Positions 1 through 64,000 of a stretch of DNA of 64,000 nucleotides are shown one piece after another (the stretch's first letter is position 1; every line of letters begins with the position of its first letter). Below the pieces are notes generated by a model, which worked only from the letters and a program-made list of their open reading frames with translations, did not search any database and was not told where the DNA came from. The position numbers were made by a program, and so were the translations under genes. Source of the DNA: Sulfuricella denitrificans skB26 (lineage in GTDB: Bacteria; Pseudomonadota; Gammaproteobacteria; Burkholderiales; Sulfuricellaceae); contig NC_022357.1 of assembly GCF_000297055.2 (NCBI RefSeq), forward strand, positions 806,001 to 870,000. The letters run 5' to 3'.

Positions 1-993
1 TATCGTACCGACTGCACGCATTGCCTTAACTTGCTGCTGACTTATCCCGAGGGCTGCCGCGCCAATTGCGCCTATTGCGGCCTGGCGCGGCACCGCGAAG
101 AAACGCGCGATTATGCCGACCGCAACTTCATCCGGGTGGATTGGCCGGCGCTGAGCTACCGGGAAGTGATCGCACGCGTTCGAGCTGGCGGGGACAAGGG
201 ACGGTTCCAGCGGATGTGCATTTCCATGATCAGCCATCCTGATTCAAACCTCGATACGCTGGAGTTGCTGACGCAATGGGTCAGTGAGTTGCCGCATATT
301 CCGGTTTCCATCCTCTCCAATCCCACTACCATGGAACGCGATGATCTGGTGCGCCTCAAGCAGGCTGGCGCAGATATCTTTACCGTGGCGCTGGACGCCT
401 TAACGCCGGAAATCTTCGAGCGCACCCGAGGCAAGGTCGTGGACAGCCCGCACCGCTGGGAAAAATACTGGCAGGCGATAATCTGGGCGGCGGATATTTT
501 TGGTCCGGAAAAATTCGGAGTGCACCTGATTTGCGGCATGGGGGAAACGGAGCGCGAATTGCTCGAAGTGGTGCAACGTATCAAGGAGTTGGGCGGCCAT
601 AGCCATCTGTTTGCCTTCTTCCCCGAGAATGGTTCCCTGATGGAAGATAGTCCGGCCTGCGGGCCTGCACAATGGCGGCGGGTGCAACTCGCGCGCTACC
701 TCATCGACTATGCGGGTGGTGAATTTCGTCGCATGGTGTTCGATGAGGCTGGGCAGGTGGTTGATTTTGGCGTGGAGGGAAGCGAATTGGCAAGGTTTAT
801 CAACGCCGGCAAGCCATTCCGTACTTCCGGTTGTCCGGGCAAGGACGATGCTGAAATATCGGCATGCAACCGACCTTATGGCGACAGCAATCCGGCCAAC
901 ATATTGTCATACCCATTTAAGTTAGGTCCGGAAGATATTGAAATCGTTAAACTTCAGATGAAGGGTGAAATTGTTAAACCATTTCAGGAATAA
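1..993 (+). CDS. Radical SAM protein, 5' end outside window (LipS2-like?)
   Basis: The frame is open from base 1 and ends at a TAA, so the true start lies before the window; 330 residues are visible. A CX3CX2C cluster (Cys19, Cys23, Cys26 of the visible part) is the radical SAM iron-sulfur site, followed by a TIM-barrel-like region. The C-terminal segment has a GCPG motif, a further Cys (ACNRPYGD) and an aromatic/proline-rich tail. The layout resembles BioB/LipA-type sulfur-inserting enzymes and, in my judgement, the LipS2 half of the LipS1/LipS2 lipoate synthase pair of archaea and sHdr-type sulfur oxidisers. Radical SAM membership is firm; the LipS2 assignment is inference and would need the upstream neighbours. 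Confidence 0.8.
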   Translation, partial: YRTDCTHCLNLLLTYPEGCRANCAYCGLARHREETRDYADRNFIRVDWPALSYREVIARVRAGGDKGRFQRMCISMISHPDSNLDTLELLTQWVSELPHIPVSILSNPTTMERDDLVRLKQAGADIFTVALDALTPEIFERTRGKVVDSPHRWEKYWQAIIWAADIFGPEKFGVHLICGMGETERELLEVVQRIKELGGHSHLFAFFPENGSLMEDSPACGPAQWRRVQLARYLIDYAGGEFRRMVFDEAGQVVDFGVEGSELARFINAGKPFRTSGCPGKDDAEISACNRPYGDSNPANILSYPFKLGPEDIEIVKLQMKGEIVKPFQE

Positions 994-999
994 ACCCGA

Positions 1000-1019
1000 T
1001 TGTTGCGAAAAAGCAACAA
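1000..1019 (+). terminator. Weak hairpin after radical SAM gene
   Basis: A 7-bp perfect stem (TTGTTGC / GCAACAA) with an A-rich loop lies 7 bases after the stop codon. It lacks a strong T-run, so it is only a weak terminator candidate. The rest of the gap up to 1237 is A/T-rich and probably holds the promoter of the next gene, but I see no convincing -35/-10 pair. Confidence 0.3.
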
Positions 1020-1237
1020 AGCTACTTGTTGTTAATTTATTGTTTATAATTGATATTTAGTAAATTAGATGGGGCTAATATACTAAAATCTTTAGAAAGT
1101 GTTTGAGACATGTAACAGTTTGTGACATATTTCAGACCATGGCTAGCGAAAGGTCTGGATTGGGTTATCAATCAGGAACGAATTCATTCCGGCCGGGCAT
1201 AGAGAATTTACGAATTGATCAACGGAGGGCACACAAG

Positions 1238-2548
1238 ATGAAATTAAAAGCACTGGTAGGCGTTTTGGCTGTTGCAGGTCTGGCAATGCCAGGGATCGCT
1301 TCTGCAACCAACGGTTATTTTTCCCATGGCTACGGTATTAAAGCCAAAGGCATGGGTGGCGCAGCCACCGCGACGGCTAGCGACGCCATGGGCGGCGCAA
1401 ACAATCCGGCCAGTATGGTGTTTGTCGGTGATCGTTTGGATGTCGGCATTGATTGGTTTAGCCCGAAACGAGCTGCAAGTCGTACCGGTGCCGCATCGGC
1501 TGGCGGCTCTCTGGATATGAACGAGGCCAGTAGCAGCAACGATTTTTTAATTCCTGAATTTGGCTACAATATGATGCTGGGCGAAAAAATGTCGCTAGGC
1601 ATTACTGTTTACGGCAATGGGGGCATGAATACTGATTACCAGAATGGCAGTGCAATTCCGGGAACCGGTTGCGGTGGTTCGGCTAACGTGTTGTGCGGTT
1701 CAGGATCTACAGGTGTTAATCTGGAGCAAATGATTGTTGCGCCGACCTTTGCTTACAAGGTCAACGCCAGCAACTCCATCGGCGTATCGCCCTTGTTCGT
1801 TTATCAGCGATTCAGTGCGAAGGGCCTGCAGGCCTTTGGTCCGCTTTCTTCTGATTCTACAAAGCTAACTAATAATGGCCATGATTCCTCCACGGGTTGG
1901 GGTGTCAGGCTTGGCTGGCAGGGCAAGGTAACGGATGCCGTGACCTTGGGCGCAACCTATTCACCCAAGATCGATATGAGCAAGTTCAAGCGCTATGCTG
2001 GTTTGTTTGCAGAACAGGGCGATTTCGATATTCCGATGAACTGGAATCTGGGCGTGGCATTCAAGGCTACTCCGGCAATAACGGTTGCACTGGATTATCA
2101 GCACATTGATTACAGTGGTGTTAAAGCGATTGCCGATTCCGGTATAACTGCTGGATATGCCGGTACAACAAGCCCACTTGCCTTGGGTGGGAGCAACGGA
2201 CTGGGATTCGGTTGGTCCAATGTTAACGCCGTGAAGTTGGGTGTCGAATATAAGTACAACGACGCACTGACACTTCGTGCCGGTATCAATCATGGTGATA
2301 ACCCGATTAAATCGGGTGAAACAACCTTCAACATTCTTGCTCCCGGCGTTGTGACGGATCACTACACTTTGGGTGCGACCTATGGTGTAACCAAAGATTC
2401 TGAAATTACGGTTTCCTATATGCATGCTCAGGAGAAGTCTGTTTCTGGTCCGACTTCCCCGTACTTTGGTGCTTCTGTTAGCACGGGCACCGAAACCATC
2501 AAGATGTACCAAAACTCGCTGGGTGTTGCTTACGGCATGAAGTTCTAA
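1238..2548 (+). CDS. OmpP1/FadL/TodX-family outer membrane transporter
   Basis: This is a 436-residue outer membrane beta-barrel for uptake of hydrophobic molecules such as long-chain fatty acids. The chosen ATG has a GGAGGG ribosome site 8 bases upstream and opens a clear signal peptide ending near GIASA. The frame stays open upstream to 1103, but that part looks like untranslated leader. The mature N-terminus (TNGYFSHGYGIKAKGMGG, then an NNPASM motif) is the family's plug signature, and the rest is alternating strands ending in an aromatic C-terminal residue (Phe). It stands alone with its own terminator. The actual ligand cannot be told from the sequence. Confidence 0.92.
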   Translation: MKLKALVGVLAVAGLAMPGIASATNGYFSHGYGIKAKGMGGAATATASDAMGGANNPASMVFVGDRLDVGIDWFSPKRAASRTGAASAGGSLDMNEASSSNDFLIPEFGYNMMLGEKMSLGITVYGNGGMNTDYQNGSAIPGTGCGGSANVLCGSGSTGVNLEQMIVAPTFAYKVNASNSIGVSPLFVYQRFSAKGLQAFGPLSSDSTKLTNNGHDSSTGWGVRLGWQGKVTDAVTLGATYSPKIDMSKFKRYAGLFAEQGDFDIPMNWNLGVAFKATPAITVALDYQHIDYSGVKAIADSGITAGYAGTTSPLALGGSNGLGFGWSNVNAVKLGVEYKYNDALTLRAGINHGDNPIKSGETTFNILAPGVVTDHYTLGATYGVTKDSEITVSYMHAQEKSVSGPTSPYFGASVSTGTETIKMYQNSLGVAYGMKF

Positions 2549-2594
2549 TCTGGCCGTTATCTAGAGCACATTCGTGAAGTAAGCAAAAAAAGGG

Positions 2595-2627
2595 GCTGGA
2601 GGTGAGAAATCACTTCCAGCTTTTTTT
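2595..2627 (+). terminator. Rho-independent terminator after FadL-type gene
   Basis: A 10-bp stem (GCTGGAGGTG / CACTTCCAGC, one G-T pair) with a 6-base loop is followed immediately by seven T residues. Confidence 0.9.
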
Positions 2628-2658
2628 ATTTAAAATTATAAAATGATATGGAGACAGC

Positions 2659-3558
2659 ATGAATCGCATCTTGAAAAATCTGTTGCTAACCGCTTTGACC
2701 CTGGGTCTGAGCATGGGGTCCGCCTTGGCGGACGAAAAGCTCAAACCCTTCACGCTGGGTTCCAAGGGACCCGGCACCGTAGCAGAAAAGGTAGCAGCAG
2801 CAAAAACTGCACTGCAGACTAACGGTTTTACCATCGCCGGCAGCTATTCCCCATATCCTGAAACCACGATCATCGTGGTGACCAATGATGAGATGAAGAC
2901 CACGGCGGCTAAAACAGAGAATGGCGGTTTTGGCGCGGCTCAGCGGGTCGCGGTGACCAAGGTTGGCAATGATGTACAGGTTTCCTATACCACGCCGGCT
3001 TACATGGCCAATGGCTATCGCATGGCCAGCGAACTGCCGCAGACTTCCGAGAAACTGAAGGCTGCGCTGGGCAGTGTTGAAGAGTTCGGAGCCAAGGGGC
3101 TGACCGCCTCGAAGCTGCGCAAGTACCACTATATGTTCGGCATGGAGTATTTCGACGAGCCTGTTACCCTGGCTGAATATGGCAGCTACGAGGAAGCCGT
3201 AAAGGCAGTCGAGGCTAATCTGGCAGCTGGCAAGGGTGGCTGTACCAAGGTTTACCGTGTTGATGTCACCGGCAAGAAGGAGTCCGTATTCGGTGTGGCC
3301 ATGAAGGGGGGCGACAAGTACATGGATGACAAGTACATCATGGGCCAGATCGACTCTGAGGATCTTAAGGGCTCTGCACATCTGCCCCATGAAATGCTGG
3401 TTACTGGCAACAAGGTCATCGCACTGTATGCACGCTTTCGTATCGCCCTTGACTTCCCTGACCTGAAAATGTCGGGTTCGAACAGCTTCATGAAGATCAT
3501 GGAATCTCCAGAAGCGATCAAGAAGGCCATGACACAGGCGGCTGGCGGCAAGGAATAA
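2659..3558 (+). CDS. Secreted protein with DUF302-like fold
   Basis: A 299-residue exported protein. Residues 1-24 form a signal peptide ending in SALA. The region of about residues 38-125 has the helix-then-strand pattern of DUF302 domains, including a VSYTTPAYMA segment close to the DUF302 core. The second half has a CTKVYRVDVTGKK segment with the protein's only Cys. An ATG with GGAGA upstream sets the start. It is monocistronic, bounded by two terminators. The function is unknown; a periplasmic redox or metal role is only a guess. Confidence 0.75.
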   Translation: MNRILKNLLLTALTLGLSMGSALADEKLKPFTLGSKGPGTVAEKVAAAKTALQTNGFTIAGSYSPYPETTIIVVTNDEMKTTAAKTENGGFGAAQRVAVTKVGNDVQVSYTTPAYMANGYRMASELPQTSEKLKAALGSVEEFGAKGLTASKLRKYHYMFGMEYFDEPVTLAEYGSYEEAVKAVEANLAAGKGGCTKVYRVDVTGKKESVFGVAMKGGDKYMDDKYIMGQIDSEDLKGSAHLPHEMLVTGNKVIALYARFRIALDFPDLKMSGSNSFMKIMESPEAIKKAMTQAAGGKE

Positions 3559-3598
3559 AATCAACAATAAGCCGGAAACGGCTTAATAAGAAGAATTG

Positions 3599-3621
3599 AC
3601 CCCGCTTCGGCGGGGTTTTTT
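3599..3621 (+). terminator. Rho-independent terminator
   Basis: The stem ACCCCGC / GCGGGGT closes on a UUCG tetraloop and is followed by a T-run. It ends transcription of the DUF302-like gene. Confidence 0.93.
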
Positions 3622-3668
3622 ATTTTGCGCGCCTGACAGGGAGGTGCAAAGCTAGAAAACGCAATCTA

Positions 3669-3782
3669 ACCGCGGAGGACGCAGAGGAATTCAAATGCTT
3701 AGGCAATACGCGTATTCACCCGATGGGGGAATCTGCTCGACTAACCCTTATTTTCCTCCGCGTCCTCTGCGTCCTCCGCGGT
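3669..3782. repeat. 20-bp perfect inverted repeat of CCGCGGAGGACGC type
   Basis: The arms at 3669-3688 and 3763-3782 are exact reverse complements over 20 bases. The right arm continues a near-tandem run of TCCTCCGCG / TCCTCTGCG units. It lies between the convergent DUF302-like gene and valS. Similar GCAGAGGACGCAGAGG motifs occur as intergenic repeats in many bacteria; their function is not known to me. Confidence 0.75.
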
Positions 3783-3830
3783 GAAACGCCGTTTTCAGGA
3801 TTATGGCAGTGGCTCTATCCAGGCAGCCTC

Positions 3831-6566
<2,736 letters not shown>

Positions 6567-6601
6567 GGTTTGGAATTTCTTGGAGTAACGGGAAGGCGGC
6601 A

Positions 6602-6607
6602 ATTATA
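6602..6607 (-). promoter_or_regulatory. Candidate -10 box for valS
   Basis: A perfect TATAAT lies on the minus strand 35 bases upstream of the chosen valS ATG. No good -35 hexamer sits at 16-18 bases, so the promoter is tentative. If real, it rules out the longer TTG start. Confidence 0.35.
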
Positions 6608-6637
6608 CCTGTTTTCCCCGTCGAAGCGGACCGGCGG

Positions 6638-7153
6638 TCAGGGCTGATCGGGGTCTTCGCCTGCACCGTTGGGCGGGGTGTCGAGCCGCTGCCTGAGTGC
6701 TACTCGTACGGCAAGCCGGATATGTTCTCGTGAATGTTCGAGTAATTCATTCAGGGCACGATCCAGAGTGGCTGTGAATTCGAGCGCAATACGATTTTCC
6801 AGTTCCTGCACCATGAATTCCTCTATCTGGTGCAGGGCTGTTTCGTCATGAGAATTGTCTGTGACCAGTTCGTTTGTGATGGCTTGCTCGCTTGCAGCGG
6901 CCTCGATATCGAGCGGAGGCTTCCCGTGACTGGTTGTTGCGGCTTCGTTTGTCCTGGAAGGGGGTACGGCTTCAGTCAGAACCGGGATGGTGCTGTCATC
7001 AGTGATGATTTCTGTCAGTACGGGAATAGCCGCCCGGGCAGCTTGTGCCTCGGCCGATGCGAGATCTTGCCGTGTGGGCGCACCGGTGCGATGCCGGGTA
7101 AGCAGAGCATCTATTTTTCCGAGTACGTCGGGCTCGCCGTTGGCGGGATCCAT
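6638..7153 (-). CDS. Uncharacterised protein between holC and valS
   Basis: A 171-residue acidic protein I do not recognise. Its ATG follows the holC stop directly (TAA then ATG), so it is probably co-translated with holC. The first half is low complexity, Ala/Thr-rich, with a repeated IPVLTE segment (near residues 43 and 56). The second half, from about residue 100, is predicted helical (HQIEEFMVQELENRIALEF onward) and ends Pro/Asp-rich. The position next to the clamp-loader subunit HolC may be meaningful, but no function is claimed. Confidence 0.75.
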   Translation of the reverse strand: MDPANGEPDVLGKIDALLTRHRTGAPTRQDLASAEAQAARAAIPVLTEIITDDSTIPVLTEAVPPSRTNEAATTSHGKPPLDIEAAASEQAITNELVTDNSHDETALHQIEEFMVQELENRIALEFTATLDRALNELLEHSREHIRLAVRVALRQRLDTPPNGAGEDPDQP

Positions 7154-7582
7154 TTATCTGCCCTTATTTCCAATGTCATGCGAATGAATTTCATAGCCAC
7201 GGTCTCGATAGAAGCGGAAGCGCTCGCGCGCCGCGGTGCGGTCATTTTCTTCCGTGCTGACGATTTCGATCAGCCGGTGGAAGCGGCTGAAAAACAGGGG
7301 TTGTTCGGTGTGCAGATTGAGCAGGATGTCGTCGTGTGCCAGCGTGTCGGTATTATGGTCAACGATCACCGGGGTGACCGATGCAAGGCTATCCGAGGCG
7401 CGGCAATGCGGGATGAAACCGACAGCGGGCGTGCTCCATAGCAGTTTGTCCATTCTTTCCGTGGTTGCAGCGTCGGGCGTGTAAACCATGACCCGTAACC
7501 CGCGCTCCACGGCCTTGGCGCAGAGCACGCAAGCGGTGTGGTATTTATCGGCAGCGTGAGTGTAGAAATCGATTTGGGTCAT
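7154..7582 (-). CDS. holC: DNA polymerase III chi subunit
   Basis: A 142-residue HolC: the chi subunit of the clamp-loader complex, which links it to single-strand-binding protein. The start (MTQIDFYTHA) and the central CVLCAKAVERGLRVMVY and FIPHC segments are characteristic. HolC and ValS are commonly adjacent in proteobacteria, here with one unknown gene between. No ribosome site is obvious before the ATG; the upstream spacer is filled by a hairpin repeat. Confidence 0.93.
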   Translation of the reverse strand: MTQIDFYTHAADKYHTACVLCAKAVERGLRVMVYTPDAATTERMDKLLWSTPAVGFIPHCRASDSLASVTPVIVDHNTDTLAHDDILLNLHTEQPLFFSRFHRLIEIVSTEENDRTAARERFRFYRDRGYEIHSHDIGNKGR

Positions 7583-7590
7583 TTGAATTC

Positions 7591-7672
7591 AGTCCTGAGT
7601 TCCGAGTCCTGAGTCCGGAGGTAAAACACGGTGTGGTCTACTCAGGACTTTCCACTCAGGACTCAGCACTCC
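7591..7672. repeat. Inverted repeat built from GAGTCCTGAGT units
   Basis: Two copies of a GTCCTGAGT-type unit on the left (7591-7620) face two reverse-complement copies on the right (7639-7672) and could form a long hairpin. The right arm runs into the last codons of pepA. It resembles in design the AGGAGT-based intergenic repeats elsewhere in the window. Confidence 0.75.
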
Positions 7673-9146
7673 TATTGATCAGGAAATGCACCAGCAACCC
7701 TACCGGCCGTCCGGTCGAGCCTTTGTCCTTGCCGGATTTCCAGGCAGTGCCGGCAATGTCCAGGTGCGCCCAGTCATATTTCTTGGTGAAGCGCGACAAG
7801 AAGCAGGCGGCAGTGATGGAACCGCCCGCACGGCCGCCGATATTGGCCATATCGGCGAAATTGCTCTTCAGTTGCTCCTGGTAATCGTCCCACAACGGCA
7901 TGTGCCAGGCACGATCGACCGCGTATTCACCGGCATGAAGCAGTTCGCGGGCAAGGGCGTCGTGGCTGCTGAACAGGCCGGAGGCATGGCTGCCCAGTGC
8001 GATGACGCAGGCGCCGGTGAGGGTGGCGATATCTACTACCGCTTCCGGCTCGAAGCGTTCGGCGTAGGTGAGGGCATCGCACAGGATCAAACGGCCTTCT
8101 GCATCGGTATTGAGCACTTCGATGGTCTGTCCGGACATGCTGGTGACAACGTCGCCGGGTTTGCTGGCATTGCCGTCCGGCAGGTTCTCCGTCGCCGGTA
8201 TGATGCCTACCAGGTTGATCGGTAGCTTGAGCTCAGCCACCGCCTTGAACGCGCCGAGTACGCTGGCCGCGCCGCACATGTCGTACTTCATTTCATCCAT
8301 TTCGGCGCCGGGCTTCAGGGAGATGCCGCCGGCATCGAAGGTAACGCCCTTGCCGACCAGGACCACCGGTTTGTGTTTTTTATTGCCCTGGTAGTGCAAA
8401 ACGATCAGCTTGGGCGGCTGGCGGCTACCTCGCGCCACGGAAAGTAGCGAACCCATTTTCAGGGCTTCCATGTCTTTCTGTTCCAGCACTTCAATTTTGA
8501 GTTTATAGGTTTTTGCCAGTTCCTGCGCCTGCTGGGCCAGGTAGGCGGGGGTGCAGATGTTACCCGGCAAGTTGCCGAGGTCCTTGGCCATGTTCATGCC
8601 GTCGGCGATCGCCTGGCCTTGTTTGGCGGCTTCTTCGCCGATGCTCAGTTCGGTGCGGCGCGACACGTTCAGGACGATACGGCGCAATGGGCGGCGCATT
8701 TCTTCCTGTTTGCTTTTCAGCTGATCGAAGCGGTAAACCCCTTCCATGGCCATCAATACGGCTTGCTCGACTTTCCATGCGGTGTCGCGCCGTTTGACCG
8801 GGAGTTCGGTGAGGAAAACCGAGGCTTCCAGCGCCCCGGTTTCATTCAGGGTTTTGATGGCTGTGCGGACAGCATTGCGATATTCTTGGTCTTTGAATTC
8901 ACGCTCCTTGCCCAAACCGATCAGCAACACCCGGTCGCACAGGGTATTGGGAACGTTGTGGAGCATGAGTGTGGTGCCGGACTTTCCTTCCATGTCGCCG
9001 CGGCGGATAATGTCGCTCAGGTAATGGTTGGAAATCTGGTCGATTATCTCGCCGGCTAGTGCCAGCTTGCGTGGCTCGAACACGCCGACCACGACGCAGG
9101 CGCTGCGCTGTTTTTCCGGGCTACCACTTTTTATGCTAAATTCCAC
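7656..9146 (-). CDS. pepA: Cytosol aminopeptidase (leucyl aminopeptidase, M17)
   Basis: A 496-residue two-zinc exopeptidase removing N-terminal residues; in some bacteria PepA also binds DNA. The metal-binding core is present: [19 protein letters not shown], and [10 protein letters not shown] near the end. I chose a GTG start: AAGGAG sits 6 bases upstream and VEFSIKSGS is the usual beginning. The open frame to 9254 runs back through a promoter-like region. The last codons are made of the hairpin repeat. A second M17 gene lies at 50.6 kb. Confidence 0.95.
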
Positions 9147-9197
9147 TTTTTGCTCCTTACTTGATCCTGTCCGCATATCCGCGTACGTCAGGCAGGT

Positions 9198-9225
9198 TTT
9201 ATACATGATATTTAGTAATCGGCAA
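9198..9225 (-). promoter_or_regulatory. Candidate promoter of pepA
   Basis: Minus-strand TTGCCG, a 16-base spacer, then TATAAA, placing the transcript start about 45 bases upstream of the GTG start of pepA. It supports the short form of the protein. Confidence 0.4.
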
Positions 9226-9233
9226 TTATCCGC

Positions 9234-9245
9234 AGACTGCAGTCT
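9234..9245. promoter_or_regulatory. 12-bp perfect palindrome between pepA and lptF
   Basis: AGACTGCAGTCT lies just upstream of the pepA -35 hexamer and 25 bases before lptF. It could be an operator for either divergent gene; no regulator is assigned. Confidence 0.35.
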
Positions 9246-9269
9246 AAAAGTCAAAGAAAACCTAGAACG

Positions 9270-10385
9270 ATGATTTTCCGCCGCGCTCTGCTGCGCGAGA
9301 TGGCCGGCAATGCTTTGCTGGTTTTTTCGGTGCTGATGATGATTACCCTTACCACGATGCTGATCCGCTATCTCGGGCAGGCAGCTGGTGGTGCTGTGGC
9401 TAACGAGGCGGTGGCGGCCTTCCTCGGCTTCAGTATTATTAATTACTTGCCAGTTTTACTGTCCTTGACGGTGTTTATTGCTGTTTTAATGACATTGACT
9501 CGTTGCTATCGTGATAGTGAAATGGTGGTCTGGTTCACCGCCGGCTTGAGCGTCAGGGCATGGGTGCGTCCGGTGGTGACCTTCGCCGCTCCGGCGGTAT
9601 TTGCCATCGCGTTTTTAAGTCTGGTGGTTTCCCCTTGGGCTTTGAGAAAAAGCGATGAGTTCCGGCAGCAAATGGACAGCCGCGATGATGTATCCTCGGT
9701 GGCGCCTGGCGTATTCAAGGAATCCAAATTTGCCGAGCGGGTGTATTTCGTGGAAAGCTTCGCTGGCGAAAAAAATACGGTAAGCAATATTTTCATGCGC
9801 TCTGTCCAGCTTCAGAAGCTGGGCATACTGGTCGCTCAGCATGGCTATCAGACGGTATCAGAAAATGGCGACCGATTCCTGGTGTTGCTCAACGGCAGGC
9901 GCTATGAAGGCGTGGGCGGTACACCGGATTACAAGATAATGGACTTCGAACGTTATTCCATCCGGATCCATGCCTTTGAGGCGAGCCTGATCCCGCCGAC
10001 GCAGAAATCCCTTTCCACGCTGATGTTGCTGAGCGACCGTTCACCGGTCAATATGGGGGAACTGCTGTGGCGGCTGGGCTTGCCGCTCAGCGCTTTCATT
10101 CTGGCGTTGCTGGCGATCCCGCTGAGTTTCGTCAATCCGCGTGCAGGACGCTCACTTAATTTGATCCTGGCGTTATTGCTCTACATGGTTTACAGCAATT
10201 TCCTGAGTATTACCCAGGCCTGGGTGGCGCAAAGCAAATTGTCTCCGTATCTCGGACTATGGCTGGTTCATGGCGTGATGTTGCTGGTGCTGTTGTTCCT
10301 GTTTTACCGGCGGCTTGTACTGGCGCCATTCTGGATGATCTGGCTGAAAAAATTTATTCCTCGGCTCGGTGGCGAGCGCACATGA
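9270..10385 (+). CDS. lptF: LPS export system permease LptF
   Basis: A 371-residue inner-membrane subunit of the LptB2FGC transporter that extracts lipopolysaccharide and passes it to the periplasmic bridge. It opens with FRRALLREM and two membrane helices, has a large periplasmic jellyroll (about 135-265), and ends with three to four helices around [17 protein letters not shown]. Divergent from pepA, and overlapping lptG by ATGA. Confidence 0.95.
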
Positions 10386-11455
10386 GAATCATCAGCCGCT
10401 ATCTGGCACGTGAAATTTATTCGGCTACGTTGTTGGTGTTCGCAGCCCTGCTCATGCTGTTCGCTTTTTTTGATCTGATTCACGAGTTGGGCGACTTGGG
10501 CAAGGGCGATTACCGGCTGGTCAAAATCTTTGGCTATGTCCTGCTTTCACTGCCCGGCCATGTTTACGAACTATTCCCGATTGCGACCTTGATCGGCTCC
10601 TTGTTCGCCCTGGCGCAACTGACAGCCCATTCCGAGCTTACCGTGATGCGCGTGTCGGGACTGTCCGTGCAGCGCATTGCCTTGTCGCTGGCAAAAGCCG
10701 GGTTGCTGTTCATGGCTTTGACCTTTGTTTTCGGTGAGTTTATCGCGCCACTTAGCGGGCGAGCTGCCCAAGAGTTGCGTTTAAAGGCCACCAGTTCGGT
10801 AGTGGCGCAGGAATTTCGTTCCGGCCTGTGGGTGAAAGATGCGGGGAGCTTCGTCAATGTCGAGGAGGTGCTGCCGGATACCTCCATGAAGGGAGTGAAA
10901 ATCTATGAGTTCGACCCGGATTTTAGTTTGCGTGCGATTAGTTACGCAAAGCGCGGCGAGCACGTGTCCGAGAACCGCTGGCGCTTGACGGATGTGGCGC
11001 AGACCCGGTTCGAGTCGGGCAGGACGGTAGTCAGTAAGCTTCCCGAGGCTTATTGGCATTCGGTGCTGACTCCTGACATCCTTAATGTGCTGCTGGTGGT
11101 GCCGGAGCAGATGTCGGCCTGGAACCTGTATTTTTATGTCCAGCACCTGAGTGAAAACAAGCAGAAAACGACGCGCTACGAAATTGCGCTGTGGTCGAAG
11201 CTGGCCTACCCTTTTGCGGTTTTGGTGATGATTATGCTGGCATTGCCGTTTGCTTATTACCAGGGACGTTCAGGTGGGGTGAGCGCAAAAATATTTGCCG
11301 GCATCATGCTGGGATTGGGTTTTCATTTATTGAACCGGCTATTTGCTCATCTCGGGCTATTGAACGACTGGTCGCCCATGTTCAGTGCCATTTTCCCTAC
11401 GCTGGTGTTCTTTTGTGCGGCGATGACGATGATGTGGTGGGTTGAAAGACGGTGA
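10382..11455 (+). CDS. lptG: LPS export system permease LptG
   Basis: A 357-residue partner of LptF. The ATG at the ATGA overlap with the lptF stop is chosen ([13 protein letters not shown] is the standard start); the frame opens earlier, inside lptF, but that is not coding. N-terminal helices, a periplasmic domain with SGLWVKD, and C-terminal helices with ALPFAYYQGRSGGVS fit the family. The stop codon lies in the left arm of a hairpin repeat. Confidence 0.95.
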   Translation: MRIISRYLAREIYSATLLVFAALLMLFAFFDLIHELGDLGKGDYRLVKIFGYVLLSLPGHVYELFPIATLIGSLFALAQLTAHSELTVMRVSGLSVQRIALSLAKAGLLFMALTFVFGEFIAPLSGRAAQELRLKATSSVVAQEFRSGLWVKDAGSFVNVEEVLPDTSMKGVKIYEFDPDFSLRAISYAKRGEHVSENRWRLTDVAQTRFESGRTVVSKLPEAYWHSVLTPDILNVLLVVPEQMSAWNLYFYVQHLSENKQKTTRYEIALWSKLAYPFAVLVMIMLALPFAYYQGRSGGVSAKIFAGIMLGLGFHLLNRLFAHLGLLNDWSPMFSAIFPTLVFFCAAMTMMWWVERR

Positions 11456-11511
11456 AGGGTAATGGGTGATAGAGAGACCATTCTATTGCCTATCACTCAT
11501 TACTTATCACC
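11451..11511. repeat. Hairpin repeat at the convergent lptG / RDD gene ends
   Basis: 22-base arms at 11451-11472 and 11490-11511 are about 80% complementary (GGTGAAGGGTAATGGGTGATAG against the reverse complement of the right arm). Both flanking stop codons are inside or next to the arms, so it may act as a two-way terminator. Confidence 0.7.
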
Positions 11512-11912
11512 ACTTTGGTTCCCGCCATGCGATCGTGCCAGAACAGATGCTCGCGGTCGAATAGTGCCCACAGGATGCCGAAGCCCAGCCCTACGCCAAT
11601 CGTGGCGAGAAGAAAACGCAGGCATGCCTGTTTCAGACTAAGGGGTTGGCCATCCGTGCATACTATCCGCAGGTGCCATGTTTTCATGGGCAGGGTTTGT
11701 CCACCGTGCATCCAGTACCCGATGAAATAGAATGCCATTACCAGAAGCAGATAAATCTGGAAAACGAATCGGAGAATGGGGGATAGAGGTGAGTGGAAAA
11801 TAGTGGTAAAAATGAAGCCGGCGATAAACAGCACTGCTGTCAGCAGCAGTGATTCGTAAAGCATGCTTGCAAGGCGGCGAGTAATTCCCGGGGTGTTTGT
11901 GGGTAGCGTCAT
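11493..11912 (-). CDS. RDD-family membrane protein
   Basis: A 139-residue inner-membrane protein with RDD family features: an Arg near the N-terminus (ITRRLASMLYESLLL), three hydrophobic helices, and the loop Q-TLPMKTWHLRIV before the last segment. It is the most downstream gene of a minus-strand cluster with DUF3106, DUF3619 and an ECF sigma factor. Its function is unknown; some RDD proteins have been linked to ion transport. Confidence 0.9.
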   Translation of the reverse strand: MTLPTNTPGITRRLASMLYESLLLTAVLFIAGFIFTTIFHSPLSPILRFVFQIYLLLVMAFYFIGYWMHGGQTLPMKTWHLRIVCTDGQPLSLKQACLRFLLATIGVGLGFGILWALFDREHLFWHDRMAGTKVVISNE

Positions 11913-11925
11913 TGAACTGCTGGAG

Positions 11926-12477
11926 TTAGTTTACAAAGGGTTTGGTCGTATCCGCTGTTGGGTTCTGGGTGGCGGGCGCGGGGGCGTCGCTCGTCGCGGG
12001 CTCCAGGTTGGCCTTGGGGGTTTGGATGGCGAGCGGTGCAGCCATTGGGGTAGGGGCTTTCTTTCCGCGCCTAAGCTGGGCTTTCTTTTCTTCAGGAAGC
12101 TGTTGGTACTCCTGCCATTTTTTTTGTATTTCCAGACGCTTTTCAGGCGGCAGTTGCTTCAGTTTTTCATATTTATTGCGTGCCTGGGTACGTTCGTCCG
12201 GGGTGAGTGACGTCCAGGTTTTGAGACGCTTCTGGACACGTTGCTGTTCGTCAGGCTTCATTTTCGGGTAACTTTTGGCCACACCCAGCAAACGCTTGCG
12301 CTGGATTGCGGGCATGCTGTCCCATTGATCTCCTACCGGAGACAGAATCCGTTTCTGTTCGAGCGAAAGTTCGGCCCAGTTGGGTTGCCGAGGTTCTGGG
12401 GGTTGAGCCGCAAGTGCGATCCCTTGTGCCAGCAGGCAGAAGGTGAGGATTATTCCTGCGAGGAGCCTTCTAGCCAT
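11926..12477 (-). CDS. DUF3106 exported protein
   Basis: A 183-residue protein with a signal peptide (cut near ALAAQ) followed by a Trp/Pro/Lys/Arg-rich repeat-like region (WAELSLEQKRIL, WDSMP, WTSLTPDERTQARNKY, LPPEKR), the DUF3106 pattern. The C-terminal 50 residues are Ala/Pro/Thr-rich and probably disordered. Its start overlaps the end of the DUF3619 gene by 28 bases, so translation is likely coupled. Role unknown; probably a target or partner of the adjacent sigma factor. Confidence 0.88.
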   Translation of the reverse strand: MARRLLAGIILTFCLLAQGIALAAQPPEPRQPNWAELSLEQKRILSPVGDQWDSMPAIQRKRLLGVAKSYPKMKPDEQQRVQKRLKTWTSLTPDERTQARNKYEKLKQLPPEKRLEIQKKWQEYQQLPEEKKAQLRRGKKAPTPMAAPLAIQTPKANLEPATSDAPAPATQNPTADTTKPFVN

Positions 12478-12845
12478 GTGTCGAATCCGTTATCAATGAA
12501 GGCGTGGAGCGGCAAATCACCAGCCAGCAGATGCGCGTCGATTTCCGCAATGTCGCTCGGCTGTTGAGTGGTTTGCCAGTAGGTGACGAACATCAGGCCC
12601 AACACCAAGACTACCAGAGGTAGCCAGGTACGGAAAGGCGAGTGGCTGCCGTGATGGTGGCCGCCGTTTCCGCTATGGCCCCATGCCAGGCTAAAGCTAT
12701 GCTGGGGTTTTGCATAGACTTCCAGGGCGTGCTGGCGCGCCGCCTGAAGGCGATACTGTATGCGACTTTCCAAGTTGGCTGTGCCGTAATCAAGGTGCTG
12801 CGTAATTTTTTTTGCCAGGCCATATTCATTCATGGGTTCGTTCAT
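12450..12845 (-). CDS. DUF3619 single-span membrane protein
   Basis: 131 residues from the ATG that overlaps the sigma-factor stop (ATGA); the frame runs further upstream inside that gene. About 65 cytoplasmic residues, rich in His/Gly just before the membrane (NGGHHHGSH), are followed by one helix (PLVVLVLGLMFVTYW) and a short acidic outer part. Adjacency, coupling and one-helix topology resemble anti-sigma factors, which is my inference; the family itself is DUF3619. Confidence 0.87.
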   Translation of the reverse strand: MNEPMNEYGLAKKITQHLDYGTANLESRIQYRLQAARQHALEVYAKPQHSFSLAWGHSGNGGHHHGSHSPFRTWLPLVVLVLGLMFVTYWQTTQQPSDIAEIDAHLLAGDLPLHAFIDNGFDTWLEGSSQE

Positions 12846-13435
12846 GGCTCTATCCCCTTCGATTTCAAGAACGCCGCCACTGCATGGGTGGCGCGAGAGC
12901 AATGCGTCTTGACGCTGCCTTCGGAACAACCCATCGCGGCAGCGGTTTCAGAAACATCCAGTTCTTCCCAATAACGCAGCAGGAATGCTTCCCGTTGACG
13001 AGCCGGCAAAATTTCTAATGCTTGTTCAATCAATTTAACGACTTGAGAACGAGCCAGAGTTTCTTCCGGTCGATGAATTTTATTCGAGTCATCCTCAACC
13101 TCTAAAGTTTCCAGAGGATCGTATTCTTCTTCCTGGTGCGGAGAGAAAGACGACAGCAGGGTGGTCCATAACGAGCGCACTTTCTGTCGTCGGTAATAGT
13201 CGCGGATGGTATTTTGCAAAATCCGCTGGAATAGCATCGGGAATTCCTCGACGGGCTTGCCAGAGTATTTTTCTGTCAGTTTCATCATGGAGTCCTGCAC
13301 GATGTCCAGAGCGCCATGTTCATCGCGAACGGCAAACAGCGCCTGTTTGTAGGCGCGTCGTTCGACTTCGGCAAGAAACTTGGAAAGTTCCTGAAAAGTG
13401 GCCAGTTGGAGAGTTCCTGAGTAACGTTCTTTCAC
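12842..13435 (-). CDS. ECF-type RNA polymerase sigma factor
   Basis: 197 residues with sigma region 2 (about 20-95: DEHGALDIVQDSMMKL, RRQKVRSLW) and region 4 (about 138-190: LPARQREAFLLRYWEELDVSETAAAMGCSEGSVKTH), joined by an acidic linker. The first open start is GTG; the family usually begins near the later CTG that gives ATFQELSKFL, so the first 11 residues are uncertain. It heads the DUF3619-DUF3106-RDD set and is divergent from ilvB. I see no autoregulatory promoter I can name. Confidence 0.92.
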   Translation of the reverse strand: MKERYSGTLQLATFQELSKFLAEVERRAYKQALFAVRDEHGALDIVQDSMMKLTEKYSGKPVEEFPMLFQRILQNTIRDYYRRQKVRSLWTTLLSSFSPHQEEEYDPLETLEVEDDSNKIHRPEETLARSQVVKLIEQALEILPARQREAFLLRYWEELDVSETAAAMGCSEGSVKTHCSRATHAVAAFLKSKGIEP

Positions 13436-13498
13436 TGTATGTTATCAAATAAAGAAAAATAAAGCAGAGTCTTTCGCAACTTTGGTAAAATGTCGCAC

Positions 13499-13527
13499 TT
13501 GACCAAGTTGACGGCAACCATTAGTAT
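13499..13527 (+). promoter_or_regulatory. Candidate sigma-70 promoter of ilvB operon
   Basis: TTGACC, a 17-base spacer and TAGTAT. The predicted transcript start is about 32 bases before the ilvB ATG, leaving no room for a leader peptide. Confidence 0.55.
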
Positions 13528-13565
13528 TTAAGGTTTCCTCGGAATGATTATTTAAGGCTGTATAT

Positions 13566-15263
13566 ATGGAATTGACGGGCGCAGAGATCGTTGTGCGCTG
13601 TCTGGCGGAAGAAGGTGCCGAATTTGTTTTCGGTTATCCCGGCGGTGCAGTGTTGAATATTTACGACGAAGTTTTCAAGCAGAACAAGTTCAAGCATGTG
13701 CTGGTCAGGCACGAGCAGGCTGCGGTGCATGCTGCTGACGGCTATGCGCGCGCCACTGGTCGGACCGGCATTGCACTGGTGACTTCCGGACCGGGCGCGA
13801 CCAATGCCGTGACCGGTATCGCTACCGCCTATATGGATTCGATTCCGCTGGTGGTGATTTCCGGTCAGGTGCCGACCGCTGCGATCGGCATGGATGCCTT
13901 CCAGGAAGTGGATATGGTGGGCATTACTCGCCCCTGCGTGAAGCACAATTTCCTGGTGAAGGATGTCAGGGATCTGGCCGAGACCATCAAAAAGGCGTTT
14001 TATCTCGCTTCAACTGGCCGGCCTGGACCGGTGGTGGTGGATATTCCCAAGGATGTGACCCAGCACAAGACTGAGTTCACTTATCCGAAAAAGGTGACGA
14101 TGCGCTCCTACAACCCGGTGATCAAGGGTCATCCGGGGCAGATCAAGCGCGCGGTGCAGATGATCCTGGAAGCCAAGCGGCCGATGTTCTATACCGGCGG
14201 CGGCGTGGTTTTGAGCAATGCGGCAGAAGAGTTGACCCAGCTTACGCGCCAGCTCGGTTTCCCCATTACCAGCACACTGATGGGGCTGGGTGGCTACCCG
14301 GCCTCAGATCCGCTGTTTACCGGCATGCTCGGCATGCACGGTACCTATGAAGCCAACATGGCGATGCAGCATTGCGACGTTTTGATCGCCGTCGGCGCCC
14401 GTTTCGACGATCGTGTTATCGGCAATCCGGAGCATTTTTTTCAGGAAGGCCGCCGTATTATCCACATCGACATCGATCCCACTTCCATTGCAAAGCGGGT
14501 CAAGGTGGACGTGCCTATCGTTGGCAATGTCAAGGACGTGCTGGCAGAGATGAATAAATTGATTCAGGCCAGCAAAGAGAAGCGCGACCAGGCGGCACTC
14601 AAGACCTGGTGGACGCAGATCGAACTATGGCGCTCGCAGGATTGCATGAAATACGATCGCGATAGCAGCCTGATCAAGCCCCAGTACGTGATCGAAAAGC
14701 TGCACCAGGTGACCCGGGGTGACGCTTATGTGACCTCTGACGTCGGGCAGCACCAGATGTGGGCTGCGCAGTATTACAAGTTCGACCAGCCGCGTCGCTG
14801 GATCAACTCCGGTGGTTTGGGCACCATGGGCTTCGGCATGCCGGCAGCGATGGGTGTGCAGTTTGCCCACCCCGAGGCAATGGTGGCCTGTGTGACTGGC
14901 GAGGGCAGCATCCAGATGAATATCCAGGAGCTGTCTACCTGCAAGCAGTTCAATCTGCCGCTCAAGATCATTTTGCTCAACAACCGCTACCTCGGTATGG
15001 TGAGGCAGTGGCAGGAATTTTTTTATGGCAACCGTTATGCCGAATCTTATATGGATGCGCTGCCGGATTTTTCCAAGCTGGCCGAGAGTTACGGCCATGT
15101 TGACATGAAGATCGAGAAGCCGGAAGATGTCGAAGGCGCGCTGAAAGAAGCGTTCGATATGAAGGATAGGCTGGTGTTCATGAACTTCATTACCGACCAG
15201 AAGGAAAATGTTTTCCCGATGATTCCCGCCGGTAAGGGCTTGAGTGAAATGATTCTGGTATAA
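13566..15263 (+). CDS. ilvB: Acetolactate synthase, large catalytic subunit
   Basis: A 565-residue thiamine-diphosphate enzyme condensing pyruvate to acetolactate (valine/leucine) or with 2-ketobutyrate (isoleucine). Seen: the N-terminal FGYPGGAVLNIYD and catalytic Glu region VRHEQAAVHAADGYARATG, the GARFDDR central domain, and a ThDP/Mg motif around GEGSIQMNIQEL and NNRYLGMVRQWQ. It leads ilvB-ilvH-ilvC, with ilvH 5 bases downstream. It could also be called ilvI; the choice of name is convention. Confidence 0.97.
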   Translation: MELTGAEIVVRCLAEEGAEFVFGYPGGAVLNIYDEVFKQNKFKHVLVRHEQAAVHAADGYARATGRTGIALVTSGPGATNAVTGIATAYMDSIPLVVISGQVPTAAIGMDAFQEVDMVGITRPCVKHNFLVKDVRDLAETIKKAFYLASTGRPGPVVVDIPKDVTQHKTEFTYPKKVTMRSYNPVIKGHPGQIKRAVQMILEAKRPMFYTGGGVVLSNAAEELTQLTRQLGFPITSTLMGLGGYPASDPLFTGMLGMHGTYEANMAMQHCDVLIAVGARFDDRVIGNPEHFFQEGRRIIHIDIDPTSIAKRVKVDVPIVGNVKDVLAEMNKLIQASKEKRDQAALKTWWTQIELWRSQDCMKYDRDSSLIKPQYVIEKLHQVTRGDAYVTSDVGQHQMWAAQYYKFDQPRRWINSGGLGTMGFGMPAAMGVQFAHPEAMVACVTGEGSIQMNIQELSTCKQFNLPLKIILLNNRYLGMVRQWQEFFYGNRYAESYMDALPDFSKLAESYGHVDMKIEKPEDVEGALKEAFDMKDRLVFMNFITDQKENVFPMIPAGKGLSEMILV

Positions 15264-15268
15264 CCATT

Positions 15269-15760
15269 ATGAGACACATAATTTCATTGTTGATGGAAAA
15301 TGAAGCGGGCGCACTGTCCCGTGTCGCCGGATTGTTTTCGGCGCGCGGCTACAATATCGAGTCGCTGACGGTGGCTCCGACCGAGGATGCTACCCTGTCG
15401 CGCATGACTATTGTGACTCGCGGCTCTGACGACGTGATCGAGCAGATCACCAAGCAGCTGAACAAGCTGATCGACGTGGTCAAGGTGGTAGATTTGTCTG
15501 AAGCCGGCCACATCGAACGCGAGTTGATGCTGGTGAAAGTGCGCGCCGAAGGCGATTCGCGCGAGGAAATGAAGCGCATGTCGGATATCTTCCGCGGCCG
15601 TATTGTGGATGTCACCGACAAAACCTACACCATCGAGCTGACTGGTGCAGGTTACAAGCTGGATGCCTTTCTCGAAGCGCTGGATAAGGATGCGATTCTG
15701 GAAACAGTGCGCACTGGTGCATCTGGCATCGGGCGGGGTGATAGAATGCTGAAAATTTGA
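15269..15760 (+). CDS. ilvH: Acetolactate synthase, small regulatory subunit
   Basis: 163 residues: an N-terminal ACT domain (RHIISLLMENEAGALSRVAGLFSARGYNI) that binds valine for feedback inhibition, and the C-terminal ALS-small domain. It activates the large subunit. It is 5 bases after ilvB, so tightly coupled. Confidence 0.96.
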   Translation: MRHIISLLMENEAGALSRVAGLFSARGYNIESLTVAPTEDATLSRMTIVTRGSDDVIEQITKQLNKLIDVVKVVDLSEAGHIERELMLVKVRAEGDSREEMKRMSDIFRGRIVDVTDKTYTIELTGAGYKLDAFLEALDKDAILETVRTGASGIGRGDRMLKI

Positions 15761-15796
15761 GTTTTAGTTTAAGCCACGGTTATTAATATTTATTAA

Positions 15797-16825
<1,029 letters not shown>

Positions 16826-16826
16826 T

Positions 16827-16889
16827 AGGAGTAAGGGGTAAGGAGTTAGGAGTAACAACCCTTTCTCCTCACTCCTTACTCTTCACCCC
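16827..16889. repeat. AGGAGT-family hairpin repeat between ilvC and psd
   Basis: The left arm at 16827-16855 (units AGGAGTAAGGGGTAAGGAGT) is imperfectly complementary to the right arm at 16862-16889 (CTCCTCACTCCTTACTCTTC). Loop of a few bases. Same design as the repeats near 32.2, 36.5 and 46.4 kb. Confidence 0.75.
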
Positions 16890-16902
16890 ATCTCTGAATA
16901 AA

Positions 16903-17583
16903 ATGTGCATCGGTATCGCTCCCCCAGTGAAAAATTATCCCCACCCTATTATTGCCCGCGAGGGCTGGCCATTTCTGGCTGGCATCGTGGTGATTTCGCT
17001 GCTGGTTACGTTCCTTGCTGGCTGGCTGTGGGCGCTGCCACTGTGGATCATCAGCCTGTTTGTGCTGCAGTTTTTCCGCGATCCAGGTCGCAATGTGCCG
17101 ACGGCACGCAATCTGGTGACCGCCCCTGCCGACGGTCGTATCGTCGCCGTCGAGCGGGTTCAGGATCCTTACCTCAAGCGTGATGCGCAGAAGGTCAGCG
17201 TATTCATGAACGTGTTCAACGTTCATTCCAACCGCAGTCCAGTGGATGGTGTGGTGGAGGAAATCTGGTACAACCCCGGAAAATTCATCAATGCCGATCT
17301 GAACAAGGCCTCCACGGAAAATGAACGCAATGCTATCTGGCTGCGTTCCGATTGCGGTTACGACATTACCTGTGTCCAGGTGGCCGGGCTGATTGCGCGG
17401 CGCATCCTGTGCTATGCCAAGCCGGGCGAGTGGCTTGGGCGCGGCCAGCGTTACGGTTTTATCCGTTTTGGCTCGCGCGTGGACGTGTACTTGCCTTTAA
17501 CCGCCCAGGTGCGTGTCAGCATCGGTGACAAGGTCCGTGCCGGGGAAACCGTGCTGTCCGAACTGCCGATGAATGTCGGCTGA
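16903..17583 (+). CDS. psd: Phosphatidylserine decarboxylase proenzyme, short type
   Basis: 226 residues from this ATG; a GTG at 16927 (giving [15 protein letters not shown]) is equally plausible, because the family usually begins there and neither has a clear ribosome site. The pyruvoyl enzyme makes phosphatidylethanolamine from phosphatidylserine. Two membrane segments near the N-terminus, the [17 protein letters not shown] motif, and the self-cleavage site Gly-Ser in [11 protein letters not shown] are visible. It pairs with pssA downstream. The open frame back to 16783 overlaps ilvC and the repeat and is not coding. Confidence 0.94.
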
Positions 17584-17618
17584 TCAGCTACTATTTGCGC
17601 CATGCAGCCCTCTCCTCA

Positions 17619-17644
17619 CTCCTCTCCCGCAAGCGGGAGAGGAG
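17619..17644. repeat. 12-bp perfect hairpin before pssA
   Basis: CTCCTCTCCCGC and GCGGGAGAGGAG face each other with an AA centre. It has no T-run. Its right arm carries a perfect AGGAGGT sequence that precedes an out-of-frame GTG mini-frame (17651-17683), not the pssA start, so it could tune pssA translation. Confidence 0.55.
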
Positions 17645-17666
17645 GTAAACGTGAAAGGCGCTTGTT

Positions 17667-18434
17667 ATGAACGAAGACTATAACCTCGACGAACACAAAC
17701 CCCCTCTGGATGGCCGTTTGCGCCGGCGTGGCATCTACCTTTTGCCCAACATGTTTACTACGGCGGCGCTGTTTTCCGGTTTCTACGCCATCGTCCAGGC
17801 CATGAACGGGAATTTCGAGCAGTCAGCGGTGGCGATTTTTATCGCCATGGTGATGGACGGCCTGGACGGTCGAGTTGCGCGGCTTACCCACACCGAGAGC
17901 GCGTTCGGGGCGGAATACGATTCGCTTTCCGACATGGTGTCGTTCGGCGTGGCACCCGCCTTGATCGTGTACGTCTGGGCGCTGAAGGACATGGGCAAAT
18001 TGGGCTGGATCGCTGCTTTTGTCTATTGCGCCGGCGCGGCGCTGCGGCTGGCACGCTTCAACACCCAGCATGAAGTAGCCGACAAGGGTTTTTTCCAGGG
18101 TTTGCCCAGCCCCGCTGCTGCGGCTTTGCTGGCCGGGCTGGTGTGGGTGATGAACGTGAACCATATCCGTGGCGCGGATATCCACTGGCTGGTGTGGGGC
18201 GTGACTCTGTTTGCCGGGTTGACCATGGTCAGTAACCTGCGTTATTACAGCGGCAAGGACATCAACCTGCGCAAGAGCATACCCTTTGTAGGCATCCTGC
18301 TGATCGTGCTGACTTTCATTCTGATTTCTTCCGACCCGCCACATGTCCTGTTTAGTGTTTTTGTACTGTATGCATTGTCTGCTTACGCGGACTGGTTGTG
18401 GGGCGTGGTGAGACGGAGAAAGCGGAAAGACTGA
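17667..18434 (+). CDS. pssA: CDP-diacylglycerol--serine O-phosphatidyltransferase
   Basis: A 255-residue integral membrane enzyme making phosphatidylserine, the substrate of the neighbouring psd. The CDP-alcohol phosphotransferase signature D-G-x2-A-R-x8-G-x3-D-x3-D is seen as DGRVARLTHTESAFGAEYDSLSD. About six to seven membrane helices. The ATG follows AAAGG at 8 bases. It ends just before the leuA promoter. Confidence 0.95.
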   Translation: MNEDYNLDEHKPPLDGRLRRRGIYLLPNMFTTAALFSGFYAIVQAMNGNFEQSAVAIFIAMVMDGLDGRVARLTHTESAFGAEYDSLSDMVSFGVAPALIVYVWALKDMGKLGWIAAFVYCAGAALRLARFNTQHEVADKGFFQGLPSPAAAALLAGLVWVMNVNHIRGADIHWLVWGVTLFAGLTMVSNLRYYSGKDINLRKSIPFVGILLIVLTFILISSDPPHVLFSVFVLYALSAYADWLWGVVRRRKRKD

Positions 18435-18438
18435 CCGC

Positions 18439-18467
18439 TTGCACTCATAAATAAAAGCGTTTATATT
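18439..18467 (+). promoter_or_regulatory. Strong candidate promoter for the leuA leader
   Basis: TTGCAC, a 17-base spacer and TATATT. The A of the leader-peptide ATG is the 7th base after the -10 box, just where a transcript would start, so the leader peptide may be read from a leaderless mRNA. Confidence 0.6.
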
Positions 18468-18473
18468 TCAGCC

Positions 18474-18554
18474 ATGAACTCCGCCATTCAAGTCTCCTTC
18501 GTTTTATATCGGGCCAACCTGCTGGTCGGCCTGCTGCTGCGCCGCAGGCGCTAA
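18474..18554 (+). CDS. Leucine-rich leader peptide of leuA (attenuation)
   Basis: A 26-codon frame (ATG to TAA) ends 88 bases before leuA. Six of its 26 residues are Leu, five of them clustered in the final NLLVGLLLRRRR. This is the make-up of a biosynthetic leader peptide: ribosomes stalling at Leu codons when charged tRNA-Leu is scarce would alter folding of the RNA behind. Too short for ordinary gene calls. No ribosome site precedes it, in keeping with the overlap with the predicted transcript start. The leader role is inferred from composition and position. Confidence 0.7.
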   Translation: MNSAIQVSFVLYRANLLVGLLLRRRR

Positions 18555-18583
18555 CCTTACTCCCCCTCACTTGTTTTGAATTG

Positions 18584-18607
18584 CGAAAATCGATAAACCG
18601 ATTTTCG
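18584..18607 (+). promoter_or_regulatory. 9-bp perfect hairpin between leader peptide and leuA
   Basis: CGAAAATCG and CGATTTTCG with a 6-base loop lie 30 bases after the leader stop and 35 bases before leuA. There is no following T-run, so it is not a standard terminator; it may be the alternative structure that controls read-through or leuA translation. A competing stem CCTGC/GCAGG overlaps the Leu codons. Confidence 0.5.
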
Positions 18608-18642
18608 TGTTATGAATTATGACTTCTGCGACGGAGCCTGCC

Positions 18643-20178
18643 ATGAAAAGTAAATTAATCATATTCGATACCACCTTGCGCGATGGAGAGCAAAGCCCCG
18701 GCGCCTCCATGACCAAAGAGGAGAAGGTGCGCATCGCGCGGCAACTCGAGCGGATGCGCGTGGACGTCATCGAGGCCGGTTTCCCGGCCGCCAGCAACGG
18801 TGATTTCGAGTCGGTCAAGGCAGTCGCCGCCAGCATCAAGGACAGTACGGTGTGCGGTCTGGCGCGCGCTCTGGAGCGCGATATTGAGCGTGCCGGCGAG
18901 GCGATCAAGCCGGCTGTTTCAGGCCGTATTCACACCTTCATCGCCACCAGTCCGATCCACATGGAGAAGAAGCTGCGCATGAGCCCGGACCAAGTGGTCG
19001 AGCAGGCGGTGAAGGCGGTGAAGTGGGCGCGCAAGTGGACCGATAATGTCGAGTTCTCGCCCGAGGACGCCGGCCGCTCCGAGACCGATTTCCTGTGCCG
19101 GATACTGGAAGCGGTGATCGAGGCCGGTGCCACGACCCTGAATATTCCCGACACCGTCGGCTATAACCTGCCGCAGCAGTTCGGTAGCCTGATCGCCACC
19201 TTGCGCGAGCGCATTCCCAATTCTGACAAGGCGATCTTCTCGGTTCACTGCCACAACGATCTCGGTCTGGCCGTGGCGAACTCCCTCTCTGCGGTTCTGG
19301 CCGGGGCGCGTCAGGTGGAATGCACCATCAACGGCCTGGGTGAGCGTGCCGGCAATGCATCTCTCGAGGAAATCGTGATGGCCGTGCGCACTCGCCAGGA
19401 CATCTTTACTTGCGACACCGGTATCGACACCACTCAGATCGTGCCAGCCAGCCGCCTGGTGTCAGGCATTACCGGCTTCGCGGTGCAGCCCAACAAGGCC
19501 ATCGTCGGCGCCAATGCCTTCGCCCACGAGTCCGGCATCCATCAGGACGGCGTCCTCAAGCACCGCGAAACCTACGAGATCATGCGTGCGGAGGATGTCG
19601 GCTGGAGTGCGAACAAGATGGTGATGGGCAAACATTCCGGCCGTAACGCCTTCCGCAGCCGCCTGGTTGAACTGGGGATCGAACTGGATTCGGAAGAAGC
19701 GCTTAACGCCGCCTTCGCCCGCTTCAAGGATCTCGCTGACAAGAAGCATGAAATCTTCGACGAGGATATCCATGCGCTGGTCAGCGACGAGGAACAGGCG
19801 ATGGTGAAGGAACAGTTCAAACTGGTGTCCCTGCGCGTCTGCTCGGAAACCGGCGAAACGCCCCATGCCCAAGTCACCATCAGCGATGGCGGCAAGGAAA
19901 AGCCTGCAGAAGCCGATGGCGGCGGTCCGGTGGACGCCTCTTTCAAGGCGATCGAGGTTATCGTCAAGAGCGGCACGGAACTGTTGCTGTATTCGGTCAA
20001 CAACATCACCAGCGGTACGGATGCGCAAGGCGAAGTCACGGTGCGACTATCGAAGGGCGGACGTATCGTCAATGGCCAGGGTGCGGATACCGACATCGTG
20101 ATCGCTTCGGCCAAGGCGTACCTCAACGCACTGAACAAATTGGCAGGAAAGCTGGAGCGGATGAATCCGCAGGTCTAG
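18643..20178 (+). CDS. leuA: 2-isopropylmalate synthase
   Basis: 511 residues; the first committed step of leucine synthesis, joining acetyl-CoA and 2-ketoisovalerate. The ATG with GGAG 7 bases upstream is preferred to the one at 18619. HMG-CoA-lyase-like barrel with [30 protein letters not shown] and [11 protein letters not shown]; the C-terminal allosteric domain (about 395-505) for leucine feedback is complete. Its substrate comes from the ilv operon just upstream. Confidence 0.97.
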
Positions 20179-20200
20179 GTCCGTCGTCGTCAAGTGTACT

Positions 20201-20227
20201 GGGCCGCTCGAAGCGGCCCGTTTTTTT
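20201..20227 (+). terminator. Rho-independent terminator after leuA
   Basis: An 8-bp GC-rich stem (GGGCCGCT / AGCGGCCC) with a CGA loop, then a G and seven T residues. It separates leuA from the acetyltransferase gene. Confidence 0.93.
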
Positions 20228-20238
20228 GGAGAGAGCGT

Positions 20239-20712
20239 ATGGACTTTATCCTTGCCCCCGCATCGGCGAATGATGCAGAAACCGTAGCAGAGCTAACCAA
20301 GGAGCTGCTGGAAGAAATTATGGCCATGACTGGTGCGCGGCACTTCTCGGCAGATACAAGCGCACTAGCCACCTTGTGCCGGGAGTTTCTGGCTGGGGAA
20401 GACTACGCGGCCTATCTTGCTTGTCATGCCGGAAAAGAAGTGGGTTTCATCACTCTGAGCGAGACGCGCGCACTTTACGCCGGTGGTCGTTTCGGCATCA
20501 TTCCAGAATGCTATGTTCATCCCGCTTTTCGTGGCAACGGTCTGGGGGCAAAACTTCTTGCGGAGGCACGGGAGCATGCCCGGTCCAGGGGCTGGAAACG
20601 ACTTGAAGTTACCACGCCGCCATTGCCAGTGTTCGATCGAACACTGCAGTTTTACCAAGCCAACGGTTTCGAGGTGGCGGGCGGGCGCAAACTGAAGTCG
20701 GCTATCGAGTGA
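20239..20712 (+). CDS. GNAT-family N-acetyltransferase
   Basis: 157 residues from the ATG preceded by GGAGAG; the frame extends back into the leuA terminator, which is not coding. The acetyl-CoA pyrophosphate loop is seen as VHPAFRGNGLGAKLL and the final beta-bulge region as YQANGFEVAGG. The substrate is unknown. Convergent with the DUF2069 gene, 17 bases away. Confidence 0.9.
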   Translation: MDFILAPASANDAETVAELTKELLEEIMAMTGARHFSADTSALATLCREFLAGEDYAAYLACHAGKEVGFITLSETRALYAGGRFGIIPECYVHPAFRGNGLGAKLLAEAREHARSRGWKRLEVTTPPLPVFDRTLQFYQANGFEVAGGRKLKSAIE

Positions 20713-20729
20713 TGGCCCCCGCTTTCCAG

Positions 20730-21083
20730 TTAGCCCGGACTGTGCTTTCCGGTTCGGTTGGCGTAAAAAATGGTGCTGAAAAAGAACACGACAGCCAGCG
20801 CAATTTCCACTCCCGCCAGGGTTCCCGACATTCCTTTGTCGCTCATGGCGCGCACCACGCCTTCAGCGAGGTAAAGCAGGATCAGCATCGAGGCCCACTG
20901 GTAGGTGTAGCGTTTGCCGCGCAGAATGCCGGGCAATGGCAGCAGCAGCGGCAGCACTTTGAAGACCAGGCTGGAGCCACCGGGGCGCAGCGGCGCAAGC
21001 CACAATTCCCAGGCGAGGCACAGGACGATCAGTGCGATCAGGCTGGCGATGCTTGCATAGTGGAGGGCTGCGGTTCTGTTCAT
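20730..21083 (-). CDS. DUF2069 membrane protein
   Basis: 117 residues with four predicted membrane helices (ALHYASIASLIALIVLCLAW; LPLLLPLPGILRGKRYTYQWASMLILLYLAEG; VEIALAVVFFFSTIFY) matching DUF2069. It overlaps the end of the HugZ-like gene by ATGA, so the two are coupled. Function unknown. Confidence 0.85.
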   Translation of the reverse strand: MNRTAALHYASIASLIALIVLCLAWELWLAPLRPGGSSLVFKVLPLLLPLPGILRGKRYTYQWASMLILLYLAEGVVRAMSDKGMSGTLAGVEIALAVVFFFSTIFYANRTGKHSPG

Positions 21084-21784
21084 GGGCTGCTTTCTCGTAG
21101 CATGCGCAGGAGCGCCGCTTCTGCCTGTTCGGCATTGAGGACGGTGTCCGGGAAATCGAAGCGCAGCAGCTGGCCGTCATCCAGTATGTCGAAGCCATCA
21201 CAGTCGATCCCCACCAGGGTTGCTTCGCTGGCACTGGTGCCGTAGTAGGTACGGCAGAAGAGCTGCAGGTCGCCGGCCTGGTTGAGATTGAAGCGGATCA
21301 GAAGCTCTTCTTCCTGTTGCGCCATTGAGTTTGGCGGCGGCAGGATCTCGGTTGGGGAAATCCACCGCGCCACGCCGAAGCCGCCGATGTAGCGCAGGGT
21401 GACGGGCTCGATGCGGTAGAAACTGAAATCCAGTGCGAAATATTGCTCCGCGCTGGGGAAGTAGCGCAGATAGCGCGCTTTGAGCTGCTCTGTTGTTTCC
21501 ACGCGTACCGCTTTGCCGACCAGCGTGAGCCGCTCTCCAGCCTGGATGTCGATGGATTGTTCATGCACCAGGAAACTGGCACGCGCGTCCTGCTCAATGT
21601 TGCGGGTGTGTTCCGCTAGTTGGCTGATCAGGAACAACGGTCTGGCTTCATGATCGGTCAGGGTGGATACCGCAGACCCGAACGGGTAGCCGCCGAGTTT
21701 GTGGGAAAGTGTGGAAAGCAGGCCGATATGTTCTGCACGCAGCAACTTGCGCGCCTGTTTCCAGAGGATTTCCGGGGCGGTCAT
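21080..21784 (-). CDS. HugZ-family heme-utilisation/PPOX-fold protein
   Basis: 234 residues: an N-terminal split-barrel flavin-type domain (LLRAEHIGLLSTLSHKLGGYPFGS) and a C-terminal DUF2470-like domain (VGIDCDGFDIL), the layout of HugZ proteins, some of which degrade or bind heme. Whether this one acts on heme cannot be told. First gene of a two-gene unit with DUF2069, divergent from the YihY-like gene. Confidence 0.87.
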   Translation of the reverse strand: MTAPEILWKQARKLLRAEHIGLLSTLSHKLGGYPFGSAVSTLTDHEARPLFLISQLAEHTRNIEQDARASFLVHEQSIDIQAGERLTLVGKAVRVETTEQLKARYLRYFPSAEQYFALDFSFYRIEPVTLRYIGGFGVARWISPTEILPPPNSMAQQEEELLIRFNLNQAGDLQLFCRTYYGTSASEATLVGIDCDGFDILDDGQLLRFDFPDTVLNAEQAEAALLRMLRESSP

Positions 21785-21847
21785 AAAACGGTTTTCGATG
21801 TGCCGGACGAGCCGTTAGGGTGGCAAAAAACCGGTATTTGATTCATA

Positions 21848-23098
21848 GTGAAAGTCTCCATTTTTAATATGATAACGCAATTCATGTCCCAGAACTTTTC
21901 TCGTGTCATCCCATTTCTGCGCCTGGTGCGGCGCCGTTTCAAGGAAGATCGTTGTGCCCAGTTCGCCGCAAGCCTGACCTACACCACGCTGCTGGCACTG
22001 GTGCCGATAGTCACTATCGCGCTGACAGTGTTGTCCGCTTTTCCGGTGTTTACCGACCTGATGACCCAGCTCAAGGCGTTTATCCTCAATAATTTCTTGC
22101 CGATATCGGCAGGTAAGATCATCTCGGTGTACATGCAGCAATTTTCTCAGAAGGCGGCACACCTGACCGCGCTGGGCATCGGGTTGCTGACAGTGACCGC
22201 ATTCGTGCTGATGCTGACCATCGATCACGCCTTCGATGTGATATGGCGCGTGCGCCAGAAGCGTCCGTTGCTGCGCCGCTTCCTGATCTACTGGGCGGCG
22301 CTGACGCTCGGGCCGCTGCTGATCGGGGTCAGCCTGTCTCTGACTTCCTACCTGGTCAGCCTTCCTCTCGGGCTGGCGAAAGGCGTGCCGGTAGTCGGTA
22401 TTGTGACCCTGAAGGTGGTGACAGTGACGCTGACTATCTTGGCATTCGCGCTGCTCTACAGGATGGTTCCCAGCCGTCCTGTTTTGCCCTTTCATGCCTT
22501 GGTCGGCGGAGTGGTAGCGGGGATTGCTTTCGAGCTGATGAAGAAGGTGTTTGCGCTTTACGTTACTCACTTTCCCACCTATACCCTGGTGTACGGTGCA
22601 TTCGCCAGTGTTCCGCTTTTCCTGATCTGGATTTATCTGTCCTGGCTGGTTGTGCTGTCCGGGGCGGTGATCACCGCCGCGCTTCCTTATTGGAATACGT
22701 TCATCCGGCCAGGTGCAAAGACTGCCGGACGGGAGTTTTTCGCCGCGCTGGATGTTCTCAATGTAATTTACCAAGCATATCAGGCTGGTGAAACGCTCGG
22801 CCTGCAGCGCCTGCTGCATAGATCGAATTTGGGGTTGGAAGAGCTCGAGGGTGTTCTCGACCGGCTGAATGAGGTGAACTGGGTGGGTAGCGTGGAGGGT
22901 GGCGGTTGGATCTTGACCAGAAGTGCGGAGGCGATCAGGCTCGCCGATGTTTACCGCGTTTTCGTGTTCGATCCGGTCCTGGACAGATCGGCGCCGGGTA
23001 TTATTGAGACGCGCGCAGATATTCTGCTGAAGGGCCTGACGGACCGTCTGGACGAGACTTTGAGCCTGACCTTGAAGGAGTTGTTCAGCCCCGGCTGA
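21848..23098 (+). CDS. YihY/BrkB-family inner membrane protein
   Basis: 416 residues. Six membrane helices in the first about 290 residues, with family motifs RCAQFAASLTYTTLLALVPI, FPTYTLVYGAFASVPLFLIWIYLSW. The C-terminal 125 residues are soluble and look winged-helix-like (LLHRSNLGLEELEGVLDRL), as in longer betaproteobacterial members. The start is uncertain: GTG at 21848, ATG at 21869 or 21884, none with a ribosome site. The old label ribonuclease BN is not supported for this family. Its end overlaps the next, opposite gene by 14 bases. Confidence 0.88.
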   Translation: MKVSIFNMITQFMSQNFSRVIPFLRLVRRRFKEDRCAQFAASLTYTTLLALVPIVTIALTVLSAFPVFTDLMTQLKAFILNNFLPISAGKIISVYMQQFSQKAAHLTALGIGLLTVTAFVLMLTIDHAFDVIWRVRQKRPLLRRFLIYWAALTLGPLLIGVSLSLTSYLVSLPLGLAKGVPVVGIVTLKVVTVTLTILAFALLYRMVPSRPVLPFHALVGGVVAGIAFELMKKVFALYVTHFPTYTLVYGAFASVPLFLIWIYLSWLVVLSGAVITAALPYWNTFIRPGAKTAGREFFAALDVLNVIYQAYQAGETLGLQRLLHRSNLGLEELEGVLDRLNEVNWVGSVEGGGWILTRSAEAIRLADVYRVFVFDPVLDRSAPGIIETRADILLKGLTDRLDETLSLTLKELFSPG

Positions 23099-24644
23099 AC
23101 TCGAATCTTTCGTAGCCCGCAGTTTGTTCCACCAGCTTGACAGCGCGGATGGCCTGGGTGGTATGGCCATCGAGCTCGAGCAGCAACTCGCGCTGCGGGC
23201 CGAAGGTTCCGCGAGGTGCGATCAGGGTTTCCGGCTGCCTGAGCATGAGGATTTCCGGCAACAGCAGGGCGGCCTGAAAAGTTTCCGCCGGGCTGGCAAT
23301 GGAAGGTTTGATTCTGGCGGGCTCGGCCTTGGGTGCGATAAGCTGTGTACCGATTTCAAGCTGGTCGGCCTTGTCGCTTTTTACCCAGCGTACGGCACCG
23401 ACATTCCATTGGTTCGCTTCATCCGCTTTTAACCCGATCACATCGCCTGGGCGAATCTGGGGCAGGGACTCGAAAGTGCCACACAATGCAAGGCCGCCGG
23501 CACCTTCATTGATGACTAGCCACCTGCTCGAGATGAAGCGTTGATTATTGGCTGTCTGGATAGACGTAAGATCGGTGCTTGCGCCGGACTCGCGCCCGCC
23601 AAGGAAGTGATGGAGGGACGGCAAACCGATGCAGACCTGGGTGCTGGAAATGTTCTGGGTCCGGTTGAATACCCGTTTCGGCGCCGCTGACCAGTTCTTG
23701 AGTAAGCTTTTTAGCAGGTCTCGGTAACTGGTTTCCTTGGCGACAAAGGGCAGTTGCATGTTTTTCGGCAATTCCCCATCGTTCAGTCTTGCGATGTGGT
23801 GATGTAGCGCATGCACCAATTCCAGTGTGTTGAGCAGGATGTCGCTGCGGTTGTCCACCTCATTCAGATCCTGTGGCAAGGGCTTGGGGGGCTTGTCACT
23901 GTGGGTCTCTGCCAGAAACAGGCCAATTGAGTTGCCGGTATGTGCAAATGCCTGAAGTTGTGCGAGACCACCGAACGCCGTCAGGTAGTTCTGGATCCAT
24001 GCGACTTCGCCGGGGCTCAGGTGGTAAGGATTCGACAGTGCGAGCAGCAGGGTTTGCTTGTAAACCAGATTGCTACTGCTTTCGCTTTCTTCGTCGGTAA
24101 TGGTTTCGTTGGCGATATCCTGCTCGATGGCGAAGCGGAAAATCTGGTGGATCTCGAACCAGATACCGGCGGGGGCGGGGGCATAGGTCTGGTAGCAGAT
24201 CATCAGTATCCGGCTCAAGGCGGACATGGCGCGCTGCGCAGCAGTCACCGCAATTTTTCCCTTACCCAGGGTAATGCGCGCGTTCTGGTAATCGAGCAGG
24301 ATGATCTTGTAGCCGTTAGCGAGCTCCATCAGGAGTTGGCGCGCCTGTTCGGCCATTTGCCGGTTTTTTCCTGGCTGCGGCAGACGGGTGGCAACATACT
24401 GCTCTTCCATGGCGGGCAGTAGTTTGAAGATCACGCTACGATATAATTCGAGCAACTTCAGGCGCGTTTCCATGGCGACTTTTTGTCGATTCATTGCGCC
24501 GATTTCGTCATCCAGGGTGCGGCAAACATCGGAAAGGTTGGTGAGGGGGAGGTCGTCCAGCCACTCTTTAAGATGTTTCGGGCGTGTTTCCACGGTCAGG
24601 TCTTCGACCGGATCGATTGCGGGTACGGTCAGCGTTAGCGACAT
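23085..24644 (-). CDS. Cytoplasmic protein of unknown function with PilZ-like C-terminus
   Basis: 519 residues. A mostly helical N-terminal two thirds (about 1-330) has no motif I recognise. The C-terminal region (about 370-450: a VINEGAGGLAL segment, then RPGDVIGL and NVGAVRWVKS) looks like the beta-barrel of PilZ-type cyclic-di-GMP receptors, but the N-terminal RxxxR motif of a true binder is not evident. It stands alone. A signalling role is inference. Confidence 0.75.
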   Translation of the reverse strand: MSLTLTVPAIDPVEDLTVETRPKHLKEWLDDLPLTNLSDVCRTLDDEIGAMNRQKVAMETRLKLLELYRSVIFKLLPAMEEQYVATRLPQPGKNRQMAEQARQLLMELANGYKIILLDYQNARITLGKGKIAVTAAQRAMSALSRILMICYQTYAPAPAGIWFEIHQIFRFAIEQDIANETITDEESESSSNLVYKQTLLLALSNPYHLSPGEVAWIQNYLTAFGGLAQLQAFAHTGNSIGLFLAETHSDKPPKPLPQDLNEVDNRSDILLNTLELVHALHHHIARLNDGELPKNMQLPFVAKETSYRDLLKSLLKNWSAAPKRVFNRTQNISSTQVCIGLPSLHHFLGGRESGASTDLTSIQTANNQRFISSRWLVINEGAGGLALCGTFESLPQIRPGDVIGLKADEANQWNVGAVRWVKSDKADQLEIGTQLIAPKAEPARIKPSIASPAETFQAALLLPEILMLRQPETLIAPRGTFGPQRELLLELDGHTTQAIRAVKLVEQTAGYERFEFSRG

Positions 24645-24856
24645 GGTGGGTATCCCCTAGCAAGAAGGTGTTTTATCCGGTAAATTCTAGAAACAATTGG
24701 GTATTTTGTAAAATAAATCCATTATTCTGGGATCATACAGCAATGTAGATGCTGACGTAGCGGGGGGTGGCACAACTCGTGATGATGGTAAAGGCTGTTT
24801 GAGTGCGTCCGGTGGTGCAGAGAAAGGCGCAAAGCCTTATGGAAAGGAATGTATCA

Positions 24857-25312
24857 ATGAAGCGTGTGTGTTTTGGATTTATTTTGGTAATTTTCAGCTC
24901 GGCTGTGGCAGCGGCTGATTTTTCATTCAGGGATATCGTCGGCAAGCAGCATAATTTGGCCGACTACCGCGGCAAGTGGGTGCTGGTCAATTTCTGGGCA
25001 ACCTGGTGCCCTCCCTGTTTGAAAGAGATTCCAGACCTGATGGCTTTGCACAACGAGCACAAGGACAAGGACCTGGTGGTGATCGGTATCGCCACGGATT
25101 ATAACAGCCCGAAGCTGGTTATCGATTTCGCCAAAGAACACCGGATTTCCTATCCGGTCGTGTTGGGTAACGATGCCATCGTGGCGCAGATCGGTCGGCT
25201 GGAAGGGCTGCCGATGACCTATATGTTTAATCCGCAGGGCAAGATGGTGGCGTACAACGTGGGTGCGTTGACGCAAAAGGCGGTTGAAGACTATATTCGT
25301 TCAAAGAAATAA
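24857..25312 (+). CDS. TlpA-like periplasmic thiol-disulfide protein
   Basis: 151 residues from the ATG behind AAGGAA. Signal peptide (cut near AVAAA), then a thioredoxin fold with active site WCPPC and the cis-Pro region GLPMTYMFNP. Likely a reductase for c-type cytochrome maturation or other periplasmic thiols. First of four tightly spaced genes: TlpA-like, thioredoxin-like, TolC, MFP. Confidence 0.92.
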   Translation: MKRVCFGFILVIFSSAVAAADFSFRDIVGKQHNLADYRGKWVLVNFWATWCPPCLKEIPDLMALHNEHKDKDLVVIGIATDYNSPKLVIDFAKEHRISYPVVLGNDAIVAQIGRLEGLPMTYMFNPQGKMVAYNVGALTQKAVEDYIRSKK

Positions 25313-25324
25313 TCGGGGGTGCCC

Positions 25325-25837
25325 ATGTTGAAAAAATTTCTCGTTATATTGCTGTTGTTATTTGCCGGATCCGGAATGGCGGAAACTCGTGACGTTCAGG
25401 GTTTCTTTGACCAGAACCTGGGGGACTTCAAGACCGAACTTGCGACCGCGCGTAAAGAGGGAAAAATTGGCATTCTGCTGATGTATGAGCTGGAGGATTG
25501 CCCCTTCTGCCACCGCATGAAGGGAACCATCCTCAACCAGTCCGAAGTGCAGGATTATTACCGCAAGCACTTCATCATCTTCAGTGTCGACATCAACGGT
25601 GATAACCCCCTGGTGGACTTTTCCGGCAAGGAAACCACCGAGAAAAAGTTTGCCGCCGAGCAGCGTGTGCGTGCCACTCCGGTATTCGGCTTTTACGATC
25701 TTGATGGCAAACCGATGACCCGATACACAGGGGCATCCAAGGATGAGAAGGAGTTCATGTTGCTGGGGCGCTATGTGGCCGAGGGTATCTGGAAAACCAT
25801 GCCGTTTGCCAAGTACAAGCAGCAAGCCGCGAAATGA
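25325..25837 (+). CDS. SoxW-like periplasmic thioredoxin
   Basis: 170 residues, starting 12 bases after the preceding gene with a GGGGGT ribosome site. Signal peptide ending in GSGMA; thioredoxin-type domain with active site CPFC (in ELEDCPFCHRM) and cis-Pro in RATPVFGFYD. It resembles SoxW-type proteins of sulfur oxidisers and the DUF255-like thioredoxins. The stop overlaps the TolC-family start by ATGA. Confidence 0.88.
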   Translation: MLKKFLVILLLLFAGSGMAETRDVQGFFDQNLGDFKTELATARKEGKIGILLMYELEDCPFCHRMKGTILNQSEVQDYYRKHFIIFSVDINGDNPLVDFSGKETTEKKFAAEQRVRATPVFGFYDLDGKPMTRYTGASKDEKEFMLLGRYVAEGIWKTMPFAKYKQQAAK

Positions 25838-27135
25838 TTTTCCCCCGCATCGGGATCGCGCTGGTCTTGATGGTCTGGCTGGTGCCGCATGGCTGGTCTG
25901 CACCTGCCGGCAAGCGACTCACGCTTAACGAAGCGTTGGCGGCGGCGGCAGCCGCCCATCCCGACCTGCGGCTTGCCGAGGCCGACCGGGCCGCCGCACT
26001 GGCCGAGCAGGAAGCGGCAGCCGCGCGCAGCGATCTTTCCGTCAGTGTCGAGGCCGGCTTGCGTCAGGCACGGCCTTCTTCTGGTCCAGACGCCAGCCTT
26101 TCCGACAATTCCATTCGGCTGAACGCCCGCAAGAACCTGTACGATTTTGGCCGTACCGCCTTGTACGAACAGGCTGCCAAGTCGACGGTGGATGCACGTG
26201 AAGCCGGCCTGCTGGAGGCGCGCGAGCGGCGTCGGATCGAAGTGATGGCCCGATTTTTTAGCGTCCTGGCGGCGGACATGCAGTTTGTTGCCGATAATGA
26301 ATTCATGGCGGTGGCCTACGTCAGTGTCGATAATGCCAGGGATCGCCTCAAGGTCGGCCAGATATCCGCTACGGAACTGGCGGAACTGGAGTCCCGCTAC
26401 CAGGATATTCTGGTCAGGCGCAACGCCAGTCAGGCTCGCTCCCGCCTCGCCAGGGCACAGCTGGCCAATGCCATGAACCAGCCCGGACAGCTTGCAGCCG
26501 AGCTGGAAGACCCGAAATTGACCGCCAATAACAGCGCCCTGCCGGATTACGAGGCCCTGCTGCCCATCATGCAGGAAAACAACCCCCGGCTACGCACCCA
26601 ATTAGCCCTGCTCGAAGCATCGAGTCAGCGCATGGAAGCCTTGCGCGCGGAAAATTCCCCAAGTCTGGATGCCGAGGTCGAGGCTGCCGGCTATAGTCGG
26701 GAAACGGCTACCCGTGACAACTTGCGTGCCGGCGTAGTGCTGACTTGGCCGGTGTACCAGGGCCGGCGCGTGTCGGCGCAATTGGCGCGGGAACAGGCGC
26801 AGTTTCACAAACTCCAGGCCGATGCCGACAAGCTCAGGATGGATCTGGCCGAGGCTCTGCTGGAAGTGTGGGCTGAGGTCGATCAGTTGCAGCGCAGTGT
26901 GCGCGCGGCAGCCCGGAAGCAGGTCGATTATCGTGATCTGGCCCTGGAGAGGGCGCGCGGACAATATGAAGTGGAACTGAAAACCAACCTGGGGGATGCC
27001 ATGGCGGCGACGATGGAGGCCAAGCTGCGCGAGCGTCGCACCGAGTACCAGCTGGCGCTGGCAATCGCGCGGGTCAAGGCGCTGCTGGGCAAGCCGCTGG
27101 AAAGTATAGCCAAAGAAGAAGGGCGAACGAAATGA
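25834..27135 (+). CDS. TolC-family outer membrane efflux protein
   Basis: 433 residues with a signal peptide (cut near WSAPA) and the long coiled-coil helices and repeated halves of OEP proteins (LTLNEALAAAAAAHPDL; second half TLAR-like region near 320). It forms the outer channel of a tripartite efflux or type I secretion machine. Coupled by ATGA to its neighbours on both sides. No transporter gene follows. Confidence 0.9.
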   Translation: MIFPRIGIALVLMVWLVPHGWSAPAGKRLTLNEALAAAAAAHPDLRLAEADRAAALAEQEAAAARSDLSVSVEAGLRQARPSSGPDASLSDNSIRLNARKNLYDFGRTALYEQAAKSTVDAREAGLLEARERRRIEVMARFFSVLAADMQFVADNEFMAVAYVSVDNARDRLKVGQISATELAELESRYQDILVRRNASQARSRLARAQLANAMNQPGQLAAELEDPKLTANNSALPDYEALLPIMQENNPRLRTQLALLEASSQRMEALRAENSPSLDAEVEAAGYSRETATRDNLRAGVVLTWPVYQGRRVSAQLAREQAQFHKLQADADKLRMDLAEALLEVWAEVDQLQRSVRAAARKQVDYRDLALERARGQYEVELKTNLGDAMAATMEAKLRERRTEYQLALAIARVKALLGKPLESIAKEEGRTK

Positions 27136-27890
27136 CGAAATGGATTGTGGCGGGCATGCTGTTGGCGGTGGCTAGCGCTGCCGGGGCGGAGAGTTTTCCC
27201 GCGACCTTGCAGTGGTCGCAACGGGTAGAACTGTCTCCGCGAGTGTCTGGCATTGTGCGTGAGGTTGGAGTGAATGCCGGCGATCGGGTGCAAAAAGGGC
27301 GCTCGCTCCTGTCTCTCGACGCTGCGCCTTATCTGGCGCGGGTGGCCGAGAGCAGAGCCACGGTCACTAGTTTTAAGGAGGAAACGGCGGAGGCTCAGCG
27401 CGATCTGGTACGTACCCAGGAGCTTTATGACCGGACCGTGATTTCCACCACCGAACTGGATCAGGCCAGGTTGCGTCAAGCCCGAGCCAAAGCCCAGCTG
27501 GATGGCGCCCAGGCACGGCTGGCGCGGGAACGCCAGGATCTGACGGATAGCGCATTGCGTGCCCCCTTCGACGCGGTCGTGGTGGCGCGTCTGGTGGAGC
27601 CGGGGCAGAACGTGGCAGTCGGGCTTCAGCCCCAGCCATTGCTGGTGCTGGCGAAGGCGGGCGAGATGGTGGCGCGCTTCAAGGTATCCGCCGACCGGAT
27701 CGGCAGCCTCAAGACCGGACAGGCGGTAACGGTCGCTGTCGGCAGGCAGGACTACCCGGCCACCCTTAAAAACCTCGGCCTGGAGCCGGTCAAGGACAAA
27801 GACGGGGCAGTCTACGAGGTGGATGCGGTGTTCGCGGTTAAGGAGTTACTGCGCGCCGGAGTAGCGGCGGTGGTGAAACTGCCCGAGTAA
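27132..27890 (+). CDS. Short periplasmic adaptor (MFP/HlyD family)
   Basis: 252 residues, shorter than typical adaptors (350-400). Signal peptide; a lipoyl-like half (SPRVSGIVREVGVNAGDRVQKG), a helical hairpin (about 75-135), the second lipoyl half (LRAPFDAVVVARLVEPGQNV), and a reduced beta-barrel. Its membrane-proximal domain appears trimmed. It should bridge the TolC-family protein to an inner-membrane pump, but none is encoded here; the next gene runs the other way. Confidence 0.88.
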   Translation: MTKWIVAGMLLAVASAAGAESFPATLQWSQRVELSPRVSGIVREVGVNAGDRVQKGRSLLSLDAAPYLARVAESRATVTSFKEETAEAQRDLVRTQELYDRTVISTTELDQARLRQARAKAQLDGAQARLARERQDLTDSALRAPFDAVVVARLVEPGQNVAVGLQPQPLLVLAKAGEMVARFKVSADRIGSLKTGQAVTVAVGRQDYPATLKNLGLEPVKDKDGAVYEVDAVFAVKELLRAGVAAVVKLPE

Positions 27891-27906
27891 TTTTTAACAA
27901 TGCTTG

Positions 27907-28323
27907 CTAACGTATTCCCTTGTCCGCAAGGAACTCGCCGATTTCTCTGTCAGACTGCAGGATGTGCAGTTCCGCCCAATCGGTGAGGAAGGCCAGGACC
28001 AGTGCTGCCTTGGCCGGGTTGGGGGTGCGCAGAGCGTTTCTGAGATTGTCCATTTTCTGAAGCAGGCCGAGATGTTCCGCGATGTGCTCTTCCATGCCAG
28101 GGAAGCCATATTCCGTCATGAGCCTTTCCTCAAGGGCGAAATGCTCGTAGGCGAAAAGGACCAGGTCATCCATCATTTCCTGCACTATATCGTACCGGCT
28201 GCCTTGGTCGACCGTGTCGGCGATCAGGTTGACCCGCTCGATGATCTCGCGGTGCTGGTTGTCAATGGCCGTGATGCCGACACGGTGGAGGCTTTCGTTC
28301 CAGATCAGATGGTGTTTGCTCAT
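27907..28323 (-). CDS. Bacteriohemerythrin
   Basis: 138 residues forming a four-helix bundle with a di-iron oxygen-binding site. Ligands seen: His in LHRVG, HREII (His and Glu), HFALEERL (His, Glu), EEHIAEHLGLL (two His), and HILQSD (His and Asp near the end). The full set is present. Single-domain proteins like this store or sense oxygen. Convergent with the adaptor gene. Confidence 0.93.
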   Translation of the reverse strand: MSKHHLIWNESLHRVGITAIDNQHREIIERVNLIADTVDQGSRYDIVQEMMDDLVLFAYEHFALEERLMTEYGFPGMEEHIAEHLGLLQKMDNLRNALRTPNPAKAALVLAFLTDWAELHILQSDREIGEFLADKGIR

Positions 28324-28348
28324 GATGGTTTGTCAGCCTCGATTACCT

Positions 28349-28909
28349 CTACGGTGCTTTGGTCCGGATGGCGGACTTGGGGCGGAAGGCCTTGATCACT
28401 TCTTCCCGGGTTTCCAGGTAGGGCCCGCCGATCAGGTCGATGCAGTAAGGCACGGCGGCAAACACGCCATCGAGGGTTTCCTTGATCGCCTTGGGTTGTC
28501 CGGGCAGGTTGATGATCAGGCATTGCTTGCGGATAACGCCAACCTGGCGGGAGAGGATGGCGGTGGGTACGTACTTCAGGCTGACGGCGCGCATATGCTC
28601 GCCGAAGCCGGGCAGCACCTTGTCCGCTACAGCCAGCGTCGCCTCAGGTGTGACGTCGCGCGGCGCCGGACCGGTGCCGCCGGTGGTGAGTATCAGGCAG
28701 CAGCCTTCTTCATCCGCCAGTTGACGCAGCGCAGCTTCGATTTGCGCCTGTTCGTCCGGGATCATGCGGGTAATGGCACGCCACGGCGTGGCCAGCGCGT
28801 TGGCTAGCCAGTCGTTGAGCGCCGGGATGCCCTGGTCTGCGTAAACGCCTTGTGAAGCGCGGTCGCTGATAGTGACCAGACCGATCAGCGCTGGCGGTTT
28901 GTTATTCAT
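28349..28909 (-). CDS. mog: Molybdopterin adenylyltransferase
   Basis: 186 residues of the MoaB/Mog family, activating molybdopterin with ATP before molybdenum insertion. Motifs: GLVTISDRASQGVYADQG, LILTTGGTGPAPRDVTPEA, and NLPGQPKAIKETLDGVF. Length and motif spacing favour Mog over MoaB. Overlaps the end of yjgA by 8 bases, so co-transcribed with it. Confidence 0.93.
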   Translation of the reverse strand: MNNKPPALIGLVTISDRASQGVYADQGIPALNDWLANALATPWRAITRMIPDEQAQIEAALRQLADEEGCCLILTTGGTGPAPRDVTPEATLAVADKVLPGFGEHMRAVSLKYVPTAILSRQVGVIRKQCLIINLPGQPKAIKETLDGVFAAVPYCIDLIGGPYLETREEVIKAFRPKSAIRTKAP

Positions 28910-29444
28910 CTTGCTCCGGTTCGGTGCCTTTTTCTTCGAGGATCATTTCGCGCAGCAACTTGAACAGGGCGCGACTGCTCTTGGGCGGCTTGCCGGTCGC
29001 AGCCTCTTTCTGTGCATTGCGGATCAGGGTGCGAATCTGCTGGATGTCGGCCCGCGCATATTCCACCACCAGCTCGCTCAAGGCGTGCTCTTCAGTTAGC
29101 AGGCGCTCACGCCAGCGCTCCAGCAGGTGAAATTTGGCTGCCTGGACGCGCGTGACATTGTTCCACTCGTCCAACTGGGCCTGGATCGGCTCCGCATCCA
29201 CCGTGCGCATCAATTTGCCGAGGTATTGCATCTGGCGGCGGCGCGGTTCGTGGCGGGTCAGGCGTTTGGCTTCGATAATAGCGTCCAGCAGGTTATCGGG
29301 TAGATTCAACTGTGCCAGCCGGTCCTTGTTCAGACTTACCAGTTCCTCGCCGATATCCTGCAATGCATGCATTTCTTGCTTGCGTTTGGTTTTGCTCGGG
29401 GGTTCCGGCAGGTCGTCAGGTGCGTCGAGTTCTAAATCAGCCAT
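28902..29444 (-). CDS. darP: YjgA/DarP ribosome-associated protein (DUF615)
   Basis: 180 residues, highly charged and helical, with the family features KRKQEMHALQDIGEELVSL near the start and RHEPRRRQMQYLGKLMR in the middle. In E. coli DarP (YjgA) takes part in late 50S ribosomal subunit assembly. Divergent from pmbA, a common arrangement in proteobacteria. Confidence 0.93.
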   Translation of the reverse strand: MADLELDAPDDLPEPPSKTKRKQEMHALQDIGEELVSLNKDRLAQLNLPDNLLDAIIEAKRLTRHEPRRRQMQYLGKLMRTVDAEPIQAQLDEWNNVTRVQAAKFHLLERWRERLLTEEHALSELVVEYARADIQQIRTLIRNAQKEAATGKPPKSSRALFKLLREMILEEKGTEPEQDE

Positions 29445-29562
29445 GGTTTCGCAAATGGAATCAAAGTTGCTATGATAACCTTTTTAATGAGGTATTCAGC
29501 AAGATAGAGCCGGCTTGTGATTGTTTCCGGGTCTTGCCGTTGCTGAAATTTTTGAGGTGCAC

Positions 29563-30903
29563 GTGCCAGATTCCCGTTTTTCCCATTCTATTGAAACCCT
29601 GAGCCAGATCACCCGCGACATTTTGAGTCAGTCGAAGCTGGCCGGCGCTACGGCCTGCGAGGCGGAAGTCTCCCAAGGCTTCGGCCAGAACGTCTCGGTG
29701 CGTCGCGGCGAGGTTGAAACTATTGAATATAACCGCGACAAGGGCTTGGGGGTAACGGTTTACTTCGGTGATAAGCGTGGCCATGCCAGCACTTCCGACC
29801 TGTCGCCCCAGGCGATCAAGGATACCGTCGCTGCGGCGGTGAGCATCGCCCGATACACCGCCAGCGACGAATTCGCCGGCCTTGCCGATGAAAACCTGCT
29901 GGCCAGGGAGATCCCCGATCTCAGTCTTTATCACCCGTGGGATTTGTCGGTGGAACAGGCGATCGAGCAGGCAAAAACCTGTGAGGCTGCTGCGTTCGCG
30001 GTGGACAAGCGCATTGATAATTCCGAGGGCGCCTCGGTCTCCACTCAGGAGTCGCTGTTCATGTACGGAAACAGTCTGGGTTTCCTCGCCGGTTACCCTT
30101 CCTCGCGCCATGACATCAGTTGCGCGGTGATCGCCGAAGATGATGGAGGAATGCAACGGGATTACTGGTACAGCTCGCGGCGCGATGCGACTGACCTGGA
30201 AACCGCCGCAGTCGTAGGCAGGAAAGCCGGCGAGCGCACCGTGCGCCGCCTCGCTGCGCGCAAGATCAAGACCACCGAATGTCCGGTGCTGTTCGAAGCG
30301 CCGATTGCTTCCGGTTTGATCGGTCACCTGGTCGGCGCTGTCAGCGGCGGTAGCCTGTACCGAAAATCCTCTTTCCTGCTGGATAGTCTGGGTCAGCAAG
30401 TTTTTGCGCCGTTCGTCCAGATTCGCGAGCTGCCGCATATTCTCAAAGGGCTGGCGAGCAGCCCCTTCGACAATGAAGGCGTCGCCACTCGCGAGCGCGA
30501 CCTGATCAAGGATGGCGTGCTGCAAGGATATTTTCTCGGCAGCTACTCGGCGCGCAAGTTGGGCATGACTTCCACCGGTAATGCAGGCGGCAACCACAAC
30601 CTGATTATCGAGAGCAGCGGACAGGATTTTGAAGGCTTATTGAAAATGATGGGTAAGGGCCTGGTCGTGACGGAGCTGCTCGGCCATGGCATCAACCCGG
30701 TGACCGGTGATTATTCTCGCGGCGCCGCTGGTTACTGGGTGGAGAACGGTGAAATCCAGTACCCGGTGGAGGAAATCACCATTGCCGGCAATCTCAAGGA
30801 CATGTTCAAACAGATTACGGCGGTCGGCAGCGACATCCTGGTTCAGGGCTCGAAGCAGTGCGGTTCGGTGCTAATCGAGCGGATGACGGTGGCGGGGGAC
30901 TGA
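29563..30903 (+). CDS. pmbA: Metalloprotease PmbA/TldE
   Basis: 446 residues; works with TldD in peptide maturation and antitoxin degradation. A GTG start with GAGG 5 bases upstream is chosen, since the frame back to 29521 begins at a TTG without a ribosome site. Family features: EVSQGFGQNVSVRRGEVE, NEGVATRERDLI, and the C-terminal HGINPVTGDYSRGAAGYW. TldE lacks the zinc ligands of TldD, as here. Confidence 0.94.
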   Translation: MPDSRFSHSIETLSQITRDILSQSKLAGATACEAEVSQGFGQNVSVRRGEVETIEYNRDKGLGVTVYFGDKRGHASTSDLSPQAIKDTVAAAVSIARYTASDEFAGLADENLLAREIPDLSLYHPWDLSVEQAIEQAKTCEAAAFAVDKRIDNSEGASVSTQESLFMYGNSLGFLAGYPSSRHDISCAVIAEDDGGMQRDYWYSSRRDATDLETAAVVGRKAGERTVRRLAARKIKTTECPVLFEAPIASGLIGHLVGAVSGGSLYRKSSFLLDSLGQQVFAPFVQIRELPHILKGLASSPFDNEGVATRERDLIKDGVLQGYFLGSYSARKLGMTSTGNAGGNHNLIIESSGQDFEGLLKMMGKGLVVTELLGHGINPVTGDYSRGAAGYWVENGEIQYPVEEITIAGNLKDMFKQITAVGSDILVQGSKQCGSVLIERMTVAGD

Positions 30904-30976
30904 GTCCGCGGGGTTTTACTCAGGATTGTTCTGATCGTGGTAAAATCGCCGTTTTGCTTTTTGGAAAGAGCCCGTT

Positions 30977-32227
30977 ATGTTTAGCGCAGAACAGACCATC
31001 GCCAAGTTCGATCCCGAGTTGTGGAAGGCAATGCAGGATGAAAACCGTCGTCAGGAAGACCACATTGAGCTGATCGCCTCGGAAAACTATACCAGCCCGG
31101 CGGTGATGGAAGCGCAGGGCTCGCAACTGACCAATAAATACGCCGAAGGCTATCCCGGCAAGCGCTATTACGGTGGCTGCGAGTACGTGGATGTGGCCGA
31201 ACAGCTGGCGATCGACCGGGTCAAGGCCCTGTTCGGCGCGGAATATGCCAACGTCCAGCCGCACTCCGGTTCCCAGGCCAACCAGGCGGTATACATGGCG
31301 GTGCTGAAGCCTGGCGACACTATTTTGGGCATGTCGCTGGCTCATGGCGGTCACCTCACCCACGGTGCTTCGGTGAATCTTTCCGGCAAACTCTTCAATG
31401 CAATCACCTACGGCCTGGACCCCAAAACCGAAGCGATTGATTACGACGAAGTGGAGCGCCTGGCTCTGGAGCACAAGCCGAAAATGATCGTAGCCGGTGC
31501 TTCAGCTTATTCTCTGATCATCGACTGGAAACGCTTCCGCAAGATCGCCGACATGGTTGGTGCCTATCTGTTTGTCGATATGGCGCATTACGCCGGTCTG
31601 GTCGCTGCGGGCCTGTACCCCAACCCGGTCGGGATCGCAGATTTTGTGACCAGCACTACCCACAAGACCCTGCGTGGCCCGCGCGGCGGCATCATCCTGT
31701 CCTCCTTGCAGCACGAGAAGGCGCTGAACTCGGCGATTTTTCCCAGTATCCAGGGCGGCCCGCTGATGCACGTGATTGCCGCCAAGGCGGTCGCGTTCAA
31801 GGAAGCGGCGACGAAAGAATTCAAGCACTACCAGGAGCAGGTGATCGAAAACGCTATCGTGATGGCCAAGGTGCTGCAGGAGCGTGGTTTGCGCATCGTT
31901 TCCGGGCGCACCGAATCGCATGTGTTCCTGGTTGACCTGCGCGCCAAGAACCTGACCGGCAAAGAAGCCGAAGCGGCGCTGGGCCTCGCTCACATCACTG
32001 TGAACAAAAATGCCATCCCGAACGACCCGCAGAAACCCTTCGTCACCAGCGGCATCCGCATCGGCACGCCGGCGATGACCACGCGTGGTTTCAAGGAAAT
32101 CGAAGCGGAGCACCTCGCCAACCTGATCGCCGACGTTCTCGACGCACCCACCGACGAGGTTGTCATCAGCCGCGTGGCGAATGAGGCCAAGGCGATGTGC
32201 GCGAAGTTCCCCGTTTACGGAAAGTGA
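30977..32227 (+). CDS. glyA: Serine hydroxymethyltransferase
   Basis: 416 residues; PLP enzyme interconverting serine and glycine and feeding one-carbon units to folate. The PLP lysine is in [15 protein letters not shown] (Lys near residue 229), and [25 protein letters not shown] is the substrate-binding start. Ribosome site GGAAAGAG. It begins the glyA-nrdR-rib-nusB run, separated from nrdR by a hairpin repeat. Confidence 0.97.
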
Positions 32228-32302
32228 GGAGTAAGGAGTGAGGAGTGTGGAGTTTGCCATGGGGCGGTTTTGCTCCTGACTCCTCACACTTCACTCCTCA
32301 CT
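32223..32302. repeat. AGGAGT-family hairpin repeat between glyA and nrdR
   Basis: Left arm 32223-32254 (AGTGAGGAGTAAGGAGTGAGG and onward) and right arm 32272-32302 are imperfect reverse complements around a short loop. The left arm begins inside the glyA stop region and the right arm ends 6 bases before the nrdR ATG, where it could mask the ribosome site. Confidence 0.8.
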
Positions 32303-32307
32303 AAAAA

Positions 32308-32757
32308 ATGAAATGCCCTTTTTGTGGTGCCATCGACACCCAAGTGATAGATTCTCGCGTCAACGAGGAAGGGGACAGCATACGTCGTCGTCGTCGCTGC
32401 CCGTCTTGCGACAAGCGTTTCACCACTTACGAAACGGCCGAGCTGCGCATGCCGCAGGTGGTCAAGCAGAATGGTACCCGCGAGGAATTTGACCGCGCCA
32501 AGGTGCGCACCAGCTTCATGCGCGCGCTGCACAAGCGCCCGGTGCCGACCGAATTCGTGGATCAGGCCATCGAGCGCATCGCGCAAAAGGTGTTGGGTCT
32601 GGGTGACCGTGAGGTGCCATCCCGTCAGATGGGCGAAATGGTGATGCACGAGTTGTACAAACTCGACAAGGTAGCCTATATCCGCTTCGCCTCGGTCTAT
32701 CGCAGCTTCCAGGATGTGGATGATTTCCGCGACGTCATCCGGGATCTGGATAAGTAA
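32308..32757 (+). CDS. nrdR: Transcriptional repressor NrdR
   Basis: 149 residues: zinc ribbon (CPFCG and CPSCD, residues 3-34) and an ATP-cone domain ([16 protein letters not shown]). It represses ribonucleotide reductase operons by sensing ATP/dATP. No Shine-Dalgarno sequence: the bases before the ATG are the hairpin arm followed by an A-run. Confidence 0.97.
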
Positions 32758-32764
32758 GCGTCCC

Positions 32765-33853
32765 ATGTTTTCATCTATTGATTATGAGTACATGGCTCAG
32801 GCGCTGCGTCTGGCCGAGAAGGGTTTATACACCACCACGCCGAATCCGCGTGTCGGCTGTGTGATCGTACGCGACGGCAAGGTGGTCGGTTCTGGCTGGC
32901 ATGCGCGTGCCGGTGAGCCCCATGCCGAGATCAATGCGCTTATGCAGGCAGGTGATCTGGCGCAGGGTGCAACGGTCTATGTCACACTCGAACCATGCAG
33001 CCACCATGGCCGCACGCCGCCGTGTGCCGGAGCCCTGATTCAGGCTGGTGTGGGCCGCGTAGTGGTGGCGATGGTCGATCCGAATCCACAGGTGGAGGGA
33101 GAAGGGATTACTCAACTGCAACAGGCGGGTATCCAGACTGACATTGGCCTGCTGGAGAAGGAGGCGCACGACCTCAATATTGGTTTTGTTTCCCGTATGA
33201 CCAGCGGCCGGCCATGGCTGCGGCTGAAAATCGCCGCCAGTCTGGATGGCAAGACCGCGCTCAACAATGGGGTCAGCCAGTGGATCACCGGCGCGGATGC
33301 ACGACGTGATGCGCACCGGTTGCGCGCCCGTTCCTGTGCGGTTCTGACCGGCATCGGCACGGTGCTGGCGGACGACCCGATGCTCAATGTGCGCGAGGTG
33401 GAAACACCGCGTCAGCCGCTCAGAGTGGTGGTGGACAGTACTTTGAAGATGCCTCCCTCGGCGAAAATGCTGCTGGAGGAAGAAATATTGGTGGTGACAG
33501 CGAGCGGCGACCACGGCAAGGCCGAAAACTTGCGCAAAGCCGGTGCCGAAGTGCTGGTGCTGCCGCCGCTGGATGGCCGGGTTGATCTGGCGAGGATGCT
33601 GGATGAACTGGGCAAGCGCGGCATCAATGAAATTACGGTGGAAGCCGGGCGCGGTCTGAACGGTGCGCTGGTGCGGCTGGGCCTGGTGGACGAATTCGTG
33701 ATTTATTTCGCGCCGCTGTTGTTGGGCGACCGGGCTCGTGGCATGTTCGACCTGCCTGAATTGGTTGAGATGGGAGAGAGGCGTGAACTGCGCATTGCCG
33801 ACGTGGGAATGGTGGGCAGGGATGTGCGCATCCGTGCTCTGCCAGTGGAATAA
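32765..33853 (+). CDS. ribD: Bifunctional riboflavin deaminase/reductase
   Basis: 362 residues. N-terminal deaminase with zinc ligands HAE (HAEINAL) and PCSHHGRTPPC; C-terminal reductase with IAASLDGKTAL and the EAGRGLNGALV motif. It performs the second and third steps after GTP opening in flavin synthesis. The ATG 8 bases after nrdR gives the family start; the earlier frame overlaps nrdR. Confidence 0.95.
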   Translation: MFSSIDYEYMAQALRLAEKGLYTTTPNPRVGCVIVRDGKVVGSGWHARAGEPHAEINALMQAGDLAQGATVYVTLEPCSHHGRTPPCAGALIQAGVGRVVVAMVDPNPQVEGEGITQLQQAGIQTDIGLLEKEAHDLNIGFVSRMTSGRPWLRLKIAASLDGKTALNNGVSQWITGADARRDAHRLRARSCAVLTGIGTVLADDPMLNVREVETPRQPLRVVVDSTLKMPPSAKMLLEEEILVVTASGDHGKAENLRKAGAEVLVLPPLDGRVDLARMLDELGKRGINEITVEAGRGLNGALVRLGLVDEFVIYFAPLLLGDRARGMFDLPELVEMGERRELRIADVGMVGRDVRIRALPVE

Positions 33854-33874
33854 TAAATTAAGGATTAAGTGACA

Positions 33875-34465
33875 ATGTTTACCGGGATTATCGAAGCGGT
33901 GGGTCAGATCAAGCAGGTCGAACAGCGCGACCAAGGTGTGCGCCTGACCATCGCATCCGACCGGCTGGATTTCAGCGATGTTGCCGTCGGCGACAGCATC
34001 GCCGCCAACGGCGTGTGCCTCACCGTGGTTTCTCTGGCCGGCAGCGCCTACACCGTAGACGTATCGCAGGAAAGCCTGAATTGCACCGTGGGCCTGGGCG
34101 AGCCCGGCGAGGTTAACCTGGAAAAGGCGATGCGCCTGTCCGACCGGCTTGGCGGACACCTCGTCAGCGGTCACGTGGATGGCGTCGGCGAGGTGGTGAA
34201 ATTCGAGCCGGTGGGGGAGAGCCATTTGCTGCGAATTCGAGCCCCCAGGGAACTTGCGCGCTTTATCGCGACGAAGGGTTCTATCACCATCAATGGCGTC
34301 AGTCTGACCGTTAACGAAGTGAGTGATGTCGAGTTCACCATTAACCTCATTCCGCATACCGTGGAAGTAACCACGCTAAAGTATCTAAAACCCGGCACCA
34401 GGGTCAATCTGGAAGTGGACATGCTGGCGCGTTACGTAGATCGCCTGCTGCACCCGAATAACTAA
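33875..34465 (+). CDS. ribE: Riboflavin synthase, alpha subunit
   Basis: 196 residues with two lumazine-binding repeats: [10 protein letters not shown] at the start and a second at about 97. [14 protein letters not shown] is the usual domain junction. Dismutates dimethyl-ribityl-lumazine to riboflavin. The ATG at 33875 gives the universal MFTGII start; AAGGA is upstream. Confidence 0.95.
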
Positions 34466-34475
34466 GGAAAAATTC

Positions 34476-35567
34476 ATGACAATCAGTTCAACCCAGGAAA
34501 TCATCGCCGACTTCAAGGCCGGAAAAATGGTCGTCCTGGTGGATGAAGAGGACCGCGAGAACGAGGGAGACCTGGTGCTGGCGGCGGAATTCGTCACGCC
34601 CGAAGCGATCAACTTCATGGCCAAGCATGGCCGTGGATTAGTCTGCCTGACGCTGACCGAGGAGCGCTGTCGTCTGCTCAATCTGCCGTTGATGGTGTCG
34701 GCAAACCAGCTGGCGCTGGGTACCAACTTCACCGTTTCGATCGAGGCGGCGGAAGGGGTGACCACCGGTATCTCTGCGGCCGACCGAGCCAAGACTATCC
34801 TCGCGGCAGTGAAGAAGGACGCCAAAGCGTCCGATATCGTTCAGCCTGGCCATATCTTTCCGCTCAAGGCGCAGAAGGGCGGCGTACTGGTGCGCGCTGG
34901 CCATACCGAGGCAGGTTGCGACCTGGCCCAGCTGGCAGGACTGGAGCCAGCGGCAGTGATTTGCGAAATCCTCAAGGAAGACGGCGAGATGGCGCGTTTG
35001 CCGGACTTGCTCGAATACGCCAAACATCACGATCTCAAGATCGGTACCATCGCGGACCTGATCCACTACCGCAGCCAGACCGAGAGCTTGGTGGAGCGGG
35101 TTTCCGAGCGCGCCGTTGCAACCTGCTACGGCGAATTCAAATTGATCGCCTATCTGGACAAGACCGCCAACGAGGCGCACCTTGCCTTGGTGAAGGGTGA
35201 GATCAAGGCCGGCGAGGAGGTGCTGGTGCGGGTGCACGAGCCGTTGTCGACGCTGGATTTTCTCGATGTGACCAGCCTCGAACACACCTTCAGTGTGCAT
35301 GAGGCAATGAAGGCCGTCGCTGAGGCGGGCAGCGGCGTGATTGTTCTGCTGCGCCGCCCGGAAACTTCCGCGGATCTGCTCGAGCGGATTCAGCGCACCC
35401 AGCCGAAGGCACCCGCCAAGGTTGATTTGCGCAATTACGGCATCGGCGCGCAAATTTTGCGCGACCTGAACGTCACCAAGATGCGCCTGCTGGCTACGCC
35501 GCGCAAGATGCCGAGCATGACCGGCTTCGATCTGGAAGTGACAGGCTACGTCGCGCCGAAGAAATAA
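34476..35567 (+). CDS. ribB: DHBP synthase with degenerate GTP cyclohydrolase II domain (RibBX type)
   Basis: 363 residues. The N-terminal 200 residues are a full DHBP synthase ([35 protein letters not shown]), making the four-carbon unit for lumazine. The C-terminal half aligns with RibA but lacks the zinc cysteines (CDC-type motif) and the catalytic region: [19 protein letters not shown] stands where the RVHSEC...CDC segment should be. So it should not open GTP; this matches RibBX hybrids described in Shewanella and common in proteobacteria. A separate ribA is expected elsewhere. Confidence 0.93.
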
Positions 35568-35583
35568 ACCTAGAGGAATGAAC

Positions 35584-36051
35584 ATGGAAAAGTGTGACAA
35601 CTACGTAGAAATAGAGAAAAATTTGTCGGGTGTAGGGTTGCATATCGGCATCGTGATGAGCCGCTTCAACATCGACGTGTGCGAGGGGTTGCTGTCCGCC
35701 TGCGCCTGCACCCTGCGGAAACATGGCGTGGCTGATGGCGACATCACGCTGGCGAGCGTGCCGGGCGCATTGGAGATTCCGTTGGTGCTGCAAAAAATGG
35801 CCAAGAGCGGCAAGTTCGACGCGCTGATCGCGCTCGGCGCGGTAATTCGAGGCGAAACTTACCATTTCGAACTGGTCGCCAACGAGTCCGGCAACGGCGT
35901 GACCCGCGTTGCGCTGGATAGCGGCATGCCGATCGCCAACGCCATCCTCACCACCGAGGACGACGACCAGGCGCTGGCCAGGATGTCCGAAAAAGGATCG
36001 GAAGCGGCCCTGGCCGCAATCGAGATGGCCAACCTGCTGAAGCAACTATGA
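35584..36051 (+). CDS. ribH: 6,7-dimethyl-8-ribityllumazine synthase
   Basis: 155 residues from the second of two in-frame ATGs, which has AGAGGA at 6 bases; the first ATG (35578) overlaps the ribosome site. Motifs: [43 protein letters not shown] (catalytic His). It joins the products of ribD and ribB. The stop overlaps the nusB start by ATGA. Confidence 0.95.
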
Positions 36052-36506
36052 GCAGCGAAAAAAGAGCCAGCAAGGCACCGAAAAAAAGCCGGCGCAAGGC
36101 GCGGGAATTTGGAGTGCAGGGCCTGTACCAGTGGAAACTGACGGGTGGTGATGCCAATACCATCCTGAGCCAGCTGCGTGAGGAAAAGGAATACCCGAAT
36201 ATTGATGAAGAGCACCTTACAGTCTTGGTGCGCGGGGTGATTGCTCAGGCGCAGGAGCTGGATGTGCTGATCACGCCCTACCTCGATCGTCCTGCCGGAG
36301 ATCTGAGCCCGGTGGAACATGCCATCCTGCTTCTGGCTGCCTACGAAATGAAGCATCACCCGGAAATTCCCTACCGCGTCGTGATCAACGAGGCAGTCGA
36401 ACTGGCCAAGACCTACGGCGGCACGGATGGCCACAAGTTCGTCAACGGCGTGCTGGATAAACTCGCCGCGCAGGTGCGGGCGGTGGAGGTCAAGGGCGGA
36501 CGGTGA
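36048..36506 (+). CDS. nusB: Transcription antitermination factor NusB
   Basis: 152 residues, helical, with the Arg-rich start [18 protein letters not shown] and the family end [18 protein letters not shown]. It binds boxA RNA with NusE in rRNA antitermination. The ribH-nusB-thiL-pgpA order is common in proteobacteria. Confidence 0.96.
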
Positions 36507-36606
36507 GTCGTAAGGCGAGGGAAGGGATGTAAATGAATACAGCTAGTACCGCAATCGAGCAACGGCGATGGTTTTCCCCCCTCACGCTTCACCCCTTACT
36601 CCTCAC
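36503..36606. repeat. Degenerate AGGAGT-family repeat between nusB and thiL
   Basis: GTGAGTCGTAAGGCGAGG (from 36503) and the reverse-complement type arm CCCCTCACGCTTCACC... at 36578-36606 are a worn version of the family, with a larger unrelated insert between. Confidence 0.55.
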
Positions 36607-36615
36607 AAAATAGAA

Positions 36616-37570
36616 ATGCCTTCCGAATTCGACCTGATCCGCCGTTTTTTTACCCGCGAAACACCCGGTGCCGTACTCGGAGTGGGGGATGATGCGGCGC
36701 TGTTGGCGCCTACTTCCGGCATGCAGCTGGCTGTGTCCACCGACATGCTGGTGGAAGGGCAGCATTTCGCCCCTCAGGATGGGCCTGGATCGGTTGGTTA
36801 CAAATCTCTGGCGGTGAATCTGTCTGACATGGCGGCGATGGGGGCGACACCGCGCTGGGCGACGCTGGCGCTTTCCCTGCCGGGGGCTGACGAAGTCTGG
36901 CTGCGCGGGTTTGCCGGTGGGTTTTTTCAGTTTGGCGCAAAAATTTGGCGTAGAGTTGGTGGGTGGTGATACCACGCGTGGACCGTTGACCATCTGTGTG
37001 CAAATCATCGGTGAAGTGCCGCCAGGTCTGGCGTTGCGCCGGGATGGCGCGCACGGGGGCGATGAAATCTGGGTGTCCGGTGTGCTGGGTGACGCTGCGC
37101 TGGCGCTGGCCAACCTGCAGCGCCGGGTCGAGCTGATGCCGCTAGAATCCGCATCCTGCCTGCCCAGGCTACGCGTGCCACTGCCGCGGGTCGAACTGGG
37201 TCTGGCACTGCGCGGCGTGGCCAGTGCCGCTATCGATATATCAGATGGCTTGCTGGCTGATTTGGGACATATCCTGGAAAGCTCCGGAGTGGGGGCGAAA
37301 ATCCATTTCGAAGCTTTGCCGCTGTCCGAAGTGGCAAGCCGTTATATCGAGCAGGAAGTGGTTCAAAACTGCGTACTGGCCGGGGGCGACGATTACGAAT
37401 TGTGTTTTACCGCACCGCCGGAAAAGCATGCGGAAATTCTTTCCATCGCGCAGCAAATCGGTTTGCCGCTGGCTTGCATCGGGATTATTAAGAACACAGC
37501 AGGCTTGAGCGTCCTCCGGGCCGGTCAGGCCATGACCATCAAGGCGACCGGGTTTGACCATTTCTCCTAA
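36616..37570 (+). pseudogene. thiL: Thiamine-monophosphate kinase, split by a one-base frameshift
   Basis: The first part (36616-36969 frame) has the N-terminal features FDLIRRF and VGDDAALL, and [11 protein letters not shown]. The second frame from about 36911 carries [27 protein letters not shown] and AGGDDYELCF. The two join smoothly if one T is removed from the six-T run at 36922-36927, giving 317 residues, the normal length. Every family motif is intact in one frame or the other. ThiL makes thiamine diphosphate and is essential without a bypass, so a sequencing/assembly error, a recent mutation or slippage on the T-run are all open. Confidence 0.88.
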
Positions 37571-37571
37571 A

Positions 37572-37745
37572 TTCGTGTTCAGCCATCCGGCTCATTTCTT
37601 CGCGTTCGGTTTTAGCTTTGGCATAACATTGTGCTGGCGCAAAATGTTAGCCTGCACTGAAACCTTATTCTGCCATGACAAATAACACACCGACCTTGCG
37701 TTTTGTAATCGGCCATCCGGCCCATTTCTTCGCATTCGGTTTTGG
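37572..37745 (+). repeat. 44-bp direct repeat: vestigial copy of the pgpA 5' end
   Basis: 37572-37615 matches 37702-37745 at 37 of 44 bases. The downstream copy encodes FVIGHPAHFFAFGFG near the start of PgpA; the upstream copy would read FVFSHPAHFFAFGFS in another frame and has no start or continuation. It looks like a fossil of a short duplication between thiL and pgpA. Confidence 0.75.
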
Positions 37746-38163
37746 TGCCGGATTGAGCCCCTACGCGCCCGGTACGGTTGGGACGCTGGTCGCATTTCCC
37801 TTATTTTTTTTGCTGCGCGGCCTGGATCCGGTGATTTATTTCTCCTTGGTTGCCGTGCTGTACGCGGCGGGAATCTGGTTTTGTGAAGTCGCCGGAAAGT
37901 CGCTGGGCGTGTCGGATCATGGCGGCATTGTCTGGGACGAAATCGTCGCCTTTCTGTTGGTGCTACATTTTTCTCCTCCGACACTGCTGGGGTACGCATT
38001 AGCCTTTGGCCTGTTCCGCCTGTTCGATATCTGGAAGCCGTTCCCGATACGATACGCAGATCAGCGCATCCATGGCGGTTTCGGCGTGATGTTCGATGAC
38101 TTGCTGGCGGCAATATACGCGGTCGCCGGTTTGCTGCTCCTGGTCCGATGGGGGGTAATTTGA
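37675..38163 (+). CDS. pgpA: Phosphatidylglycerophosphatase A
   Basis: 162 residues; dephosphorylates phosphatidylglycerol phosphate. Family motifs GAGLSPYAPGTVGTL, GIVWDEIVAF (catalytic acidic residues), and RLFDIWKPFPIRYADQ, with MFDDLLAAIYA near the end. Several membrane helices. Its stop overlaps the start of pncC (TGATG). Confidence 0.95.
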   Translation: MTNNTPTLRFVIGHPAHFFAFGFGAGLSPYAPGTVGTLVAFPLFFLLRGLDPVIYFSLVAVLYAAGIWFCEVAGKSLGVSDHGGIVWDEIVAFLLVLHFSPPTLLGYALAFGLFRLFDIWKPFPIRYADQRIHGGFGVMFDDLLAAIYAVAGLLLLVRWGVI

Positions 38164-38648
38164 TGGACGATAAGCTATATCGACTGGCTGAGGACGTGGG
38201 CAATGCATTGAAGCGGCACGCCATGATGCTGGTGACGGCGGAATCCTGCACCGGTGGATGGGTCGGGCAGGCCGTGACGGCGGTGCCGGGCAGCTCGCAC
38301 TGGTTCGACCGGGGGTTTGTTACTTACACTAACGATGCGAAGCAGGAAATGCTGGGTGTCTCTGCAACAACGCTGGCTGAGCATGGCGCGGTTAGCGAGT
38401 CGACGGTGCGGGAGATGGTGTCCGGCGCGCTAAAAAACAGCCGTGGCCAGGCGGCACTGGCGATCAGCGGTATCGCGGGTCCAGGCGGCGGCACCCCGGA
38501 AAAGCCAGTGGGCACGGTGTGTTTTGCCTGGGGTTTGGCGAACGGTGGCGTTACCAGCGAACAACGATATTTTTCCGGTGACCGCCGCGAGGTGCGACAA
38601 CAGGCAGTAGAAAGAGCATTGCAGGGATTGCTGGAGCGCCTGGAGTGA
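38163..38648 (+). CDS. pncC: Nicotinamide-nucleotide amidase (CinA C-terminal type)
   Basis: 161 residues, the stand-alone CinA-C domain that deamidates NMN in pyridine nucleotide recycling. Motifs TAESCTGGWVGQAVTAVPGSS, NDAKQEMLGV, ISGIAGPGGGTPEKPVGTV. The ATG overlapping the pgpA stop is chosen with GGGGG upstream. In many proteobacteria it precedes recA, as here. Confidence 0.94.
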   Translation: MDDKLYRLAEDVGNALKRHAMMLVTAESCTGGWVGQAVTAVPGSSHWFDRGFVTYTNDAKQEMLGVSATTLAEHGAVSESTVREMVSGALKNSRGQAALAISGIAGPGGGTPEKPVGTVCFAWGLANGGVTSEQRYFSGDRREVRQQAVERALQGLLERLE

Positions 38649-38654
38649 AAGAAT

Positions 38655-38688
38655 GTTTGTTGGGGTGAGCTGGCGAACCCCAACAAAC
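38655..38688. repeat. 12-bp perfect hairpin between pncC and recA
   Basis: GTTTGTTGGGGT and ACCCCAACAAAC flank a 10-base loop. No T-run follows on either strand. It may be a repeat element or weak terminator; the remaining 44 bases before recA contain no CTG-N10-CAG LexA box that I can see. Confidence 0.7.
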
Positions 38689-38732
38689 CCGACTTGTGAC
38701 ATAATTGAGCGATTGATTTTAAGGGAAATACC

Positions 38733-39764
38733 ATGGACGAAAACAAGAACAAGGCGCTGGCTGCTGCACTATCCCAGATCGAAAAGCAGTTCGGCAAGGG
38801 CTCCATCATGCGCCTGGGCGACGGCGAAGTGGTCAAGGATATCCAGGTCGTGTCGACCGGTTCGCTGGGGCTGGATATCGCCTTGGGCGTCGGCGGCTTG
38901 CCGCGCGGGCGGGTGGTGGAGATCTACGGGCCGGAATCCTCCGGCAAGACTACGCTGACCCTGCAAGTGATCGCGGAAATGCAGAAACTCGGCGGTACCG
39001 CCGCTTTCATCGACGCGGAGCACGCGCTCGATCCGCAATACGCGCAGAAGCTCGGCGTGAATGTTTCCGATCTGCTGATTTCCCAGCCCGACACGGGGGA
39101 ACAGGCACTGGAAATCGCCGACATGCTGGTGCGTTCAGGCTCGGTGGATATCGTGGTGATCGACTCGGTAGCTGCGCTGACCCCCAAGGCCGAGATTGAA
39201 GGCGAAATGGGCGACTCCCACATGGGCCTGCAGGCCCGGCTGATGTCGCAGGCGCTGCGCAAGCTGACCGGCAACATCAAGCGCACCAATACCCTGGTGA
39301 TCTTCATCAACCAGATCCGGATGAAAATCGGCGTCATGTTCGGCAATCCCGAAACCACGACCGGTGGCAATGCGCTCAAGTTCTACGCTTCGGTGCGCCT
39401 GGACATCCGCCGTACCGGCGCGATCAAGAAAGGCGATGAGGTGATTGGCTCGGAAACCCGCGTCAAGGTGGTCAAGAATAAGGTGGCGCCCCCCTTCAAG
39501 CAGGCCGAGTTCGACATTCTCTACGGCGAGGGTATCTCGCGCGAAGGCGAGATCATCGAGCTGGGCGTGGTGCACAAGCTGGTCGAGAAATCCGGCGCCT
39601 GGTATAGCTACAAGGGCGAGAAAATCGGCCAGGGCAAGGACAACTCGCGCGAGTACCTGAAGGAGCACAAGGACATCGCCGCCGAGATCGAAGCCAAGGT
39701 GCGCGCTGCGGTCGGTGTGAGTGGCCTGCCGGCGACGGTTGATCCCGATACGGTGGATGCCTGA
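38733..39764 (+). CDS. recA: Recombinase RecA
   Basis: 343 residues. Walker [11 protein letters not shown] at about 65-74, Walker B-type VVIDSVAAL, and the DNA-binding loops [18 protein letters not shown] and [20 protein letters not shown]. Strand exchange, and co-protease for LexA. The 3' end overlaps recX by 8 bases. Confidence 0.98.
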
Positions 39765-40197
39765 TCTCAGCCTGCGTCAGCGGGCGTTGAACTACCTCGC
39801 GCGGCGTGAATATACCCGCGACGAGCTGTATCGCAAGCTGCTGCCTTATGCCGAGGAATCGGACTCTCTCGAAGATCTGCTGGCTGATTTCAAGGCACGC
39901 GACTGGCTATCCGAGCAGCGCTTTGTCGAGCAAGTGGTCCATGCCCGTAGCGGCCGCTACGGTAGCCGGTATATTGCCCACGAACTGCGGGAAAAAGGGG
40001 TCGCTGATGAACTGATAGCGCAGGCCCTGCCGCAACTGAAGGAAAACGATCTGGAAACCGCCCGCACCATCTGGGCGAAAAAGTTCGGCAAGCTGCCCGA
40101 GGATGCTAAAGAACGTGCGAAACAGATGCGTTTTTTGCAAAGCAGGGGATTCGGCCTGGATGTGATCGGCAAGCTGCTGAATGGCAGCGACAGGTGA
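39757..40197 (+). CDS. recX: Regulatory protein RecX
   Basis: 146 residues of three-helix repeats ([68 protein letters not shown]). It limits RecA filament growth. The ATG inside the end of recA is chosen, so the two are translationally coupled. Confidence 0.94.
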
Positions 40198-40231
40198 AAT
40201 CTGTGCCTTTGGAAATTGAAGAGGATATGCA

Positions 40232-40579
40232 ATGAAAAAAATGCTGTTGGGTGTGGCCTTGGCGGGCCTGCTGGGATTGTCCGGCTGCGACTATTTGCCG
40301 TTTGGATTCACTCCGGTGAAGGAAATTATGACCTCTCCCGCGCAGTTTGAAGGCAAGGAGGTCAGAGTCAAAGGCAAGGTCAAAGACATTGTCAAAGTTC
40401 CGCTGGTCGACCTTAAGCTGTACGTGCTGGATGATGGCAGTGGCGAGGTAACGGTTGTGGCTGGCGAGAGTCTGCCGGCAGTGAACGAAACCGTTACGGT
40501 CAAGGGGGTCGTCGAAAGCATGGCCATCATGGGCGGCGAGTCGATAGGCCTGCGTATCAAGGAAAAGAAACGGTTCTAG
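40232..40579 (+). CDS. Lipoprotein with OB-fold (tRNA_anti-like) domain
   Basis: 115 residues. Lipobox LLGLSGC puts a lipidated Cys at residue 19. The rest is a single OB-fold-like beta-barrel ([36 protein letters not shown]). Preceded by GAAGAGGA. Periplasmic role unknown; OB-fold lipoproteins of this sort are uncharacterised. Confidence 0.82.
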
Positions 40580-40634
40580 CGTAGCTGGCGCGTCATGCGC
40601 ACATTTAAGGATATTGTGTTTTGGGGAAGCAAGA

Positions 40635-43256
40635 ATGAAAAGCAGTGAAATCCGTCAGAAATTCCTCGATTATTTTGCTTCCAAGGGACATGCCGTGGTG
40701 GCGTCCAGCTCCCTGGTGCCGCACGAAGACCCTACCCTGCTGTTCACTAATGCTGGGATGAACCAGTTCAAGGATGTGTTCCTCGGCTTCGACAAGCGTC
40801 CCTATACCCGCGCCGCCAGCTCCCAGAAGTGCGTACGTGCCGGCGGCAAGCACAACGACCTGGAGAACGTCGGCTATACGGCCCGTCACCATACCTTTTT
40901 CGAGATGCTGGGCAACTTCAGCTTCGGCGATTACTTCAAGCGCGAGGCAATCCACTACGCATGGGAACTGCTCACCGACGTGTTCAAGCTATCCAAGGAC
41001 AAGCTGTGGGTGACGGTGTATGCCGAAGACGACGAAGCCTACGACATCTGGACCAAGGAAATCGGCGTGCCGGCCGAGCGTGTGATCCGCATCGGCGACA
41101 ACAAGGGCGCCCGCTACGCCTCCGATAACTTCTGGATGATGGGCGATACCGGCCCCTGCGGTCCCTGCACCGAGATTTTCTACGACCACGGCGAGCACAT
41201 CTTCGGCGGCCCTCCCGGCTCACCTGACGAGGACGGCGACCGCTACATCGAAATCTGGAACAACGTCTTCATGCAGTTCAACCGGGACGAACAGGGCGTC
41301 ATGCACCCCCTGCCCAAGCCATCGGTGGATACCGGCATGGGGCTGGAGCGTATCTCCGCCGTGCTGCAGGGCGTGCATGCCAACTACGAGATCGACCTGT
41401 TCCAAGCCCTGATCCAGGCCGCCGCGCGGGAAACCCATTGCGCCGACCTCGACAGCCCGTCGCTGAAAGTGCTGGCCGACCACATCCGCGCCTGCTCCTT
41501 CCTCATCGCCGACGGCATCATCCCCGGCAACGAAGGCCGCGGCTACGTGCTGCGCCGCATCATCCGCCGCGCTATCCGGCACGGCTACAAGCTCGGCGCC
41601 CGCGCCGCGTTTTTCCATAAACTGCTGCCGGACCTGGTGGCGGAAATGGGGGATGCCTACCCGGAGTTGAAGCAGAATCAAAGCCGCATCAGCGAGGTGC
41701 TGAGGCTGGAGGAGGAGCGTTTCTTTGCCACCATCGAGCACGGCATGGCGATTCTGGAGGCGGAACTCGGTGCGATGGCGCAGTCCGGCATCCAGGTGTT
41801 CAACGGCGAAACCGCCTTCAAGCTGCATGACACTTACGGCTTTCCGCTCGACCTGACTCAGGACGTGTGCCGCGAGCATGGCGTGACCGTCGATGCCGCG
41901 GCCTTCGATATCGCTATGGCGCGCCAGAAGGAACAGGCGCGTGCTGCCGGAAAATTCAAGATGGCGGCCAACCTGGAATACGATGGCCCGGCCACGGTCT
42001 TCAATGGCTACGAAACCCTGGAAGCCAAGAGCAACGTGCTGGCCCTGTACAAGGATGGTTCCCCGGTGAACGAACTGGTGGAAGGCGAGATGGGCGTGGT
42101 GGTGCTGGACAATACCCCGTTCTACGCCGAGTCCGGCGGCCAAGTGGGGGATAGAGGTGCGCTGCAAAGTGTGCATGGCATTTTTACGGTGGAAGATACC
42201 CAGAAAATTCAGGCCAGCGTGTTCGGCCATCACGGCGTGGTGAATACCGGCAAGATCAGCGTTGGCAACAACGTTACGGCCAGGGTGGACACCCAGGCCC
42301 GTGCTCGCATCATGCGCAACCACTCGGCCACTCACCTGATGCACAAGGCCTTGCGCGAAGTACTGGGTTCCCATGTGCAGCAGAAGGGGTCGCAGGTGGA
42401 TCCGGACAAGACTCGCTTTGACTTCGCCCACAATGCGCCGATGAGTGCTGGGGATGTTCGCAGGGTGGAACAGATCGTCAATGCCGAGATTCTCGTTAAT
42501 TCGGCTACCCAAACCCGTCTTGTGCCCATCGAGGAAGCCCAGACGCTGGGCGCCATGATGCTGTTCGGCGAGAAATACGGCGACGAGGTGCGGGTACTGG
42601 ACATCGGCAGTTCCCGCGAGCTGTGCGGCGGCACCCATGTGGCCCGCAGCGGCGATATCGGCCTGTTCAAGGTGGTGGCAGAAAGCGGCGTGGCAGCCGG
42701 CGTGCGGCGTATCGAGGCAGTCTGTGGTGACAACGCGCTGGCTCTGGTGCAGCAGCAGCAGATGCTGCTGGCGGGCGTGGCGGAGGCCCTCAAGGCCCAG
42801 CCGCAGGAAGCGGAAGCCCGTGCCGTTCAGGTTCTCGATCATGTGAAGGCGCTGGAGAAAGAACTGGCACGGATCAAGTCCAAGCTGGCCTCCAGCCAGG
42901 GTGACGATCTCGTTGCTCAGGCGGCAGATATCAAGGGCGCCAAGGTACTGGCGGCAGCTATCGAAGGCGGTGATGCCAAAACCCTGCGCGAAACGCTGGA
43001 CAAGCTCAAGGATAAGCTCAAATCAGCGGCGATCGTGCTGGCGGCGGTGGAGGGCGGCAAGGTTACCCTGATCGCTGGTGTAACCGCCGATCTGACTACA
43101 AAAGTGAAGGCGGGCGAACTGGTCAACTTCGTTGCCCAGCAGGTGGGCGGCAAGGGCGGCGGGCGACCGGACATGGCCCAGGCTGGCGGAACTGATCCGG
43201 AAAAATTGCCCGCTGCGTTGGCTTCAGTAAGGGATTGGGTGGCCGGACGGTTGTGA
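40635..43256 (+). CDS. alaS: Alanyl-tRNA synthetase
   Basis: 873 residues, class II synthetase. Catalytic core with [15 protein letters not shown] and [14 protein letters not shown]; editing domain with [13 protein letters not shown] (HxxxH) and the CGGTHV zinc motif; C-terminal domain ending [13 protein letters not shown]. Complete. The ATG giving [14 protein letters not shown] is chosen over an earlier in-frame ATG at 40614. recA-recX-alaS is a common order. Confidence 0.98.
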
Positions 43257-43264
43257 TTTCACAG

Positions 43265-43300
43265 GGGGTCTGGCGGTTCTCATATTGAATCCAGAACCCC
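43265..43300. terminator. Hairpin at the alaS / EAL-HDOD convergent gap
   Basis: GGGGTCTGG (43265-43273) pairs with CCAGAACCCC (43291-43300) with one bulge. No T-run; possible factor-aided terminator for both genes. Confidence 0.35.
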
Positions 43301-43328
43301 ACAACTTGCGATCCCTGTTGACTGATTG

Positions 43329-44570
43329 CTAGGTTTCCGCCGTTTCCTTGAGCATGTGTGCCCAGTTCATGGCTTCGATCTGGGCTTGCATCAAGTGGCC
43401 CAGGTTAAGCTGCATGTCGGCCAGCAAACCTTCGGCGGCATTGAAATCGTTCTGCTCCAATTTCTCCACCAGCAGCAGCATATTTCCCAGCTTTCCCTCA
43501 TGCTTCAGCAGCGCGTTTTCGACGTCGCTTGCCAGGTTGACCTGCTTGACCACTTCCTCTAACGGCATGCCAAGCAGGGTATCGAGTAACGACATGATGC
43601 CGGTCATGAAGGCGCGGTCGTGGAGATCCTTGTCCCGCTCAGACAGAGTCACGGCCAGCAGTTCCATCAGCTTGCCGCGGGTGGCAGCCAGTTCCAGCAG
43701 CGGGCTATGCATGTCGCCGCCCTGGTTGACGAACAGCAACAGTTGCAGCCAGCGCTGCAACTGTTGCCGACCCAATACGACAATCGCCTGCTTGAGCGAG
43801 CTGATCTTGTAGCGCGCCCCGACCGCAACCGAGTTCACCAGTCGCAGCAGATTGTAGCTGAGCGAGGGGTCGTGTTTGAAAGCCTGTTCGATTTCATGCG
43901 TTTCAGCATCACCCAGAATCAGCTCGAGCAGCTTCAATAACATCAACTTGGAAGAATCGGCGCGTTTGCCGCTCAGGGTGACCGGGCGGGCGTAGTAATA
44001 GCCCTGGAACAGGTCGAAACCGAGTCCCTTGCATAGTATGGCCTGATCGATATCCTCGACTTTCTCTGCCAGCAGTTTCACCGGCCAGTTCTTGAGATAC
44101 TTGACGTTTATTTCCAGTCCTTCCTGTCCCATCTGCGGCAGGTCGATCTTGATCACCTCAACGATATCGAACAGAGGTTTGAATTGCGAGTCGCCGCCGA
44201 AATCGTCCAGCGCCAGGCTGAAGCCCATCCCCTTGAGTTCTTGGCAGCGGTTGATGATTTGTTCGTCGACCTGGATGGTTTCAAGCAACTCGATGACGAT
44301 TTTATCTTGTGGTAGCAGCTCGATCATGTCGGACAGCAGCAGATCGGCATTGACGTTGATGAATCCTTTTTTGTCCCCGAGCACGCTGGCGATTCCGAGT
44401 TCGCTGAAAGCGTGGGTGATGACGTGTGCTGTGGCCAGCAGGTCATTTGTTATGTGGGCACTGGTGCTTTGTCCAGAGGAGCGGAACAGCAGTTCGTAGG
44501 CGACGATTTGCTGGTCGCGGTCGAGGATAGGCTGGCGGCCGATAAAGATGTCTTGGAGGCTGTCTGGCAT
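43329..44570 (-). CDS. EAL-HDOD signalling protein (YuxH type)
   Basis: 413 residues. The N-terminal EAL-like domain (about 8-205) opens with IFIGRQPILDRDQQIVAYELLFR: the EAL signature is reduced to YELL, and DDFGGD replaces DDFGTG, so c-di-GMP hydrolysis is unlikely. The C-terminal HDOD domain (about 215-410) holds SYNLLRLVNSVAVG and ISSLKQAIVVLGRQQLQRW. Such proteins are regulatory, often in motility or stress, but the target here is unknown. Transcribed separately from lpdA. Confidence 0.92.
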   Translation of the reverse strand: MPDSLQDIFIGRQPILDRDQQIVAYELLFRSSGQSTSAHITNDLLATAHVITHAFSELGIASVLGDKKGFINVNADLLLSDMIELLPQDKIVIELLETIQVDEQIINRCQELKGMGFSLALDDFGGDSQFKPLFDIVEVIKIDLPQMGQEGLEINVKYLKNWPVKLLAEKVEDIDQAILCKGLGFDLFQGYYYARPVTLSGKRADSSKLMLLKLLELILGDAETHEIEQAFKHDPSLSYNLLRLVNSVAVGARYKISSLKQAIVVLGRQQLQRWLQLLLFVNQGGDMHSPLLELAATRGKLMELLAVTLSERDKDLHDRAFMTGIMSLLDTLLGMPLEEVVKQVNLASDVENALLKHEGKLGNMLLLVEKLEQNDFNAAEGLLADMQLNLGHLMQAQIEAMNWAHMLKETAET

Positions 44571-44632
44571 AAGAATGAATAATGTCCTTATCCGTTCTGT
44601 CCGTCAATCAGGCAGCGGTGTTCCGGCAGTTG

Positions 44633-46354
44633 CTATTTACGTTTTATGTACAGATCGGTGATGGTGCCTTCCACCATTTCCGCCGCGAAGCCCAGGGTTT
44701 CCGACAGAGTCGGGTGGGGATGAATGGTCAGCCCGATATCCTGCGCATCCGCACCCATTTCCAGCGCCAGCACGGCTTCAGCGATGAGCTCGCCGGCATT
44801 GCTGCCGACGATGCCGGCGCCGAGGATGCGGCGGGTATCCTTTTCAACGATCAGCTTGGTGATGCCCTCGTCGCGACCGATGGATAGCGCCCGGCCGCTG
44901 GCCGCCCAGGGGAACGATGCCTTCTCGTAGGCGATGCCCTGCGCCTTGGCTTCGGTCTCGGTCAGTCCCATCCAGGCCACCTCCGGGTCGGTGTAGGCGA
45001 CCGAAGGGATGGTGCTGGGGTCGAATGCCGCCTTGTGGCCGGCAATAACCTCCGCGGCTACCTTGCCCTCATGTACTGCTTTGTGCGCCAGCATCGGCTG
45101 GCCGACGATGTCGCCGATGGCGAAGATGTGCGGGATGTTGGTGCGTTGCTGCTTGTCCACCGGGATGAAGCCCTGGTCATCTATCCGGATACCGGCGTTC
45201 TCGGCTCCGATCAGCTTGCCGTTGGGGCGGCGACCTACCGCAACCAGTACCCGGTCGTACAACTGCGGTTCAGGTGCATTGTCTCCGCCGAAGGTGGCAA
45301 GAATGCCCTCTTTCTTCGCCTCCAGTGCGGCCACGCTGGTGTTGAGCAGAATCGCTTCGTAGCGTTTCTCGATGCGTTTGAGCAGGGGCTTGACGATGTC
45401 AGGGTCGGCGCCGGGCATGAGCTGCGGACCACGTTCCACTACGGTAATTTTTGCGCCCAGCGCATAGTAAACGGTGGCCATTTCCAGGCCGATGATGCCG
45501 CCGCCGATAACCAGCATTCTTTTCGGAACGTCAGCCAGTTGTAGTGCGCCAGTCGAGTCGATCACGCGCGGATCGATCGGGAAGGTCGGAATCTTCACCG
45601 CCTGCGATCCAGCGGCGATGATGGCGCTGTCGAAGGTCACCGTGACCTCGCCTTCTGCGGTTTCGACACGGATGTGATGGGGTGCGACGAACTGGCCGAC
45701 GCCGTGTATGACCTGGATGTTGCGCTGCTTCGCCAATACGCCCAGCCCGCCGGTGAGCTTGGCGACCACGCTTTCCTTCCAGGCACGGATCTGGTCGATA
45801 TCGATTTTCGGCTTGCCGAAGCTGACACCGTGGTGGCTGACCTCTTCCGCCTCGGAGATGACCTTGGCGACATGCAGCAGCGCCTTGGAGGGAATGCAGC
45901 CGACGTTGAGGCAGACGCCGCCGAGACTCGGATAGCGTTCGATCAGGACCACCTTCTTGCCCAGGTCGGCGGCGCGGAAGGCAGCGGTGTAGCCGCCCGG
46001 GCCGGCACCCAGTACCACCACGTCGGTCTGGATTTCCGCTGCGGATATAGTAACGGCCGCTTCGGTCGCCGGCTGCTCCGGTGCTTTTTGCTGCGGGGCT
46101 GGCGCGCTCTCCTGTTCAGCTTCCAGAGTAAGAATCAGCGATCCCTGGGAAACCTTGTCGCCAACCTTCAGCTTGAGCGACTTGACTACGCCGGCATGGG
46201 ACGAGGGGATTTCCATCGTCGATTTTTCGCTTTCCAGCGCGATCAGCGAGTCGTCTTTCTGAATTTTAGCACCCGGCTTCACCAGGATTTCGATGACTTC
46301 GACGTTGTTGAAGTCGCCAATGTCCGGCACGGTTACTTCGATGATTTTGCTCAT
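44633..46354 (-). CDS. lpdA: Dihydrolipoyl dehydrogenase with N-terminal lipoyl domain (PDH E3)
   Basis: 573 residues. The lipoyl domain is at 1-75, with lipoylated Lys in ESEKSTMEIPS; a Gln/Pro/Ala linker follows; then the FAD/NAD oxidoreductase with redox disulfide GGVCLNVGCIPSKALLH and active His region HPHPTLSE. It reoxidises dihydrolipoamide of E2. The start is the ATG behind GGAAGAG; longer frames run into the upstream repeat. Third gene of the aceE-aceF-lpdA operon. Confidence 0.96.
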   Translation of the reverse strand: MSKIIEVTVPDIGDFNNVEVIEILVKPGAKIQKDDSLIALESEKSTMEIPSSHAGVVKSLKLKVGDKVSQGSLILTLEAEQESAPAPQQKAPEQPATEAAVTISAAEIQTDVVVLGAGPGGYTAAFRAADLGKKVVLIERYPSLGGVCLNVGCIPSKALLHVAKVISEAEEVSHHGVSFGKPKIDIDQIRAWKESVVAKLTGGLGVLAKQRNIQVIHGVGQFVAPHHIRVETAEGEVTVTFDSAIIAAGSQAVKIPTFPIDPRVIDSTGALQLADVPKRMLVIGGGIIGLEMATVYYALGAKITVVERGPQLMPGADPDIVKPLLKRIEKRYEAILLNTSVAALEAKKEGILATFGGDNAPEPQLYDRVLVAVGRRPNGKLIGAENAGIRIDDQGFIPVDKQQRTNIPHIFAIGDIVGQPMLAHKAVHEGKVAAEVIAGHKAAFDPSTIPSVAYTDPEVAWMGLTETEAKAQGIAYEKASFPWAASGRALSIGRDEGITKLIVEKDTRRILGAGIVGSNAGELIAEAVLALEMGADAQDIGLTIHPHPTLSETLGFAAEMVEGTITDLYIKRK

Positions 46355-46365
46355 ATTCTCTTCCA

Positions 46366-46480
46366 TGAGGAGTGAGGGGTAAGAAGTGAGGAGTAAAACC
46401 TCCTGGCCCAAGTTTCATCCTAGTGAGGCGTAAGCGAGAGGGAGGTTCTCCTCACTCTTCGCTCCTTGCTCCTCACTCTT
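46366..46480. repeat. Large AGGAGT-family hairpin repeat between aceF and lpdA
   Basis: Arms 46366-46402 and 46441-46480 align as reverse complements over nearly 40 bases, both ending in a perfect ACCTCC/GGAGGT. This is the longest and best-preserved member in the window. It separates two genes of one operon, so it may stabilise or cut the mRNA rather than end it. Confidence 0.85.
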
Positions 46481-47792
46481 AAAGCAGCAATCTACGCACG
46501 TCCGCCAGCATCTGGCTCAGGTCGGTGATGAAGCGCGCACCTTGGGCACCGTCGATGACGCGATGGTCGTAGGACAGCGACAGCGGCAGCATCAGGCGCG
46601 GCACAAATTCCTTGCCGTTCCACACCGGTTTCATGGTGGCGCGGGAGATGCCGAGGACCGCCACTTCAGGCAGGTTGATGATGGGCGTGAAGAAGCTGCC
46701 GCCGATACCGCCCAGGCTGGAAATGCTGATGCTGCCACCCTGCATTTCGCCGGGGGTGAGCTTCTTGTCGCGCGCTTTCTGGCTGATGGTCATCAGCTCG
46801 CGCGCCAGATCTAGCACGCCTTTCTGGTCGGCGTTGCGGATCACCGGCACCACCAGTCCGTCCGGCGTGTCCACCGCCATGCCGATGTGGACATATTGCT
46901 TGAACACCAGGCTTTCGCCGTCTGCGGAAAGAGAGGTGTTGAAGTGGGGGTGGGCTTTCAGAGCCGCTGCCACGGCCTTGATCAGGAAGGCCGGCAGAGT
47001 GAGGCGGACGCCCTGTTTCTGTGCGTCGTCGCTCATCGCCTTGCGGAAGGCTTCCAGCTCGGTGATGTCGGCTTCCTCGTGCTGGGTGACGTGGGGCGCG
47101 GTGACCCAGTTACGGTGCAGGTTGGCGCCGGAGACTTTCTTGATCTTGGTGAGCGGCCTGACTTCGATCGCACCGAACTTGGCAAAATCGACTTGCGGCA
47201 TTTCCAGCACCGACAGACCGGTTCCGCCGGCAGCACTTCCACGCGGGCGCGATAGCTCGGCTTTGACGAAGGCCTGTACGTCCTCCTTGAGAATCCGGCG
47301 TTTCGGGCCGGAGCCGTTGACCAGGGCGAGGTTGACGCCCAGTTCGCGGGCGAAGGCACGCACCGACGGACTGCCGTGCACTTTGATGTTATCGCTGATG
47401 TCGGCGAGCGGCGCCGGGGAAACCGGTGCGACAGGGGCGGCTGGGGCCACTGTTCTGACCGGTGCTATGACTGCCGGCGCTGTGGCTGCTGCCGGAGCTG
47501 CCGGTTGTGGTGCGGCGGCGACCGGTTTTGCTGCCGGAGCCTTGCCCTCTTCTGTGACTTCCATCAACAGGATCAGGCTGCCTTCGGAAACCTTTTCTCC
47601 CACCTTGGCGCGTACGGCGGTGACCTTGCCGCTCCAGGGTGAGGGGATGTCCATGGTGGCTTTTTCGCTTTCCAGCGTAATCAGCGCGTCTTCGGCCTTG
47701 ACGATGTCGCCTTCCTTGACCAGGACTTCGATCAAGTCGATGGAGTCGAAATTGCCGATGTCGGGAACACGAACTTCTTTTATTGTGGGCAT
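46479..47792 (-). CDS. aceF: Pyruvate dehydrogenase E2, dihydrolipoamide acetyltransferase
   Basis: 437 residues. One lipoyl domain (ESEKATMDIPS), a long Ala/Pro/Val linker (80-130), a peripheral subunit-binding domain (SPSVRAFARELGVNLALVNGSGPKRRILKEDV) and the catalytic core with DHRVIDGAQGARF. Only one lipoyl domain, fewer than E. coli E2, but E3 here carries another. GGGAG precedes the ATG. Confidence 0.96.
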   Translation of the reverse strand: MPTIKEVRVPDIGNFDSIDLIEVLVKEGDIVKAEDALITLESEKATMDIPSPWSGKVTAVRAKVGEKVSEGSLILLMEVTEEGKAPAAKPVAAAPQPAAPAAATAPAVIAPVRTVAPAAPVAPVSPAPLADISDNIKVHGSPSVRAFARELGVNLALVNGSGPKRRILKEDVQAFVKAELSRPRGSAAGGTGLSVLEMPQVDFAKFGAIEVRPLTKIKKVSGANLHRNWVTAPHVTQHEEADITELEAFRKAMSDDAQKQGVRLTLPAFLIKAVAAALKAHPHFNTSLSADGESLVFKQYVHIGMAVDTPDGLVVPVIRNADQKGVLDLARELMTISQKARDKKLTPGEMQGGSISISSLGGIGGSFFTPIINLPEVAVLGISRATMKPVWNGKEFVPRLMLPLSLSYDHRVIDGAQGARFITDLSQMLADVRRLLL

Positions 47793-47803
47793 TGAGTTTC
47801 TCC

Positions 47804-50461
47804 CTAAACCGTTACGGGGTTGGGCTTGTTCGGGTCGATGCCGTATTTGGCGATCGCTTCGGCTACCTTGGCGGCGGGGATCACGCCCTCGTCGGCCAGC
47901 GCCTTGAGCGCAGCTACCACGACATGGAAGCGGTCGACCTCGAAGAAGCGGCGCAGGTTTTCGCGGCTGTCGCTGCGACCGAAGCCGTCGGTGCCGAGCG
48001 TCACGTAGTGGCGCGGCACGAAGGCACGAATCTGGTCGGCGTAGGCTTTCATGTAATCAGTGGAAGCAACGACCGGTCCGGAGCCGTCCTTCAGGCATTT
48101 CTCGACGTAGGTCGTGCGCTGGGTGTGCTCCGGGTGGAGCATGTTCCAGCGTTGCACGTCGAGGCCTTCGCGGCGCAGTTCGTTGAAGCTGGTGACGCTC
48201 CAGATGTCGGAGGACACGCCGAAATCGGCTTCCAGTAGATCGGCTGCCGCGATCACCTCGCGCAGTATCGTGCCGGAACCCAGCAGCTGCACCCTCATCT
48301 TCTTCTTCGGCGCGCCGCGCTTGAGCAGGTACATCCCCTTCAGGATGCCTTCCTCGGCGCCCTTGGGCATCGGCGGATGAACGTAGTTTTCGTTCATGAT
48401 GGTGATGTAGTAGTAGATGCTTTCCTGATCCTTGTACATCCGGCGCAGGCCGTCCTGGATGATCACCGCCAGTTCGTAGGCGTAGGTCGGGTCATAAGTG
48501 ATGCAGTTGGGGACGGTCGAGGCCAGGATGTGGCTGTGGCCGTCCTCATGCTGTAGCCCTTCGCCGTTCAGGGTGGTGCGCCCCGCGGTGCCGCCCATCA
48601 GGAAGCCGCGAGCACGGGCGTCGCCCGCCGCCCAGGCGAGGTCGCCGACGCGCTGGAAGCCGAACATCGAGTAGAAGGTGTAGAACGGGATCATGGCCTG
48701 GCCATGGTTGCTGTAGCTGGTGCCCGCGGCCAGCCAGGAGGAGAATGCGCCGGCCTCGTTGATGCCTTCCTCGAGGATCTGTCCGTTCTTGTCTTCCTTG
48801 TAGTACATCACCTGGTCGGCATCCTGCGGCTCATAGAGCTGGCCGACCGATGAGTAGATGCCGAGCTGGCGGAACATGCCTTCCATGCCGAAGGTGCGCG
48901 CTTCGTCCGGGATGATAGGCACGACCAGCTTGCCGATGGCCTTGTCCTTGAGCAGGGTGGAGAGCACCCGTACAAAGGCCATGGTGGTGGAAACTTCGCG
49001 GTCGCCGGTGCCGGCAAGCTGGCTTTCGAAGGCGGAGAGATCGGGCACGGCAAGCGCCTTGGCGGCCATGCGTCGCGCCGGCAGGTAACCGCCCAGCGCC
49101 ATGCGGCGCTCGCGCAGGTACTGCATTTCCGGGCTGTTTTCGGCCGGTTTGTAGAAAGGCACCTCGGCGATTTTGTCGTCGGGGATGGGGATGTTGAAAC
49201 GCTCGCAGAACTGCTTGAGCGATGCTTCGGACATCTTCTTCGCCTGGTGAGTGATGTTCTGGCCCTCGCCGGACATGCCCATGCCGTAGCCCTTTACCGT
49301 CTTCGCCAGGATCACGGTCGGTTGTCCTGTGTGCTGCATCGCAGCGGAGTAGGCGGCATAGACCTTGAGCGGATCGTGACCGCCGCGGTTGAGGCGCCAG
49401 ATGTCCTCGTCCGACATGTGAGCGACCATTTCCAGCAGCTCGGGATATTTGCCGAAGAAATGCTGGCGCACGTAGGCGCCATCCTTGGATTTGTAGTTCT
49501 GGTAGTCGCCGTCGACGCATTCTTCCATGCGTTTCTTCAGCAGGCCTTTCTTGTCCATCGCCAGGAGCGAGTCCCAGTGACGGCCCCAGACCACCTTGAT
49601 GACGTTCCAGCCAGCGCCGCGAAAACCGGCTTCCAGCTCCTGGATGACCTTGCCATTGCCGCGCACCGGCCCGTCCAGTCGTTGCAGGTTGCAGTTGATG
49701 ACGAACACCAGGTTGTCGAGTTTCTCGCGCGAGGCGAGGTTGATCGCTCCCATGGATTCCGGCTCGTCGGTCTCGCCGTCGCCGAGAAAGGCCCACACCT
49801 TGCGGCCCTCGGTTTTGACCACGCCGCGATCTTGCAGATACTTCATGAAGCGCGCTTGATAGATCGCGGTGAGCGGCCCCAGCCCCATCGACACCGTGGG
49901 GAACTGCCAGAAATCCGGCATCAGCCAGGGATGCGGGTAGGAGGGCAAGCCCTTGCCATCCACTTCCTGGCGGAAGTTGAGCAACTGGTCTTCAGTGATC
50001 CGGCCTTCGAGGAAGGCCCGGGCGTAAATGCCGGGGGCCAGGTGACCCTGGATATACAGCAGATCGCCGCCGTGGTCTTCCGTCGGGGCGCGGAAAAAAT
50101 GGTTGAAGCCGACTTCGTAAAGCGTGGCAGCGGACTGGTAGCTGGCGATATGGCCGCCGACGCCGGGGCTTTGCTTGTTGGCGCGCATCACCGTGGCGAT
50201 GGCGTTCCAGCGGATAAAGGCACGGATGCGGCGCTCCATGGCGAGGTCGCCGGGGCAGCGGTCCTCCTGGTGCACCGGGATGGTGTTCAGGTAGGCTGTG
50301 TTCGCGGAAAAAGGCAGGTGCGCGCCGGAACGGCGGGCCTTTTCGGTCAGTTTTTCCAGCAGAAAGTGGGCGCGCTCCGCGCCTTCCCGTTCCAGTACCG
50401 CATCGAGCGCTTCCAGCCACTCCTGCGTTTCCTGCTGATCGATGTCCGGAATTTCTGACAT
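47804..50461 (-). CDS. aceE: Pyruvate dehydrogenase E1, homodimeric
   Basis: 885 residues, the usual length for AceE. Thiamine-diphosphate motif GDGETDEPESMGAI ... NCNLQRLDGPVRGNG; the transketolase-like middle domain and the C-terminal domain (LGTDGFGRSDSRENLRRFF) are complete. CAGGAG precedes the ATG. First gene of the PDH operon, divergent from the M17 peptidase across 187 bases. Confidence 0.97.
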   Translation of the reverse strand: MSEIPDIDQQETQEWLEALDAVLEREGAERAHFLLEKLTEKARRSGAHLPFSANTAYLNTIPVHQEDRCPGDLAMERRIRAFIRWNAIATVMRANKQSPGVGGHIASYQSAATLYEVGFNHFFRAPTEDHGGDLLYIQGHLAPGIYARAFLEGRITEDQLLNFRQEVDGKGLPSYPHPWLMPDFWQFPTVSMGLGPLTAIYQARFMKYLQDRGVVKTEGRKVWAFLGDGETDEPESMGAINLASREKLDNLVFVINCNLQRLDGPVRGNGKVIQELEAGFRGAGWNVIKVVWGRHWDSLLAMDKKGLLKKRMEECVDGDYQNYKSKDGAYVRQHFFGKYPELLEMVAHMSDEDIWRLNRGGHDPLKVYAAYSAAMQHTGQPTVILAKTVKGYGMGMSGEGQNITHQAKKMSEASLKQFCERFNIPIPDDKIAEVPFYKPAENSPEMQYLRERRMALGGYLPARRMAAKALAVPDLSAFESQLAGTGDREVSTTMAFVRVLSTLLKDKAIGKLVVPIIPDEARTFGMEGMFRQLGIYSSVGQLYEPQDADQVMYYKEDKNGQILEEGINEAGAFSSWLAAGTSYSNHGQAMIPFYTFYSMFGFQRVGDLAWAAGDARARGFLMGGTAGRTTLNGEGLQHEDGHSHILASTVPNCITYDPTYAYELAVIIQDGLRRMYKDQESIYYYITIMNENYVHPPMPKGAEEGILKGMYLLKRGAPKKKMRVQLLGSGTILREVIAAADLLEADFGVSSDIWSVTSFNELRREGLDVQRWNMLHPEHTQRTTYVEKCLKDGSGPVVASTDYMKAYADQIRAFVPRHYVTLGTDGFGRSDSRENLRRFFEVDRFHVVVAALKALADEGVIPAAKVAEAIAKYGIDPNKPNPVTV

Positions 50462-50648
50462 TTTTAATCTCCTGATTAAACAGCGTAATATTTGTTCTGT
50501 CTGTAAGTCTTATAGCTTTTCTTGAATTTTTTCGACTTGGTAAGGATGTATTATCTTTTACCCGGGCAGGAAAGTGAATTTATTTTTTATTGATTGATTA
50601 ACTCCGGCGATAATGTGTAAACAGTCAGGATAGTTATTTGGAGCGGAA

Positions 50649-52100
50649 ATGATAAAGATAGTACAGAACCCATCCCCGGTATCGGACAATGCGCTTGCCA
50701 AGGCATCGCATGTGCTTTTCGTCATGCCGAAAGCGAAAAGCCTTGCCGCGAACCTGCCCGGAGTCGATACCCTGCGGGCGCGCCTGGCGCGCCGCCATAT
50801 GAAGCCTGACGAGCTGGCCAAGAGCCCGCTGAGCGGTGATCTGGCGCCGGGTGCGCTGGCGGTCTGGGTCATGCTGGATGCCAAACAGTCCACATTCGAG
50901 CGGCATACGTTGATGCGCAAGGCGCTGATGCCATTGCTGGATGAACAACCCAGGGAAATTGCCATCGTCGTCATTGGCGGTGCTGAGGGGTGTCGCCTGG
51001 CCGCTGAAGCGGCAATCTATGCGGCTCTGGTCAATGGCGCCGTGCTGCCGCAGCGCAAGAAAAAGGACGCGCGCCGCTCGCTGCAAAAAATCACCCTGCA
51101 CGGCTACAAGGCCGAAGACGACTTTACCCTGCTACGTGGGCAGGCCGCAGGCAATGAGCTGGCGCGGGAGCTGACCATGTTGCCTGCCAACGAGCTGACG
51201 CCGGGCCTGTACCGCGAACGCGTCAGTAAACTGGCCAAGGAGAATGGCTGGAAATGCGTTGAGTACGACATGAAGAAGCTACGCAAGATCGGAGCGGGGG
51301 CGTTCGTTGCAGTGGCCCAGGGCAGCAGCGAGGACGATGCGGCTATCGTCCATTTGCGCTATCGCCATCCCGAAGCCAGGAAAACCATTGCCCTGGTCGG
51401 CAAGGGTATCTGCTTCGATACCGGCGGCCACAACCTTAAGCCTGCCCGCTACATGCACGGCATGCACGAAGATATGAATGGCTCAGCCGTCAGCCTGGGC
51501 ATACTGCTTGCCGCCACTCGCGCCAATCTTCCGCTCAACATCGACTGCTGGCTGGCGCTGGCGCAGAACCACATCAGCCCCAAGGCTTACAAGCAGAACG
51601 ATGTGGTGACCGCACTCAACGGCACCACCATAGAAATCATCCACACCGACGCTGAAGGGCGGATGGTGCTGGCCGACACCCTGACCCTGGCGGCGCGCGA
51701 GAAACCCGATCTGATCGTCGATTTCGCCACCCTCACCGGCAGCATGGCAACCGCGTTGGGAGCGCGCTACAGCGGCATCTTTTCCAACCGTGAAAAGGTT
51801 GTCGAGCAGGCAGTGGCGGCAGGGAAAATTTCCGGCGAACGGGTGTGCGCCTTCCCGCTCGACGCGGACTATGAAGAGGGACTGGAAAGCCAGATCGCCG
51901 ACATCAAGCAGTGCTCCATGGAAGGCGAGGCCGACCATATCCTGGCGGCACGTTTCCTGATGCGCTTCATCGAGGACGCGCCGTGGTTGCACGTCGATCT
52001 TTCCGCCAGTAACTGCAAGGGCGGACTCGGTGCGGTGGCGTCGGACGTCAACGGCTTTGGCGTGGGCTGGGGGATGGCGCTGCTGTGGGGTTTGAAATAA
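50649..52100 (+). CDS. M17-family leucyl aminopeptidase (second copy)
   Basis: 483 residues. The catalytic domain has VGKGICFDTGGHNLKP and IHTDAEGRMVLADTL with the metal-binding Lys/Asp/Glu set; a divergent N-terminal domain sets it apart from the pepA at 7.7 kb. It is closer to the PepB/LAP-like branch in my judgement. Ribosome site GGAG. Stands alone beside the accessory region. Confidence 0.9.
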   Translation: MIKIVQNPSPVSDNALAKASHVLFVMPKAKSLAANLPGVDTLRARLARRHMKPDELAKSPLSGDLAPGALAVWVMLDAKQSTFERHTLMRKALMPLLDEQPREIAIVVIGGAEGCRLAAEAAIYAALVNGAVLPQRKKKDARRSLQKITLHGYKAEDDFTLLRGQAAGNELARELTMLPANELTPGLYRERVSKLAKENGWKCVEYDMKKLRKIGAGAFVAVAQGSSEDDAAIVHLRYRHPEARKTIALVGKGICFDTGGHNLKPARYMHGMHEDMNGSAVSLGILLAATRANLPLNIDCWLALAQNHISPKAYKQNDVVTALNGTTIEIIHTDAEGRMVLADTLTLAAREKPDLIVDFATLTGSMATALGARYSGIFSNREKVVEQAVAAGKISGERVCAFPLDADYEEGLESQIADIKQCSMEGEADHILAARFLMRFIEDAPWLHVDLSASNCKGGLGAVASDVNGFGVGWGMALLWGLK

Positions 52101-52116
52101 GGGTACTCTATAAAAT

Positions 52117-52190
52117 TCGTCATTCCGGGCTTGACCCGGAATCCAGATGATAGATTTGACTGGATTCCCGCCTTCGCGTGAATAACGACG
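52117..52190. repeat. Dispersed repeat of CGTCATTCCGG...GGAATCCAG type
   Basis: TTCGTCATTCCGGGCTTGAC leads into CCGGAATCCAG, and 13 bases later CTGGATTCCCGCCTTCGCG leads into AATAACGACG. The two halves are inverted copies of a repeat seen in many proteobacterial intergenic regions. It marks the left border of the A/T-rich accessory stretch. Confidence 0.75.
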
Positions 52191-52879
52191 ATTGAATTTT
52201 AGAGACGCCCATAAAGGTATCCGTATTCCGTGATCGCCAAGTGGCAACCACACGGCCAATCAAAAAATCGCTTCTGTGAACAGGCGGGTGAATGTCTCGG
52301 CAGTGCCAGTTTTAAATCGCCGTCGATCAGTCGCTAAAACCCGCTTATGCCGGGGGCTCAGACGTTTAGCGTCAGGCACAATGGGATGACTTATGAACAT
52401 AATGCGATTTGAAATTATAACAAAGTGTTGAAACTCTTTAATCTGTATGGGTATTTATTTATCTTGTTGTTTTATATAAAAAATATTTTTGCGTGTTAAA
52501 TAATCAAACCAATAAAAAAGTTTATGAATTAGATATGTGTCAGCCATGTTACATAATTATAAACAAACTTACCCACAGGCAATGTGGACACCCATTATTG
52601 GTTTGAGGCGTCAAGTAGAATACCCCTTGATCTCAGGATTATTTTACTCATGGTAACGGTATCAATGAGATAGAAATCTGTATTTTGATCTGGCACGCAA
52701 TGTTGCCGCGGTGGCCACAAGAGGTTCAGGAATTTTGTCATAATTCCTTACGCTGCTTGTGGTTGTATTGCAGCCCAATTGGGGCTGTTGTGTGCCAGTA
52801 GGGGCCGGTGGCTACACCTTGTTTGACCGGCAGCATTGTGACGAACAGCGGTCAATGAGGCAAAGAGTTATTGGGATTT
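52191..52879. other. Noncoding A/T-rich stretch left of the cassettes
   Basis: I find no credible gene. The first part (to about 52380) has mixed composition; 52380-52640 is strongly A/T-rich with many stops in all frames. A small palindrome (CAGCCC/GGGCTG, 52771-52787) and an inverted TTGACCG/CGGTCAA pair around 52825-52857 are seen. It may hold decayed cassette sequence. Confidence 0.5.
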
Positions 52880-52911
52880 TCTACAGCGTCCTCTCAATGG
52901 AAGGGTTAGGC
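52880..52911 (-). other. Half attC site (truncated) after the HNH cassette
   Basis: On the minus strand the HNH stop codon lies inside GCCTAAC (R'' box, 52911-52905), followed by a TTCCATTGAGAGGACGC arm of the kind found in the left half of attC sites. The partner half with a GTTRRRY box was not found in the next 200 bases, so the site seems cut off. Confidence 0.55.
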
Positions 52912-53778
52912 CTCTGTGCCCGAGCCCTTGATATTTGATGTGTAGGCTGCTGCTGAGATGGCGCCGGGATTGAAGCCGAGATCTTCATAGGTGTAAATAA
53001 TGACTTCTGGTTTACGCTCGACCTTTTGAAGCTCTTCCGCAGTGATGAAGAGGTTTGAGACGGGCTTCATGCTTTCTCTTCCAACAACGTAGATCAGTAC
53101 CCCTCGGGCCTTTCTGCCAGTCATAGCTTCATAGGTTGATGTCGCCGCCTCGATCTGACGGACCCAAATGGGGCCATCCTCGTATGCCCTTCGAAGCCAC
53201 CGAACTTCCACTACCAAGTCTTCGGGTAGGTCGTCGTCTTGTCTCAATGCATCAAGAGTCAGCCTAGCTGATCCTTTGGAGACTCGGGGCTGTCTGTCCA
53301 GATAAAGACCAATTTCGCGCTCGTACTTTGAGAGAGCGAGTTGCTCCAAAGTTTGCGCCATGAGAGCTGCGCGGGGAGCCACCTCCTTACGTGGAACCCC
53401 GACGTCTTCGCTGGGTGCGGTGGGTGCAGGAGTCGGCTGTTCGTCTTCCGGCTTTGGCGCCTGCGCCAACAACTGTTCGAGTCGTTCGAGTCGCTGCTTC
53501 AGGTCGGCTTCGTAGCTATTGGAGAGTCGACTTTTGTACTCACGAAGAGCCTTGCGATCAATCACGCCAGCGTGAGCCATCTTGTGATGCTTATCGCAGA
53601 GGAGTATCAAGTTCTCCACTTGGTTATCTTCGCGATTCTCATTTATGTGATGAATCTCAAGGTATGTGTGCTCGTTGCACCTAGAAATGGCACAGGCATG
53701 GCCAGACTCAACCTCTACCGACCGGCGCACCTCTGCCGATGGCGGTGGTCTCTCGCGCTCGTACTTGGGGTCAACCAT
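52906..53778 (-). CDS. HNH-endonuclease protein with unknown C-terminal domain (integron cassette)
   Basis: 290 residues. HNH nuclease at 25-70: Cys29/Cys34 and Cys61 with nearby His suggest a zinc site, and LEIHHINENREDN then NLILLCDKHHKMAH give the H-N-H residues. A helical linker (75-108) and a Pro/Glu-rich hinge (109-130) lead to a second domain (about 140-285) with EVRWLRRAY and GVLIYVVGRESM, which I do not recognise; it might be a worn PD-(D/E)xK-like or sensor fold. No ribosome site, as is usual in cassettes. Restriction-like defence is inferred. Confidence 0.87.
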   Translation of the reverse strand: MVDPKYERERPPPSAEVRRSVEVESGHACAISRCNEHTYLEIHHINENREDNQVENLILLCDKHHKMAHAGVIDRKALREYKSRLSNSYEADLKQRLERLEQLLAQAPKPEDEQPTPAPTAPSEDVGVPRKEVAPRAALMAQTLEQLALSKYEREIGLYLDRQPRVSKGSARLTLDALRQDDDLPEDLVVEVRWLRRAYEDGPIWVRQIEAATSTYEAMTGRKARGVLIYVVGRESMKPVSNLFITAEELQKVERKPEVIIYTYEDLGFNPGAISAAAYTSNIKGSGTEA

Positions 53779-53790
53779 GTTTGTACAGAG

Positions 53791-53862
53791 GCCTAACGTG
53801 GAGCTAACCGGACCGCAAAATGCGCAGCATTTTGTGGGTCCGTGTTGAGCGCAATGTTAGAC
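53791..53862 (-). other. Complete attC recombination site
   Basis: 72 bp, read on the minus strand: GTCTAAC (R'') ... GCGCTCAAC ... CGGACC, a CAAAATGC/GCATTTTG stem, GGTCCG, GTTAGCTC (L') ... GTTAGGC (R'). Box spacing, imperfect L stem and stop-codon overlap with the ATPase gene fit canonical attC sites. Confidence 0.85.
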
Positions 53863-55134
53863 CTTCGGTAGACCGGCGAGTGAAAGCAGTTCATTACGAT
53901 CTTGCTTGTCTAGCCAAATCAAAAAACCACTATCGACAACGCGCAGATTTAGATTGGTTTGATCGTAGTCAAGAATAATAGGTTTTATTTCTTTCTTGAC
54001 TTGAAGTGCGGCAGTTGACTGGAGTGCTTGTGTTAAGTTTCCGGGATTCAAATCCCCTTTTGATGGGTGGTTGGCCTCCAACGTTTCTCGAATTTTGCTG
54101 TATTTAAGGCCGGAGCGCAGTTCGCTGATGCTTGCAGTAAGAACGGGAAATAGCAACCATTTATGCATTTCAAGTGCAGTCGTTTGAAAACCTTCCGAGA
54201 ACTGAGTTATGAATGAATTGAATCGCCCAGTCTGTTGTGCTACAACCGCACTTACGATGCTTTCAACCTGTGCTTTGTCTCCGATTTCAATTGTCTGTTC
54301 TTTTGTTTCGTAAATGTTCCACTTTTTGCAGCACTGGTGACATGACTCTTGAAGTATATAGACGCTACCGTGGCATTGTTTTAGCAATTCTGAGACGAAG
54401 TCGCTATTAAACTTGATGTTTAGCAGATTCTCCCCTTCAGTTATAACCTTTTTTAGCTCATCGTCCTCCCACTTATCTGCGTTGATGGAGGTTACTCTGC
54501 CAGTTAGGTCGCCGTTGTATACGGTTAGACGATTTTCCTCAAGCCAAACCCCCACAATAATAAAACAATACTTTGATTCCTCGTGAAATGCTTTTAGTGC
54601 AACCGAGAAGTCTTTTTGTGTGTCAGTTGGGAGGTAGTGAAAGTCTTCTAGCACAATGTATTTGTTGAAATTGATGCTGTTAAGCGCGGAGATGATGTCG
54701 TTTACGTCATCCGGATCAAGTTCGAGAGGGGTTGTTGTGCTTTCTCTAGTATTTTCTCTTTCCGCTTCCGCGCCGCCCTCGGCGCTTGCCCCGAAAAAAC
54801 TCGCGGTTATTTTTGCAAATATTTTCGACTTGCCTGTTGTTGATTTTGAGTTTGACTGGGTTAGCTCAAACCCGGATTTCTTTAATATTGCAGAATTTAT
54901 GTCAGACAACTGCCACTTGTTTGAGCAGTGAACAACTACGCAATCAGGCTCTTGCAGGGCATGCTTTCGGAGACTCGTCTTGCCTTGCTTGGAGCTTCCA
55001 AATATTACAAGATGCTTTTCTCGTGTAAGGTTTTCGACCAGTTTATTGTCTGCAGAATCTCTCTCCACATAATTGAGTGGAAGGTCCCTTGTGATTCCGA
55101 ATACGTCCGATGTGTTGTGTTTGTTTGTGCTCAT
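53857..55134 (-). CDS. P-loop ATPase (integron cassette)
   Basis: 425 residues. Walker A GSSKQGKTS (46-54), Walker B IVLEDFHYL (160-168, Asp/Glu pair), a sensor-like GVWLEENR (195-202) and an Arg in GDLTGRV (about 213) point to an AAA/Orc- or STAND-like NTPase. A low-complexity Gly/Ala/Ser/Glu insert (112-137) interrupts the ATPase fold. The C-terminal about 190 residues are unrecognised, perhaps winged-helix-like. A/T-rich codon use unlike the neighbours. Its stop is inside the attC R'' box. Confidence 0.85.
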   Translation of the reverse strand: MSTNKHNTSDVFGITRDLPLNYVERDSADNKLVENLTREKHLVIFGSSKQGKTSLRKHALQEPDCVVVHCSNKWQLSDINSAILKKSGFELTQSNSKSTTGKSKIFAKITASFFGASAEGGAEAERENTRESTTTPLELDPDDVNDIISALNSINFNKYIVLEDFHYLPTDTQKDFSVALKAFHEESKYCFIIVGVWLEENRLTVYNGDLTGRVTSINADKWEDDELKKVITEGENLLNIKFNSDFVSELLKQCHGSVYILQESCHQCCKKWNIYETKEQTIEIGDKAQVESIVSAVVAQQTGRFNSFITQFSEGFQTTALEMHKWLLFPVLTASISELRSGLKYSKIRETLEANHPSKGDLNPGNLTQALQSTAALQVKKEIKPIILDYDQTNLNLRVVDSGFLIWLDKQDRNELLSLAGLPKV

Positions 55135-55179
55135 GTGATGATTGCTCTGATAGTTGAGTGCCTGAGAGATAAGTGCTGG

Positions 55180-55226
55180 GTCTAACAGTTATTATACGGA
55201 CCCACCGGTCAGTATTATTGTTAATT
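55180..55226 (-). other. Compact attC-like hairpin before the ATPase cassette
   Basis: 47 bp. On the minus strand it ends in GTTAGAC (R' box), starts with AATTAAC (one mismatch to RYYYAAC), and has an ATACTGACC/GGTCCGTAT inner stem around a GGTG loop. Unusually short; it could be a reduced attC or the end of an attI. Confidence 0.5.
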
Positions 55227-55426
55227 ATAAGGCGCGCTTATTTTTGATAAGTTGTTGTTTCATAGCAACTCGATAAATTTCCCTGTCCGCATATGATGTA
55301 ATAATACGTCAAATCAATATTGGTCACGTGGTTTACTGGGAATTAGCCTTCAATATCGACTCGTGAGGCTATTCTTAGGTGTTTAACAGACTGTCAGCGA
55401 GATGGGCGTGATCGGCAGCTTAGGGT
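55227..55426. other. Noncoding stretch between cassettes and MITE-like element
   Basis: 200 A/T-rich bases with stops in all frames. No gene, RNA or integrase fragment recognised. Confidence 0.5.
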
Positions 55427-55649
55427 CTATTCTGTTGAAAAACTCTTTTTTCAGGCGACTTAAAAAAATTCTAGCCGCTTAGATCGATTTTCTCTCGAAG
55501 GACGTACCTGGAATCATGTGGGACACGATCGTTCGTTGCAGGGTTGCTTAATTCTTTCGCAATACAGGAAGTTGATTGCATTCTTTGAGAGCAACAGCAT
55601 GTGGAAAATTTTTAGCGCCCCTCAGAAAAAGAGTTTTTCAACAGAATAG
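55427..55649. mobile_element. MITE-like element with 24-bp perfect terminal inverted repeats
   Basis: CTATTCTGTTGAAAAACTCT plus four T at 55427-55450 is exactly complementary to 55626-55649, and weaker similarity runs about 20 bases further inward on each side. The 223-bp inside has no coding frame. Flanks share only GT, so the target duplication is unclear. TCTGTTGAAAAA-type ends are seen on several insertion sequences, so a deleted IS is an alternative. Confidence 0.75.
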
Positions 55650-55770
55650 GTCGATTGCAGGCGGTCACCTTCCCGTAAACAATAGGGATTTATCAGCCTT
55701 GTTGTGGTTTATCGAGAGTATCGAGAATTATGCCGGTTTCAATCATGGGATCCGAATACCAGAAATAAAT
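55650..55770. other. Short noncoding spacer
   Basis: No gene or structure seen between the MITE-like element and the terminator of the MBL gene. Confidence 0.5.
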
Positions 55771-55797
55771 AAAGCCGGGAAGAAAATCCCCGGCTTT
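55771..55797 (-). terminator. Terminator after the MBL-fold gene
   Basis: 9-bp stem AAAGCCGGG / CCCGGCTTT; on the minus strand it is followed by ATTTATTT. It ends the minus-strand cluster and borders the accessory region. Confidence 0.85.
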
Positions 55798-55835
55798 CTT
55801 GCGTTTTCGGAACGAGATCCGCAGTGTTTGCGAAC

Positions 55836-56792
55836 TTATTTTGCCTGCATCCCTTCGTTCTCCATCAGGAGGTAGGTGTTATAGGCATTGACCCGGTTGG
55901 CTGCCTGGAATGCCGGCAAATGCTCGAATTCCTTCCAGGAGGTCTTGGCGTAAGCTTCCTCGAACGGTTCCATGTTGGCTGCCGCCTTGCCCATGGTGTT
56001 CCGCAGATAGAGCAGGTAATCGCGCGTGAACACGAGATCCGCTGCGGCATTCGTGGACGCCTTGCCATGCCCCGGCACCATGATCTTCGGCTTCAGCTTG
56101 ATCAACCGGTCAAGTGCTTCCAGCCATGCCTTGCTGTCGGCGTTGCCGACATAGGGCACGCGGCCCTTGAAAACCATGTCGCCTGAATAAAGCACGCCAT
56201 CTTCTTTGACCAGCATCACCATGTCTTCCGGTGAATGTGCCGGCCCCACGTAAGCCAGCTCGAAATGCAATCCGCCCATTTCAAAACGCATCTCGCCTTC
56301 CAGCCACTTGTCGGCAGGCAGCAGTCGGGTGGTTTCATCTACCCACGGGAACAGGGTCTCCCGTCGTTGGGCGAGGCGCAACTGCGCCTCATCTGAGGCC
56401 AGATATTCCTGGCCGCGTCGGTGCGCCCAGATTTCCGCGCCCAGCGCCTTGAATGCCTGGAGGCCGTAAATATGGTCGGCATGATAGTGGCTGACAATAA
56501 CGCGCCGGATCGGCTGGCGGGTGATTTTGCGGATTTGCCGGATCATCTCCGCTGCCAGCGGCGGTGAGCCGAGCGTATCGAACACCACGACGCCGTCGGA
56601 CGTGACGACGAAGCCGGCGTTGGACATGAAACCCTGGTTGGCTGACGAAGCCGCGCCGGCCAAACCCTGCACATAGTAAGCATGCGGGCTCAGCTTGATT
56701 GGTTTGACTTTGACCGTGACCGTAGTCTCGTCTGACGCGCTCGCAGCCGTGGACATGAAAAGGAACAGAAGAAAGGCGAAAAAGGGTTGCAT
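55836..56792 (-). CDS. Periplasmic MBL-fold hydrolase (SoxH / quinoprotein-relay type)
   Basis: 318 residues with a signal peptide (cut near AASAS). Metallo-beta-lactamase motif HYHADHIYG, a metal His in YVGPAHSPEDM, the Asp in LYSGDMVF and the final His in MVPGHGKAS are all there. It resembles SoxH of sox clusters and quinoprotein relay system hydrolases. The substrate is unknown. It may share the upstream transcript with the MDR gene, 86 bases away. Confidence 0.9.
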   Translation of the reverse strand: MQPFFAFLLFLFMSTAASASDETTVTVKVKPIKLSPHAYYVQGLAGAASSANQGFMSNAGFVVTSDGVVVFDTLGSPPLAAEMIRQIRKITRQPIRRVIVSHYHADHIYGLQAFKALGAEIWAHRRGQEYLASDEAQLRLAQRRETLFPWVDETTRLLPADKWLEGEMRFEMGGLHFELAYVGPAHSPEDMVMLVKEDGVLYSGDMVFKGRVPYVGNADSKAWLEALDRLIKLKPKIMVPGHGKASTNAAADLVFTRDYLLYLRNTMGKAAANMEPFEEAYAKTSWKEFEHLPAFQAANRVNAYNTYLLMENEGMQAK

Positions 56793-56878
56793 CGATTTTT
56801 CCTTGGACTACGAAAGAACCGATATTGGCACCGCACCGGCCAACCAACAATAGTCCTAAAGGACTGCCGGGCAAGTTC

Positions 56879-57880
56879 CTAATCGATGCATAGCACAATC
56901 TTGCCGGTGGAATGGCCTTCCTCGATCAGACGGTGGGCTTCAGCCGCCTGTTCCAGCGGGAAAGTCTTGCTGACTTCGACCTTCAGCCTGCCCGCCTCGA
57001 TCAACTGGGCTCCGGATTCGAGGATGCGGGTCTGGGCGATGCGGGCCTGGTGCAGGCCAAGGTAGGCCGGGGTAAGCATCAGCTCATAATGGATGCTCTG
57101 GTTCCTGAGTCGCGCCAGCTTGACCAGCCCTGCGGCGCAGTCGGTCTGCAGCAGCGTGACGATCTTGCCGTAGACCCTGGCAGCGGCGAAAGAGCGACAG
57201 AAGGTGTCGCCGCCCACAGTGTCGAATATCGCGTCCACACCTTGGCCGTCAGTCCAGTCGAGCGCAGTCTGGACGAAATCTTCACTGGTGTAGTAGATGA
57301 TTTTTTCCGCGCCGAGCTTTCTGACCCAGGCCGCTTTTGCCTCGCTGCTGACGGTGGCGGCGACGCGGACGCCCATTTCTTTGGCTATCTGCACCGCAAC
57401 ATGGCCGACGCCACCGGCGGCAGCGTGGATCAGGACGGTCTGGCCGGCCCTGAGTTGCACGCGGTCGTGGAGCGCCTCCCAGGCGGTGATCAGCACCATA
57501 GGCAAGGCGGCGGCCTCGGCCATGGACAGGGTTTTCGGCTTGGCGGCCACGTAGTCCTCGTGGATCACCGTATATTCTGCATAGCAGCCCTGTTCGCTGC
57601 CGATACCGCCGTTGAAGAAGTACACTTCATCGCCCGGTTTGAAGCGGGTCACGGCGTTGCCTATGTTCTCCACCATGCCGGCGCCGTCGCAGCCCAGAAC
57701 TGTGGGCAGGTTGTCGGGGAAATAGGTGCCATTCTTGCGCAGTTTGGTGTCGATCGGGTTCACGCCCGCAGCATGGAGGCGAACCAGCAGATGCGCCGGG
57801 CTGGGCAGTTCAGGCAGGGGAAGTTCCCCTGCTTGCAACACTTCGGGCTCGCCGGGCGCATTCATCAGGATGGCTTTCAT
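56879..57880 (-). CDS. MDR-family alcohol dehydrogenase/quinone oxidoreductase
   Basis: 333 residues. GroES-like N-terminus (AAGVNPIDTKLRKNG), NAD(P)-binding motif AAAGGVGHVAVQIAK and the C-terminal EEGHSTGKIVL. The catalytic zinc ligands are not obvious, so a zinc-free quinone-oxidoreductase type is likelier. Start with AGGAG 6 bases upstream, 8 bases after the small gene, so in one operon with it. Confidence 0.92.
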   Translation of the reverse strand: MKAILMNAPGEPEVLQAGELPLPELPSPAHLLVRLHAAGVNPIDTKLRKNGTYFPDNLPTVLGCDGAGMVENIGNAVTRFKPGDEVYFFNGGIGSEQGCYAEYTVIHEDYVAAKPKTLSMAEAAALPMVLITAWEALHDRVQLRAGQTVLIHAAAGGVGHVAVQIAKEMGVRVAATVSSEAKAAWVRKLGAEKIIYYTSEDFVQTALDWTDGQGVDAIFDTVGGDTFCRSFAAARVYGKIVTLLQTDCAAGLVKLARLRNQSIHYELMLTPAYLGLHQARIAQTRILESGAQLIEAGRLKVEVSKTFPLEQAAEAHRLIEEGHSTGKIVLCID

Positions 57881-57888
57881 TTTATCTC

Positions 57889-58041
57889 CTAACCTTGACG
57901 TTTATCCCAGCCGAAACGGTTGAAACGCTGCCAGCGACTTTGTTTGTCTGTCAGTTTGTTGGCGGGGTTCTGGGCCTGCTTGCGGCGTAGCGCTTCCTGC
58001 TTTTCCGCCAGTAGCTTTTTCAATTGTTCGTTCGCTTTCAT
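57889..58041 (-). CDS. Small basic protein of 50 residues, coupled to the P-type ATPase gene
   Basis: A 51-codon frame (ATG to TAG) whose start overlaps the ATPase stop by ATGA and whose stop is 8 bases before the MDR gene. The peptide is Lys/Arg/Gln-rich with a helical first half (MKANEQLKKLLAEKQEAL) and an aromatic end (SRWQRFNRFGWDKRQG). It fills the gap precisely, so it is probably real. No family recognised. Confidence 0.75.
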   Translation of the reverse strand: MKANEQLKKLLAEKQEALRRKQAQNPANKLTDKQSRWQRFNRFGWDKRQG

Positions 58042-60701
58042 GGTTCAAGTATAGTTTTTCTCGCCAGCCATTTCCGCACTTCCTCCAGCGCCAGCATGGC
58101 GAAGGCGAAGGGGATGACGAACAGCCAAACATTCAGGCCGATCGGCGCGGTGCCGAATAGCAGGTTTCCCCAGGGCGTGTAGTCGATGAGCAGGATCAGC
58201 GCGATTTCGGTGGCGACGCCCCACAGGATCAGCCGATTGCCGAGCAGTCCGGCGGTGAACACCGACTCTGTGCCGCTGCGGCAGAGGAAGACGTTCATTA
58301 CCTGCATCACGATGATGGCGGAGAGCGTGGCGGTGGTGGCCTGCAAATAGAGCGGATCGGCGGAGGCCAGCGGTTGCCCGTAGTACCAGCCAGTAGTGTG
58401 CAGCACGTAGAAAAAGGCCGCCATCGCCGCCGCCGCTTCTACTACTCCGAGGAACAGGTAGGCACGCACCACCAGCGGCCAGTTCAGCAGGCGTTCATGG
58501 CGCGCGCGGGGAGGCCGCTGCATCATGCCGGGGTGCGGTTTTTCCGTGCCGAGGCCGAGCGCGGGCAGCATGTCGGTGCCGAGATCCACCGCCAGGATCT
58601 GGATAATGGTCAGCGGCAGCGGAATCTTGAACAGGACGAAGGCGAGGTAGGGCACGATTTCGGGAATGTTGGAGGTGAGAATGTAGGTGAGGAACTTGCG
58701 GATGTTCTCGTACACTGCGCGGCCTTCCTCGACTGCGGCGACGATGCTGGCGAAGTTGTCGTCGAGCAGGACGATGTCGGCCGATTCGCGCGCCACGTCG
58801 GTGCCCGAGATCCCCATGGCGATGCCGATGTCGGCGTGCTTCAGGGCCGGCGCGTCATTGACGCCGTCGCCGGTGACGGCGACGATTTCGCCCTTACGTT
58901 TCAGTGCCGTCACGATGTGCAGCTTCTGGTCGGCGCCGACCCGGGCGAAGATGATCTCCGGCGCGCCCAGCGCAAGCTGCAGCTGGATACCGGACATCCT
59001 CCGCAATTCCTCGCCATTGATTACCACCGGCGTGTCACTTCTGATCAGGCCGATTTCGCGCGCGATGGCAAGAGCGGTATGGGGGTGGTCGCCGGTGACC
59101 ATGATGACGCGGATGCCGGCGTCGAAACATTTGCGGATGGCGTCCGCGACTTCAGGGCGCGGGGGGTCTTCCAGTCCGGCCAGGCCGAGCAGGATCAGGC
59201 CGCTCTCCAGGGAGCCCTTCGCTTCGTGCTCTGCTACCGCGCGGCTGGCAAAGGCCAGCACGCGCAGGCCTTTGCCAGCCAGGGTTTCCTGCGCGGCGAT
59301 GAAACGTGCGCGCAGTTCGGCATCGAGCGTCAGCGTCTCGCCGTCAATCCGCACCTGGGTGCACAGCGGCAGCACGGTTTCCAGCGCGCCCTTGGTATGG
59401 AGAACGCGGCCGCCGGGGGTCTGGTTTAGGGTGGATAGCCGCTTGCGGTCGGTGTCGAACGGCACTTCATCCACCTTCGGATAGACCGGGGATGCCGGCA
59501 GCATCTGCCGGGCCATGCGTACCAGAGCGATTTCCATCGGGTCGCCGAGCAGTTCGCTGTTCTCAGTAATCTGGAGGTTGTGGCAGAGCAGCGCGGTTTC
59601 GCAGAAGGCGCGGCTGGATTCGTCAGGTGCCAGTTCGCCGGCGTTGCTGAACCGGCCCGCGAGGAACACCTCTTTGACTGCCATCCGGTTCTGGGTGAGG
59701 GTGCCGGTCTTGTCGGTGCAGATCACGGTGGCGGAACCCAGCGTTTCCACTGCTGGCAGATGGCGCACCAGGGCGTTGCGCTTGGCCATACGCTGGGTGG
59801 CCATGGCCAGAGCCAGGGTGACAGTGGGCAGCAGGCCCTCGGGCACGTTGGCGACGATGATGCCAATGGCGAAGATCAGGCTTTCCCAGAAAGTCAGCCC
59901 GATGAACTGGCCGGCGACAAAGAAAACAACCCCGAGCAGCGTTGCCAGGGCCGCGACCAGCCGGCTCAGGCGGGCGATCTCACGTTGCAGTGGCGACAGC
60001 GCCTCGCCCGCCGTCTGCGTGAGGTGGGCGATCTTGCCAAATTCAGTGTGCATGCCGGTAGCGAACACCACCGCCCTGGCCTCGCCGGAAACCAGCGAGG
60101 TGCCAGCGAGCAGAATGTTTTTGGCATAGAGCAGGTCATCGGCAGCGGAGGGGTGAGCGTCTCGCGCCTTGGGCAGCGATTCGCCGGTGACCGTGGCATT
60201 GTTCACCCTGACGCCGAAAGCTTCGGTCAGACGGCAGTCGGCGGGGATGTTGTCGCCTTCCTGCAGGATCAGGATGTCCCCCGGCACCAGTTCGGCTGAC
60301 GGGAGTTCTTTAACTGTTCCGCCGCGCATGACCTTGACCTGGTGTGGCAACAGATTTTCCAGTGCTGCCAGGGCCTGCTCGGCGCGATACTCCTGCCAGA
60401 AGGAAAACACGCCGTTGATCAGGATCACGCCTAGGATGGCCCATCCCAGCATCGCCATGCCTTGGCCGGCTTGCAGTCGTTCGGCAACGAAGGCGAGCGC
60501 GGCAGCCAGCCACAGGATCAAGGCGAAAAAATGGGTGAACTCCTTGAGGAAGCGCAGCGCCAGCGGCTCCCTCCTGACGTGCTCCACGCGGTTCGGCCCG
60601 AACTCCGTATGTCGGCGTGCGGCTTCGCGAGTGGACAGCCCCTCGGGACGGCTGTTCAGGCTCCTGATTGCGTCTTCGACAGTGAGGTGGTGGATTTTCA
60701 T
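58038..60701 (-). CDS. Cation-transporting P-type ATPase (P2 type)
   Basis: 887 residues from the ATG; a TTG two codons earlier is possible. N-terminal cation-ATPase domain (AIRSLNSRPEGLSTREAARR), TGES loop, phosphorylation site ICTDKTGTLTQN, and GDGVNDAPALKHADIGIAMG. About ten membrane helices with C-terminal cation_ATPase_C region. Closest to Ca/Mn or Na/K-type P2 pumps; IPEIVPY in helix 4 region hints at divalent or monovalent cation, not decided. Divergent from aroC. Confidence 0.93.
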   Translation of the reverse strand: MKIHHLTVEDAIRSLNSRPEGLSTREAARRHTEFGPNRVEHVRREPLALRFLKEFTHFFALILWLAAALAFVAERLQAGQGMAMLGWAILGVILINGVFSFWQEYRAEQALAALENLLPHQVKVMRGGTVKELPSAELVPGDILILQEGDNIPADCRLTEAFGVRVNNATVTGESLPKARDAHPSAADDLLYAKNILLAGTSLVSGEARAVVFATGMHTEFGKIAHLTQTAGEALSPLQREIARLSRLVAALATLLGVVFFVAGQFIGLTFWESLIFAIGIIVANVPEGLLPTVTLALAMATQRMAKRNALVRHLPAVETLGSATVICTDKTGTLTQNRMAVKEVFLAGRFSNAGELAPDESSRAFCETALLCHNLQITENSELLGDPMEIALVRMARQMLPASPVYPKVDEVPFDTDRKRLSTLNQTPGGRVLHTKGALETVLPLCTQVRIDGETLTLDAELRARFIAAQETLAGKGLRVLAFASRAVAEHEAKGSLESGLILLGLAGLEDPPRPEVADAIRKCFDAGIRVIMVTGDHPHTALAIAREIGLIRSDTPVVINGEELRRMSGIQLQLALGAPEIIFARVGADQKLHIVTALKRKGEIVAVTGDGVNDAPALKHADIGIAMGISGTDVARESADIVLLDDNFASIVAAVEEGRAVYENIRKFLTYILTSNIPEIVPYLAFVLFKIPLPLTIIQILAVDLGTDMLPALGLGTEKPHPGMMQRPPRARHERLLNWPLVVRAYLFLGVVEAAAAMAAFFYVLHTTGWYYGQPLASADPLYLQATTATLSAIIVMQVMNVFLCRSGTESVFTAGLLGNRLILWGVATEIALILLIDYTPWGNLLFGTAPIGLNVWLFVIPFAFAMLALEEVRKWLARKTILEP

Positions 60702-60767
60702 GGCCAAAAGCCGGTTATGAGCACTTATGTTAAACTTTAGCAGGTTGATTTTTCGAGATGAAATAAA

Positions 60768-61871
60768 ATGTCCGGCAATACTTTAGGCAAACTTTTCTGT
60801 GTCACTTCCTTCGGCGAAAGCCACGGCCCAGCCATCGGCTGCGTGGTGGACGGCTGTCCGCCCGGCATGGCCTTGAGCGAGGCAGATATCCAGGGCGAAC
60901 TCGACCGGCGCAAGCCGGGTACTTCGCGCCACGTCACCCAGCGGCGCGAATCGGACACGGTGGAAATCCTCTCCGGCGTGTTCGAGGGCAAGACCACCGG
61001 TGCTCCCATCGCTTTGCTGATCCGCAACGAGGACCAGCGCAGCAAGGACTACGGCAATATCGCCGAAACCTTCCGTCCCGGCCATGCGGATTACACCTAC
61101 TGGCACAAATACGGCATCCGCGACCACCGTGGCGGCGGGCGTTCTAGCGCGCGCGAGACCGCAGTGCGGGTGGCTGCGGGTGCGGTGGCGAAGAAATGGT
61201 TGAAGGAGCGCTATGGCGTGGAAATTCGCGGTTACCTTTCCCAGCTCGGCCCGATCGAGGTGCCGTTCAAATCCTGGGATGACGTGGGCGAGAATCTCTT
61301 CTTCGTGGCCGATGCCAGTTATGTGCCGCAATTGGAGGAATACATGGATGCCCTGCGCAAGTCCGGCGACTCGGTTGGCGCGAAAATTACCGTGGTCGCG
61401 CAAGGCGCGCCGGTAGGCTGGGGCGAACCGGTGTACGACCGGCTCGACGCCGAAATCGGCTATGCCATGATGAGCATCAACGCGGTCAAGGGCGTGGAGA
61501 TCGGTGCCGGTTTCGATTCGGTGGTGCAGAAGGGCAGCGAGCATGGCGACGAGTTGACGCCGCAGGGTTTCCTCTCCAACCATGCCGGCGGCATCCTCGG
61601 TGGCATTTCCACCGGCCAGGACATCGTTGCCCACATCGCCATCAAGCCGACCTCCAGCATCCGCATTCCGCGTAACTCGATCAACAAGTCGGGTGAGCCG
61701 GTGATGGTGTCTACCGAGGGCCGTCACGATCCCTGCGTCGGCATCCGCGCCACGCCCATCGCCGAGGCGATGCTGGCTCTGGTGCTGATTGACCATGCCC
61801 TGCGCCACCGCGCCCAGAACGCTGATGTGGCTGTTGATACGCCGCGCATTCCGGGCAGCGTCGAGAAGTGA
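60768..61871 (+). CDS. aroC: Chorismate synthase
   Basis: 367 residues; last shared step to aromatic amino acids, using reduced FMN. Motifs [36 protein letters not shown] and [21 protein letters not shown]. Complete. Start preceded by a weak site; ATG at 60768 gives the family start. Confidence 0.97.
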
Positions 61872-61899
61872 GCTTTAGTAAAATTAGGGAGAACGGTAA

Positions 61900-62154
61900 A
61901 TGCAAGTAGACCACCACGACCTCGCCCATGAATTCCCGGAATTCAAGGACGAAATTTACAAGCTCAAAATTAGCAGCACTCACTTCGCCCGGCTGTTCGA
62001 CGAATACGAGCGGACCGAACGCGAAGTCCATCGCATCGAAGTGGAAGACGTACCGGTTTCCGATATCCTGATCGAGGACCTGAAAAAGAAACGGCTGCAC
62101 CTGAAGGACGAGATTTATGCCCTGCTGCGCAACGGGGGTGTCCCGGCGCATTGA
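61900..62154 (+). CDS. YdcH-family small protein (DUF465)
   Basis: 84 residues, helical coiled coil with the DUF465 pattern FARLFDEYERTEREVHRIE and LKKKRLHLKDEIYALL. Function unknown. Lies 28 bases after aroC and may be co-transcribed. Confidence 0.9.
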   Translation: MQVDHHDLAHEFPEFKDEIYKLKISSTHFARLFDEYERTEREVHRIEVEDVPVSDILIEDLKKKRLHLKDEIYALLRNGGVPAH

Positions 62155-62176
62155 GCCGTGATGGGGTGCTGAAGCC

Positions 62177-62605
62177 ATGAGGCTGTGGACGCTGCATCCC
62201 CAATACCTGGATGCCCAGGGTCTGGTCGCTGTGTGGCGAGAAGCCCTGCTGGCGCAGAAGGTGTTGCTGGGCCAGACCCGCGGTTACCGCAACCATCCCC
62301 AGTTGGCGCGCTTCCGAGTACTGGACTGTCCGGTGGCCGGTATCGCTTCCTACCTTGCCGGGGTACACGCAGAGGCGCTGCGCCGCAGTTACCACTTTGA
62401 TGCGAGCAAAATCGTTGCGCCCCGCTGGCTGGGGAAAATCGAGGCGACTACTGGCCAGCTGGCTTACGAATGGACTCATTTGTGCCGCAAACTCGCTTTG
62501 CGCGATCCCGCTCGGCTGGCCGAATTTTCAAATGTAGAGATACCTGAAGCGCATCCCCTGTTTTGTGTCGTGGAAGGCGGCATCGTATCGTGGGAAAAAA
62601 TCTGA
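62177..62605 (+). CDS. Pyrimidine-dimer DNA glycosylase (DenV-like)
   Basis: 142 residues. The start MRLWTLHPQYLDAQGL and LGQTRGYRNHPQLARF match the T4 endonuclease V-like Pyr_excise family, which cuts at UV-made pyrimidine dimers. Found in scattered bacteria. It lies just before a DNA ligase gene. Confidence 0.88.
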   Translation: MRLWTLHPQYLDAQGLVAVWREALLAQKVLLGQTRGYRNHPQLARFRVLDCPVAGIASYLAGVHAEALRRSYHFDASKIVAPRWLGKIEATTGQLAYEWTHLCRKLALRDPARLAEFSNVEIPEAHPLFCVVEGGIVSWEKI

Positions 62606-62622
62606 CCGCAATTCTAAAAAAC

Positions 62623-63555
62623 ATGAAGCTATACATGATAGGGTGGACGCGCATCGCGGGTATTGTCTTGCGCAGTCGCGGTTGGGCATTGCCAGTACCT
62701 GTGCTTTTTGCCTTATGCCTTCAGCTTGTTATGCAGGCGCCCGTAGCTCGCGCGGCGGATTTCCCGCCGCCACCCGTGATGCTGGCGAATGTCTATCGCA
62801 GCGGCACGCCGCTGGCCGACTATCTGGTCAGCGAGAAACTGGACGGGGTACGCGGTTACTGGGACGGCGAAAAGCTGCTGACGCGCGGCGGGGAACGCAT
62901 CGAGGCGCCCGGATGGTTCACTGCAGGGTGGCCTGATTTCCCCCTGGACGGCGAGCTGTGGGTCGGACGAGGGCAGTTTGCCAGTGCCGTATCCATCGTG
63001 CGGCAGCGGACGCCGGATGACGCTGCCTGGCGTACGCTGAGTTTCATGGTGTTCGATCTGCCGGGTCATCCGGGATCCTTCGCTGAACGAAACACGGCGC
63101 TGAAACCCTTGCTTGCCGGGCTTGCGCTGCCCTGGGTGCGCCCGGTGGAGCAGTTCAGGGTGGCCGACCGGGCCGGATTGCGCATCGCGTTCGACCGGGT
63201 CGTCAAGAACAGGGGTGAAGGGTTGATGCTCCATCGCGCCGCATCCCTTTACCAGGCAGGGCGCAGCGATGACCTGCTCAAGCTGAAACCGTATCAGGAT
63301 GCTGAAGCCAAGGTCATCGCGCATCTGCCGGGCAAGGGCAAGCACCAGGGGGTGCTCGGCGCCTTGCTGGTAGAAACGGCGGCGGGGCTGAGATTCCGTA
63401 TCGGAACGGGGTTTTCCGATGCGCAACGTCGAAACCCGCCTGCGCCGGGAAGCTGGGTGACGTATCGCCATATCGGACTGAACGAAGAAAGCGGTATTCC
63501 CCGCTTTGCCAGTTTCATGCGGGTGCGGGAGGATATTCCCGGCGGGGAGAGGTAG
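62623..63555 (+). CDS. Periplasmic ATP-dependent DNA ligase (LigE type)
   Basis: 310 residues with an N-terminal signal segment (about 10-45, cut near ARAAD) before a minimal ligase: adenylation Lys in SEKLDGVRGYWDG, GELWVGRGQF, EGLMLHRA, and DDLLKLKPYQD (motif V), then an OB-fold. It lacks extra domains. LigE enzymes are exported and have been tied to DNA uptake or biofilm DNA. The start is uncertain (ATG at 62623 or 62635). Confidence 0.9.
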   Translation: MKLYMIGWTRIAGIVLRSRGWALPVPVLFALCLQLVMQAPVARAADFPPPPVMLANVYRSGTPLADYLVSEKLDGVRGYWDGEKLLTRGGERIEAPGWFTAGWPDFPLDGELWVGRGQFASAVSIVRQRTPDDAAWRTLSFMVFDLPGHPGSFAERNTALKPLLAGLALPWVRPVEQFRVADRAGLRIAFDRVVKNRGEGLMLHRAASLYQAGRSDDLLKLKPYQDAEAKVIAHLPGKGKHQGVLGALLVETAAGLRFRIGTGFSDAQRRNPPAPGSWVTYRHIGLNEESGIPRFASFMRVREDIPGGER

Positions 63556-63759
63556 ACGTCGTGGGTTAGTTCACTAACTTGTTGGGCCGCTTGGTGCGAA
63601 TTGCAGACGACTTCGGTGCTCCAATACAACCCGGCCGATAGGCCGCTTAGCATCTATTTTCCGGCATTGAACCATCCCCCTCGGGTCAGGAAGTCGAACC
63701 TGTCCATAGCACCACGACTGGCTAACTCTCCGCTAATTCTCTATTGCTACCTTTACAAC

Positions 63760-63781
63760 CACGCGAATATCCGCGTGTTTT
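63760..63781 (+). terminator. Hairpin before the PepSY gene
   Basis: CACGCG and CGCGTG with a 6-base loop and four T residues; weak terminator for upstream transcription. The remaining gap after the ligase (63556-63759) shows no gene. Confidence 0.5.
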
Positions 63782-63796
63782 GAAGGAGTGATCAAC

Positions 63797-64000
63797 ATGA
63801 AACGCAAATTCTATCTGACCGCGCTCGCCGCGCTTTCCGCCACCGCCATTGGCACAGCCTATGCGGCCAAGGCGATCGAGAACGATGCCCTGGCGATCGA
63901 AACTGCAAAAATCAGTCTGACTCAGGCCGTCACTGTCGCCGAGCAACAGATCGGCGGCAAGGCGTCCCGCGCCGAGTACGAGAAGCACAAGGGCCAGTGG
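63797..64000 (+). CDS. PepSY-domain exported protein, cut by window end
   Basis: 68 codons visible from an ATG with AAGGAG 9 bases upstream. Signal peptide (cut near AYAA), then AKISLTQAVTVAEQQIGGKASRAEY-type start of a PepSY domain, which is often a peptidase-inhibitor or heme-related module. The rest lies outside the window. Confidence 0.85.
   Translation, partial: MKRKFYLTALAALSATAIGTAYAAKAIENDALAIETAKISLTQAVTVAEQQIGGKASRAEYEKHKGQW

Follow-up and report, generated by a model that had tools for sequence, protein, structure and literature searches.

A STAND-like ATPase of candidate family PDC-S59 and a putative HNH nuclease carried as neighbouring integron cassettes: two candidate single-gene anti-phage systems

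Two adjacent minus-strand genes in the genome of Sulfuricella denitrificans skB26 are read here, with a probability of about 0.6, as two independent single-gene anti-phage candidates that lie side by side because each arrived separately as an integron cassette, and not as parts of one system. The window referred to throughout is the whole 64,000-nucleotide stretch that was analysed (G000:C1:806001-870000, from a genome of 3.2 Mb in two contigs), and positions are those of the window unless a locus or contig label precedes them. Both open reading frames proposed in an earlier note on this DNA were found, and the features that define the locus are as follows.

53857..55134, minus strand: ATPase gene, 425 aa, PADLOC candidate family PDC-S59, predicted minimal STAND/Orc-like NTPase
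52906..53778, minus strand: putative HNH nuclease gene, 290 aa
53791..53862, minus strand: attC of the ATPase cassette, GTCTAAC...GTTAGGC, 72 nt, between the two genes
55180..55186, minus strand: core GTTAGAC, with which the ATPase cassette begins; its complement GTCTAAC (53862) closes the cassette
52905..52911, minus strand: core GCCTAAC (R''), with which the HNH cassette ends; its complement GTTAGGC (53797) opens the cassette
52797..55649: segment of the pepA/MBL site that is other DNA in the closest congener, L217 (blastn and tblastn, eight relatives)

Cassette structure, insertion site and gene pairing

The complete attC between the two genes carries the cassette reading. The ATPase stop codon overlaps with its R''. 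It pairs end to end at 28 of 36 possible positions, and its single-strand fold has a z of -4.50, a stability reached by none of 200 shuffles. Together with matching core sites at both ORF ends, this bears out the earlier suggestion of cassettes. The ATPase cassette has both an attC and a matching core, and the HNH cassette end has the core GCCTAAC only; neither a matching R' nor a stable fold was found for its attC. The genome lacks a match to the integron integrase model TIGR02249 over the NCBIfam cut-off and, as no intact integrase was found, both genes look like orphan cassettes. A 66-aa frame elsewhere (G000:C1:2630932-2631045, loci L008 and L019) partially matches the integron integrase profile at its C-terminal end (277-314) and is a possible remnant of a lost intI. 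Genome-wide, the attC-type pattern occurs three times per strand, the window attC included, versus 16 and 14 times for a reversed-pattern control. An attC-like hairpin lies just downstream of the PDC-S59 gene in one of 135 other loci (L128:8001-9400, Minicystis rosea), compared with 0 of 650 random windows; cassette carriage of the family is rare in this set.

The cassettes are flanked by 'pepA' (50649-52100) and 'MBL' (55836-56792), whose sequences read as a leucyl-aminopeptidase-like and a metallo-beta-lactamase-fold protein, respectively. The pepA region of eight fetched relatives (blastn, tblastn) held no match to either cassette gene. MBL follows pepA in four of them (L211, L213, L214, L217) and was not found within the fetched pepA stretch of L212, L215, L216 and L218. 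The pepA-MBL gap runs from a few bases to about 0.8 kb in L211, L213 and L214, and in L217, the closest congener, both flanks are 95-96% identical and 2.8 kb of other DNA replaces 52797-55649. Because the congeners hold other DNA or little there, the pepA/MBL interval is a variable site, into which the cassettes were inserted. In L217 (1335-4106) the place of the cassettes is taken by genes that read as GGDEF-like and PEP-CTERM-like, which suggests a general insertion site. A MITE-like inverted repeat (55408-55668, 43 nt, 79% complementary, 175 nt between the arms) sits just upstream of the ATPase cassette, and homology to L217 resumes at 55649, inside its second arm.

To survey co-occurrence we assembled 138 PDC-S59 loci: five of 11 plasmid hits, seven from sampled genomes, 46 on viral contigs and 80 on genome contigs, the last being the best 80 of 146 confirmed relatives. 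None contained an HNH relative, either among called genes (phmmer, E <= 1e-3) or by tblastn on the DNA, where the best E was 0.70 (L145). At least 4 kb was covered on both sides in 90 of the 135 loci with a called ATPase gene. The ATPase itself was not recovered by gene calling in L042, L154 and L167, nor by tblastn in L041 and L042. The set is partly redundant, with ten pairs sharing 97-100% of the last 300 ATPase residues (identical in L039/L125, L045/L178, L046/L133 and L055/L075). No third gene is constant either; the commonest cluster occurs in 12 loci at scattered offsets. From the other side, no ATPase relative was found among the ORFs of 16.8 kb around the sole full-length HNH relative. 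PDC-S59 matched 8 of 398 sampled phylum genomes, the window's own included, and the HNH protein matched 6 of 398 in a second phylum sample, full-length in the window's own only; across the two samples this was also the single genome with matches to both families. The best reading of the adjacency is chance placement by cassette insertion. The 'defence pair' of the earlier note is contradicted by the complete attC that divides the genes, by the 0 of 138 loci and by G+C contents of 43% (ATPase gene) and 54% (HNH gene) in a window of 57%, and the survey that the note had proposed did not yield repeated pairing of the families. Its alternative, two single-gene defences, is supported by genome context but not by function.

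The HNH protein

53572..53694, minus strand: HNH/zinc motif, residues 29-69
52909..53400, minus strand: C-terminal domain, residues 127-290, 41% identity with the Enterobacter relative

We read C29/C34/C61, H43-H44, N56 and H64-H65 as an HNH/zinc motif; C29, C34, H43, H44, N56, C61, H64 and H65 are identical in an Enterobacter relative (49%), in line with the proposed HNH nuclease. The best Pfam matches are HNH_3 (E 0.00089) and HNH_2 (E 0.0024), all Pfam scores being under the gathering cut-off, and the HNH segment of ZorE matches at E 7.9e-7. Zorya type II ZorE was rejected as an identity, as the likeness is confined to the HNH segment and the ZorE equivalog scores 13.6 bits against a cut-off of 600. 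With ZorE, IscB-type HNH and SAVED-HNH proteins the window protein shares the HNH segment only. Its C-terminal domain differs, matching no Pfam family up to E 10, in keeping with the earlier note. A PD-(D/E)XK-like fold is suspected there from the sequence; the single-sequence model of the protein has a pLDDT of 36, too low to be of use.

The sole full-length relative found is encoded on an Enterobacter cancerogenus plasmid (48-49%). The surrounding stretch, with 6 of its 15 annotated proteins scanned, includes a type II methyltransferase, a restriction enzyme and partial matches to PDC-S51 and PDC-S49. On viral contigs, 24 HNH loci match the N-terminal part only, and the C-terminal domain has no relative there; in PLSDB that domain was found on the Enterobacter plasmid only. 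Phage records gave no match to the whole protein, E. coli genomes gave no blastn match to the Enterobacter gene, and in 369 class and 398 phylum genomes the matches were N-terminal only, the window's own excepted. In L197 (1498-2451), an HNH module similar to that of the window protein (54% over residues 9-88) is followed by a different C-terminus (DUF3298), and the gene adjoins a PDC-S15-like gene that reads as FRG-type. These two cases suggest that the HNH module may combine with more than one kind of C-terminal domain, in the company of defence-like genes. The protein would probably cut invading DNA, with the separate C-terminal domain serving as the recognition part that directs cleavage.

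The ATPase family and its neighbourhoods

The ATPase matches PADLOC-DB profile PDLC05049 (PDC-S59) at E 4.1e-81, with residues 6-407 aligned to positions 3-399 of 428, and by this match is an additional member of a listed candidate family. It agrees with this single-gene candidate in the aligned residues and in being a solo gene, and no difference from it was established. The word 'undescribed' in the earlier note thus fails for the near full-length match to a listed family and holds insofar as PDC-S59 is uncharacterised; the name was not found in the 5.39 million open-access papers searched. The PDCs derive from guilt-by-embedding and are described as largely unvalidated (PMC12988326). In the libraries scanned, no housekeeping family was matched by the ATPase or by the HNH protein; a match of both to such families was what the earlier note had named as refuting it. 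To the family we add a minimal STAND-like architecture, a conserved hairpin and prophage cargo positions.

Relatives 49-76% identical to the ATPase occur in Marichromatium, Desulfovibrio, Hymenobacter, Streptomyces, Mycolicibacterium, Komarekiella, Halorubrum and others, some of them MAGs. The family thereby spans Proteobacteria to a haloarchaeon, with the 46 viral-contig loci included, and its distribution is patchy, as for a mobile gene. By genomic evidence PDC-S59 is a solo gene, without a constant neighbour in the 138 loci. On a Shewanella plasmid, a 295-aa ORF (L025:9376-10263) lies directly 3' of the PDC-S59 gene, and members of the ParA and ParB families are encoded upstream.

Several viral copies occupy positions typical of cargo. 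In L062, L063, L066 and L067 a CI-like repressor gene on the same strand precedes the ATPase gene, at a distance of 32-40 bp; in lambda, rexAB occupy this position. In seven further loci (L078, L080, L081, L083, L085, L086 and L161, with L078/L080 and L081/L086 near-identical) the neighbour is a gene V-like baseplate gene, and the ATPase gene is encoded on the opposite strand to it. E. coli PSS-08-1, one of 4 among 5426 E. coli genomes that match the L080 gene, has the same arrangement as annotated. A portal-like gene is 35 bp from the ATPase in L044 and 306 bp from it in L045 and L178, which are the same sequence. A P2 defence hotspot is documented between gpA and gpQ, on the old/tin side of the genome (PMC9122126), and the two distinct PDC-S59 loci beside a portal-like gene lie on that side; the old and tin proteins differ from PDC-S59, and other PDC-S59 copies lie at other sites. 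The remaining viral loci show other contexts. Comparison of 131 prophage neighbours with PHROGs (150 sampled of 162, less 19 that were short or doubtful and were removed manually) gave tail completion, tail terminator, baseplate, CI-like repressor and portal families among the matches listed. A search of 50,697 phage records returned one weak partial match only. The gene is thus found mostly in contigs called viral from genomes or metagenomes, which are presumably prophages, whereas sequenced phage isolates hardly contain it.

In 89 non-viral loci we sampled 150 of the 271 genes within two genes of the ATPase and excluded five, of which four were ATPase fragments and one was an ORF that overlaps the start of the ATPase. 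The remaining 145 matched 192 PADLOC families, the matches listed including Hma, Hachiman, AbiE, a reverse transcriptase, type II restriction-modification, a type IV restriction endonuclease, PbeA, Cas1, PDC-S56 and PDC-S35. More distal genes of the same loci (150 of 243) matched 76 families, with Gabija, AbiU, SoFic, AriA, an RT-helicase, mad2 and mad3 (6 genes) among the matches listed. The nearby genes are not clearly richer in PADLOC families than the distal ones of the same loci, and because several families describe one protein and the families named are those among the matches listed, we claim no enrichment.

ATPase fold, hairpin and modes of action

54976..54999, minus strand: Walker A/P-loop GSSKQGKT, residues 46-53; G51 and K52 invariant in 92 aligned sequences
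54640..54657, minus strand: Walker B-like strand IVLEDF, residues 160-165; no variation at E163 or F165 in 92 aligned sequences, partly by construction, because the pattern used to retrieve relatives covers this stretch
53905..54108, minus strand: C-terminal winged-helix domain, residues about 343-410
54715..54852, minus strand: insert, an amphipathic beta-hairpin with hydrophobic tip, about residues 95-140, proposed effector element

A confident structural model predicts a minimal STAND/Orc-like NTPase composed of a nucleotide-binding domain (NBD), a helical domain and a winged helix, the combination that marks STAND proteins. With the P-loop and the E-D Walker B-like strand, it substantiates the AAA/STAND-like call made earlier. 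The C-terminus, previously considered unknown, is modelled as the winged helix (helices 345-355, 364-372 and 374-380; strands 388-391 and 396-399), and alignments of the model to Orc1/Cdc6 and CED-4 extend to residues 421-425. The 425-aa protein begins at the NBD and stops after the winged helix in the model. In this it differs from NLR/Apaf-type STAND ATPases (CED-4, the NRC4 resistosome and Avs-like bacterial proteins), as neither an N-terminal effector domain nor fused C-terminal sensor repeats were found in it. The STAND-type archaeal ATPases SSO1545 (2fna) and PABY2304 (2qen) were not recovered by a search with the ATPase sequence. No convincing sequence relative was found in the PDB, where one match, to an antibody chain, had an E of 0.35. 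Foldseek against viral models returned mainly clamp loaders, with an NLR-like-named entry at rank 28.

The insert within the NBD, noted earlier as odd and of low complexity, is real, but it is better described as a conserved, length-constrained beta-hairpin of the family. The region aligned to residues 86-150 measures 61-70 aa in all but one of the 92 aligned sequences, the exception being L170 with 43 aa. Its consensus shows polar/apolar alternation, a hydrophobic tip and alternation again, as in the L182 clade (SVGLKFKAKIPFLGKGDAEAGAEG). Permutation of column hydrophobicities supports the alternation in the 48 sequences nearest the window (p 0.0048), in a clade of 25 (p 0.001), in one of 24 that is largely the same sequences as the 25 (p 0.0026) and in one of six (p 0.033). 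Ranked over the whole protein, the insert-region window comes first in three clades, and the top windows of the fourth overlap it. For single sequences (43/44 representatives), mean z values for the two strands were 1.64 and 1.41, with p < 0.05 in 47% and 35%, although the tip was picked by hydrophobicity, which may favour this test. The window's own hairpin is not significant (p 0.47 and 0.16). Fixed 12-residue windows, which involve no choice of tip, gave 1.26, 1.64, 0.95, 0.26 and 1.05 over residues 86-145 and -1.3 to 0.91 elsewhere, except at residues 170-181, which form a helix in the model and score 1.8, as high as the hairpin.

As a mode of action, we propose that the ATPase would bind and hydrolyse ATP and most likely rests in an inactive nucleotide-bound form. 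On detection of a phage product or process it would oligomerise, and the oligomer would abort the infection. As the protein has no other effector domain, the hairpin is the best candidate effector and may perform the killing step, by membrane insertion or otherwise. Killing by membrane insertion in particular we regard as unlikely. Similarly speculative is the full picture of a minimal 'beta-barrel resistosome', in which an NLR/Apaf-like ring inserts NBD-borne hairpins as a membrane pore upon sensing phage.

The strongest alternative, to which we give somewhat less than an even chance, is that the ATPase aborts infection without contact between hairpin and membrane. Here the insert would serve ring assembly or the binding of a substrate or partner, and either the ATPase activity as such or a host protein would act as effector. 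In the model the core that bears the hairpin is confidently folded, the apolar face of its second strand is mostly Ala/Gly, and amphipathic hairpins are common in soluble proteins, where the same alternating strands and hydrophobic tip can occur. Against this, the tip is hydrophobic in most clades and adjoins a stretch that is disordered in the monomer model (residues 114-133, pLDDT < 50).

A DNA-acting, Orc/TnsC-like helper of replication, partition or transposition that maintains a mobile element is an improbable role for the ATPase. The same fold occurs in the replication and transposition ATPases Orc, RFC and TnsC, and DNA-related roles are therefore possible. However, PDC-S59 differs from Orc1/Cdc6 and TnsC AAA+ ATPases in having no transposase or replication gene as a constant neighbour in the 138 loci. 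P2-like prophages, moreover, carry the gene on the opposite strand inside the late operon, and in the four viral loci named above it is preceded by a repressor gene, a placement that lysogenic-conversion genes can share. That neither gene is defensive and both are neutral cassette passengers is less probable still. With no integrase over cut-off in the genome and promoter-like sites at the locus not commoner than in shuffles (3 versus 2.8), expression is doubtful, but both ORFs are intact and the ATPase family is a conserved one with members in different phyla. Finally, ATPase-nuclease pairs are a known defence design with a listed two-gene example, and the genes share one locus and strand, but with an attC between them and the two families found together nowhere else, in the surveyed loci or around the Enterobacter gene, a single two-gene system is very improbable.

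Our preferred reading remains that of two independent single-gene candidates. In a narrow check of literature titles and abstracts we found no case of beta-hairpin killing by a STAND-like protein; if the hairpin does form a pore, PDC-S59 would provide one. Under the beta-barrel resistosome model, a single gene about 425 codons long would combine sensor, switch and pore and would need no separate effector domain. More broadly, if PDC-S59 is defensive, it would represent a minimal relative of the NLR-type immune ATPases that lacks their customary effector and sensor parts, and one compact gene common to prophages, plasmids, chromosomes and, rarely, integron cassettes, in bacteria and at least one archaeon. 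In that case, the family would offer a simple system for learning what an NTPase switch alone can do.
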